Below, one piece after another: positions 1-43,365 of a stretch of 43,365 nt of DNA; positions within the stretch are counted from its first letter, which is position 1; each line of letters begins with the position of its first letter. Both the position numbers and the translations under genes were made by a program. The notes beneath the pieces were generated by a model. It did not search any database. It was given only the letters and a program-made list of their open reading frames with translations, and was not told the origin of the DNA. Source of the stretch: Calothrix membranacea FACHB-236 (GTDB lineage Bacteria > Cyanobacteriota > Cyanobacteriia > Cyanobacteriales > Nostocaceae); the NCBI RefSeq assembly GCF_014696315.1, contig NZ_JACJPX010000067.1, positions 1 through 43,365 of the forward strand. The letters run 5' to 3'.

Positions 1-78
1 CGTGCCACACCCGGTTCCCTTATTTTCCGCCTAAACTGTTTTGACTCTACTTTCTTAGTTTCTCACAATAATGGTTGG

Positions 79-98
79 TTTATTTACGCCGTGCTGTA
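79..98. repeat. 20-base motif shared with position 22341
   Basis: TTTATTTACGCYGTGCTGTA occurs here and again at 22341-22360 with a single C/T difference. The flanks differ apart from a nearby ATGGTTGG. It could be a dispersed repeat or a shared upstream control element. Nothing else can be assigned in bases 1-140. Confidence 0.5.
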
Positions 99-140
99 CT
101 AGTACCCACCCTAAGGTTGACTTAGATAATCAAAAAAAAT

Positions 141-875
141 CTATTTTTCGCCAAAGTAAGATGCTAGAGCCTCAGAACCGCCAATGAGTTGTGCATCGAT
201 AAATACTTGGGGAACTGTTGTTGCACCTGTAACTGCTTTTAAAGTGTGAGTAGTAATATCTTTACCCAAGACAATTTCCTCATAATTCAAACCATGTTCG
301 TGAAGCAATTCTTTTGCACGGGCGCAGTAAGGACAACCTACTTTAGTAAACAGGGAAACTAGTTTTGGTTTGACTGCTTCAGGGTTAATGTATCGCAGCA
401 TTGTCTCCGCATCGGATACCTTAAAGGGATCGCCTGGCTCTTCTGGTTCAATGAACATGTTGTCAATTACACCATCTTTGACAAGCATAGAATAGCGCCA
501 TGAGCGTTTACCAAAGCCCAAGTCTGATTTATCTACCAGCATTCCCATACCTTGAGTAAATTCCCCGTTACCATCAGGTATCAAAGTAATATTGGTGGCT
601 TCTTGGTCTTTAGCCCATTCATTCATGACAAAGGCATCATTGACGGAAATACAAACAATATCATCCACGCCATTTTCTTTAAATACATTAGCCAATTGGT
701 TATAGCCAGGTAGGTGAGTGGAAGAACAAGTGGGTGTAAAAGCGCCTGGTAAAGAAAAGACAATCACTGTCTTATCAGCAAACAGGTCATCAGTGGTGAT
801 ATTAACCCACTGGTTGTTTTTGCGGGTGCGAAAGGTAACATTAGGAACTCGTTGCCCTCGGCGATTTGATAGCAT
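141..875 (-). CDS. Peroxiredoxin-glutaredoxin fusion protein
   Basis: This is a hybrid thiol peroxidase that reduces hydrogen and alkyl peroxides, with the glutaredoxin half expected to recycle the peroxidase half using glutathione. Residues 1 to about 165 are a Prx5-type domain with the peroxidatic cysteine in PGAFTPTC (Cys50). Residues about 172-244 are a glutaredoxin domain with the CPYC dithiol at 181-184 and the TVPQVFI cis-proline stretch. The length of 244 residues fits the known Prx5-Grx hybrids (Haemophilus type). The protein has no signal peptide and should be cytosolic. The ATG at 873-875 is preceded by a strong AAAGGAGG site about four bases away, which fixes the start. A glutathione peroxidase lies 2.5 kb upstream on the same strand, so the area is rich in peroxide defence, though the two are not one operon. 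The family assignment is secure. Confidence 0.95.
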
Positions 876-1084
876 AAGGCCTCCTTTAATAATCTATGTT
901 TTGAGAGTGTCAACAGTCAAAAGGCTTATATTCTAAGCTGTTGTACTGTTGTGGAGTAAGTTTTATTTCTGACGGGATATACTAGTATAATTTTCAACTT
1001 GAAAGCAACTTTCCTGAGTAATAAAAGCTAGGGAATTGGGTATGGATAATTGATTATGGGAATTTATTATTGATTCTTTCCCCC

Positions 1085-1981
1085 TCATCTTCCTAAACTG
1101 ATAAAGGGTGCGATCGCAGCCACAAATTCTGCTGTAGATTCATAGGGTAGGACATTGCGACCAGTCAATTTAACTCCTTGTCCTTGCGGTAAATAAGCGA
1201 GGTAGTTAGCTAAACGTTGGTCTGGTGTTTCGGCTTGACCTTCTTTGCTAATATTCGATGCTTTGTCTCCCACCACTACTAATGTTGGTTGTTGAATAGC
1301 GGCGATATCATCACTGTAATCCTGTCGCCAAAACCCTGCTAAAAAAGAAAAAACTGCATAGCGATTGGCAGTATTTTCTGCACCTTTAACTAAAGTATTT
1401 AACCACTCTTGATCAGCTGTCTCACTGCTAGCAAATAGTTGGCGAGTGGAAAAAGAACGTAGAAACTTGGGAGTGCGTGCATAAAGATAAAAAGCATTCC
1501 CAAGTGGTGAATCAAAAAGATTCCAAGCTAGCTTTTGCTGCCAAGTTGGTGATTGTTTCGTCATAATCGGCCAAGCTGGAGGACTAGCAAATACTAAGGA
1601 GTGAATCAAATTTGGTGCGATTTGCACTAATTTAGTTGCAATGCTCAATAAAGCACCTTGCACTATGACAATTACAGGCTTTTGCACCACTGTTTTTAAG
1701 AAGTAATGCAGCTGTTCTGCCCAATCGCTAGGAGTATAAGCGACGTGAGGCATATCACTTTCACCACATCCTAATAAATCAGGGTTATAAATTAGATTAC
1801 GATGCCCTGCTTGATACCATTCACGACAGAATCGTTGCCAAAATTGTCGAGATAATCCCACACCTATAGGATGAATTAATAGTAGGGGGATACCTTCAGA
1901 ATTTAAATTATTTGGTTGATAAACTTCGTAAGCACAGCGATAATTGTGCCAAGTATAAAAATCTGTATAATTTGCTGCCAT
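1085..1981 (-). CDS. Alpha/beta hydrolase-fold protein lacking catalytic residues
   Basis: The 298-residue protein has the alpha/beta hydrolase pattern: a first strand ending in LLLIHPIG (about 33-40), NPDLLGCGESD (about 66-76), the nucleophile-elbow region VIVQGALLS (about 105-113) and a late acid strand LVVVGDKAS. At the elbow the usual Gly-x-Ser-x-Gly is replaced by Gln-Gly-Ala, so the expected nucleophilic serine is Ala110. The usual late histidine is replaced in TGRNVLPYES (Arg275-Asn276). The fold is clear but hydrolase activity is doubtful; it may be a binding protein or pseudoenzyme. It has no signal peptide. It stands alone, with 538 bases of repeat-rich spacer upstream. Confidence 0.85.
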   Translation of the reverse strand: MAANYTDFYTWHNYRCAYEVYQPNNLNSEGIPLLLIHPIGVGLSRQFWQRFCREWYQAGHRNLIYNPDLLGCGESDMPHVAYTPSDWAEQLHYFLKTVVQKPVIVIVQGALLSIATKLVQIAPNLIHSLVFASPPAWPIMTKQSPTWQQKLAWNLFDSPLGNAFYLYARTPKFLRSFSTRQLFASSETADQEWLNTLVKGAENTANRYAVFSFLAGFWRQDYSDDIAAIQQPTLVVVGDKASNISKEGQAETPDQRLANYLAYLPQGQGVKLTGRNVLPYESTAEFVAAIAPFISLGR

Positions 1982-2246
1982 AGGTTAATATATTCGCTGA
2001 TCAATCATTTTGATCATATAATTTATCGTTAGATTTGATCAGCTTATTAATAAATCTACTTAGATATTTAAAGCAGAGTTTCTCCTAAAAAGTCCACTAT
2101 TACTGAAAGCTAAAATTTGATGCTTGCCCAATGAAATGCTATAGTTTTTTCAAATCATCTATAGATTAATTAACTGAGAGATACTTTATAAAGTAAACCT
2201 TAAATTGTAGGATGCGTTAGAAGAGAGTACGGCATCAACAAAGATG

Positions 2247-2306
2247 GTGCGTTACGGCTAAATTTCATTGTCTCTAAGTCCGAAATCCTTGCACAGCCGT
2301 AACACA
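2247..2306. repeat. Dispersed inverted repeat, GTTACGGCT family
   Basis: GTTACGGCT at 2251-2259 pairs with AGCCGTAAC at 2295-2303 around AAATTTCATTGTCTCT. The same unit recurs at 27110-27176, with a partial copy at 27039-27067, so it is a dispersed element of this genome. Confidence 0.7.
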
Positions 2307-2308
2307 AT

Positions 2309-2349
2309 GCCACTTGCTACAACGCGGGGAACCCGCGCAACGCAGTGGC
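2309..2349. repeat. GC-rich palindromic dispersed repeat
   Basis: GCCACT at 2309-2314 and AGTGGC at 2344-2349 enclose a nested CGCGGG/CCCGCG stem. This long palindrome resembles dispersed palindromes common between genes in Nostocales. Confidence 0.6.
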
Positions 2350-2520
2350 TCCCCTACTTAATATTTACTTTATAAATATCCTCTAAATATTCAGCATATT
2401 CATTTTTTTGATTTCACATCCTAGGTATGGATAGTAGGATGCGTTACTAGTTCATTCCTAACGCATCCTAATTAACTGATTATAGTTTTAGAGAATCCGG
2501 CAATATCTCGCCTCAAATAT

Positions 2521-3348
2521 CTATTTAAATATCATCTGTGGATGAATCAATTGATATCCAGCATCCTTAATTTTTTGATTTGATACCCAGGCATTATATG
2601 GACGGTTGCTGGGAAGCGAAGCATCCCATTTAAGCTGAGGTAAATTGTGTGTTGTTAGCAAAGTTTCAAAGAATTCGCGACTAATGAGATGGGCATCGTC
2701 CACTACATTATAAATTCCTTGCCAATGGTGTTGGCGAGCAAACTCAATCACACCCACAATATCATCAAGATGAACCCAATTGGCGACATCATCACCATTA
2801 CCAGGACGGCTAGTACCAGCAAGGCGACCAAATATTTTGATTAGTTCCCTACCTGGGCCATAAATGCCACCTAATCGCAAAATACAAACGTGAAGATTAT
2901 TACTGTTTGCTGATAGCAAAACATCTTCAGTTTTCTTCATGATTTTACCATTGGTAGTGCTAGGTTTAGCTGTAGTTTCTTCATCTACAAACTCACCATT
3001 TTTATCACCATAAACAGAATAACTACCTGTGTATATAAGTTGCCGCACATTCGGAAACTCTGGCAAAATAGATACTAAAGTTTTGGCTGTTTGCAAATAA
3101 GCTTCTTCATAAAATTCAGCGCCTTTCGCACCAACACTTAACAGAACTACATCTTGATTTGCTAATACTGCTTTTAGCCCATTTGCATCATTACCTTTAA
3201 CGACTATAACTTTCTGGGCTACTGCTTCTAATGCAGATACACGTGTTGGTGTAGTTGTAGTCGCAGTCACTACAAAATTCATTTTTTGCTGCCAATATTG
3301 GGCAACTGCAGAACCTACATAACCACAACCAATAATTGCTATGTTCAT
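2521..3348 (-). CDS. NAD(P)-binding epimerase/dehydratase-like protein (atypical SDR)
   Basis: The protein has an N-terminal Rossmann fold with the dinucleotide motif GCGYVG (residues 7-12), the strand LIYTGSYSVYGD typical of extended short-chain dehydrogenases, and a substrate-domain segment ILRLGGIYGPGR. The usual catalytic Tyr-x-x-x-Lys is not evident: the equivalent region reads TTNGKIMKK. That places it with the atypical, YeeZ-like SDRs, which bind nucleotide but have no proven reaction. At 275 residues it is complete. It starts 29 bases after the glutathione peroxidase stop on the same strand, so the two are probably cotranscribed. The substrate is unknown. Confidence 0.85.
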   Translation of the reverse strand: MNIAIIGCGYVGSAVAQYWQQKMNFVVTATTTTPTRVSALEAVAQKVIVVKGNDANGLKAVLANQDVVLLSVGAKGAEFYEEAYLQTAKTLVSILPEFPNVRQLIYTGSYSVYGDKNGEFVDEETTAKPSTTNGKIMKKTEDVLLSANSNNLHVCILRLGGIYGPGRELIKIFGRLAGTSRPGNGDDVANWVHLDDIVGVIEFARQHHWQGIYNVVDDAHLISREFFETLLTTHNLPQLKWDASLPSNRPYNAWVSNQKIKDAGYQLIHPQMIFK

Positions 3349-3377
3349 GATTTCTCACAACAAATTCATTTATATAA

Positions 3378-3863
3378 CTATTTAGCTAATTCGCTTTCAA
3401 TTGTGGCAATTAATTCTGGTGAATATGGTTTGACACTGCTCTTAAAACGAGCCACAACTTCACCTTGCTTATTCACTAAAAATTTTTCAAAGTTCCAAGC
3501 AACAGGCCCCGTAGGCTCAACTGCATTGGTAAGACGAGTATAGAGTGGGTGCTGTTGGGAATCTTTAGCATGCACTTTATCAAACAGTTCAAAGGTAACA
3601 GCGTACTTGCTCGTACAGAATTGTACAATTTCTTCGTTGCTGCCCGGTTCCTGCGCGCCAAAATCATTACTAGGAAAAGCCAAAATCCGTAAGCCAGCGT
3701 CTCTATATTCTCGGTTCAACCTTTCTAATCCCTCATATTGAGGCGTATAACCACAGTAGGAAGCCACATTCACAATCAAGAGTACTTTACCAGCATACTC
3801 ACTCAGTAACTTATCCTCACCGTTGATGGTTTTGACTGCAATGTCAGAAATGTTGGTACTCAT
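3378..3863 (-). CDS. Glutathione peroxidase family protein (Cys type)
   Basis: This is a thiol peroxidase of the GPx family that reduces hydrogen or lipid peroxides in the cytosol. The catalytic tetrad is present: Cys37 in NVASYCGYTPQYEGL, Gln71 in SNDFGAQEPG, and Trp123 and Asn124 in VAWNFEKF. The active site uses cysteine rather than selenocysteine. Cys83 lies in the stretch where thioredoxin-dependent members carry their resolving cysteine, so thioredoxin is the likelier reductant despite the family name. At 161 residues it is full length. It is the first gene of a probable two-gene unit with the epimerase-like gene 29 bases downstream. Confidence 0.95.
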   Translation of the reverse strand: MSTNISDIAVKTINGEDKLLSEYAGKVLLIVNVASYCGYTPQYEGLERLNREYRDAGLRILAFPSNDFGAQEPGSNEEIVQFCTSKYAVTFELFDKVHAKDSQQHPLYTRLTNAVEPTGPVAWNFEKFLVNKQGEVVARFKSSVKPYSPELIATIESELAK

Positions 3864-3929
3864 CTTAAATTGATTTTTTGATAACTATTGCCAAGTTTCC
3901 CACATTGCAGGGAAAGTTTTTTGATTAAA

Positions 3930-4065
3930 AAGGGGAATGGGGATTGGGGACTGGGGAACTCGGGGCCCCACGACCGGAGGGAGTGGGGATTAGGGGTAAT
4001 GGGGATGAGGGAGATGAGGGAGAATTAACAACTACCAATTACCAATTACCAATTACCAAACCCGC
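3930..4065. repeat. STRR: G-rich and ATTACCA heptamer repeats
   Basis: The spacer between two leftward genes holds degenerate GGGGATT/GGGGACT heptamers, then perfect ATTACCA units at about 4033-4058. Such STRRs are characteristic of filamentous cyanobacteria. Confidence 0.8.
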
Positions 4066-4068
4066 AAC

Positions 4069-4752
4069 TTATTGGTGAATAGAACCATCAGGCATAATAG
4101 CACCGGCTAAGTTAGCTCCTATCAATTTAACCAGAAGGCGATCGCCTGAGCGAATCCTGGCTCCTGTTAGATCAGCGCCTCGCAAATCAGCGCCACTTAA
4201 ATCTGCTCCAATTAAGTTTGCTGAGCGTAAATTCGCTTCTCTCATATCTGCTAGAAGTAGGTTAGCTCTAAATAAATTGGCTTCCGATAAATTTGCACCT
4301 CTGAGATTCACTTTGTGCATAAAAGTATCGCTGAGGTTTGCACCACTCAAGTCCGCAAAACTCAGATTTCTCCCCGATAAATCTTTGTTGCTCAAGTTGG
4401 CCCGACTAAAGTCTTTACCACTCAAATCTGTATTTTTAGATGATGGTTCATAACTAGTTTGAGGTGGCTTTTTCGGTTGAGGCGGTGGCGGTGAGTATGT
4501 TGTAGGTTGATGCTGATGTGGGTGTGAGTATGTTGTGGGTTGATGCTTAACCTTGATAGAACGCAATTTATCACGCGCTTCATTAATTGCTTTTAGCTTG
4601 TCTTGCGCCTTTTGTTGTAAACGGAGATTATCTTGGGGAATGCGATCGGGATGCCATACAAAAACCAAATCTTTATAAGCCTGGTTCACTTCTTCAAGTG
4701 TTGCTCCAGGCTCTAATTCCAAGACTCTATAATACCGCTCCAACTCGCTCAT
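4069..4752 (-). CDS. J-domain / pentapeptide-repeat fusion protein
   Basis: Residues about 5-67 form a J domain, with the signature HPD at 34-36 that stimulates DnaK-type ATPases. A low-complexity linker rich in His, Pro, Gln and Thr follows (about 70-100), with PTTYS present twice. Residues about 108-220 are pentapeptide repeats of the A(D/N)Lxx type that should fold as a right-handed quadrilateral beta helix. There is no glycine/phenylalanine region or zinc centre, so this is a class III J protein that probably brings Hsp70 to a particular client through the beta helix. No signal peptide is seen. Similar fusions occur in many cyanobacteria; the client is unknown. Confidence 0.9.
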   Translation of the reverse strand: MSELERYYRVLELEPGATLEEVNQAYKDLVFVWHPDRIPQDNLRLQQKAQDKLKAINEARDKLRSIKVKHQPTTYSHPHQHQPTTYSPPPPQPKKPPQTSYEPSSKNTDLSGKDFSRANLSNKDLSGRNLSFADLSGANLSDTFMHKVNLRGANLSEANLFRANLLLADMREANLRSANLIGADLSGADLRGADLTGARIRSGDRLLVKLIGANLAGAIMPDGSIHQ

Positions 4753-5669
4753 AAGGTGTTTTCGTGGACAATCAAGTTAATTATTAGTGATGCATCCGTC
4801 TGTTGGCTTAATTCTTTATTAAATTTCTGCTTTTTAGGAATATTTCTATCTCATCTAATTTAAGATAGCGTATTAAAATATTCTATCTAATAGAGTAGGG
4901 GAATTTTATCAGGTACTTTAGTAATTGTAAAAGCTACCTGCAAGTTATTTTTGTGCTTAATGATTTGCTCTTTTGACATTGTCTAAAAATGGTAACAAAT
5001 TTTTTGTTGCTTGACTTAAAAATCAATTCTTAGTAACACTCCTATTATTGTAGATAATCTCACTATATAGAATACTGGCTGCTGATTCTGGGCTTAAGTT
5101 CATAGCAAGCCAAATTGACCCTTTCTCCAAATTTTAGATGAGAGACTGGGTATTTCTGTAGCAACTACTTGTATGGTCAAGCCCTACAGAAAAAGTTTCA
5201 CATACGTTATTATACAAGCCAAGAGTGACTAACTCAGTCCATTAATAACCTTTCTGTTGTCTAAAGGGCTATTCATCGGCCACCATGAACTGGCTACACT
5301 TAGAGGCAATATAATAATTCTTCATCTCTCTTGGTGTAAATACTTCATAATGGCTGATTGACAACTAGGGATTAGGGACTAGGGAAGAAAAATTTTTCTG
5401 CTTGGTTGTGGACTTTTAGCCTGATTGACTGACTGGTAAATAAGTAATAGGGACTGAAAATTGGGAATTACAAGGAAGACAAACTAGACAAATAATTTAG
5501 AATCTGTTCCTTAAGAAATCTACTTGAAACTTGACTTTTGAGTCTTGACAAGAAATTTTTCTTCATTTTGTCATACCCAGTTTATTCATGATTACTTAGT
5601 TGTTGGCAAATTAGATAGTTAGGAGTCAATAGTTATTATTCATTTTTCTCCATCTGTCTATCTATCCAT
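4753..5669. other. Long AT-rich gap without recognised gene
   Basis: In 917 bases I see no reading frame with family features and no tRNA-like fold. There is a weak hairpin TTTCTGTAG/CTACAGAAA near 5153-5196 and short G-rich STRR fragments near 5367 and 5450. The promoter of the J-domain gene should lie at the left end. The stretch looks like decayed sequence. Confidence 0.5.
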
Positions 5670-6155
5670 TTATCCATTTCGCCAACGATTTATAGCTCTT
5701 AAATATGCTGCAATTGGAATTTGATAAACCTCAATACATATCCAAAGAATAATTGCTAAATGTAACAAAAAAGTTAATATAGTCCAGATATATGGCAACC
5801 AGGTAATAAATTCATGTGGAGTAGGGGGAAAATTGTAAGCGACTATGCCAATTAAAGTAGTAGGTAGGAATATAAAAGCGATCGCAGCTAGCCCATAGCC
5901 CCAACCAAGTTCCACACCTTCTAATTGTGCTTCTGTCCAACTAAAACCATTCCAACGCCAAATTAATGGCGGTTGTCTAGAAGGCATTTTGAGTTGCTGC
6001 TGTTCTAGGTTGACAGTAAAAATCTCTTGACAGAAGTCACAAGCCATAGCTTCCATCAATGGCATACGAGTAATTTTACCAACACGACAAACTGGGCAAG
6101 GGTAAACTCCTTGATAGTCGAAAGATGTAGCTAAAATTTTGGAACGAGGCATCAT
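5670..6155 (-). CDS. Zinc-ribbon membrane protein of unknown function
   Basis: Two CxxC knuckles (Cys20/Cys23 in YPCPVC and Cys39/Cys42 in ACDFC) form a probable N-terminal zinc ribbon. Residues about 50-80 are Trp-rich, and two hydrophobic helices follow at about 86-108 and 119-143, ending in a basic tail (RAINRWRNG). The protein is likely anchored in a membrane with the ribbon in the cytoplasm. The start may be at 6155 or at the adjacent ATG at 6152. I do not recognise a named family. It is divergent from the aroF leader across about 430 bases and has no operon partner. Confidence 0.75.
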   Translation of the reverse strand: MMPRSKILATSFDYQGVYPCPVCRVGKITRMPLMEAMACDFCQEIFTVNLEQQQLKMPSRQPPLIWRWNGFSWTEAQLEGVELGWGYGLAAIAFIFLPTTLIGIVAYNFPPTPHEFITWLPYIWTILTFLLHLAIILWICIEVYQIPIAAYLRAINRWRNG

Positions 6156-6580
6156 AAAAACAGAGTAGCGCTAGTAATGTGATTGGGTTGCTGTAAAAGC
6201 TAGAGACTAGGGGCTAGGTAATAGTGTTGATTGCATTGGTAGCGGGTGGCGCACCACCCTATGATTGCTCTGAAGCGTCTCAATTAATGACCTTTGGCTA
6301 TTACCTCCATAGCAGAATAATATATTTGCCAGTTTAGTAAGTCGCGGAATTGTCAAATTTTTGAGACTTCAGCAATTCCCATACCCATCACCTAAAAATA
6401 TTTGTTAGCTTATCTAAATCTTAATAGTTACAAGTCAGTGACAGAAAAACCCATAACCAAGGGATGAGTTGTACAGACGCGATTAATCGCGTCTCTCCAA
6501 GATTCCCCTTATCCCCCTGCTCCCTGCCCCTCTGCTCCCTTCACGAGCAGCTTTTAACCACACACGAGATAATTCAGGTC
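6156..6580. other. Intergenic region upstream of the aroF leader
   Basis: The gap holds a perfect short palindrome GGGTGGCGCACCACCC near 6244-6260 and a dispersed palindrome AGACGCGATTAATCGCGTCT near 6475-6495, related to the one at 22832-22856. A C-rich STRR tract follows to about 6540. No gene is supported. Confidence 0.5.
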
Positions 6581-6609
6581 TTGACGCAAGGAACTGTGTC
6601 TGTTATTGT
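6581..6609 (+). promoter_or_regulatory. Candidate sigma-70-type promoter of the aroF leader
   Basis: TTGACG (6581-6586) and TATTGT (6604-6609) are separated by 17 bases. Initiation near 6616 would give a leader of about 360 bases containing both leader peptides and both attenuator structures. No mapped start is available. Confidence 0.45.
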
Positions 6610-6667
6610 GGCTCTTATATTAGGTTTACATCGGTTTACATCAAAAATTATCTAGTTAAGTACTGTA

Positions 6668-6727
6668 ATGATTTCCAGCAGCAAATCCTATTTTTATTTT
6701 TGGCAAAAGGCGGTTCACCGGCGGTGA
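6668..6727 (+). CDS. Leader peptide 1 of the aroF attenuator (aromatic-rich, 19 aa)
   Basis: ATG at 6668 opens a 19-codon frame ending in TGA at 6725-6727. It reads MISSSKSYFYFWQKAVHRR, with five consecutive aromatic codons (Tyr-Phe-Tyr-Phe-Trp, 6689-6703). The frame runs into the left arm of the antiterminator stem (6710-6719), and its stop lies at the base of the inner hairpin, so ribosome position would control folding. This is the layout of classical amino-acid biosynthesis leader peptides (trp and phe operons). It shares an S-x-YFW-x-(K/R)-A core with leader peptide 2. No strong Shine-Dalgarno site is visible. Translation and control are inferred; the codons and pairing are seen directly. 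Confidence 0.8.
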   Translation: MISSSKSYFYFWQKAVHRR

Positions 6728-6761
6728 ATAGTTTCCTAATGGAAACCGCCAGGTGAACCGC
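6710..6761 (+). promoter_or_regulatory. Antiterminator stem of attenuator 1
   Basis: GCGGTTCACC (6710-6719) is perfectly complementary to GGTGAACCGC (6752-6761). Directly inside, GGCGG (6720-6724) pairs with CCGCC (6746-6750), and TTTCC pairs with GGAAA. The right arm shares AACCGC (6756-6761) with the following terminator, so the two folds exclude each other. Confidence 0.8.
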
Positions 6762-6789
6762 AGAGCAACCTCTGCGGTTTTTGTTTTTT
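6756..6789 (+). terminator. Intrinsic terminator of attenuator 1
   Basis: AACCGCAGAG (6756-6765) and CTCTGCGGTT (6770-6779) form a perfect 10-bp stem with a CAAC loop. A T-rich tract follows (TTTTTGTTTTTT, 6778-6789). It lies more than 180 bases before aroF and is positioned to end transcription early. Confidence 0.88.
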
Positions 6790-6807
6790 CAGGAGTATTT
6801 CGTCGTC

Positions 6808-6870
6808 ATGATCTATTGCGGTAGCTGGTTTTATAGCTTTTACTTTTGGCCCAGAGCAAGTTCCGGGTAA
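6808..6870 (+). CDS. Leader peptide 2 of the aroF attenuator (aromatic-rich, 20 aa)
   Basis: ATG at 6808 opens a 20-codon frame ending in TAA at 6868-6870. Eight of the 20 residues are Trp, Tyr or Phe: Tyr3, then WFYSFYFW at residues 7-14, followed by PRASSG. The last four codons form the left arm (6859-6868) of the second antiterminator. AGGAG at 6791-6795 is a candidate ribosome site, 12 bases before the ATG, which is rather far. The similarity to leader peptide 1 suggests an ancestral duplication of the whole attenuator. No standard search would call it because of its length. Confidence 0.82.
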   Translation: MIYCGSWFYSFYFWPRASSG

Positions 6871-6908
6871 ATAGCGTCATGTCGATAAATCACAACGCAC
6901 CCGGAACT
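6859..6908 (+). promoter_or_regulatory. Antiterminator stem of attenuator 2
   Basis: AGTTCCGGGT (6859-6868) is perfectly complementary to ACCCGGAACT (6899-6908). A ribosome finishing leader peptide 2 would cover the left arm and free the right arm for the terminator. A ribosome stalled at the aromatic codons would leave most of it free. Confidence 0.8.
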
Positions 6909-6934
6909 CACAAGATGAGATTCCGGGTTTTTTG
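6899..6934 (+). terminator. Intrinsic terminator of attenuator 2
   Basis: ACCCGGAA-CTC (6899-6909) pairs with GAG-A-TTCCGGGT (6917-6928), leaving one bulged A, a seven-base loop and a T6 run (6928-6933). The left arm is the same sequence used by the antiterminator, so the folds compete. The DAHP synthase start follows 43 bases later. Confidence 0.88.
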
Positions 6935-6976
6935 TTATCCATCAACCTCATATCCCAATACAAGGAAAATTTCACC

Positions 6977-7849
6977 ATGATTAACGCCAAACTCGCCGCT
7001 CAATCCCATCCTAGCCACCAAACAATTGTTAAACTCTCAGAAACAGTCAGCTTCGGTGGTGAAGAATTAGTGATTATTGGTGGCCCCTGTACAGTAGAAA
7101 GCTTAGAACAAATGGAAACAGTAGCCCAAAAGTTAGCGGCTGCACCTGTACAGGCTTTGCGTGGTGGTGTCTACAAACCCCGCACATCTCCCTACGCTTT
7201 CCAAGGTATGGGAGAAGCAGGATTAGAAGTTTTGGCAGAAGTGCGATCGCGCTACAATATCCCAGTCATCACAGAAGTGATGTCAATTGCTCAAATTGAA
7301 GTAGTCGCAGCTCATGCTGATATGTTGCAAGTTGGTAGCCGCAATATGCAAAACTTCGACTTACTCAAAGCTTTGGGACAAGCTGGGAAACCGATATTAC
7401 TTAAGCGCGGACTAGCGGCGACAATTGAAGAATTCGTGATGGCTGCTGAATATATTTTGAGTCACGGTAATCCGGATGTGGTGCTGTGCGAGCGAGGTAT
7501 CCGCAGCTTCGATAATTACACCCGCAATGTACTGGACTTGGGTGCAGTAGCAGCTCTCAAGCAAATTACTCACCTACCCGTGATTGTAGATCCATCCCAT
7601 GCTGTAGGTAAACGGGAATTAGTAGCACCTATGGCTAAGGCTGCTATAGCTTGTGGCGCAGATGGCTTAATTATTGAGTGTCACCCAGAACCAGAAAAAT
7701 CTGTCTCTGATGCACGCCAAGCTTTGTCCTTAGAAGACATGGTGAATTTGGTTGCAAGCCTCAAGCCTTTAGCCACAGCAGTTGGACGCAATATTTCAGA
7801 TTTAGGGGTGGGTGTAAAATCTGCCCCTATTTTTTGCGCGGCGGCGTAA
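6977..7849 (+). CDS. aroF: 3-deoxy-7-phosphoheptulonate (DAHP) synthase, type I-beta
   Basis: The enzyme condenses phosphoenolpyruvate and erythrose 4-phosphate, the first step of the shikimate pathway to Phe, Tyr and Trp. The 290-residue protein is essentially the bare TIM barrel: [10 protein letters not shown] (33-42, metal-binding Cys38), [16 protein letters not shown] (62-77), [16 protein letters not shown] and IIECHPEPE. Only about 30 residues precede the barrel and nothing extends past it, so neither the N-terminal ferredoxin-like regulatory domain (Thermotoga type) nor a fused chorismate mutase (Bacillus type) is present. The ATG at 6977 with AAGGA at 6962-6966 is preferred. The frame stays open to a TTG at 6932, but that lies in the terminator T-run. 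Expression is probably governed by the two upstream attenuators. Confidence 0.95.
7803..7835 (+). terminator. Possible terminator inside the 3' end of aroF
   Basis: TAGGGG (7803-7808) and CCCCTA (7824-7829) form a short stem followed by TTTTTT, ending 12 bases before the stop codon. The stem is only six pairs, so function is uncertain. Confidence 0.35.
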
Positions 7850-7940
7850 TGGGGATTGGGCATTGGGCATGGGGCATGGGTAATAGGTAATAAAAATTTC
7901 TCCCCTGCTTCCTCTGCTCCCCTGCTTCCTCTGCTTATCT
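7850..7940. repeat. STRR: GGGCATT/GGGCATG heptamers and C-rich tract
   Basis: Between the convergent aroF and GHL10 genes lie GGGCATTGGGCATGGGGCAT units, then TAATAGG units and repeated CCCCTGCTTCCTCTGCT. Confidence 0.75.
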
Positions 7941-7959
7941 TCATCAACCTACATCCCTA

Positions 7960-9420
7960 TTAATTCGCCAACAGCTTCATAAATTTTCCAGTTTGATCAA
8001 TATAGCCACTATAGACATCTTTCTCGTCAATTTTTACGAGAGCCACTCCTTCTGAAAAAGGTTCAGCTTTGTCATATTCCATACGAACAACCAGTTTACC
8101 TGTGGTATCAATGTAGCCGTATTTGTAACCCATTCTGACGGCTGCCAAACCTTCAGAAAATGGTTCAACCGAATCAAATTCTACCTTAAGAATATTTTCT
8201 GGTGATGTAATTATTTCTGTGGAATTGTTGATGCGTCGATGAGTAAAAGTATTCTTTTTAATTTCTTTCGGGTCGAATTTTCCGGCTGGTTGAGAGTAAA
8301 CACCAGATTTGAGAACATTAGCTAAAGCATCCTTATCGTCTCGTAAACCTTCGTAGAAAAAGAGAACTTCTCCTTGAAGACCAAGACAACGATTAGTTTT
8401 GATGGCAGTATCTAAATATTCTGGAGTAATTCTATAGGTACTTGTCTTGAGAAGGATAGCAGGAATTAGTTGTGGTAATTTCTGTTGGGTAAATTGTTTA
8501 GATACTACCTTATCTATATTTGTTTGATAAAGTTTTAATTCCTTGTCATATATCTGTGGATGAATTAAATCAACTAATCCCCAATCAATCCAAGCTTGAG
8601 AATCTTGGAGGTAGTTATCATAACACCAAGGATAATTATTCGGCGACATGGAAATAATTAAGTCTGGGTTGACATTAATTACTGCACGATAGAGACGATG
8701 TAAAAAATTTGAAAGAATATCAGCCCGCCATATTACCCATTGTTGCCATTGTTGTCTCCATTCTGAATCTAGCCAGAGTGGGTCTGGTGGTTCTTGGGGA
8801 TTTAGAGCATTTCGTCTTTTTGGTGGTTTTGGTGGTTGCTGATTAAACTCATTTTGATAGCGTTTAATAGTTTTTTCATCATAACCGCCTTCCATAGGAA
8901 AAGCAGGTAAGTGATCGTCTCCTTGAATGCCGGCAATTCCATTGCCATACTTGTTTACAACTTCTAAAAATAAACTTAATATAAATTCTTGGACTTCGGT
9001 ATCGAGCGCATTTAACCAATAATAATCATTGACAACAAGGGTTTGACCATCAACACCACAGGCCGCCCATTGTTTTTTATCATTAATAATTTTTCCACCA
9101 TTCCCTTTATAAGAACTCATAAAGCCATATTCAAACCAAGGGATAACTGCAATATCAAATTTTTGAGCTTCTTCAATTAGCTCTTGTAAAGGATCTCTAA
9201 TTGTTTTAGTAACTTTATCTCGAAAACGTTCTTTTATTTCTATGCCAAATTTTTCTTTCATCACTTGGCTAGGATAATTAGTTGAGCCTTGATTCCAAAC
9301 AACAGGAAATACAACGTTAAATCCAGTTTCGGCGAGAAATTTTATCGCCTCAGCAATATTGTCTTTGGAGTCTAAGACTTTACTATCTGTTGTGGTGAGC
9401 CAAATGCCGCGAATTTCCAT
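7960..9420 (-). CDS. GHL10-type glycoside hydrolase-like protein with C-terminal WG repeats
   Basis: Residues 1 to about 370 match the family 10-like glycosyl hydrolase group (GHL10/DUF187): an opening MEIRGIWLTTTDSKVL, then NVVFPVVWNQGSTNYPS, the barrel strand IAVIPWFEYGF, GIAGIQGDDHLPAFP and LIISMSPNNYPW. The C-terminal about 80 residues hold two WG-type beta repeats (PFSEGLAAVRMGYKYGYIDT and PFSEGVALVKI...SGYID), which often mediate binding. The ATG at 9418-9420 gives 486 residues; a TTG at 9483 would add 21 poorly conserved-looking residues, so I reject it. No signal peptide is evident from this start. The substrate is unknown, though relatives act on cell-wall or exopolysaccharide glycans. 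It is convergent with aroF. Confidence 0.85.
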   Translation of the reverse strand: MEIRGIWLTTTDSKVLDSKDNIAEAIKFLAETGFNVVFPVVWNQGSTNYPSQVMKEKFGIEIKERFRDKVTKTIRDPLQELIEEAQKFDIAVIPWFEYGFMSSYKGNGGKIINDKKQWAACGVDGQTLVVNDYYWLNALDTEVQEFILSLFLEVVNKYGNGIAGIQGDDHLPAFPMEGGYDEKTIKRYQNEFNQQPPKPPKRRNALNPQEPPDPLWLDSEWRQQWQQWVIWRADILSNFLHRLYRAVINVNPDLIISMSPNNYPWCYDNYLQDSQAWIDWGLVDLIHPQIYDKELKLYQTNIDKVVSKQFTQQKLPQLIPAILLKTSTYRITPEYLDTAIKTNRCLGLQGEVLFFYEGLRDDKDALANVLKSGVYSQPAGKFDPKEIKKNTFTHRRINNSTEIITSPENILKVEFDSVEPFSEGLAAVRMGYKYGYIDTTGKLVVRMEYDKAEPFSEGVALVKIDEKDVYSGYIDQTGKFMKLLAN

Positions 9421-9489
9421 AAAGTATGTTGAGTTTGATGCTTGGCTTGGGGTTTGGTGTGGGATGTTTGTTCCAATTAGCAATTCCAG

Positions 9490-9574
9490 AAAGTCGGCGG
9501 GAAAGCCAACTCCTTCAAGGAAGTGGGCTTTCGCAGGAATTGGGCATTGGTGGCTTCTCCTATGCGCCGACTTT
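9490..9574. repeat. 85-base structured inverted-repeat element
   Basis: AAAGTCGGCG (9490-9499) pairs with CGCCGACTTT (9565-9574). Inside, GAAAGCC (9501-9507) pairs with GGCTTTC (9526-9532), extended by an ACTCC/GGAAGT helix. A T5 run ends the plus strand. On the minus strand it resembles the structured ends I associate with cyanobacterial IS200/IS605 elements, from memory only. No transposase gene is adjacent. Confidence 0.55.
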
Positions 9575-9726
9575 TTGTAAATTAATATTCAAGATTCCGT
9601 AAAAGTTTCAACTGAGTTGAAGAATTAAATATAAGCATTTTCACTAGTATATTCGTGTTAGCGCAATCTAACTATGGCTTTAACTGCATCTGCCAGTAGA
9701 TAGATTTAATCAACTAAAAGAGGTAA

Positions 9727-9954
9727 ATGATGAAAGACAAACAAAAAAGCCTAGATGATCTCAATTTCGTCACTGAACTGAGTATGAGTGAGTTAGAAGG
9801 AATCAGTGGCGGTGCTAGCAATGATTTAACTTCACCTCGAAAACCAATTATTGTTGGTGGACAGGCATCTTTGTCACCTACACCTTATGTACCACCAGAA
9901 GAAGATGAACCATTACCCCAAACTATAGATCCAACTTCAAGACTAACCTTTTGA
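9727..9954 (+). CDS. Double-glycine leader peptide (bacteriocin/RiPP-like precursor)
   Basis: This is a 75-residue peptide. Its first half, DDLNFVTELSMSELEGISGG, has the hydrophobic/Glu pattern and Gly-Gly end of double-glycine leaders cut by C39 peptidase-type ABC exporters. The remaining 46 residues are Pro-rich and acidic (PYVPPEEDEPLPQ) and contain no cysteine, so lanthionine or disulfide maturation is unlikely. The ATG at 9727 or 9730 follows an AGAGGT ribosome site. The stop is 67 bases before the FHA-like exoprotein on the same strand, so they may be cotranscribed. No exporter or modifying enzyme is in the window. It could be a secreted peptide, a signal, or a protein that only borrows the leader. 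Confidence 0.72.
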   Translation: MMKDKQKSLDDLNFVTELSMSELEGISGGASNDLTSPRKPIIVGGQASLSPTPYVPPEEDEPLPQTIDPTSRLTF

Positions 9955-10021
9955 TTTATCTATCCCGATCAATTTTTGATTGACAAATTGCAATCTGCGC
10001 CGAAGTCTAGTCTTTTAAAGA

Positions 10022-13000
10022 ATGGCAATCATGGGTTTTATTTGGTCAAATTGGTGCTGGTGGTTGAGAGTAACCAGTTTCTTAGCCGTATGTGGAGTAT
10101 ATGCTGCATCCGGAAATTTTGCCAAAGCTCAGATTACCCCTGATTCTACTTTAGGTGCAGAAAGTTCTCAGATCATCCCAAATGTCAGTATAGATGGTCT
10201 TCCTGCTGACCAAATTGATGGCGGAGCTAGGCGAGGTGCGAGTCTATTTCATAGTTTTCAACAATTCAATGTTGGTGAAGGACAACGAGTCTTTTTCACT
10301 AATCCCGCAGGAATTGAAAACATATTTAGTCGAGTGACTGGAACTAACCCATCAACAATTCTCGGAACCCTGGGTATCAACGGTGGAGCAAATCTATTTT
10401 TACTGAATCCCAATGGCATTATTTTTGGCCCTAATGCCAGACTTGACATCCGTGGTTCTTTTGTGGGAAGTACCGCCAATAGTATCAAATTTAATGATGG
10501 GATAGAATTTAGCACCATTAATCCGGCTGCGCCGCCTTTATTAACGCTCAATGTTCCAATTGGCTTGCAATATGGACAAGATCCAGGCAGGATTTTGGTA
10601 CAAGGGCAAGGTAATGAACTGATAGTTAATCAAGATACTGGTAAAGTACTGGAAGTTAATCGCACTGGTGGCTTGGAGGTGGGGACTGCTCAAACTTTGG
10701 CTTTAGCTGGTGGTGAAGTCGTGCTGGAAGGCGGAAGTTTAAGGGCTGAATCAGGGCGAGTTGAAGTTTGGAGTATCCAAGGGGGGGGTTTAGTTGGTAT
10801 TACCCCAACAAACCCAGGCTGGGAGTTGAGTAATCAGGGTGTAGAGAATTTCCAAGATATTCGCCTCTCCCAAACTGCTGCTATTGATACTAGCGGTGCG
10901 GGAGGTGGCAAGATTCAAATGCAAGGGCGGCGAGTAGCCCTAGAAGATGGTTCTTTGGTTTTGTCGCTCACACAGGGTGAGAAAAGCGGCGGAAGTATCA
11001 GTATCAAAGGTTCTGAGTCTATCCAGGCAAGTGGAAACGCGCCTAATGGTGAAGCTAGTGTCTTTTTAACTGAAACAACAGGTATTGGAAAAGCCGGTGA
11101 TGTAGAAATCAATACAGGTAGCTTGATTCTCCAAAATGGAGCGCAAGTATCATCTAGTACTTTTAATCAAGGTGGTGCCGGTAAAATTGTTGTCAACGCC
11201 TCAGAGTTATTTACAGCAACAGGAATTACTGCAACTGGAAAATTTAGCAGTGGCTTATATTCTGTAACCCGTAACAGTAGTGGTGATAGCGGTACAGTAG
11301 AAGTAACAACGAAGCGGGTGGTACTCCAAGATCAGGCTCAAGTAAGCGCTACCACTTTTAGTCCGGGGCGTGGCGGAAATGTGCTGGTGAAAGCTGCTGA
11401 ATCAGTAGAAGCAATTGGATCTAGCGGCTTATTTGCTTCGAGTCAGAGTAGTGGTGATAGCGGCAGAGTAGAAATTAACACAGGAAAATTGATACTCCAG
11501 AATGGTTCACAGATAAATGCTTCTGCATTTAAAGAAGGTAATGGTGGCGATGTGCTAGTCAATGCAGATATATCTGTAGAAGTGATTGGCATTGCCGCAG
11601 AGGGAAATTTTCCCAGCAGCTTGACAGCACAAACTCAAGGTGAAGGGCAAGGCGGTACAGTAGAGATTAATACAGGAAAGCTGATACTCCAAAATGGTGG
11701 ACAAGTAAGCGCCGCAACTATCACTCAGGGTCTTGGTGGCGATGTGCTAGTCAATGCGAGGGACTCTGTAGAAGTGACTGGTATGGCTGAAAATGGGAGT
11801 TTTCCTAGTATTTTGATAGCACAAACTCAAGGTGCGGGGAAAGGCGGTACAGTAGAGATTAACACAGGAAAGCTAATCCTCCAAGATGGTGGACAGATCA
11901 GTGCCACAACTCTAAATCAGGGTCTTGGAGGTGATATCATCGTCAACGCTGCGGATTCAGTAGAAGTGATTGGCGTTTCTCAAAATGGTAGATTTTCCAG
12001 TGGTTTGAGAGTACAAACCGGAGGCACTGGCGATGGTGGAACTGTGTCAATTAACACAGGAAAGCTGATTATCCAAGACAGAGGACGGATAACTACCACA
12101 ACGTTAAATGAAGGTCGCGGCGGTAATATAGTCGTAAATGCAACAGAATCGGTAGAAACAATTGGTTTTACCAGTGGTTTGAGAGTACAGTCACAAGGCG
12201 CTGGAAATGGCGGTAGTTTATCAATCAATACTAGAAGGTTTCTGGCCAGCAAAGGAGCGCAAAATTTAGCTACTGCTTTTAATAAAGGCAATGGTGGAAA
12301 TATTCACATCCAGGCTTCAAAAGTAGAATTAATTGGCACGGCGGAGACTGGCGAACCTACCACTGTGTTTGCTACTACTCGCAGTGAGGGCAATGGTGGT
12401 GAAGTCACAATTAACACAGATAAATTAATTGTCCAAGGAGGAGCGCAAGTAGGCGCAGGGACTTTTAGTAGCGGTCAAGGTGGTAATGTTTTTGTCAAAG
12501 CTGCTGATATCGTAGAATTGGTTGGCACAGTTCCACAGGTTGCCAATCGAAATTTTTTCCGAGATCAATCTGGTGAACAGTTTCCCAGTGGTTTATTTAC
12601 TGGCTCTGAAGGTACTGGGGGTGCGGGAAATTTAAGGGTTGAGACCAAAAATTTAACGCTGCGAGATGGCGCTGCAATTAGTGTGAACAACCAGGGAATC
12701 GGAAATGCTGGAGATTTAGAAGTAGTAGCGCGCAACGTTTTGCTAAATAACCAAGCGGTTCTCTCAGCGACAACTACATCAGGTCAAGGCGGAAATATTG
12801 CTTTGCAAATTGGTGACTTGTTATTATTACGCCGCAATAGTCAAATTTCCACAGATGCAGGTATCGATGGGGCTGGTGGTGATGGGGGAAATATTTTAAT
12901 TGATGGTGGCTTGATAGTTGCAATCCCTAATGAAGATAGCGATATCACTGCTAACGCCTACCAAGGGCGGGGAGGTAATATCAATATTACTACTCAAGGT

Positions 13001-13498
13001 ATCTTTGGTTTGGAATTTCGCGATCGCATAACCTCTTTGAGCGATATTACTGTTAGTTCTCAGTTTGGGTTAGATGGCATCTTTGAAATTGATATTTTGG
13101 ATGTTGACCCACGCCAAGGATTAACTGAATTACCCGCAGATATTATTGATGTTTCTAGCCTAATTGAACAGGACTTCTGCCGTGTTGTTGGCAAGGATAG
13201 CGCATTTATAGTTACAGGTCGTGGCGGTTTACCTAGTTCTCCCAACGAACCCCTCAGCAATAATGCGCCTTGGGACGATTTGCGCTTAGTAGAGGAAAGT
13301 ACAGCAGTATCTCAACTCCCCCCAGCATCTAGGCGCGAACAACCAAATATCAAAGATAATCAACCAGGGAAAATTGTAGAAGCCCAAGGTTGGATTACTA
13401 CCCCGAATGGCAATTTGCTGCTGACAGCGGAACCAGTGAGAGTTACCCCGCAAGGGCTGTGGTTGCATCCCTTGGATTGTCAGGCGTGGAGGGGGTGA
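10022..13498 (+). CDS. Filamentous hemagglutinin-like exoprotein (two-partner secretion TpsA type)
   Basis: The 1158-residue protein is a likely surface or secreted beta-helix adhesin. An extended signal peptide (about 1-36) ends in AKA before QITPDSTLG. The FHA/TPS secretion domain follows (about 40-310), with FTNPAGIENIFSRVTG, LFLLNPNGIIFGPNARLDI and GSFVGSTA. Residues about 310-950 are imperfect repeats built on INTGKLILQNGGQVSA and GGDVLVNA, typical of a long right-handed beta helix. The C-terminal part (about 1020-1158) has ELPADIIDVSSLIEQDFC and EAQGWITTPNGNLLLTA, a tail common to cyanobacterial members. Secretion would need a TpsB/Omp85-type partner, which is absent here. A CHAT-domain gene follows 151 bases later and a double-glycine peptide gene precedes it. 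Confidence 0.93.
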   Translation: MAIMGFIWSNWCWWLRVTSFLAVCGVYAASGNFAKAQITPDSTLGAESSQIIPNVSIDGLPADQIDGGARRGASLFHSFQQFNVGEGQRVFFTNPAGIENIFSRVTGTNPSTILGTLGINGGANLFLLNPNGIIFGPNARLDIRGSFVGSTANSIKFNDGIEFSTINPAAPPLLTLNVPIGLQYGQDPGRILVQGQGNELIVNQDTGKVLEVNRTGGLEVGTAQTLALAGGEVVLEGGSLRAESGRVEVWSIQGGGLVGITPTNPGWELSNQGVENFQDIRLSQTAAIDTSGAGGGKIQMQGRRVALEDGSLVLSLTQGEKSGGSISIKGSESIQASGNAPNGEASVFLTETTGIGKAGDVEINTGSLILQNGAQVSSSTFNQGGAGKIVVNASELFTATGITATGKFSSGLYSVTRNSSGDSGTVEVTTKRVVLQDQAQVSATTFSPGRGGNVLVKAAESVEAIGSSGLFASSQSSGDSGRVEINTGKLILQNGSQINASAFKEGNGGDVLVNADISVEVIGIAAEGNFPSSLTAQTQGEGQGGTVEINTGKLILQNGGQVSAATITQGLGGDVLVNARDSVEVTGMAENGSFPSILIAQTQGAGKGGTVEINTGKLILQDGGQISATTLNQGLGGDIIVNAADSVEVIGVSQNGRFSSGLRVQTGGTGDGGTVSINTGKLIIQDRGRITTTTLNEGRGGNIVVNATESVETIGFTSGLRVQSQGAGNGGSLSINTRRFLASKGAQNLATAFNKGNGGNIHIQASKVELIGTAETGEPTTVFATTRSEGNGGEVTINTDKLIVQGGAQVGAGTFSSGQGGNVFVKAADIVELVGTVPQVANRNFFRDQSGEQFPSGLFTGSEGTGGAGNLRVETKNLTLRDGAAISVNNQGIGNAGDLEVVARNVLLNNQAVLSATTTSGQGGNIALQIGDLLLLRRNSQISTDAGIDGAGGDGGNILIDGGLIVAIPNEDSDITANAYQGRGGNINITTQGIFGLEFRDRITSLSDITVSSQFGLDGIFEIDILDVDPRQGLTELPADIIDVSSLIEQDFCRVVGKDSAFIVTGRGGLPSSPNEPLSNNAPWDDLRLVEESTAVSQLPPASRREQPNIKDNQPGKIVEAQGWITTPNGNLLLTAEPVRVTPQGLWLHPLDCQAWRG

Positions 13499-13499
13499 G

Positions 13500-13649
13500 G
13501 GGTAGGGGGCAGGGGGAGTAGGGGAGATGAGGGGGATGAGGGGGATGAGGGGGATAAGGGGACAAATTCTAATTACCCATTACCCATTACCAAACACCCA
13601 ATACCAAACCCCAATTACCAATTACCCATTACCAATTACCCATTACCAA
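13500..13649. repeat. STRR: GGGGGAT(GA) and ATTACCC/ATTACCA heptamers
   Basis: GATGAGGGG units (13520-13560) are followed by ATTACCC, ATTACCA and related heptamers up to the CHAT gene start. The tract keeps a frame open upstream of the CHAT gene without being coding in character. Confidence 0.8.
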
Positions 13650-16274
13650 ATGCTACAGAAATTTGCGATCGCTCTTTTCGGGTTACTCTTCAGTTTAGGT
13701 ATCCATTGGTTGATGCTGGTTGGTGGTGCGCCAGTGGGGGCGAATCAAGGGTTGGGGTTGATGCAGGTGGGGAACCAATTTTATGATGCGGGGCAGTTTG
13801 CTGCTGCTGCAAAGGTTTGGGGTGAGGCTGCACAGGGATATGAGCAAGCAGGGGAACGCAATCGTCAAGCTTTGGCTTGGAGTTTTATTTCTCTGGCTAA
13901 GCAACAACTCGGAGAATGGCAAGCGGCTGAGGCAGCAATTGATACTAGTTTATCTTTGCTGAATCAGACAGATAAAGCAAATTCTCGCATCCATGCTCAG
14001 GTATTGAATGCTTTGGCGCGGCTACAATTGTTGGGTGGGAAGGGGGAAGATGGGGCGCAAGCGGCGGGGAAAACTTGGCAAGAGGCGGAGTTTTTCTACA
14101 GAAAAGCTGGCGATTCGATGGGGACGATTGGGAGTCAAATTAATCAAGCCCAAGCGCTGCAAACTTTGGGGCTTTATCGTCAAGCTAGAAAGTTATTGGT
14201 AGAAGTTCGGCAAAGTTTAGAACAATCTCCTGATTCGCGGTTGAAAATTACTGGGTTACGTACTTTAAGCGATATCTTTCAACAAGCGGGAGAGTTAGAA
14301 GCTGCACAAAAGATGTTAATGCAAGCTTTAACAGTAGCGTCAAAATTAGAATTGCCCCAAGATGTCAGTATGACTTTGCTGAGTTTAGGTAATACAGCTC
14401 GTAGCCAAAAACAAACTCAAAAGGCTCTGGAATATTACCAGCAAGTAGAAAAAGTTGCGGCGGGTAAATTTCCACTGCTGGGGATGCAAGCCCAAATTAA
14501 TCGCTTGAGTTTACTGATGGAAACAAATCAGTGGGGTGAGGCTGAGAGTTTAGGGGCAAAAATTCCCCAACCATTAGCGATTTTACCTCCCGGTCGCTCT
14601 GCAATTAACGCTCAAGTTAATTTAGCGAAGAATTTAATTTGTCTGCAACGCCAACGCAGTACACCCATTTGCCCACAGAAGAATCAGCAATCTCAGCCTC
14701 AGGTAATAAATGAGGCATCAAACTCAGTAATTACTTTAATGTTAAATGCGGCAATTCAACAAGCTGAAAAGTTGCAAGACCGCCGTACTCAGTCTTATGC
14801 TTTGGGTAATCTCGGTCAGTTTTACGAACAGCGAGGGGAATGGCAACAGGCGAAGGAATATACTAACAAAGCCCTCAGTCTTTCCCAGCAGATTCAGGCT
14901 GGTGATATTAGCTACCAATGGCAGTGGCAATTGGGGCGGTTACTGAAACAAGAAGATAGTCAAGCAGCCATCGCCGCTTATTCCCAAGCTGTGAAATCTC
15001 TGCAATCAATTCGTAGTGATTTGGTGACGCTGAATCCTGATATTCAATTTGGCTTTCGCGAAGAGGTAGAACCAGTTTATCGGGAATTGGTGAATTTACT
15101 CTTACAAGGCGAGAACCCCAGCCAAGCCAACCTCAAGCAAGCGCGGGAAGCCATTGAAGCGCTACAATTAGCTGAACTTGACAATTTCTTTCGGGATGCT
15201 TGCGCCCAAGCTAAACCAGAACAGTTAGATAAAATTGTTGATAGCGCTGCCACTCCCACAGCTGTATTTTACGGCATTGTTTTACCAGACCGCTTGGAAT
15301 TTATTCTCAAGTTACCCCAGCAAGGGAATTTACTGCACTACAGAACCCAAGTGGATCAAGCTGAGGTTGAGAGTACCTTAAAACAACTTCGGGAAAAGCT
15401 AGCCCAGCCTAAACCATCGAAAGACTTACCTAAAATATCTCAGCAAGTATATAACTGGCTACTGCGCCAAGCTGAACCAGATTTAGGGAAAAATAATATT
15501 GATACCTTAGTGTTCGTCTTAGATTTTTCCTTGCAGAATATACCCCTAGCTGTTCTCGATGATGGTAAACAATATTTAGTAGAGAAATATGCACTAGCTC
15601 TCAGTCCTGGTTTACAACTGGTAGAATCTCAGCCGTTAACGCAGATTCCACTCAATGTGTTAACCGCCGGAGTCAGCGAAAGCCGCACCATTGCAGGTAG
15701 AAACTTTGATTCCCTCAGCCAAGTTCCCCTAGAACTAGAACAAATTCAAGCGGAAGTAGCCAAAAGTAAACAACTGCTGAACTCCCAATTAAGCGCCGCT
15801 AACCTCAGACAAGCAGTAGAGTCAGTTCCCTTCTCTGTCATTCACCTGGCGACACATGGTAACTTTAGTTCTAACCCCGATGAAACCTTTGTGTTGCTGT
15901 GGGATCGGTTACTGCGAGCCAAGAATTTTGATCAGTTGTTGGGAATAGGCGATCGCATCAATCCCCGTACAATTGAATTATTAACCTTGAGTGCTTGCGA
16001 AACCGCCACTGGCGACAAACGCGCCACATTAGGTTTAGCCGGAATCGCAGTCAGAGCCGGAGCGCGCAGCACATTAGCAACACTTTGGCAAGTAAAAGAC
16101 GAGTCTACCGCCGCATTTGCGATTCAATTTTATAAGGTGTTAAAGGATGAGAAGTTAACCAAAGCCCAAGCATTGCGAAAAGCGCAACTATATTTAATGG
16201 AGAAGCATCCTAATACGAATTATCGCCTACCTTATTATTGGGCACCCTTTGTTTTGGTGGGTAATTGGTTGTAA
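13650..16274 (+). CDS. Exported TPR-CHAT protease-like protein
   Basis: The 874-residue protein begins with a hydrophobic segment (KFAIALFGLLFSLGIHWLMLV) that is a signal peptide or membrane anchor, so the body is probably periplasmic. Residues about 38-490 are TPR-like helical repeats (VGNQFYDAGQFAAAAKVWGEA, ALGNLGQFYEQRGEWQQAKEY). The C-terminal about 280 residues are a CHAT domain of the caspase/separase fold, with the catalytic pair His736 in HLATHG and Cys783 in LSACET. The ATG at 13650 is chosen because upstream codons are translated STRR. It is downstream of the FHA-like gene, a pairing I associate with cyanobacteria. A role in processing or sensing the exoprotein is plausible but inferred only from position. 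Confidence 0.9.
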   Translation: MLQKFAIALFGLLFSLGIHWLMLVGGAPVGANQGLGLMQVGNQFYDAGQFAAAAKVWGEAAQGYEQAGERNRQALAWSFISLAKQQLGEWQAAEAAIDTSLSLLNQTDKANSRIHAQVLNALARLQLLGGKGEDGAQAAGKTWQEAEFFYRKAGDSMGTIGSQINQAQALQTLGLYRQARKLLVEVRQSLEQSPDSRLKITGLRTLSDIFQQAGELEAAQKMLMQALTVASKLELPQDVSMTLLSLGNTARSQKQTQKALEYYQQVEKVAAGKFPLLGMQAQINRLSLLMETNQWGEAESLGAKIPQPLAILPPGRSAINAQVNLAKNLICLQRQRSTPICPQKNQQSQPQVINEASNSVITLMLNAAIQQAEKLQDRRTQSYALGNLGQFYEQRGEWQQAKEYTNKALSLSQQIQAGDISYQWQWQLGRLLKQEDSQAAIAAYSQAVKSLQSIRSDLVTLNPDIQFGFREEVEPVYRELVNLLLQGENPSQANLKQAREAIEALQLAELDNFFRDACAQAKPEQLDKIVDSAATPTAVFYGIVLPDRLEFILKLPQQGNLLHYRTQVDQAEVESTLKQLREKLAQPKPSKDLPKISQQVYNWLLRQAEPDLGKNNIDTLVFVLDFSLQNIPLAVLDDGKQYLVEKYALALSPGLQLVESQPLTQIPLNVLTAGVSESRTIAGRNFDSLSQVPLELEQIQAEVAKSKQLLNSQLSAANLRQAVESVPFSVIHLATHGNFSSNPDETFVLLWDRLLRAKNFDQLLGIGDRINPRTIELLTLSACETATGDKRATLGLAGIAVRAGARSTLATLWQVKDESTAAFAIQFYKVLKDEKLTKAQALRKAQLYLMEKHPNTNYRLPYYWAPFVLVGNWL

Positions 16275-16642
16275 GGAAGGCAGGGGGAGAAAAGCATTAA
16301 CGCAAAGCCCAGTTACCGCAAGGAACTGAAGTTCCTTGCTCATAGGGAAAGTCATCTCAAGATGACTAATACCAAATGGAAAAAAGAATGCGACAGATTG
16401 TAGGGGCACTGGCACTGCCATGCCCTCTATAATATTTTAATGTGTCGCAAAGATTATTTGAATTGGTATAAATATCCTCAAAATCTTGAGTCTACTGAAG
16501 TAGGGGCGGGTTCACAGATAATAGGTGTCAACTTAAGCTAAAAGCGATATAGGGCGGGCGTTGTACAAAAACCCTCGCCCTCATCCCCTCACCCCTTCTC
16601 CCCCAGGAGAAGGGGAATTAAATCTCTTGCTCCCCTCTCCCG
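16275..16642. other. Repeat-filled gap before the NB-ARC gene
   Basis: This gap contains a short AGGAACTGAAGTTCCT palindrome (16321-16336), a MITE-like element (16370-16468) and the start of a dispersed palindrome (16571-16669). No intact gene is supported. Confidence 0.6.
16370..16468. mobile_element. MITE-like element, copy A
   Basis: The 99-bp element has ends TACCAAATGG and TGAATTGGTA. Inside each end lies GCGACA/TGTCGC, and a central GTAGGGGCA...TGCCCTC hairpin follows. The right end matches the left end of the 21405 copy in reverse complement (TACCAATTCAAATAAT). There is no coding capacity. Confidence 0.75.
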
Positions 16643-16669
16643 GTGGGAGAGGGGCTGGGGGTGAGGGCA
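16571..16669. repeat. Dispersed palindrome (CCCCTCACCCC / GGGGTGAGGG type)
   Basis: CCCTCATCCCCTCACCCCTTCTCCC on the left is mirrored by GGGAGAGGGGCTGGGGGTGAGGGC on the right. It is a GC-rich palindrome of a type widely dispersed in bacterial genomes. It abuts, and probably replaced, the original start of the following reading frame. Confidence 0.7.
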
Positions 16670-16882
16670 GAACGTTGTCGCCAAGCGGGTTTCGAGCAAA
16701 TCCGCGAAGCGCTAAATTTACTGAAGGATTTTCTCAAAATTCTGGAAGATAACCGGATTCACACTCAGGGTTCTGATGACTGGCACTTTAGTTTAAAGCT
16801 ATGGTCAAGGGATAAAGAAAAGAACCTGAAACAGTTTGATGAGGTATGGGAAAGCACAGACCACAAAAATCTCAAGAACTAG
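16643..16882 (+). pseudogene. Frameshifted N-terminal part of the NB-ARC gene
   Basis: From about 16665 a frame reads ERCRQAGFEQIREALNLL and later DWHFSLKLWSRDKEKNLKQF followed by DEVW, which looks like real protein. It then ends at a stop (16880-16882) while overlapping the NB-ARC frame by 37 bases. Restoring one A in the AAA run at 16851-16853 would continue it as DEVWEKHRPQKSQELE, directly into the NB-ARC frame. The upstream side runs into the dispersed palindrome, and the only starts there are GTG codons inside it. I read this as an N-terminal domain of about 70 residues separated by a one-base deletion. Programmed frameshifting or a sequencing error would look the same. I do not recognise the domain. 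Confidence 0.6.
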
Positions 16883-19800
16883 AAGCGAATTACTCTGAAG
16901 ATGAGGGTGTTGCTGTTGTACCCCAAACTAAACTGGCGATATTTCAAGCGCCACCTTTACCTGCACACTTTGTTGAACGCCCAGAATATAGCGATGAATT
17001 AAAAACTCGCCTGCTCACAGAAGATAATTGCACCTTGGTAATTACGGCGATTCACGGTTTAGGTTCTGTGGGTAAATCGACTTTAGCCGCAGCTTTAGCA
17101 GTAGATGCAGAAATACAAACTCGGTTTTGTGATGGGATTTTGTGGGCAACATTAGGTCAACAGCCGGATGTGCTGTCTTTAATTAGTGGCTGGGTGCAAG
17201 CATTAGGAGACTATAGCTTTAAACCTACCAGTGTGGGAGCGACTACTAATCATTTACGGACGCTGCTTTATGACAAAGCTGTGTTGCTGGTGGTGGATGA
17301 TGCTTGGAATACGCAAGATGCACAAGCGTTTAATGTGGGTGGGGTGCGGTGTCAGGTTTTAGTAACAACTCGTGAAGCAGCAATTGCCGATGCCTTAGCA
17401 GCCAGCACCTACAGCCTGGATATCATGAAACCAAGTCAGGCGATGGCATTGCTGACGAAGAAATTAAGACGCGAAATTACGGGTGCAGAACGTCAGTCAG
17501 CCGAAAATTTAGCTAAAGGCGTTGGTTATCTCCCCCTAGCGTTGGAACTTGCAGCCGCCGAAGTTGCTAGTGGTACAACTTGGGATGAACTATTGGCGGA
17601 TATTCGGCAAGAGGTAGCAAGATTAACAAGTTTTGACCGACCGGAAGCGGAGGAAATTACCGATGAGGCGAGTTTAAAACGCCTGAGTTTAACGGCATCA
17701 TTAAACTTGAGTGTTAAGCGAATGCCTCCAGAAAAGCAGCAGCATTTTGCTTGGTTGGGGGTGTTGCCGGAGGATGTCAACATTAATAAAATGATGGCGG
17801 CGACGCTGTGGGCAATGGATGAGCGTGATGCTGCCAAGATATTGCAATATTTACGGAATAAGGCATTGCTATTAACAGGAGTACGCCTTGCTGATGGTAC
17901 GCCTACCTATCGGTTACATGACTTATTCCATGATTTAGCCTGTAATTTGTTAACTGCTGCGTCACAGCCAAAGCGGACAGGAGATTTGCCAGGGTTAGGT
18001 CTAAAGCTTGCTGATGCTCACGCTGCTTTTTTGGAGAAATATCGGCAGAAAACTCAGAATAATTTATGGCATACCTTGGCTGATGATGGTTACATTCATC
18101 AGCGTTTAGTTTGGCATTTGGAGAAGGCGGGACTCTTGGAAGAGATTCACTCTTTATTGTGGGAGGAGTCGGCATCTGGCAATAATGGCTGGTTTGAAGC
18201 GCGGGAACAATTGGCACAAACAGGGGGTTACATCACAGATATATCTCGTGCTTGGGAATTAGCCCAAAGGAATTTGACTGCATCAACATTAAGTTTGCAG
18301 TGTCGCTATGCTTTGATTACTACATCCCTGAATAGTTTGGCAGCTAATTTACCAAGAGATTTATTACTTGCTTTGGTCAAAAACAAGAAGTGGACTCCCG
18401 AACAAGGACTAGCTTACGCCCTGCAAAAACCAAAGCTAGAAGAGAAAATCGACGCGCTGGCAAAACTAGTCAATTATCTGCCACCAAATCTTCAACAATT
18501 AGCACTGCAAAAAGCACTTGCTGCTGCCAGGACGATTCAGGATGAGAATGATCGTGCCCAAGCCTTGAGTGTCTTAGCAGATAAAATGCCAGAAGTATTA
18601 CCAGAAGCACTTGCTGCTGCCAGGGCACTTGGGAATGAGAATGATCGTGCCCAAGCCTTGAGTGCCTTAGCAGACAAACTGCCTCCAGAGTTGTTAAAAG
18701 AAGCACTTGCTGCTGCTGTGGTGATTCGAGATGAGAATTATCGTGCCCAAGCCTTGAGTGCCTTAGCAGACAAACTACCACCAGAGTTGTTAAAAGAAGC
18801 ACTTGCTGCTGCCAGGACACTTGGGAATGAGTATGATCGTGCCCAAGTCTTGAGTGCCTTAGCAGACAAACTGCCAGAAGTATTGCCAGAAGCCCTTGCT
18901 GTTACCAGGGCGATTTGGGATGAGTATTATCGTGCCGATGCCAGGAATGCCTTAGCAGATAAACTACCACCAGAGTTGTTGTTAGCAGCTCTTGCTGTTA
19001 CCAGGGCGATTCGGGATGAGAATTATCGTGCCGATGCCTTGAGCGCCTTAGCAGATAAACTGCCACCAGAGTTGTTGAAAGAAGCCCTCACCGCCGCTAG
19101 GTTGATTCGGAATGAGGATTATCTTACCCATGCCTTGAGTGCCTTAGCAGATAAACTGCCACCAGCGTTGTTGAAAGAAGCCCTCACCGCCGCTAGGGTG
19201 ACTCGGAATGAGTATTATCGTACCTATGCTTTGAGTGCCTTAGCAGGCAAACTGCCAGAAGTATTGCCAGAAGCCCTTGCTGTTGCCAGGGCGATTTGGG
19301 ATGAGTATTATCGTGCCAATGCTTTGAGTGCCTTAGCAGATAAACTACCACCAGAGTTGTTAAAAGAAGCTGTTGCTGTTGCCAGGGCGATTCGGGATGA
19401 GAATTATCGTGCCCAAGCCTTGAGTGCCTTAGCAGGCAAACTGCCAGAAGTATTGCCAGAAGCCCTTACTGTTGCCAGGGCGATTCGGGATGAGTACGAT
19501 CGCGCCCAAGCCTTGAGTGCCTTAGCAGATAAACTACCAGAAGTATTACCAGAAGCTCTTGCTGTTGCCAGGGCGATTGGGGATGATTGGAATCGTGCCC
19601 AAGCCTTGAGTGTCTTAGCAGATAAACTGCCACCAGAGTTGTTGCCAGCAGCTCTTGCTGCTACCAAGGCGATTTGGCATGAGTATTCTCGTACCCAAGC
19701 CTTGACCTTGAGTGCCTTAGCAAACAAACTACCACCAGAGTTGTTGCCAGAAGCTCTTGCTGTTGCCAGGGCGATTCGGGATGAGTACGATCGTGCCCAA

Positions 19801-21339
19801 GCCTTGATTGCCTTAGCAGATAAACTGCCAGAAGTATTGCCAGAAGCCCTTGCTATTGCCAGGGCAATGTGGTATGAGAATCATCGTACCGATACCTTGA
19901 GTGCCTTAGCAGACAAACTGCCACCAGAGTTGTTGCCAGCAGCTCTTGCTGCTGCCAGGATGATTCGAGATGAGAATGATCGTACCGATGCCTTGAGTGC
20001 CTTAGCAGACAAACTGCCACCAGAGTTGTTGCCAGCAGCTCTTGCTGCTGTCAGGGCACTTGGGCATGAGCGGAATCGTGCCAAAGCCTTGAGTGCCTTA
20101 GCAGACAAACTGCCACCAAAGTTGTTGCCAGAAGCTCTTGCTGCTGCTGTGGCGATTGGGGATGAGTATTATCTTACCGATGCCTTGAGTGCCTTAGCAG
20201 ACAAACTGCCACCAAAGTTGTTGCCAGAAGCTGTTGCTGCTGCCAGGGCGATTCAAAATGAGTATTATCGTGCTAAAGTTTTGATACCTTTAGTAGAAAA
20301 ACTACCAGAGGTTTTGCCCGAAGCTATTGCTGCTGCCAGAGAGATTGAGGACGGAATGACTCGTGGTGAAGTTTTGGTACCTTTAGTAGAGAAACTACCG
20401 CCAAAACTACTGCCAGAAGCCCTGACTGCGGCTAGAGAAACTCAGGAGAGCTATCATCGTGCTGAGGTTTTGATTGCCCTAGCCCAAAGATTCCCAGAAG
20501 TTGTGCCCGAAGCTATTGCTGCTACCGAGGCGATTCAGGATGAGTCTTGTCGTGGTCATCGTTTAAGTGAATTAGCCGAGAAACTGCCACCAGAATTATT
20601 ACCAGAAGTCCTAGCGATCGCTCGGAAAATTCAGAATCATTACGAGCGCGCCCAACCTTTGATAGCTTTAGTAGAGAAACTACCAGAAGTTTTGCCAGAA
20701 GCCCTTGCTGCTGCTAGAGAAACTCAGGATGACTGTGATCGTGCTGAGGTTTTGATTGCCTTAGTCCAAAGACTACCAGAAGTTGTGCCAGAAGCTATTG
20801 CTGCTACCGAGGCGATTGAGCATCAATCTTATCGTGTCCGGAGGTTAAGTGAATTAGCCGAGAAACTACCACCAGAATTATTACCAGAAGTCCTTACTGC
20901 TGCTAGAAAGATTCAGGATAACCTTTATCGTGCCGATGCTTTGATTGTCTTAGCTCAAAAACTACCAGAAGTTTTGCCAGAAGCACTTGCTGCTGCTAGG
21001 GCAATTGAGGATGAGCATTATCGCGCCGATGCCCTCACTGCCTTAGCCGACAAACTGCCAGAGGTATTACCAGAAGCACTTGCTGCTGCTAGGGCAATTG
21101 AGGATGAGCATTATCGCACCAATGCCCTCAGTGCCTTAGCTTTTGATCTGTCACAAATGCCATCCGCCATACTTTTTCCACTTTGGCGAGATACCCTTCA
21201 TCAGTTATCTGTTCGCACTCGCCCTAATTTGCTGCAAGATATCAAAGCATTGTTTCCGGTTATCTTTGCATTAGGTGGTGAAGTTGCAACGGTAGAACTT
21301 GCCAGTGCGATCGCAGATGTAGGGCGATGGTGGAAATAA
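16846..21339 (+). CDS. NB-ARC STAND ATPase with about 28 solenoid repeats
   Basis: The 1497-residue protein is a signal-transduction ATPase of the STAND class. Residues about 45-300 are NB-ARC: P-loop GLGSVGKST (71-79), Walker B LLVVDD (147-152), the sensor TTR (174-176) and GYLPLAL (227-233). A winged-helix and linker region follows (about 300-530), with YRLHDLFHDLA. Residues about 534-1431 are 31-32-residue helical repeats built on ALADKLPPELLPEALAAAR and DENYRAQALS, alternating with a one-residue-shorter form (LPEVLPEAL). They should form a HEAT/TPR-like sensor arm. No effector domain is visible, and the N terminus is probably incomplete because of the upstream frameshift. Relatives serve as innate sensors, some against phage; the role here is unknown. 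Confidence 0.9.
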   Translation: MGKHRPQKSQELEANYSEDEGVAVVPQTKLAIFQAPPLPAHFVERPEYSDELKTRLLTEDNCTLVITAIHGLGSVGKSTLAAALAVDAEIQTRFCDGILWATLGQQPDVLSLISGWVQALGDYSFKPTSVGATTNHLRTLLYDKAVLLVVDDAWNTQDAQAFNVGGVRCQVLVTTREAAIADALAASTYSLDIMKPSQAMALLTKKLRREITGAERQSAENLAKGVGYLPLALELAAAEVASGTTWDELLADIRQEVARLTSFDRPEAEEITDEASLKRLSLTASLNLSVKRMPPEKQQHFAWLGVLPEDVNINKMMAATLWAMDERDAAKILQYLRNKALLLTGVRLADGTPTYRLHDLFHDLACNLLTAASQPKRTGDLPGLGLKLADAHAAFLEKYRQKTQNNLWHTLADDGYIHQRLVWHLEKAGLLEEIHSLLWEESASGNNGWFEAREQLAQTGGYITDISRAWELAQRNLTASTLSLQCRYALITTSLNSLAANLPRDLLLALVKNKKWTPEQGLAYALQKPKLEEKIDALAKLVNYLPPNLQQLALQKALAAARTIQDENDRAQALSVLADKMPEVLPEALAAARALGNENDRAQALSALADKLPPELLKEALAAAVVIRDENYRAQALSALADKLPPELLKEALAAARTLGNEYDRAQVLSALADKLPEVLPEALAVTRAIWDEYYRADARNALADKLPPELLLAALAVTRAIRDENYRADALSALADKLPPELLKEALTAARLIRNEDYLTHALSALADKLPPALLKEALTAARVTRNEYYRTYALSALAGKLPEVLPEALAVARAIWDEYYRANALSALADKLPPELLKEAVAVARAIRDENYRAQALSALAGKLPEVLPEALTVARAIRDEYDRAQALSALADKLPEVLPEALAVARAIGDDWNRAQALSVLADKLPPELLPAALAATKAIWHEYSRTQALTLSALANKLPPELLPEALAVARAIRDEYDRAQALIALADKLPEVLPEALAIARAMWYENHRTDTLSALADKLPPELLPAALAAARMIRDENDRTDALSALADKLPPELLPAALAAVRALGHERNRAKALSALADKLPPKLLPEALAAAVAIGDEYYLTDALSALADKLPPKLLPEAVAAARAIQNEYYRAKVLIPLVEKLPEVLPEAIAAAREIEDGMTRGEVLVPLVEKLPPKLLPEALTAARETQESYHRAEVLIALAQRFPEVVPEAIAATEAIQDESCRGHRLSELAEKLPPELLPEVLAIARKIQNHYERAQPLIALVEKLPEVLPEALAAARETQDDCDRAEVLIALVQRLPEVVPEAIAATEAIEHQSYRVRRLSELAEKLPPELLPEVLTAARKIQDNLYRADALIVLAQKLPEVLPEALAAARAIEDEHYRADALTALADKLPEVLPEALAAARAIEDEHYRTNALSALAFDLSQMPSAILFPLWRDTLHQLSVRTRPNLLQDIKALFPVIFALGGEVATVELASAIADVGRWWK
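18460..21140 (+). repeat. In-gene tandem repeats, 93-96 bases each, about 28 copies
   Basis: Units share nearly identical DNA such as GCCTTGAGTGCCTTAGCAGA and AAACTGCCACCAGAGTTGTT. Copies 3-19 are the most alike. Copies 20-27 are more diverged, and within them a three-copy block (21-23) is repeated as 24-26. The pattern indicates recent expansion by unequal recombination. Confidence 0.9.
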
Positions 21340-21371
21340 TTCGTAATTCGTAGTTCGTAATTCGTAATTTA
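21339..21371. repeat. STRR: ATTCGTA heptamers
   Basis: AATTCGTAATTCGTAGTTCG and the following units form a short heptamer array directly after the NB-ARC stop. Confidence 0.75.
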
Positions 21372-21404
21372 CACCTCAAAAGTATAGAGTGCGATCGCTG
21401 TTAA

Positions 21405-21532
21405 TACCAATTCAAATAATGTTGGCGACAGATAAATTCTTTGTAGGGGCACGGCACCAGTAAGATATTGGATATGCCAAAAGATTGTGGATGCCGTGCC
21501 CCTACCCATCTGTCGCTTGTTTCAAAATGGTA
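21405..21532. mobile_element. MITE-like element, copy B
   Basis: The 128-bp element has termini TACCAATTCAAATAAT and TTTCAAAATGGTA, inner GGCGACAGAT/ATCTGTCGC, and a central hairpin TGTAGGGGCACGGCA/TGCCGTGCCCCTAC. It belongs to the same family as copies at 16370 and 29395. Confidence 0.8.
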
Positions 21533-21703
21533 TAACTACTCCAGAAAATGCGATCGCTTCTCGACAAAATGCGATCACGGTTCACTATTCCAGAAAATGC
21601 GATCGCTTAACCTTGTAAGATTCGCACTCCATCTCTTCACTGCGATTTCTACCACCAAGCGATGCAGCATCTACGCCAAATCAGCCTGCTTTCCCAAAAT
21701 TAC

Positions 21704-21892
21704 CTCATCCATAGAGAACATCGGTTCCTTCACAACCAACGCGATCGGGTTGTCTATCAATGAGCGCTCATCCATAGAGAACATCGGTTCCTTCATAACC
21801 AACGTGATCGGGTTGTCTATCAATGAGCGCTCATCCATAGAGAACATCGGTTCCTTCACAACCAACGCGATCGGGTTGTCTATCAATGAGCG
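21704..21892. repeat. Three tandem 63-bp repeats
   Basis: Units begin at 21704, 21767 and 21830 (CTCATCCATAGAGAACATCG...) and differ by only a few bases. The period of 63 is divisible by three, so both strands stay open, giving 21-residue repeat peptides. There are no unique spacers, so it is not a CRISPR array. Confidence 0.9.
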
Positions 21893-22340
21893 CTCCTTCG
21901 TTCACAACCAGATCTCATTCACAACCAACGAGCCAATTTTTTGCGCCAAGTGGCTTTACTAGGTGTTAATACTTGTCGCTTAAGGGGGAAGGGGGAAAGG
22001 GACAAGGGGAAGAAAAAACCTTTAACCCTTAACCTTTTACCTTTCACCTTTTCCCCAAAACCAATTTTGGTTTCAAAACGCTTAACCGATATCTCTGTGT
22101 TGGGTTTCCTTACGTCAACCCAACCTACTCATCTAATGAGCAATTGGGGATTAAAAGGCGATCGCTCGATGATTACGCATAATTACAGAATTATAACCCG
22201 AAATATTGTTAAAAAAAGCTAAAAATTTGTTATTTTCCCTGAACCGAAATCCACCTATTTTAAGACAAGCTAACAGAAGCACAGCAAAGCAAAATTCAAA
22301 ATGAATCAACGTCAGCATTTCATGGTTGGAGAATTGTTGA

Positions 22341-22360
22341 TTTATTTACGCTGTGCTGTA
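22341..22360. repeat. Second copy of the 20-base TTTATTTACGC motif
   Basis: TTTATTTACGCTGTGCTGTA matches position 79-98 except one base. It lies 33 bases before the start of the downstream gene, within its likely 5' untranslated region or promoter. Confidence 0.5.
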
Positions 22361-22392
22361 GTCGCAAATTTCATGAGGAGTGAATCTATTAT

Positions 22393-22788
22393 ATGACCTT
22401 ACCTAAACGCTCATCTCGTATTCTCGAAAAAGCTCTACAGAGAGCTTCTGGAATGCAAGCTATTGATCCAAATCTTGATTTTGGTAATGCTAACAGCTTG
22501 CAAAATCTAGTGCAACTAATTGAAGAATTACGCAGTAAACTCAACGCTCATAATACGGCTTTGGCTGTGGTTGATGCTTCCAAAACTGATATTGATAAGT
22601 TAGAAAAAACCTTGAGTGTTGTATGTGAAAATATGCTGATGTCTGTTGCTGGCAGATACGGAAAAGAAAGCGCCGAATATGTGCAAGCTGGTGGAGTACT
22701 CAAGAGCGATCGCATCCGCAAAGGTACTATCACCCGCATCAAATTAGGTACAGAGAAACCACCTGTTGAGCCGATAGAAACAGCATAA
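22393..22788 (+). CDS. Small helical protein of unknown function
   Basis: The protein has 131 residues, no signal peptide, no membrane segment and a single cysteine. Residues about 30-80 are predicted helical (NLVQLIEELRSKLNAHNTAL, TDIDKLEKTLSVVCENML) with possible coiled-coil heptads. The C-terminal part is basic, with an IRKGTITRIKLG stretch. The ATG is preceded by GAGGAG about 12 bases upstream. Codon use resembles the housekeeping genes nearby, and the composition looks like a genuine protein. I do not recognise the family. Its 3' side runs into the 19-bp tandem repeats. Confidence 0.75.
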   Translation: MTLPKRSSRILEKALQRASGMQAIDPNLDFGNANSLQNLVQLIEELRSKLNAHNTALAVVDASKTDIDKLEKTLSVVCENMLMSVAGRYGKESAEYVQAGGVLKSDRIRKGTITRIKLGTEKPPVEPIETA

Positions 22789-22793
22789 GTTAA

Positions 22794-22858
22794 GGAGACG
22801 CGATCAATCTTTGGAGACGCGATCAATCCTTGGAGACGCGATCAATCGCGTCTCTACA
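22794..22858. repeat. 19-bp tandem repeat ending in an inverted repeat
   Basis: GGAGACGCGATCAATCYTT begins at 22794, 22813 and 22832. The last unit continues into TCGCGTCTC, completing an AGACGCGA/TCGCGTCT hairpin. The same palindrome appears near 6475. Confidence 0.8.
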
Positions 22859-22909
22859 AGATTTAAAGGTCAATCGATTTATTTGATCCGAACCGGATTG
22901 CCTCATCTT

Positions 22910-23986
22910 TTATCGCACAGTTTCTCGTGTTAACTCCGCATCTATGGGTTTGACGAGGTAAATTCGCAACATATGCCAGATGATAGCGGTAATGACTGGT
23001 AATTTCTGCCAAAACTTGACAAACTTAGAGCGATCGCTGTTGTTAATCTCTGTGAGTTTCTGATTATTCTGGTAACACTGCTCTAAGCGCCAGAAAAACG
23101 CCGGGTGGCTGGTATCTAAAATGATGGGAAAGGCTCTAGAGGCGGTGTTGTTTGTCTCTGCGATCACTTGGTTATTATACTTGCGTGGATGAATCCCGAT
23201 AGATTCATAAAAGCTGGCGCGTTCAAATACCGTAATTGTGTGGGTAACAAACACCGTCAGCAAGAAGAAACGCACCCACAACCTTGCTCTCCAGTTATCC
23301 CATAATTGTGGTTGCGACCTGAGCAATGCTTTAAAGAAATCTCCATGTCGGTTTTCATCTTGACACCAACTCTCAAATTTACGGAATAGGGGATAAAACT
23401 GATAGTCAGGGTTTTTCTGCAAATGGCGATACATCAATATATAACGCCAATAGCCAATTTTCTCCGATAGGTAGACTGTATAGATAATCCACTCTGGCGG
23501 GAAAAATGTATAAGTACGGCTTTTAGTTAAGTAGCTCAAATCTAGGGAGAGGTTAAAATCTGCCATTGACTTGTTTAAAAATCCCGCATGACGCGCTTCA
23601 TCCCTGGCCATAAAATTAAAAGCATCCGCCAAAATCGGGTTTCTGTCTTTGAGTCGGCGTGATATTTCCTTAAATAGTAGAAACCCGGAAAACTCGGAAG
23701 TACATGAACGTTCCAAAAAGTCAATAAAAGAACGCCGTGTTTCTCCTTCAATATGCTCCCAACTCTGCTTAAATTCTTCATCACGCACAAAATGATGGCG
23801 GTTATAGTCAGCCCGCAGTTCCTCTACAATTGCCAGTAACTCAGTCTCATGGGCTGAAATATCTAACTTTGCGATCGCCTCGAAGTCAGTAGTATAAAAC
23901 CGGGGTGTTAATAATGTTTCTTTCACAGGCGCTTTTACACCTGGCTTTAGTAACTGAGGCTCCGGAGTTTCAACAGACTTCACCAT
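22910..23986 (-). CDS. acsF: Mg-protoporphyrin IX monomethyl ester oxidative cyclase
   Basis: This diiron enzyme forms the isocyclic ring of chlorophyll, converting Mg-protoporphyrin IX monomethyl ester to divinyl protochlorophyllide with O2. The 358-residue length is usual. Ligand motifs are visible: Glu98 in SEFSGFLLFKE, DEARH (129-133) and DENRH (210-214), with the aromatic FFPPEWIIYTVYLSEKIGYWRY between them. Hydrophobic helices near 225-250 and 330-350 suit its membrane association. It is divergent from heme oxygenase and hemN. In Synechocystis the second cyclase (chlAII) is grouped with ho2 and hemN and induced at low oxygen, so this is probably the microoxic isoform. The ATG at 23986 follows an AAGGA site. 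Confidence 0.95.
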   Translation of the reverse strand: MVKSVETPEPQLLKPGVKAPVKETLLTPRFYTTDFEAIAKLDISAHETELLAIVEELRADYNRHHFVRDEEFKQSWEHIEGETRRSFIDFLERSCTSEFSGFLLFKEISRRLKDRNPILADAFNFMARDEARHAGFLNKSMADFNLSLDLSYLTKSRTYTFFPPEWIIYTVYLSEKIGYWRYILMYRHLQKNPDYQFYPLFRKFESWCQDENRHGDFFKALLRSQPQLWDNWRARLWVRFFLLTVFVTHTITVFERASFYESIGIHPRKYNNQVIAETNNTASRAFPIILDTSHPAFFWRLEQCYQNNQKLTEINNSDRSKFVKFWQKLPVITAIIWHMLRIYLVKPIDAELTRETVR

Positions 23987-24079
23987 GAGAATCCTTCTCT
24001 CGCTCTATCCTTCAATAGCTATATAAGCATAATATATTGTTGAGAACAGTTAAGTTGTGCGAAGGGGTTGGGGGTGAGG

Positions 24080-24167
24080 CAAGGGGGCAGGGAGCAGGGA
24101 GCAGGGGGAGAAATAATTAATGGCAAGGGGGCAGGGAGCAGGGAGCAGGGGGAGAAATAATTAATGG
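24080..24167. repeat. 44-bp tandem duplication
   Basis: AAGGGGGCAGGGAGCAGGGA...AATTAATGGC occurs twice in a row with a period of exactly 44 bases and no visible difference, indicating a very recent duplication. Confidence 0.9.
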
Positions 24168-24169
24168 CA

Positions 24170-24290
24170 AACCCCAAACACCCAACACCAAACACCAATT
24201 ACCAATTATCAATTACCAATTATCAATGCCCCATGCCCAATGCCCAATGCCCAATGCCCAATGCCCCATGCCCCATGCCCATCCCAAAAT
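24170..24290. repeat. STRR: ACCAATT and CCAATGC heptamers
   Basis: AACACCAAACACCAATTACC units pass into repeated GCCCAAT and GCCCCAT heptamers in the acsF-heme oxygenase spacer. Confidence 0.8.
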
Positions 24291-24635
24291 GTGCCTTCCC
24301 TGACAGACAAAAATAAAGAAATATTAATACTTTAATAGTTATACAAATATAAATAGTTAAATATTTTTGAGAGATAAAACGAGCAGGAATGAGCATTGGG
24401 AGTATATTTGCCGTAATACTGATGCTAATCCTGCTTAAACCCAAAATTTGGTGTTTGGTAATCGGTAATTAGTAATTACTATTCTCCCCTTGTCCCCTCA
24501 TACCCCACCCTTCGGGAAGCACGTCTACATCTCCCTCCTCTCCCCAATCCCCAATCCCCAGTCCCCAGTCCCTCTAGCAGACATCCTGAGTCGGTGGCTG
24601 TACAGAAATCTGGCGCTTGAAATTAAGGAAACAAA

Positions 24636-25313
24636 ATGAGTAGCAATCTAGCCGTCAAACTACGCTCTGGAACAGAACAAGCTCATACAGCAGCAGAAAA
24701 TGTAGGCTTTATGAAATGTTTTCTCAAAGGAGTTGTAGATAGAGACTGCTTTGCGAAGTTTTTGAGTAATTTGTATTTTGTTTATAGCGAACTAGAAGCG
24801 GCAATTGTAACTAATGTTAACAATCAGGCGATCGCAGCGGTTTACTTTCCAGAACTGAATCGGCAAGCTGCTCTAGAAAAGGACATGATGTTTTACTATG
24901 GAAAGCAATGGCGAAAGCAAATTGCTCCTGCAACTGCTACTCAAACATTTGTCGCCAGAATTCGGGAATTATCTGCTACTGAACCTATCCTATTGTTAGG
25001 ACACGCCTATACACGCTACATGGGCGACCTTTCTGGTGGTCAGATGTTGCAAAAAATTGCTCAATCAACTTTGCAATTATCTGGCTACGAAGGCACAAAT
25101 TTTTATAATTTTGACCAAATCCCCGACAAAACGGCATTTAAACACAAATACCGTGAGGCATTGGACGCATTACCCATCAATGATGCTACAGGCAACCGAA
25201 TTGTCGCAGAAGCTAACAATGCCTTTCATTTGAATATGCAAATGGTGCAAGGCTTAGAGGCGAATTTAATTCAATCCATCGGTCAAGCCTTATTTAACAG
25301 CCTAACTAATTAA
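24636..25313 (+). CDS. ho: Heme oxygenase (biliverdin-producing)
   Basis: The enzyme cleaves heme to biliverdin, iron and CO, feeding phycobilin chromophore synthesis. The 225-residue protein matches plant/cyanobacterial HO in length. It has the proximal heme ligand His17 in LRSGTEQAHTAAE and the distal-helix glycines in LGHAYTRYMGDLSGGQ (121-136). An AAGGA site precedes the ATG. hemN lies 129 bases downstream on the same strand and acsF is divergent, matching the low-oxygen cluster known from Synechocystis, which suggests an HO2-type role. Paralogue assignment from sequence alone is not certain. Confidence 0.95.
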   Translation: MSSNLAVKLRSGTEQAHTAAENVGFMKCFLKGVVDRDCFAKFLSNLYFVYSELEAAIVTNVNNQAIAAVYFPELNRQAALEKDMMFYYGKQWRKQIAPATATQTFVARIRELSATEPILLLGHAYTRYMGDLSGGQMLQKIAQSTLQLSGYEGTNFYNFDQIPDKTAFKHKYREALDALPINDATGNRIVAEANNAFHLNMQMVQGLEANLIQSIGQALFNSLTN

Positions 25314-25435
25314 AGGGTGAAGGGTGAAGGGTAAAGGGTCAAGGGTGAAAGGTCAAGAGTGAAAATAATTCTCCCTCATCTCCCCAGTCCCCAATCCCTA
25401 ATCCCCAATCCCTAATCCCCAGTCCCCACCCCGGA
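25314..25435. repeat. STRR: AAGGGTG and TCCCCAA/TCCCTAA heptamers
   Basis: AGGGTGAAGGGTGAAGGGTA units follow the heme oxygenase stop, then CCCCAATCCCTAATCCCCAA units lead up to the hemN ribosome site. Confidence 0.8.
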
Positions 25436-25442
25436 GGTTTTG

Positions 25443-26825
25443 ATGGTTTTTCTCTTACCTGGTGTCAAGTTTGATTTGGAGATGATTCAAAAGTATGATG
25501 CTCCAGTACCTAGATACACTAGTTATCCACCCGCTACTGAGTTAAGCGAAGCATTTACCACCACCGATTTACAAAATGCGATCGCAGCCTCGAATCAACG
25601 TAAAACTCCCCTGTCTTTATATTTCCACATTCCTTTTTGTCAGACTGCTTGCTATTTTTGCGGCTGTAATACGGTAATTTCTAACAATAAGAATATTGCC
25701 AAACCTTACTTAGAACATTTAGCTCAAGATATTAAACAAACAGCCGCTTTAATTGATTCCGATCGCCAAGTTCTGCAAATTCATTGGGGTGGCGGTACAC
25801 CTAATTATTTAGACAGCGAGCAAGTTGAGTTTGTGTGGAAGCATATTACTCAACATTTTACTATTGACCCCAAAGCAGAAATATCCATTGAAATCAACCC
25901 CCGTTATGTAGATAAAGATTACATTTTATTTCTCAGGGAATTAGGATTTAATCGTATTAGCTTTGGCATTCAAGATTTTAATCACGAAGTGCAAGTAGCG
26001 ATTAATCGTATCCAGCCAGAAGAAATGCTCTTTGATGTCATGAGCTGGATCAGAGAAGCAGAGTTTGAAAGCGTAAATGTAGACCTGATTTATGGTCTTC
26101 CCTATCAAACCCGGCAGAGTTTTCGGGAAACAGTAAAAAAGACCATAAAATTAGACCCAGATAGGATTGTGGTCTTTAACTTTGCTTATATTCCCTGGAT
26201 TAAACCTGCACAGAAAAATATTCCTGAAGCAGCTTTACCGAAGCCACAGGAAAAGCTAGACATCCTTAAAATGACCATTGAAGAACTCACGAATAATGAG
26301 TATCTATTCATAGGTATGGATCATTTTGCTAAATCTAATGATGAATTAGCGATCGCGCAACGCAATGGCACTCTCCGGCGTAATTTTCAAGGCTACACTA
26401 CCCACGCCGAAACAGAATTATTTGGTTTTGGGGCGACATCTATTAGTATGTTAGAAGATGCGTATTTCCAAAACCATAAACAACTAAAAGAATATTATCA
26501 GGCAATTTCTACAGGAAATTTGCCGTTGAGTAAAGGCATTAAATTAACTCAAGATGACATTATTAGACGCGATGTCATCATGGGTATTATGTCGCATTTT
26601 CAATTGCACAAGCAAGACATCGCAGATAAATATCACATTTGTTTTGACGAATACTTCGCCCATGAGCTAGAGATGTTAAAACCTCTAGAAGCCGATGGAC
26701 TGGTTAGCTTATCAAAAAACTACATATTAGTTACAGACATTGGCAGATTGCTGGTAAGAAATATTGCTGTCATCTTTGATAACCACATGAGAATCAAAGA
26801 AAAGCATTTCTCGAAGGCAATATAA
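25443..26825 (+). CDS. hemN: Oxygen-independent coproporphyrinogen III oxidase (radical SAM)
   Basis: This enzyme oxidatively decarboxylates coproporphyrinogen III to protoporphyrinogen IX without O2, using SAM and a 4Fe-4S cluster. The radical-SAM motif CxxxCxxC is at Cys66, Cys70 and Cys73, followed by Cys75 (FHIPFCQTACYFCGC). The SAM-binding HWGGGTPNYL, the N-terminal YDAPVPRYTSYPPATE and the HemN C-terminal domain (FGFGATSISML, GIMSHFQL) are all present. This distinguishes it from HemW. At 460 residues it is full length. GGAGG at 25433-25437 sits five bases before the ATG at 25443, so the TTG at 25440 is not used. It is probably cotranscribed with heme oxygenase. Confidence 0.95.
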   Translation: MVFLLPGVKFDLEMIQKYDAPVPRYTSYPPATELSEAFTTTDLQNAIAASNQRKTPLSLYFHIPFCQTACYFCGCNTVISNNKNIAKPYLEHLAQDIKQTAALIDSDRQVLQIHWGGGTPNYLDSEQVEFVWKHITQHFTIDPKAEISIEINPRYVDKDYILFLRELGFNRISFGIQDFNHEVQVAINRIQPEEMLFDVMSWIREAEFESVNVDLIYGLPYQTRQSFRETVKKTIKLDPDRIVVFNFAYIPWIKPAQKNIPEAALPKPQEKLDILKMTIEELTNNEYLFIGMDHFAKSNDELAIAQRNGTLRRNFQGYTTHAETELFGFGATSISMLEDAYFQNHKQLKEYYQAISTGNLPLSKGIKLTQDDIIRRDVIMGIMSHFQLHKQDIADKYHICFDEYFAHELEMLKPLEADGLVSLSKNYILVTDIGRLLVRNIAVIFDNHMRIKEKHFSKAI

Positions 26826-26901
26826 ATAGGGCTTAGAGGCTATTTATAAAGTAAAAATAGAATGACTGTAGGGTGGAATGTAACTCACTTTAGCGAGATT
26901 T

Positions 26902-26934
26902 AGATCCCCGACTTTTTCAAAAAGTCGGGGATCT
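26902..26934. repeat. Perfect 14-bp palindrome
   Basis: AGATCCCCGACTTT and AAAGTCGGGGATCT flank a five-base loop. It lies 76 bases after the hemN stop and lacks a following T-run, so it is more likely a dispersed palindrome than a simple terminator. Confidence 0.7.
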
Positions 26935-27109
26935 GAGCAGCAAGTGCTATTCGACTGTAGGGTGTGTTAGGCGCTTATTTTCGATATGATTTGCCACGAA
27001 ATAACTATCCTAGCGCCTAACGCACCATCCACGCGGCGGTGCGTTACAGCTAAATTTCATTGTCTCTGTTCATGGCTCAATCTTGATTTTTTGAAACATA
27101 CACGCGGCG

Positions 27110-27176
27110 GTGCGTTACGGCTAAATTTCATTGTCTCTTTGTCCTAAATCCTTTCATAGCCGTAACACACCCTACA
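27110..27176. repeat. GTTACGGCT-family element, second full copy
   Basis: GTGCGTTACGGCTAAATTTC ... ATAGCCGTAACACACCCTAC matches the element at 2247-2306, including the internal CATTGTCTCT. Confidence 0.75.
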
Positions 27177-27227
27177 TAAATTGTCTCTAAGCAAATACAG
27201 ATGGGTGGAGATAGAACCCGATAATTT

Positions 27228-27344
27228 GAGTTCAGAAGGTGATAATTCCGCCTTTTTACTCGACACTCCGAGTTTGGAACAAGACAATCCGAGTTCAGAA
27301 GGTGATAATTCCACCTTTTTACTCGACACTCCGAGTTCAGAACC
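27228..27344. repeat. 63-bp tandem repeat (about 1.9 copies)
   Basis: GAGTTCAGAAGGTGATAATT begins at 27228 and again at 27291. Each unit appears to be built of 21-base modules starting GAGTT. As at 21704, the period is 63 and both strands stay open. Confidence 0.85.
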
Positions 27345-27517
27345 TCACCTTTCCCCCTGCTCCCTGCCCCCTGCCCCTTCTCCTCCTATTGACCCCAACT
27401 CAAGATTCAACAGATAATATGCCATCTTGACTTCAATTAGATACTATTGATGCTAGATAATGGGAAAGCTTTGACATTTTACTGCCCATCTAAAGCTGAA
27501 GAACACAATTAACTACT

Positions 27518-29305
27518 ATGCGAACTCACTATTGCGGCGCGCTCCGAAAAGAACATATTGGAGAAACTGTTACCTTGTACGGATGGGTAGACCGTCGCCG
27601 CGATCATGGGGGCGTGATATTTTTAGATTTACGCGATCGCTCTGGCATTGTCCAGATTGTCAGCGATCCGCAACGTACCCCGGATTCCTATGAACAGGCT
27701 AATACGATCCGGAATGAATATGTTGTGGAAATCACTGGTAAGGTGACACAACGTCCCGACGAATCCCTCAATTCCCGCATCCCCACAGGCGAGGTAGAAA
27801 TCTACGCCGAGAAGATTAATTTACTGAACAGTGTTCGGAAACAGTTACCTTTCCAAGTTTCCACCGCTGACACTGAAACAGTGCGAGAAGAATTGCGATT
27901 GAAATATCGTTATTTAGATTTACGCCGGGAACGCATGGCGCAAAATATTCAATTGCGTCATCAAGTTGTGAAAGCTATGCGGCGCTACTTGGAAGACGTG
28001 GAAGGTTTTATCGAAGTTGAAACCCCCGTACTGACTCGTTCTACCCCAGAAGGGGCGCGGGATTACATTCTCCCCAGCCGTGTTAACCCTGGTGAATGGT
28101 TCGCTTTACCGCAGTCACCGCAATTATTCAAACAATTGCTGATGGTATCTGGTTTGGACAGATATTATCAGATTGCTCGTTGCTTCCGCGATGAAGACTT
28201 ACGCGCTGACAGACAACCAGAATTTACGCAGTTAGACATGGAAATGAGTTTCATGTCTCAAGAAGAAATTATCGAACTCAATGAGAAGTTAGTTTCTTAT
28301 ATCTTCAAAACCGTTAAAGGAATTGAGTTACATCATCCCTTCCCGCGTATTACCTATGCTGAAGCGATGGAACGCTACGGTAGTGACAAACCAGATACCC
28401 GCTACGGTTTGGAACTAGTCAATGTTTCCGATGTGTTGAAAGATTCCGGTTTTAAAGTTTTCCGCGATGCGATCGCTCACGGTGGTATTGTGAAAATCCT
28501 ACCGATTCCCAACGGTAACGATGCGATTTCTAATGTCCGCATCAAACCAGGCGGAGACTTATTTAAAGAAGCTAGCGAAGCTGGGGCGAAGGGTTTAGCT
28601 TACATTCGCGTCAGAGAAAACGGCGAAATTGATACCATCGGTGCAATTAAAGATAACCTCACCCCTGAACAAAAACAGGAGATATTAGAGCGTACAGGCG
28701 CAAAAGCAGGCCATTTACTGCTATTTGGGGCTGGTGATACAGCTACCGTCAACAAAACTTTAGATAGATTACGGCAAGCGATCGCCAAAGAATTTGCGTT
28801 AATAGATCCAGATAAAATCAATTTACTGTGGATTACTGATTTCCCCATGTTTGAGTGGAATGCTGACGAAAAACGCTTGGAAGCATTACACCACCCATTT
28901 ACCGCACCCCACCCCGATGACTTGGATGATTTAAAAACCGCCCGCGCCCAAGCCTACGACTTAATATTTAATGGCTTTGAAGTTGGCGGTGGTAGTCGGC
29001 GGATTTATCAGCGCGAAGTTCAAGAACAGGTATTTGAAGCCATTGGCTTGTCACCGGAAGAAGCCCAAAATAAATTCGGCTTTTTGATGGAAGCCTTTGA
29101 ATATGGTACACCGCCTCATGGTGGCATCGCCTACGGTTTAGATCGGTTGGTGATGTTGCTAGCTGGGGAAGAATCGATTCGCGATGTGATTGCTTTTCCG
29201 AAGACACAACAAGCCCGTTGCTTGTTAACTGATGCGCCTTCCAGCGTTGATGCTAAACAGTTAAAAGAATTGCACGTGGCTTCCACTTATAAGCCCAAGG
29301 CTTAG
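27518..29305 (+). CDS. aspS: Aspartyl-tRNA synthetase
   Basis: This class II synthetase charges tRNA-Asp, and tRNA-Asn too if the organism is non-discriminating. The 595-residue protein has the N-terminal OB fold ([21 protein letters not shown]), motif 1 region [20 protein letters not shown], motif 2 [20 protein letters not shown] (about 222-241) and motif 3 [15 protein letters not shown] (about 536-550). The bacterial GAD insertion lies between motifs 2 and 3. Size and order are typical of bacterial AspRS. It is a single gene with a hairpin terminator shortly downstream. Confidence 0.97.
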
Positions 29306-29340
29306 TACTGACGAAGTAAAATTTGGTTCTGCATTCCAAG

Positions 29341-29377
29341 AAGCGATCGCTGATTTAAATTGGCGATCGCTTATTTT
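29341..29377 (+). terminator. Probable aspS terminator
   Basis: AAGCGATCGC (29341-29350) and GCGATCGCTT (29363-29372), two HIP1 palindromes, form a 10-bp stem followed by ATTTTAT. It is 36 bases after the aspS stop. The T-run is weak. Confidence 0.55.
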
Positions 29378-29394
29378 ATGATTCCTATAACTGT

Positions 29395-29461
29395 TACCAA
29401 TTTGAAACAAGAATGCGACAGATTGTAGGGGCAAGGCAATGCCTTGCCCTCTAGTATTTAT
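29395..29461. mobile_element. MITE-like element, copy C (truncated)
   Basis: TACCAATTTGAAACAAGAAT followed by GCGACAGATTGTAGGGGCA matches the left half of the family, with the central GGGCAAGGCAATGCCTTGCCC hairpin. The right terminal repeat is missing or decayed. Confidence 0.7.
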
Positions 29462-29495
29462 TGGGTAACTTTAAAACAAGTCTTTACCCTATTCC

Positions 29496-29972
29496 TTACC
29501 TATTTGGTTGAATGGGTGATATTGGTAAACCCACTGGAATCTTTACCTTGGGTGTTCTTTGAAAGTAGTCGCGAGAATAATAATTTTGCCGACCACTATT
29601 ATCTAAAAATTGAGTGAAGCCTTGCAACATGATTTGAGAGCCAGCATGGTTTAATGTCAATAAAGTATTAGAAAAACCTTTGGTATAGTTAGCTGTTGCA
29701 TAGGTATGGTTCGTATCTTGGACATTTAAACCATAGGTTACAACTGGTACCGTTCCCCAATCACAATCTGTAGGATGACATTTACCAAACACCTGAATAT
29801 TTAATTTATTGCTACCTGCTGAAGTAATAACTAAACGAGTCACACCACGAGTATTATTATCTTTATTTACCCATGTACCCACAAAATCAGCAGGTGCAGC
29901 AAAACTAGGACTGGCAACAGCAGCAGCTAAAGCAACACTAGAAGCAGCAATCATCAAAGAACGTTTCAGCAT
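29496..29972 (-). CDS. Secreted protein of unknown function
   Basis: This 158-residue protein has a clear signal peptide (MLKRSLMIAASSVALAAAVA, cleavage after PSFA at about residue 25). The mature part starts APADFVGTWVNKDNNTRGVTRLVI and contains KCHPTDCDWG with two cysteines that may form a disulfide. The alternating hydrophobic pattern suggests a small beta-barrel or lipocalin-like fold, and GTWVN openings are common in such proteins. It is leftward, downstream of another exported protein (30067-30858) with a 94-base gap, so they may be cotranscribed. I do not recognise a named function. Confidence 0.8.
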   Translation of the reverse strand: MLKRSLMIAASSVALAAAVASPSFAAPADFVGTWVNKDNNTRGVTRLVITSAGSNKLNIQVFGKCHPTDCDWGTVPVVTYGLNVQDTNHTYATANYTKGFSNTLLTLNHAGSQIMLQGFTQFLDNSGRQNYYSRDYFQRTPKVKIPVGLPISPIQPNR

Positions 29973-30066
29973 ATTATTTCTCCATTATTAGTAGTAATTT
30001 AGTTTTGTAATTGGCTAGAAATATCAAATCAATATTGGCGTGGATTGGCAGTTAAAATTACTCGAA

Positions 30067-30858
30067 TTAACGCCATTTTTCACTCCAAGCACCTGTAACA
30101 TCAAAACCGCCATTTACAGGAGTTAAATTTAATGAACCCCAATCAAAGTTGTTACAAATTCGACCGAAATTTTTCCCACAAATATCTCCTGCACCGGAAC
30201 CATTAAATGAACGAGTACCGATGTGAGAATAAGTAGAACCTTCCCAATTACCATTCCCAAACCAAGTTGTATTTTTTAACCCTACGCGGAGAACACAACG
30301 CAAACCTTCACCATTGCGATTTCCTGTTAAATCAGAAACCTTGTATTCATCAAAATAGCCTCCGCAAGTTGTTGGTCTGGGTAAAGGTTTATAGTTAGTA
30401 GCATTAACTAATTGCCATTCTTCATTCCATGCACCAGTCACACGAATGGTTGAGGAATTGAGGATTTGTACATTGAGATTTCCGGGAAAATTATTATTAA
30501 TATTTTCACCATTGCCGTAAATATCAGAAGCAAAACCAACTAGGTTAGAACTGCGGTAAATCGCTTGTCCTACGTGACGATAGGTTGCACCACCCCAATT
30601 ACCTTCGCCGTACCATGCTAATTTGGGAATTTTTGTACCAGGTCTACCCTCACTGACTTTGACGCAACGGATACCTTGACCTTGGCGGTTATCTAAAGGT
30701 TTAACAATGTAAGTCTGAGTATAGGGGCCACAACTAAAGCCAGATACTTGAGTTAAATGTAAACTTTGTAGTCCAGGTATTTGAGCAAAAGCACTAGTTG
30801 CCGCAGACAGGGCTACCATACTACCTAGTGCTAAAGATTTCAATGACAGTCTCAACAT
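30067..30858 (-). CDS. Secreted protein with an internal duplication
   Basis: A signal peptide (about 1-25, ending SAFA before QIPGLQ) is followed by two related modules. Module 1 (about 43-155) has CGPYTQTYIV, RQGQGIRCVKV, WYGEGNWGGATYRHVG and VTGAWNEEW. Module 2 (about 165-263) has CGGYFDEYKV, RNGEGLRCVLRV, WFGNGNWEGSTYSHIG and VTGAWSEKW. Each module keeps two cysteines in the first half; module 2 adds ICGKNFGRIC. The protein ends on the module boundary, so it is complete. It is likely periplasmic or extracellular. The family is unknown to me; the duplication itself is plain. Confidence 0.8.
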   Translation of the reverse strand: MLRLSLKSLALGSMVALSAATSAFAQIPGLQSLHLTQVSGFSCGPYTQTYIVKPLDNRQGQGIRCVKVSEGRPGTKIPKLAWYGEGNWGGATYRHVGQAIYRSSNLVGFASDIYGNGENINNNFPGNLNVQILNSSTIRVTGAWNEEWQLVNATNYKPLPRPTTCGGYFDEYKVSDLTGNRNGEGLRCVLRVGLKNTTWFGNGNWEGSTYSHIGTRSFNGSGAGDICGKNFGRICNNFDWGSLNLTPVNGGFDVTGAWSEKWR

Positions 30859-31029
30859 GATAATAATTTGGTGTAGTAAAGTTTGTTGAGGCAGTTTGAT
30901 AGCAATTCATAATTCGTAATTACGAAATTTTGACAAAATCTAGGTTTTAGTGTTTTAATCATTAACCTGATTTTTGTGAATTGGTATTTAACGCCTTCAC
31001 TACTTCTCTAGGTAGGCCTCGAGTTTTTT

Positions 31030-32196
31030 ATGCACCCTCGGCAAAGCATCATTGAAATCTTTTCAACTTTTGTGCAATTCGATGCCGATCGCTTCGGTCA
31101 TTGGGCGACAGAATCAAGATTGCGTAGTAGTATGCAAGGTTGCGTCAAACGCACACCCCAAGAAACTTCAGAATCTTTTTGGGCGCTTTATTGGTATAAG
31201 TTTTGGCAGCTTCCTGAATCTCAGTCGTTGGCGAAGCAACATCTGGCTGCTTACTTGCAAGAAACCTGCTATTGGGTATCTCAAAAAACCGTGAACGGTT
31301 TCGCCAGTACCCAGTTTCAATTATCAGATTGTTTTCAAGTTGCGATCGCCCAAATTGATCGCGTCCTCAAAGGTTTTAACCCCAGCCAAGGTTTTACTTT
31401 AAAAAACTATGCTGGGCCTTTGTTTGCGAGTGCAATCCGCGAAACTTTACGCCAACGCCACGAAGTTGATATCTGTACCGATTGGGGATTGTTACGCAAA
31501 ATCTCCCAAAAGCGTTTACAGGAAGCCTTGCAAAGTGCTGGTTTATCTGCAGATGATATTCGTGCTTATATCCTGGCGTGGACTGGTTTTAAAACCTTTT
31601 ATGTTCCCACTACTACTGGAACTTCCCGCAAACTGTCCCGACCAGACGATCGCATTTGGGAAGCGATCGCCACAGCTTATACTTCTCAAAGTAACCAGCA
31701 AATCAGCATCTCCACTCTGGAAAAATGGTTGCTAACAACAGCCAAAGCTGCGCGTAAATACCTTTATCCCACCCCCGAATCTCTAAATGTTGCCCAAAGC
31801 GGAGATAATTCATTTGAGTTATTAGATAACCTCCCAGGAAATCAACAACCCTCCTTAATTGAAGAAATTATTAGCCAAGAAGAAGAACAAACCAGAACTT
31901 CTCAACAAAGCGAAATTAATCAGATTTTAGTTAATGCGATCGCGCAATTAGAACCAGAAGCACAACAGATTGTGCAACTATACTACGCTCAAGGACTCAA
32001 TCAAGATAAAATCGCCAAGCAGCTAGAAATAAAGCAATATACAGTATCACGGCGATTGACAAAGGCTAGAGAAAATTTGCTGAAATCTTTAGCAAATTGG
32101 AGTCAAGATACCTTGCATATTTCCATTACGCCCGACCTACTCAAAAGCATGAGTACATTAATGGAGGAATGGTTGCAAAGTTATTACGGTGTTTAG
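31030..32196 (+). CDS. Sigma-70 family RNA polymerase sigma factor (cyanobacterial, DUF1822-linked)
   Basis: The C-terminal part (about 297-354) is a sigma region 4: ALxxLEPEAQQIVQLYYAQGLNQDKIAKQLEI, then KQYTVSRRLTKARENLLKSL as the recognition helix. The N-terminal about 200 residues, with SFWALYWYKFWQ and FNPSQGFTLKNYAGPLFASAIRETLRQ, look like a divergent region 2 (core and -10 recognition). At 388 residues it is longer than a usual ECF factor and lacks the group 1/2 signature, so it belongs to an alternative group. A DUF1822 protein follows 202 bases later, a recurrent partner in cyanobacteria that may act as its regulator. Target promoters are unknown. Confidence 0.88.
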   Translation: MHPRQSIIEIFSTFVQFDADRFGHWATESRLRSSMQGCVKRTPQETSESFWALYWYKFWQLPESQSLAKQHLAAYLQETCYWVSQKTVNGFASTQFQLSDCFQVAIAQIDRVLKGFNPSQGFTLKNYAGPLFASAIRETLRQRHEVDICTDWGLLRKISQKRLQEALQSAGLSADDIRAYILAWTGFKTFYVPTTTGTSRKLSRPDDRIWEAIATAYTSQSNQQISISTLEKWLLTTAKAARKYLYPTPESLNVAQSGDNSFELLDNLPGNQQPSLIEEIISQEEEQTRTSQQSEINQILVNAIAQLEPEAQQIVQLYYAQGLNQDKIAKQLEIKQYTVSRRLTKARENLLKSLANWSQDTLHISITPDLLKSMSTLMEEWLQSYYGV

Positions 32197-32258
32197 GGAT
32201 TGGGGATTGGGGACTGGGGACAAGGGGACAAGGGGACAAGGGGAAATTTCTATTACCC

Positions 32259-32389
32259 ATTACTCATTACTCATTACTCATTACTCATTACTCATTACTC
32301 ATTACTCATTACTCATTACTCATTACTCATTACTCATTACTCATTACTCATTACTCATTACTCATTACTCATTACTCATTACTCATTAC
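32259..32389. repeat. Perfect heptamer array ATTACTC x about 18
   Basis: About 131 bases of uninterrupted ATTACTC units lie between the sigma factor and DUF1822 genes, preceded by GGGGACAAGG STRR units. Such perfect arrays are prone to slippage, so the spacing between the two genes probably varies among strains. Confidence 0.95.
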
Positions 32390-32398
32390 ACAACCGCC

Positions 32399-33559
32399 AT
32401 GACAACATTTACCTTTGCCAATTCCACTGATTTATTTCTAGAAATTCCGGCTAACAATCAAAATTTGGCGGATCTTCGGAGTTCATCTTTTTCTAACCCC
32501 ACTTCGCGCTATCAAGGTTATATTAATGAACTTTGCCTGAATGCAGTCTTGCCTTGGATACAAGAAGAATTTACATCACAGGCAAAGGTCTGGCCAACTA
32601 CCACTGTTTTACCCAGTTTTTGGGAACTGGTAAATGGAACCGCTGTTGTAGTAGACGTAACGAGATTTATTCTGGTTCCCAGTGAAAATATTGACGATAG
32701 CGAATTACGCGTTCCTCAAGAATGGGTAGATTTACTTAGTTGGGCTGGTGATTACTATTTGGCTGTGCAAGTAGAACCAGATGAAGGCTATGTCAGGGTT
32801 TGGGGTTACTGTACCCATGAACAACTGAAGAATCGGGGTAATTATGATGCAGGCGATCGCACCTATACTGTAGATGCAACTGAGATTGTAAATGATATTA
32901 GCGTGTTAGCGCTTACCCAAGAATTTTGCCCACAAGCGATTACACGCGCTGCTATTTCACCTTTGCCCACCCTACCACAACCACAAGCCCAAAACCTGAT
33001 TACTCGCCTGGGAAAGCCGGAAGTAGTTACACCCCGGTTAGCTATCCCGTTTCAACTCTGGGGTGGGTTAATTGAACATGGCGGTTGGCGACAAAGCTTA
33101 TATCAACAACGTTTGGGATTATCAGAACAGTGGTCAGTATTGCAATGGTTGCAAAGTGGCGTTTCCCAAGCTGCAGAAACTATCGGTTGGGGAAGATTGA
33201 ATTTGCAATTGAGTTTTGGTGGTAGAGGTGCGGAAGGAACACCAGCAGATTCTATCTTGTCTCGTCAGTTAGCGATCGCAGGTCAAACTTACGAACTTTT
33301 AGTTATACCCCAAGGCGAAGCTGATCAAGTTATTTGGCGGTTTGAATTGCGTAACGCCACAGTAGGCGCAGCTATCCCTGGCGGTTTTAAATTGCGACTC
33401 CTCACCGAAGATTTACAACCTTTCCCTAACAACGAAGATATCGCCAGAACTGCTGTAGAACAACTCTTTGTAGAAGTTGCTCTAGAATCCGGCGAAGGTA
33501 TAGTCTGGGAAATAGAACCGCTTCCAGAAAACTATGACCGCGAAATACTCAAATTTTAA
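32399..33559 (+). CDS. DUF1822 family protein
   Basis: The 386-residue protein opens TFTFANSTDLFLEIPAN and has SRYQGYINELCLNAVLPWIQEE (about 35-60), WVDLLSWAGDYYLAVQVEPDE and GYVRVWGYCTHEQLKN, the conserved face of DUF1822. The C-terminal half is a beta-rich domain (LNLQLSFGG, YELLVIPQGEADQVIWRFELRN). There is no signal peptide. DUF1822 is a cyanobacterial family of unknown function that often follows sigma-factor genes, so a part in controlling that factor is plausible but unproven. The ATG at 32399 is used; the frame stays open further upstream only because the heptamers translate as ITHYSLL repeats. Confidence 0.9.
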   Translation: MTTFTFANSTDLFLEIPANNQNLADLRSSSFSNPTSRYQGYINELCLNAVLPWIQEEFTSQAKVWPTTTVLPSFWELVNGTAVVVDVTRFILVPSENIDDSELRVPQEWVDLLSWAGDYYLAVQVEPDEGYVRVWGYCTHEQLKNRGNYDAGDRTYTVDATEIVNDISVLALTQEFCPQAITRAAISPLPTLPQPQAQNLITRLGKPEVVTPRLAIPFQLWGGLIEHGGWRQSLYQQRLGLSEQWSVLQWLQSGVSQAAETIGWGRLNLQLSFGGRGAEGTPADSILSRQLAIAGQTYELLVIPQGEADQVIWRFELRNATVGAAIPGGFKLRLLTEDLQPFPNNEDIARTAVEQLFVEVALESGEGIVWEIEPLPENYDREILKF

Positions 33560-33631
33560 ATTTAAGTTTGGCTTTTTTATAGATACTAGGATGGAGAATT
33601 ATTTCCTCAATTTATCTATAAATAAAAAGTC

Positions 33632-34099
33632 ATGAGAGAAAAACCAAAGCAGCAAATACGCGTCTGGGCAATGTTTTGTCATCTCTCGGCTTTATTCGCT
33701 TGGATGCTATTATTTTTTTTGGTATTTCTCGGAATTCCTTTGTATTTACCTTTAAATATTTTATTTCCTCTAGTAATTTGGCGATTGAATAAATTTAAAT
33801 CTCCTTGGATTGATTTTCAGGGTAAAGAAGCTTTAAATTTTCAAATTTCGCTCACAATGTATATTCTGATTGTAATTATCTTATCCTTATTGATGATGTT
33901 AATAATGTTTGGTATAGCATTGATTAATAATAGTACTGGAAAAGAAATTAAAACAGTTTTAAATATTTTATTATCCTTATGGCTGGGATTAACTGGATTA
34001 ATGATATTATTACAATTATTTTTAGTTAATTTTGCCGCAATGAAAGCTTATAAAGGTAAGCATTATCGCTATCCTGTAACAATTCGATTTTTACGTTAA
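33632..34099 (+). CDS. DUF4870-like membrane protein
   Basis: The 155-residue protein has hydrophobic segments at about 12-50 (WAMFCHLSALFAWMLLFFLV and LNILFPLVIW), 72-97 and 108-136. The conserved CHLSALFAW opening, the LVIWRLNKFKSPWIDFQGKEALNFQISLT segment after the first pair, and the YPVTIRFLR tail are characteristic of the DUF4870 (Tic20-like) membrane family. Function is unknown. It is 72 bases downstream of the DUF1822 gene on the same strand and may belong to the same transcript. Confidence 0.85.
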   Translation: MREKPKQQIRVWAMFCHLSALFAWMLLFFLVFLGIPLYLPLNILFPLVIWRLNKFKSPWIDFQGKEALNFQISLTMYILIVIILSLLMMLIMFGIALINNSTGKEIKTVLNILLSLWLGLTGLMILLQLFLVNFAAMKAYKGKHYRYPVTIRFLR

Positions 34100-34244
34100 A
34101 TAATTATCAATTTAAAATAGCAATTCCTTATTTATTCATAGCTAAAAACCATTGATTTTCTAAATTGTTATGTATGCTTGCGTAGGATGCGTTAGCGATA
34201 GCGTAAAGCATCTGATATCAGCTACAAAATATTATCAAATATTT

Positions 34245-35657
34245 TTAGGAGCTAACTTTACTCCAAGACTTTTGCTTACTACTAATATACTTCAACTTGC
34301 TGTTTTTATCTTTTAACTCAAACTTTTTTCTAAAATAACCACTAAAATAATTTTTATATAAGACACAACTAACTTTGGCAAGGTTTTTATCTAAATATAT
34401 TAATCCTAGATTTTTTAAATTTAATGCTGTTTCTTGTTCCAAAGTAATCGGTAATGATGATTCTATAACTTCCTCAAAACTTTTAATTAACTTAGAGCTT
34501 CGCATTAAAAAATTTAATTGTTCCTGTAAATGATTACCAAAAATTCCAGTATCATTACTAGCATTTAGGAGTAAATCTTCTACTGTAATTTGATATTGGA
34601 CGCTATGATAAAATAATAGCCGCACTAAGTAAGGGAATCCTCCAGTAAGCGCCATGATTTTCTCCAAATCTAAAGCTGAAGGTAGCAGTTTATGACGTTG
34701 TGCTAAATCCTCTACTTGTAATGTAGTAAATTTAGGTAATTCAATTGTCAATCCTACGTTAAATAAAAAATTATTAATATCTAAATTAATATAAATATCA
34801 CTGGATGTGACAATTAATAAGCGTAATTTCTGCCAAATCGATATATCTCTAGTTTCTTCATACCATGAGCGCAGTAAACCTAAAAAATCACGGGTCAGTT
34901 GAGGGTACTCAAACAATTTATTTAATTCATCCAATGCTAAGATAACGGGAGTGGATATTTCTTGTAATAAATACTTTTGAAAGTAAATAGTACAGTTCAT
35001 CAAAGCTCCCATATCTTGATTCCAAAATTCCTCTAGCTTTGATGCGATTCCTAATTGGTAGGCAGCATTAGCGCAGAACCAACGCAAAAATTTTTCTAAT
35101 GAAGTGAAAACTTCTGTTTCAGCACAATGTAAGCTTAACCTTATCGCCTGATAATGATGCAAAATGCCATGAGCAATAATTCTAGTCATCAGAGAAGTTT
35201 TGCCCATCTTACGCGGCGCTCTGATGTGAATAAATGCACGAGGCCGCAGAATTTCTGCATAACATATCTGTTCTAAACCACGTTCGATATAAAAACTAGA
35301 AGCAAGGGGAACTTGCCCTTCTGGAGGTTCCAAATCTATCTTCTGTGGCTTTTCCGTATGCTTTAATGCCGTTTGAGAAAATTTCGGTTCTAATTGATGC
35401 TCAAGTACAGCACGACAATTAGTCCGATTAATTTTCTCACCAAAAATCTCAGAAAGTAGTTGCCATAGCTTGGGAGCAACCATTCGCCTAATATAATTTT
35501 CCGAATAGTTGTTTTCTAAAGCAATTTGTGCGTAATTTTTTTTAGTTTCTGATAGAGATGCCGACAATATAGCTTTCTGAATAAACGATAGAGATTTTCC
35601 TGTTTTATTAACAATTAATGCTTCAGTAGTGGCAATGATTTCTTCTATGCTATTCAT
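34245..35657 (-). CDS. AAA-like STAND ATPase with N-terminal vMAP-type HTH domain
   Basis: Residues about 3-90 form the helix-turn-helix-like domain (ALIVNKTGKSLSFIQKAIL, YAQIALENNYSENYIRRMVAPKLWQLLSEIFG) that heads many cyanobacterial STAND and vWA-MoxR-associated proteins. Residues about 118-400 are an AAA-like domain: SFYIERGLEQICYAEILRPR, P-loop RAPRKMGKTS (146-155), Walker B VILALDELNKLF (about 238-249) and LTGGFPYLVRLLFYH. A basic Lys/Ser-rich tail ends the protein; no WD40 or TPR sensor follows. It lies 120 bases downstream of a pentapeptide-repeat gene on the same strand. A role in signalling or defence is typical of the class but not shown. Confidence 0.88.
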   Translation of the reverse strand: MNSIEEIIATTEALIVNKTGKSLSFIQKAILSASLSETKKNYAQIALENNYSENYIRRMVAPKLWQLLSEIFGEKINRTNCRAVLEHQLEPKFSQTALKHTEKPQKIDLEPPEGQVPLASSFYIERGLEQICYAEILRPRAFIHIRAPRKMGKTSLMTRIIAHGILHHYQAIRLSLHCAETEVFTSLEKFLRWFCANAAYQLGIASKLEEFWNQDMGALMNCTIYFQKYLLQEISTPVILALDELNKLFEYPQLTRDFLGLLRSWYEETRDISIWQKLRLLIVTSSDIYINLDINNFLFNVGLTIELPKFTTLQVEDLAQRHKLLPSALDLEKIMALTGGFPYLVRLLFYHSVQYQITVEDLLLNASNDTGIFGNHLQEQLNFLMRSSKLIKSFEEVIESSLPITLEQETALNLKNLGLIYLDKNLAKVSCVLYKNYFSGYFRKKFELKDKNSKLKYISSKQKSWSKVSS

Positions 35658-35777
35658 TTGTTTTTAAAGCCAGAAATATTTCAAGCTCATATTTTTTTGA
35701 CTATTTAAGCCAAAATATCGATACATAAGACAGAAATTGATGAAAACAACAGCTATGAGCATCCAGACTTAAAATTA

Positions 35778-36704
35778 TTATTCTAAATCAGGAATATTCA
35801 ATGCTCCATTTTCTTTTAGCCATTGCTTTTGTTGAGGAGTTAATCCAATTGCATCAGTAAATTGTGCTCCTTTAACACGAGAACCGGAAAAATTTACCCC
35901 TTCTAATTTAGTATTTGTAAAATTTGTATGTCTTAAATCGCTATCACTCAAATTCGCACCATTCAAAACTGCCTCCTCTAAGTTAGCTTTAAATAAAGAA
36001 GCTAATCCTAAGTCAGCATCACTCAAATCTGCATTAAATAAAGAAGCTAACTCTAAGGCAACTTGACGTAAAATAGCATCGCTCAAATCTGCATTACTCA
36101 AATCTATATTTATTAAATCGGACTCAGTTAAATCTGCACCTTTTAAAATAGCATCCTGTAATTGCGCTCCTTCTAAATCAACTTTTCGTAAACAAGCACC
36201 ATATAAAATAGCCCCTTCAGCATTAGCTTGACAAAGATTAGCACGCTCCAAAATAGCGTTAGTAAAATCTGCAGCTTTGAGGCTGGCTCTAAATAAATTA
36301 GCTCCTGTTAAATCTGCTTTAATTAAACAAGCTTTTTCTAAATTGATTTCCGTTAAATTTGCATCTTGTAAACATACATGATCTAGCTGGGCGTAACTTA
36401 AGTGAGCACCTGTTAAGTTCGCTTTATCTAAAATAGCATAGCTCAAGTTTGCCCACAATAAACTCACATTCGACAGATTTGCTTGAGTTAAATTACTTTT
36501 TTGAAAGTCGGCTCGATTCAAATCTGTCCAAATTAGCTTGGCAAAACTTAAATTAGCATCACTAAGATTGGCACTACTAAGGTTAGCATAACTAAAATCA
36601 ACATTACTAAAATCAACACCTTGCAAAAAAATCTGGCTTAAATTAAGGTGTTGAAAATTTCTTTCCCGCTCTGCATATCGTTTGATAATGTCTTGGTCAA
36701 TCAT
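35778..36704 (-). CDS. Pentapeptide-repeat protein
   Basis: The 308-residue protein is almost wholly A(D/N)Lxx pentapeptides from about residue 20 to 285 (FSYANLSSANLSDANLSFAK and so on), predicting a long quadrilateral beta helix of roughly a dozen coils. It ends with the common cap region GLTPQQKQWLKENGALNIPDLE. No signal peptide or membrane anchor is visible, so it is probably cytosolic. The ATG at 36704 is preferred to an upstream TTG (36716). It precedes the AAA-like gene in the same direction and is divergent from the large vWA gene. Such proteins act by binding; the partner is unknown. Confidence 0.9.
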   Translation of the reverse strand: MIDQDIIKRYAERERNFQHLNLSQIFLQGVDFSNVDFSYANLSSANLSDANLSFAKLIWTDLNRADFQKSNLTQANLSNVSLLWANLSYAILDKANLTGAHLSYAQLDHVCLQDANLTEINLEKACLIKADLTGANLFRASLKAADFTNAILERANLCQANAEGAILYGACLRKVDLEGAQLQDAILKGADLTESDLINIDLSNADLSDAILRQVALELASLFNADLSDADLGLASLFKANLEEAVLNGANLSDSDLRHTNFTNTKLEGVNFSGSRVKGAQFTDAIGLTPQQKQWLKENGALNIPDLE

Positions 36705-36716
36705 TCTGTTGATCAA

Positions 36717-37129
36717 GTTTCACTAATAATAAATAAACTACTACACACAATGAATTGTCTACTATTATGGTTAGTTTTAACAAATCATTTAGATTTGATT
36801 TTTTAATACTAATTAATTTTAATTCTCAATTAAATATGATTTTTAGTCATTGACATAGCAACACTTCTGTGCGTCAAAGTAATTTTTATGACAGAAAATC
36901 ATTGAACTTACTTATTTTTGGATATTTACAAAATTGCATTTATATGTATCAACGTCAAAATATTTAACATTAAAGATAAATTTATGACATTTATAACCTT
37001 GTAATTATCTAATTAGGTGTGTTTGACTAGACACAAGCACTAAGTGTTCCCATCAAACTTATCTACAAGATTTCTGTCTACTGCTTGGGTTTCAATTCCT
37101 TGATGTTGAAATCGTAAACCTCTGCAAAT
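36717..37129. promoter_or_regulatory. AT-rich divergent control region
   Basis: 413 bases separate the pentapeptide gene from the vWA gene. It is unusually AT-rich with several TTGAAC/TTGACA-like and TATAAT-like hexamers, but none has convincing spacing. An ACAAGCACTAAGTGTTC stretch at about 37032-37048 is a weak inverted repeat (GCACT/AGTGT). No gene is seen. Confidence 0.45.
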
Positions 37130-40100
37130 ATGAAATTATTCAGTTTCCTCAATAAGAAAACAAGGGAAATCAGAATGAATAAACAAGCAAATTCTACACC
37201 TGCTGTTGATTTAGTAATTGTCATCGATACTAGTCCTTCGATGAAAGATGAAGCCCAGGCTTTAAGTGATGCTGCTGCTAGTGCGATTGCTAAAGCTAAA
37301 TCTAGTTGTCCTTCCGATTTAAGAGTAGTTTGGTTAGGTATAGAAGGTGTTTGGAAAGGGACAAATTTCGACCAAACTATCAGAAATTATCTAACTCAAA
37401 AAGTTAAGGTATCAGAATCTAAGCTGCGGGGTAGAAAAAGAGGCGAACTCAAATCTGCAGGAGCGCAGGAAGATGCAGCGCGAGCAATTGAAGATATATG
37501 CGACTACTTTGATTGGCGCAAAGATGCACTACGAGCAATTTTTTATCTTGGTGATGAAGCACTCGAAGGCGGTGGAGATAAAACAGAGCAAAAAGATATT
37601 AAAGCCGCTGATAATTCCATCCAAACAGCCCAAAAAGCAAAAGTTACTGTTCATACCTATTTTGGAACTTCTAATAGCAAGCATCAAGGAGGGATCAAAA
37701 GCGAATACGCCAGAGTTGCAACCTCAACAGGAGGGCAATCTTTTACAGATAAAGATACTATCAATGGTTTTAGTACCGTCTTAGAAAAAGTTATTTGTGG
37801 TAGTCGTACAGTTCAACATTTAAATCCAGCTAAAACCATCAAACTCCAATCAGGAGCAGTTTATATCCAAGATTGCATCTCCAATGAATTAAGCAAACTC
37901 TACACTCTGGATTTAGCCACAGGTAAAGCTACTTTTATCGGTGAGATAGTTACAGAAGTTTCTGACATTGCTTTTGTTGGTTCCGAACTCTATGGCTTGG
38001 ATAGAGAAGGCGACAAAACTCGACTAGTCAAAATTGATCTTAATTCAGGTGATGCGATCGCAATTGGCGATATTGGTTTTGCTGCAGCAGGTTTAGCATA
38101 TAATCGCCAACGCCAAACCCTCTACGCTACAACAGCTAAACAACTAATTGCGATTAGTCTCCAAACAGGTAAAGGTACTCCCGCAGCCACAGTAGCAGAT
38201 AAAGACTACAACTGTGGGGAAGTTGCCTTTGATGCTGATGGCAAAGCTTACATTACCTTAATTAATTACGAGAAGAAAAAGTTATTAGCTACTACAAACC
38301 TTGATACTGGTGAAGTTAAACATATTGGCGATATTGGTTTTGCTGATGTTGCCAGTATAGAATTTGTTGGTGATGTTTTATATGGCGTAACTGGCAACTT
38401 CTTTAACTTAGGTAAAGACGGTCAATTAATCCGTATAGATACTAAAACTGGTAAAGGAACATTAGTTGCGATCACCGAACCTGCAGGACGTTGGGCAGGT
38501 ATTAGCATTTATCAACCAGTTACAGCAGTAACTACAACAACTACCCCAAAAGTAAACTCGAAAGAAGAATCTGAAAAAGCAAAGGTTTCGCAAGAAATTA
38601 AAAATGTCAAGGAAGAAAGTATGACTATTTTAACCATCGACACCAAAAATAATTGCTACGTTATCGATGCCAATCAAATGAATCACCTGCAACAAAATGT
38701 TGCAACTTCGTATGTTTTTGAGAAAGGCAGTTATGACATCAGAATTACTAGTGGTAGCTATAGTTATGCGACGACACAAACAGAAGGCGAACCTTTCGTT
38801 TTACTTTGGATATATGGTGTCGAGGGTAGTACATTTATTAACCAAAATACAGGGTTTGAGGTAGGTGCAACCTGGACAACTCTCAATGGCTATAACGACC
38901 GCCTGAAGTTAGAAGTCAAGGAAAAAGCAGTTCTCAATGCCTTATTCTTTGATTTGAATAATGCTGATAATAGTGGTGCGATTAATCTTGCTATTAACAG
39001 TAATAAGCCATATTTCAATCCCCAAACTTTAACAGTTGACAGCAAACGCAATTGTTATGTTTTGGATGAGAAGCATCTGTCTGCTCTAAAACAATACGGT
39101 GCTAATTTTGTTGAGTTAGCCCCAGGTAATTACCGCATCAAAATTCGTGAAGGCAATGCCAGCTATTGGTCAGATAATAAGAAGTTCAATATAGAGCCTT
39201 GGGCTTTAATGTGGTTAAAAGGTGGAAGAACTATTACTAAACTGGCTGGTGTTGAAGTTAGAGAAACTTGGCTTTCATTGAATGGTTTGAAAGATGAAGT
39301 AGTTTTAGAAATAAAAGAAAAAACTACATTGACAGGTTTATTTTTTGACACATATAAGGAAGATAACGAAGGGCAAATTATTCTCACAATAGAATCAATT
39401 AGTGCCACTGAATTATCCGAAAGATATCAAAAGCAGGAAAAAATTATTACCAATGGATCTGTGACAAAGGTAACTACCGAAACTGTTACTACTATTAATG
39501 GTAATGGTGGTGGCTCTGGAAGTCGTGAAGCAGTAGGTGTGGGTTCTGGGAGAGAGTTCACTTTCCGTATTAACGAAGAAGAATTTAAGAAGAAGTGGGA
39601 GCAGCAGTTACAACAGATTACTTCATCTATCAAAGTTATAGACGAAACTGATGTCACTCTAGAAGCTAAGTATTGGGATCAGCTAGAACAGTGGCTTTTA
39701 AAGAACTACGAGAAGCACTTTAAAAGCCTCTCTGTAGAAATCGCCAAAGTCAGATTTTCGATGGATGCTTATCTACAACAGATGGAGTTTAGTCTCAACC
39801 AGCATTTACAAGGCTGGTCTAGCTACTTGGACAAGCTTCTAGAAGATAAAATCAGCATCGAGATATCAAATAAAATTAACCAACAAATCAACCAATACGT
39901 TGACCAAACATTTGAGCAAAGAATACGTAATAATGTTGGTTTAATTATCAACAATCTGGTCAATAAGCAGGAACTCAATCAGTATATTGACCGCCATGTC
40001 AATCAACAAATTGACCAAACCTTTGAGCAAAGAATACGTAATAATGTTGGTTTAATTATCAACAATCTGGTCAACAAGCAAGAACTCAACCAATATATTG

Positions 40101-41731
40101 ACCAGCACGTCAATCAGCAAGTTGACCAAACCTTCGAGCAAAAGGTACGTAACAACGTTTCCTTAATCATCAATAATCTGATCAATAAGCAAGAACTCAA
40201 CCAGTATATTGACCAGCACGTTAATCAGCAAGTTGACCAAAGTTTTGAGCAAAAAATCAACAATAACATTGAATTAATCATCAACAGCATCATCAATAAG
40301 CAAGAACTCAACCAGTACATTGACAACCATGTCAATCAGCAAGTTGACCAAACCTTTGAGCAAAAGATTCAAAACAACATCAACGTAATTACCCAGCATA
40401 TTGTTGCGAACAATACCGAAATCAATAATTACGTCAATCACCAAATAGACCAAGGCTTTGAAGAAAAGGTACGTAACAACATTGAACTAATTATCAGCAA
40501 CATCATCAACAAGCAAGAACTTAACCACTACCTTGACCAACACGTAGACCAAAGCTTTGAACAAAAAATACGCAACAACATCAAACTAATTACTCAGAAT
40601 CTCATCACTGACAATAGTGAACTGAGCCAATACTTTAGCCAAGTAATCGACAATAGCTTTGAGCAAAAAATCCAAAATCACATTCAAGTGATTACCCAAA
40701 ACATTATCAATGATAATGATGTCCTCAACCATTACGTTGAACAACGTCTACAGCAAACTGTCAATCACAACACTGAAATTAATCACAATATTGTGAATAT
40801 CGTTGCTAACAGTACTGAAATCAACAACAAAATTGAGAGCGTCCGCAACGAATGGAACGAAACATTTATCAGTTTGGTGACACAGCGAGTTGATGAATTG
40901 ATTAACATTATTGGTGGTAGAGAAGCATTCATCAAATTGATTACTCAGAACATTGTGCATAACAACGCTGAGATTAATCAGTACGTCAGCCAGCAAATTG
41001 ACAATACCTACGAGCAAAAAGTACAAAATTACGTCAAGCTAATTACTCAAAACATTGTCAACAATAATGATGTATTAAACCAGTACGTCGATCTGAGATT
41101 ACAGCACAATGTTACCAACAACAAAGTTGTCATTAACCAAATTTTTGATAACGACCAAATAACTCAGAAAATTCAGAATATCTTGGTGGATAATTCTCAA
41201 ATTCACCAAAAGATTGAAAATGTTGTCATCAATAGCAATGAAATTAACAACAGAATTCTGAATTTTGTTGTCAACAGTACTGAAATTAACAATAAGATTA
41301 ACAATATCTACAAAGATGTTGACATCAAGATTGAGAATGTTCGCAACGAGTGGAATCAGTCATTTATCACTCTGGTTAGACAGTACGTTAATGAACTCAT
41401 CAACATTATTGGCGATAACGATACATTCAATCTCCGGGTGGCGAATGTTATTAACGTCAAGGTGGACGAACTTCTCAACCAAATCTTGAGAATTAGAAAC
41501 GAATTGACTGTGATTATTCACAACGCCGACAGACATCTCTATGAATGGACTTTGGGAGAATTGATGGCGATTAAAGGCTGCTTAACAGACCGCCAAGCTT
41601 TAGTCGAGCAGCTAGTCACTTTCAGTACTGAACTAAGAGTGAAGTTAGATAATACCAACTGCGTAGATATCAACACATTCAAGCCGTTCAAACCTCTTTC
41701 CATTCCTCAACAGTTACCAGCAAACAGATAA
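37130..41731 (+). CDS. Giant vWA / propeller / coiled-coil protein
   Basis: This is a 1533-residue multidomain protein. Residues about 26-220 are a von Willebrand A domain with the metal-site motif DTSPS (33-37) after VDLVIVI. Residues about 225-465 contain repeating LYTLDLATGKATFIGEI-type blades, suggesting a beta propeller. Two related modules at about 495-623 and 634-757 (NCYVIDANQMNHLQ / NCYVLDEKHLSALK) form a beta-rich pair. A Gly/Ser linker (about 790-805) leads to a long Asn/Gln-rich coiled coil to the C terminus. There is no signal peptide. The layout suggests an elongated scaffold or fibre with a binding head. I know no described protein with this architecture. The nearby vMAP-type ATPase hints at a vWA-linked signalling set, which is only an inference. 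Confidence 0.85.
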   Translation: MKLFSFLNKKTREIRMNKQANSTPAVDLVIVIDTSPSMKDEAQALSDAAASAIAKAKSSCPSDLRVVWLGIEGVWKGTNFDQTIRNYLTQKVKVSESKLRGRKRGELKSAGAQEDAARAIEDICDYFDWRKDALRAIFYLGDEALEGGGDKTEQKDIKAADNSIQTAQKAKVTVHTYFGTSNSKHQGGIKSEYARVATSTGGQSFTDKDTINGFSTVLEKVICGSRTVQHLNPAKTIKLQSGAVYIQDCISNELSKLYTLDLATGKATFIGEIVTEVSDIAFVGSELYGLDREGDKTRLVKIDLNSGDAIAIGDIGFAAAGLAYNRQRQTLYATTAKQLIAISLQTGKGTPAATVADKDYNCGEVAFDADGKAYITLINYEKKKLLATTNLDTGEVKHIGDIGFADVASIEFVGDVLYGVTGNFFNLGKDGQLIRIDTKTGKGTLVAITEPAGRWAGISIYQPVTAVTTTTTPKVNSKEESEKAKVSQEIKNVKEESMTILTIDTKNNCYVIDANQMNHLQQNVATSYVFEKGSYDIRITSGSYSYATTQTEGEPFVLLWIYGVEGSTFINQNTGFEVGATWTTLNGYNDRLKLEVKEKAVLNALFFDLNNADNSGAINLAINSNKPYFNPQTLTVDSKRNCYVLDEKHLSALKQYGANFVELAPGNYRIKIREGNASYWSDNKKFNIEPWALMWLKGGRTITKLAGVEVRETWLSLNGLKDEVVLEIKEKTTLTGLFFDTYKEDNEGQIILTIESISATELSERYQKQEKIITNGSVTKVTTETVTTINGNGGGSGSREAVGVGSGREFTFRINEEEFKKKWEQQLQQITSSIKVIDETDVTLEAKYWDQLEQWLLKNYEKHFKSLSVEIAKVRFSMDAYLQQMEFSLNQHLQGWSSYLDKLLEDKISIEISNKINQQINQYVDQTFEQRIRNNVGLIINNLVNKQELNQYIDRHVNQQIDQTFEQRIRNNVGLIINNLVNKQELNQYIDQHVNQQVDQTFEQKVRNNVSLIINNLINKQELNQYIDQHVNQQVDQSFEQKINNNIELIINSIINKQELNQYIDNHVNQQVDQTFEQKIQNNINVITQHIVANNTEINNYVNHQIDQGFEEKVRNNIELIISNIINKQELNHYLDQHVDQSFEQKIRNNIKLITQNLITDNSELSQYFSQVIDNSFEQKIQNHIQVITQNIINDNDVLNHYVEQRLQQTVNHNTEINHNIVNIVANSTEINNKIESVRNEWNETFISLVTQRVDELINIIGGREAFIKLITQNIVHNNAEINQYVSQQIDNTYEQKVQNYVKLITQNIVNNNDVLNQYVDLRLQHNVTNNKVVINQIFDNDQITQKIQNILVDNSQIHQKIENVVINSNEINNRILNFVVNSTEINNKINNIYKDVDIKIENVRNEWNQSFITLVRQYVNELINIIGDNDTFNLRVANVINVKVDELLNQILRIRNELTVIIHNADRHLYEWTLGELMAIKGCLTDRQALVEQLVTFSTELRVKLDNTNCVDINTFKPFKPLSIPQQLPANR
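39880..40700 (+). repeat. In-gene 111-base tandem repeats (coiled-coil region)
   Basis: About seven copies of a 37-residue unit (NQYIDQHVNQQVDQTFEQK followed by VRNNVSLIINNLINKQEL) run head to tail. The first three are near-identical in DNA, and later ones diverge and shorten to about 33-34 residues. Further diverged units continue to about 41300. Confidence 0.85.
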
Positions 41732-41774
41732 ATAGGCTTTCACTGCTAAAGCTTAGTTAACCGAAGTTCAATTT

Positions 41775-41815
41775 GTAGAGGTGGCGTTATTGCATAGCTT
41801 TAACGCCACCTCTAC
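41775..41815. repeat. Perfect 15-bp hairpin after the vWA gene
   Basis: GTAGAGGTGGCGTTA and TAACGCCACCTCTAC flank an 11-base loop, 43 bases after the stop. No T-run follows, so it may protect the mRNA end or be a dispersed palindrome. Confidence 0.65.
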
Positions 41816-41970
41816 TGTAATAAGTCAGAATGCTTTCCGCCGTAGCGTGAGACATTGATCCTCATCATCAACAATGCCAAGGCTTTCTGTAGTACAGTTA
41901 GTTGTTGTGTACTAATACCGCAAGTTAAAGTAAAAAATGTCCAAAATATTACCCCAAACTTACCAACTTG

Positions 41971-42004
41971 AAGCCTTAGCTGTGATGATGCTAGGGCTTT
42001 TTTG
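41971..42004 (+). terminator. Intrinsic terminator
   Basis: AAGCCTTAGC (41971-41980) and GCTAGGGCTT (41990-41999) form a 10-bp stem with one G-T wobble, followed by TTTTTT. It lies 240 bases after the vWA gene and 65 bases before the oxidoreductase. It may end the vWA transcript or an unannotated short transcript. Confidence 0.7.
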
Positions 42005-42068
42005 ATTTGAGTTTTTATCTTGTCCCGTAATTTAGTTAAAAATAAAATTTGGTGAATTATTAATATAT

Positions 42069-43190
42069 ATGGTTTCTACATTACATACTCAAAAAAAGAT
42101 TGGCGTGGCGATTGTAGGTACAGGATTTGGACAGAAAGTCCACATTCCTGGATTCAAAGCACATCATCGCACTGAGGTAGTAGCTATTTACCATCGCGAT
42201 ATCAATAAAGCCAAAGCGATCGCCCAAGCTCATGATATTCCCCATGCTTGTGATAACATTACAGACATTGTCAACTTGCCAGAAGTGCAAGCAGTCAGCA
42301 TTGCTACCCCACCATTTTTGCATTATGAAATGGCAAAAGCAGTACTGGAAGCAGGCAAGCATTTATTACTAGAAAAACCAACAACTTTAAACGTAGCTGA
42401 AGCCCAAGAACTTTATCAATTAGCCCAGGAAAAAGGCGTAATTGCAACTGTTGATTTTGAATTTCGCTTTGTCCCCGGATGGCAGAAATTTTCCCAGCTA
42501 TTATCAGCAGATTATGTAGGTAACAAACGCCTGATTAGAATTGATTGGCTAGGTTCCTCACGTGCAGATGCTTCCCGCCTTTGGAATTGGTATTCTTCTC
42601 AAGATAAGGGAGGCGGTGCATTAGGTTCTTTAGGTTCCCACGCCTTTGATTATATTTATTGGCTATTTGGCCCAGTACGCCGATTAAGCGCCCATTTGAG
42701 TACAGCTATTCCCACACGTATTGACCCAGCCAGCGGTGAAAGCAAACCAGTAAATACAGATGATACTTGTGTATTGGCATTGGAATTAGCTGATGGTACA
42801 CCTTGCCAACTTACCATTAGTGCAGTGGTTCACGCACCGAGAACACATTGGCTAGAAGTGTATGGCGATCGCGGTACTTTAGTTTTAGGCAGCGAAAATC
42901 AAAAAGACTATATCCACGGTTTTCGGGTTTGGGGTTCCCAACTGGGTACAGCTTTAACTGAAATCGAGATTCCACAAAACTTACTGTTTCCCCACAATCA
43001 CGCCGATGGGCGCATTTCCGCATTTATCCGTGTTGTAGACCAATGGGTACAAGGAATTGACCGCCAGCAACAATTAATTCCATCCCTACGAGAAGGAGTT
43101 TATTCGCAATTATTGATGGATTTATCCCATCAATCCCATCAAACAGGAAGCTGGGTAGATGTTCCTAATTGGGAAAGTGTTCTCAACTAA
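42069..43190 (+). CDS. Gfo/Idh/MocA family NAD(P)-dependent oxidoreductase
   Basis: Residues about 10-130 are the Rossmann domain: VGTGFG (16-21), SIATPPFLHYEMAKAVLEAGKH and the family signature EKP (102-104). The C-terminal domain carries DFEFRFVPGWQ, GGGALGSLGSHAFDYIYWLFGP (catalytic-side histidine) and LEVYGDRGTLVLG. The 373-residue length is normal. Members oxidise or reduce sugars and related polyols; the substrate here cannot be told. It has no signal peptide and no evident operon partner. A strong terminator 65 bases upstream separates it from the vWA gene, so it should have its own promoter. Confidence 0.92.
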   Translation: MVSTLHTQKKIGVAIVGTGFGQKVHIPGFKAHHRTEVVAIYHRDINKAKAIAQAHDIPHACDNITDIVNLPEVQAVSIATPPFLHYEMAKAVLEAGKHLLLEKPTTLNVAEAQELYQLAQEKGVIATVDFEFRFVPGWQKFSQLLSADYVGNKRLIRIDWLGSSRADASRLWNWYSSQDKGGGALGSLGSHAFDYIYWLFGPVRRLSAHLSTAIPTRIDPASGESKPVNTDDTCVLALELADGTPCQLTISAVVHAPRTHWLEVYGDRGTLVLGSENQKDYIHGFRVWGSQLGTALTEIEIPQNLLFPHNHADGRISAFIRVVDQWVQGIDRQQQLIPSLREGVYSQLLMDLSHQSHQTGSWVDVPNWESVLN

Positions 43191-43365
43191 TACCATTTCT
43201 CTAAATCCCGGTTACAGATAATTCTCCCCTTACCCCCCTGCTCCCTATGTGTCAATACGCTTGGGTTAAGCTCATTAGCGATTGATTTGTCACTTATATA
43301 AAGAAGCTCTTTCAATTGGGGGATTCTCCCCCAAACCCCCGATTGGGTGACGGTTGCGTCCCCCA
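43191..43365. other. Non-coding end of window
   Basis: It contains a C-rich STRR fragment (CCCCTTACCCCCCTGCTCCC, about 43226-43245) and a GGGGGATTCTCCCCC palindrome followed by CAAACCCCCGATTGGGTGA. No gene is supported. Confidence 0.5.

Follow-up and report, generated by a model that had tools for sequence, protein, structure and literature searches.

Organization of the leader region

A 43,365-nt stretch of the Calothrix membranacea FACHB-236 genome, referred to as the window, carries an aroF-like gene coding for a DAHP synthase of 290 amino acids (6977..7849, + strand) and, upstream of it, two short reading frames with runs of aromatic codons. This arrangement poses the question whether the gene is controlled by ribosome-mediated attenuation, and why such a device should be present twice. 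The initial annotation had read the region as two leader-peptide attenuators in series. Conservation and covariation throughout the class Cyanobacteriia support this reading, and on the basis of sequence comparison we consider it probable (roughly 0.85) that two ribosome-mediated transcription attenuators precede the DAHP synthase gene in series.

The features follow each other on the + strand in the order promoter, leader ORF1, antiterminator/terminator 1, leader ORF2, antiterminator/terminator 2, and DAHP synthase gene. Both leader frames, ORF1 (6668..6727, MISSSKSYFYFWQKAVHRR) and ORF2 (6808..6870, MIYCGSWFYSFYFWPRASSG), are present as annotated and are conserved in relatives. The left side of antiterminator 1 (6710..6725) is composed of a left arm at 6710-6719 (GCGGTTCACC) and an inner extension at 6720-6725; the former pairs with the outer part (6752-6761, GGTGAACCGC) and the latter with the inner part (6745-6750) of the right side, which spans 6745..6761. 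Positions 6756-6761 are common to terminator 1 (6756..6789), consisting of a stem at 6756-6779 and a T-rich tail that extends to 6789. In device 2, a left arm at 6859..6868 (AGTTCCGGGT) faces a right arm at 6899..6908 (ACCCGGAACT), which also is part of terminator 2 (6899..6933; stem 6899-6928, T-run 6928-6933). The proposed sharing of each antiterminator right arm with a terminator was borne out for both devices by pairing and covariation as well as by masked folding. Folding of the leader RNA as a whole (6620-6976) is 3.5 standard deviations below that of 100 dinucleotide shuffles, none of which was as good (0/100).

A likely promoter is located at 6581..6609 (+ strand), with a -35 element TTGACG at 6581-6586 and an extended -10 element TG-T-TATTGT at 6601-6609. 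The pattern scan alone was not above chance (1 found, 1.3 expected); the TTGAC...TGnTA arrangement is kept in 29 aligned Nostocales and related loci. In the window, the end of the -10 element lies 58 nt upstream of ORF1, and only 18 nt separate the end of terminator 1 from ORF2. The stop codons of ORF1 and ORF2 are 142-153 nt apart in most loci of the Nostocales set described below. A second promoter between the devices was considered and rejected, because this short spacing leaves no room for it in most loci, and the two devices are thus presumably transcribed in series; a few loci have longer inter-device spacers of up to 361 nt. Five loci (L069, L034, L017, L019, L024) contain extra sequence of about 200 to 550 nt, inserted between ORF2 and the start of the gene, which brings the ORF2-to-gene distance to 300 to 660 nt as compared to about 100 nt in the window.

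Occurrence in Nostocales and in the class Cyanobacteriia

The Nostocales set comprises the best 80 of a larger number of loci from a genome scan, plus the window (81 loci); nearly all belong to Nostocales, the few exceptions including Trichocoleus and an Oscillatoriaceae MAG. Three loci with at most 102 nt of upstream DNA (L006, L011, L045) were left out of the leader count. Both leaders are present in all 78 loci with enough upstream DNA, 77 being recognized by pattern and one (L002, whose second leader peptide ends in Arg) by eye. On the reverse complement of the upstream regions the leader-pair pattern was found in 0 of 224 cases. Since the leader patterns missed some leaders, additions made by eye are counted separately.

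The class set consists of 388 genomes drawn from Cyanobacteriia. A covariance model of device 2, built from 36 sequences and applied at E values up to 0.1, matches 117 of these genomes, and a model of device 1, applied at E values up to 0.01, matches 141, in each case at one place per genome. All but one (G261) of the 117 device 2 places were retrieved. Among the first 108 device 2 loci, the orthologue of the DAHP synthase gene is located downstream in 107, while the remaining one, L168, stops with its contig. A protein search of the 388 genomes distinguishes this orthologue (63-91% identity, the own genome aside) from paralogues with about 55% identity and, among the matches listed, assigns it to 144 genomes. 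These listed carriers include 115 of the 117 genomes with a device 2 match, the others being G109, where locus L154 holds the start of the gene, and G128, where the contig ends; they also include 138 of the 141 genomes with a device 1 match, the exceptions being the same two genomes and G116. This overlap was judged by genome handles, not by the distance between leader and gene in each case. The 29 listed carriers without a device 2 match were all inspected, and leaders are present there, too. One or the other model matches in every one of the 144 listed carriers except G321, at whose locus (L212) both leaders were recognized by eye. Both devices thus appear to occur essentially only in genomes that carry the orthologue of the gene. 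No other gene with the same leader was found by the covariance models, either in the own genome or in the 388 class genomes. An aromatic codon pattern yielded 60 matches in the own genome vs 21 in the reversed control; only the two matches in the window were inspected.

Both leaders occur in standard form in 133 of the 143 class loci that have the gene in reach (130 by pattern; L094, L152 and L212 by eye). L195 contains both devices, with a second aromatic frame that lacks a stop near the arm. Six loci have device 1 only (L197, L219, L220, L221, L222, L234), two have device 2 only (L170, L229), and L153 is truncated by the end of its contig. In two of the 133 standard loci, L092 and L152, ORF1 ends early. 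The Trp codon of ORF1 is lost in L015. Some genomes contributed to the Nostocales set as well as to the class set, and loci therefore do not equal independent lineages; distinct sequences were used in the codon, antiterminator-covariation and start-stem tests.

In G116, a remnant of the locus was observed on contig C48 (L247, about 1337-1680, reverse strand), where a deletion has joined a device 1 leader to part of the DAHP synthase gene (residues 46-104); among the matches listed, this genome has no intact orthologue.

Selection on terminators and arms, and conservation of leader codons

Terminators of -11 kcal/mol or below follow 203/215 first and 197/208 second leaders, vs 8/215 and 2/208 after one shuffle each. 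The terminator test was passed by 203/215 first and 200/208 second leaders, vs 40/215 and 28/208 for one dinucleotide shuffle each. Antiterminator pairing was evaluated by permutation, each arm being paired with arms of other genomes. For antiterminator 1 (125 distinct sequences), pairing within the genome amounts to -27.93 kcal/mol vs -23.15 kcal/mol for the permuted arms, and for antiterminator 2 (122 distinct) to -20.19 vs -17.60 kcal/mol; none of 2000 permutations reached the actual value in either case. In device 1, pairs V-1 to V+3, which are common to the terminator, show no two-sided changes at all, and pairs V+6 to V+9 show 24, 46, 8 and 15, respectively, in 114 distinct arm pairs. 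At the outer end of the stem, V-3 and V-2 are formed in just 59/114 and 62/114. Alignments of 36 rows from the Nostocales set alone had revealed some covariation for device 1, little for device 2, and none for the device 2 terminator, so that the class-wide set was needed. The initial annotation had named conservation in relatives as a check of its reading, and frames, terminators and antiterminator pairing are indeed kept, and covary, through the class.

Strong terminators would also be expected if the pair merely insulated the gene, or set a constant low level of read-through irrespective of amino acid supply. We regard this explanation as very improbable, since it accounts neither for the aromatic frames nor for antiterminator arms that covary and exclude the terminators, nor for the fixed ribosome geometry described below.

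The core codons of both leaders stay aromatic while Phe and Tyr interchange and third bases vary (132 and 138 distinct rows; these were picked by aromatic patterns, which in part builds in the degree of conservation). In ORF1, the commonest order, given with the distance from the competing bases of the arm, is Tyr (21 nt), Phe (18 nt), Tyr (15 nt), Phe (12 nt) and Trp (9 nt). The corresponding order in ORF2 is Trp (33-35 nt), Phe (30-32 nt) and Tyr (27-29 nt), followed by a Gly or Ser codon and then by Phe (21-23 nt), Tyr (18-20 nt), Phe (15-17 nt) and Trp (12-14 nt). A core of the form S-x-YFW-x-(K/R)-A, which the two peptides of the window had been thought to share, does not hold up class-wide, where the leaders have only the aromatic run in common. 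Among the Tyr codons of the ORF1 core, TAC is used at the first position in 64/80 and TAT at the third in 79/96 cases; this position-dependent choice may reflect a constraint at the RNA level.

Conserved residues might alternatively point to an arrest peptide, i.e., a nascent leader that senses a free amino acid or another ligand in the ribosome tunnel and, by stalling, sets the same switch; TnaC is an arrest peptide of this type. Residue patterns, from which this possibility was judged, lend it some plausibility, because Trp is fixed three codons before Val-His in ORF1 of 186 of the aligned leaders (the anchor of the alignment), and a Gly or Ser lies centrally in the ORF2 core in 121 of the 138 distinct rows. 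However, Phe and Tyr are freely interchanged at the core positions, the residues after the core vary, and it is the RNA arms that encode the conserved ends Val-His and Ser-Gly, so that pairing accounts for both. Sensing by the nascent peptide is unlikely on these grounds. A sensor that operates independently of the ribosome, such as a riboswitch or a T-box, with the frames lying inside by chance, would fit the strong conserved alternative stems; yet a search of the window against Rfam returned no family at the gathering score, the weak matches within 6560-6990 belong to unrelated families, and both the aromatic codons and their spacing from the arms are maintained class-wide, which makes such a sensor extremely improbable.

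Ribosome position and alternative folding

Attenuation by the ribosome requires that its position on the leader governs access to the left arm. The front edge of the ribosome was placed 12 nt beyond the A-site codon, which is the standard value. With the stop codon in the A site, all competing arm bases are covered in 203/203 loci for device 1 and in 200/200 loci for device 2, and masked folding of the window sequence with the ribosome at the stop yields terminator probabilities of 0.99 and 1.00, respectively.

Stalls at Y8, Y10, F11 and W12 were folded for device 1. With the ribosome at Y8 the two structures are almost balanced (antiterminator 0.66, terminator 0.59); at Y10 the antiterminator prevails (0.85 vs 0.18), at F11 the outcome is mixed (antiterminator 0.51, terminator 0.67), and at W12 the terminator prevails (0.90, antiterminator 0.14). 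Termination should accordingly still be possible when the ribosome halts at the device 1 Trp codon, which argues against the equivalence of the two devices assumed in the initial annotation. In device 2, the antiterminator is favoured by stalls at Y12 and F13 (0.61 and 0.85), W14 is a near tie (antiterminator 0.41 vs terminator 0.58), and with stalls at W7, F8, Y9 and F11 the equilibrium lies on the side of the terminator (0.96, 0.96, 0.98 and 0.84). Since several stalls at aromatic codons favour the terminator at equilibrium, the order in which the structures form must matter. When the device 2 transcript is cut at 6918, before the 3' arm of the terminator, the antiterminator reaches 1.00 with stalls at W7, Y12 and W14; without a ribosome it also wins at equilibrium. 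The position of the Trp codons is more favourable in device 2 than in device 1. Control by Phe and Tyr is best supported by these calculations, with a weaker case for control by Trp that would depend mainly on device 2.

From the anatomy of the locus and its ribosome geometry we infer translation of the leaders, stalling, a response to tRNA, and termination, which would combine as follows. A single promoter would start a leader RNA that covers both devices. When charged aromatic tRNAs are plentiful, a ribosome at the ORF1 stop codon would cover the left arm of antiterminator 1, allowing terminator 1 to form and ending the RNA near 6789. A stall on the Tyr or Phe codons of ORF1 would leave the left arm free, antiterminator 1 would form, and RNA polymerase would continue. 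The same decision would be repeated at ORF2 and terminator 2 (near 6933), and the DAHP synthase gene would be reached only by RNA that has passed both devices. The series arrangement might, as proposed initially, confer steep control.

A third stem in device 2

In device 2, the start region of ORF2 (6808..6829, + strand) is able to pair with 6856-6880, i.e., with the arm and the segment after the stop codon. This start-region stem is supported by covariation in relatives: with 183 distinct sequences, pairing within the genome amounts to -17.14 kcal/mol vs -13.39 kcal/mol for permuted partners (0/2000 permutations), and the class set and the Nostocales set, each taken separately, likewise gave 0/2000. 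The stem is seen in relatives of quite different sequence. The same test applied to device 1 gave -11.72 vs -11.95 kcal/mol (197 distinct sequences; 1834/2000) and indicated no covariation; this null result also serves as a control for base composition in the start-stem test. The difference in the start-region stem likewise contradicts the supposed equivalence of the two devices. A 1:2 stem is present in the enteric trp leader, and a protector stem of this trp type was found in device 2 and not in device 1.

Folding of the full device 2 of the window in the absence of a ribosome yields 0.99 for the terminator and 0.50 for the start-region stem. In the transcript cut at 6918, the start-region stem drops to 0.00, losing to the antiterminator.

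Two unlike sensors could act as a coincidence gate, with passage limited to the case in which active translation of the leader coincides with a shortage of aromatic tRNA. Device 1, with two stems and no protector, would answer to Phe and Tyr and tend to read through when untranslated, whereas device 2, with three stems, would answer to Phe, Tyr and Trp and terminate when untranslated; the pair would replace the allosteric feedback of an isozyme devoid of a regulatory domain, and would have been kept since the common ancestor of this isozyme in Cyanobacteriia. We offer this proposal tentatively, as possible but rather doubtful. The default states are its weakest part, because the cut, ribosome-free transcript of device 2 favours the antiterminator.

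Ancestry of the tandem arrangement

A protein tree of 112 rows was used to follow the history of the pair; many of its forks are unsettled, and L158 and the paralogues form long branches. A family of five rows with device 1 only (f25, 100/98) shares a group (98/90) with L229 and three tandem loci, and another group (99/88) unites L197 and L170 with the tandem locus L131. Single-device lineages thus seem to nest inside tandem ones. Because of this nesting, the tandem arrangement looks ancestral in this sample, and the single-device loci appear to be losses of either device. Such losses of either kind make the value of two attenuators in series testable by comparing relatives.

Duplication of the whole device, as postulated in the initial annotation, is not supported. 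In its own genome, the device 1 model finds only device 1 and misses device 2 even at E values up to 10 (next match, E 7.6). Each model recognizes one place per genome, and the arms are unlike. An old duplication after which all likeness was lost is conceivable.

The DAHP synthase isozyme

The enzyme encoded in the window matches the DAHP_synth_1 family and, weakly, the related NeuB family. Its paralogue in the same genome contains an additional ferredoxin-like domain (PF18152), which was detected in none of 31 orthologues scanned; no aromatic leader ORF was found in the about 320 nt upstream of the paralogue. In the available text on the Thermotoga maritima enzyme, the ferredoxin-like domain is described as binding Phe or Tyr and as restricting the active site (PMC5526877). 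The DAHP synthase without this domain may be insensitive to feedback, and the leader may take the place of feedback control in an enzyme that lacks the regulatory domain. If the attenuation reading is true, it would explain how such an enzyme is restrained. The domain-less enzyme is distributed patchily (144 carriers among the matches listed for 388 genomes), and genus g5, of the window's own family, has only the lower-identity paralogue among the matches listed. For Chlorogloeopsis, the available text describes three DAHP synthase homologues that differ in their light responses (PMC7693272).

Relation to known attenuators

A close likeness is to the aroR-aroF locus of Corynebacterium glutamicum, where, as far as the available text goes, the leader AroR with a Phe-Tyr-Phe sequence precedes the DAHP synthase operon (PMC11802643), and read-through occurs via ribosome stalling under Phe limitation (PMC11802643, citing Neshat et al. 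2014). Both systems place an aromatic leader peptide before a DAHP synthase; however, C. glutamicum has one leader by that account, whereas the cyanobacterial locus, in another phylum, has two in series, with Trp codons as well. The enteric trp and pheA leaders are likewise described as short ORFs with codons for the product amino acids (PMC11802643, in the part available). Their antiterminator and terminator are mutually exclusive, but these are single devices before end-branch genes, as opposed to two before the first enzyme of the pathway. The start-region stem of device 2 resembles the trp 1:2 stem, and device 1 has no such stem.

Tandem attenuators in the Salmonella mgtCBR leader were called a "singular example" in the available text by its authors (PMC3641672). 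The mgtCBR ORFs respond to different signals (ATP and proline), whereas both cyanobacterial devices contain aromatic codons; its authors contrast mgtCBR with a leader that has two intrinsic terminators (PMC3641672, same text), and each cyanobacterial device has a terminator of its own.

Searches of a collection of open full-text papers, which lacks most subscription papers, brought up no recognizable report of a cyanobacterial amino acid gene preceded by a leader-peptide attenuator. The available part of PMC8632094 makes no mention of this leader, nothing on attenuation, leader, DAHP or aromatic was found in PMC4734099, and the accessible part of PMC10875765, on Synechocystis, has no bearing on the leader. 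While this kind of attenuator is classical, the doubled and widely conserved version seems to be undescribed. If the proposed reading is true, a central gene in a large part of the cyanobacteria is under the control of coupling between ribosome and RNA polymerase, which could be measured by a natural reporter; the leader would then also be a control point for making aromatic compounds in these organisms.

Other features of the window

Downstream of the DAHP synthase gene, a small ORF of 75 amino acids (9727-9954, + strand) contains the sequence ...MSELEGISGG, which we take to resemble the double-glycine leader of a secreted peptide. An ORF of 1158 amino acids (10022-13498, + strand) has, as judged by eye, the appearance of a filamentous-haemagglutinin-type secreted protein with repeats.
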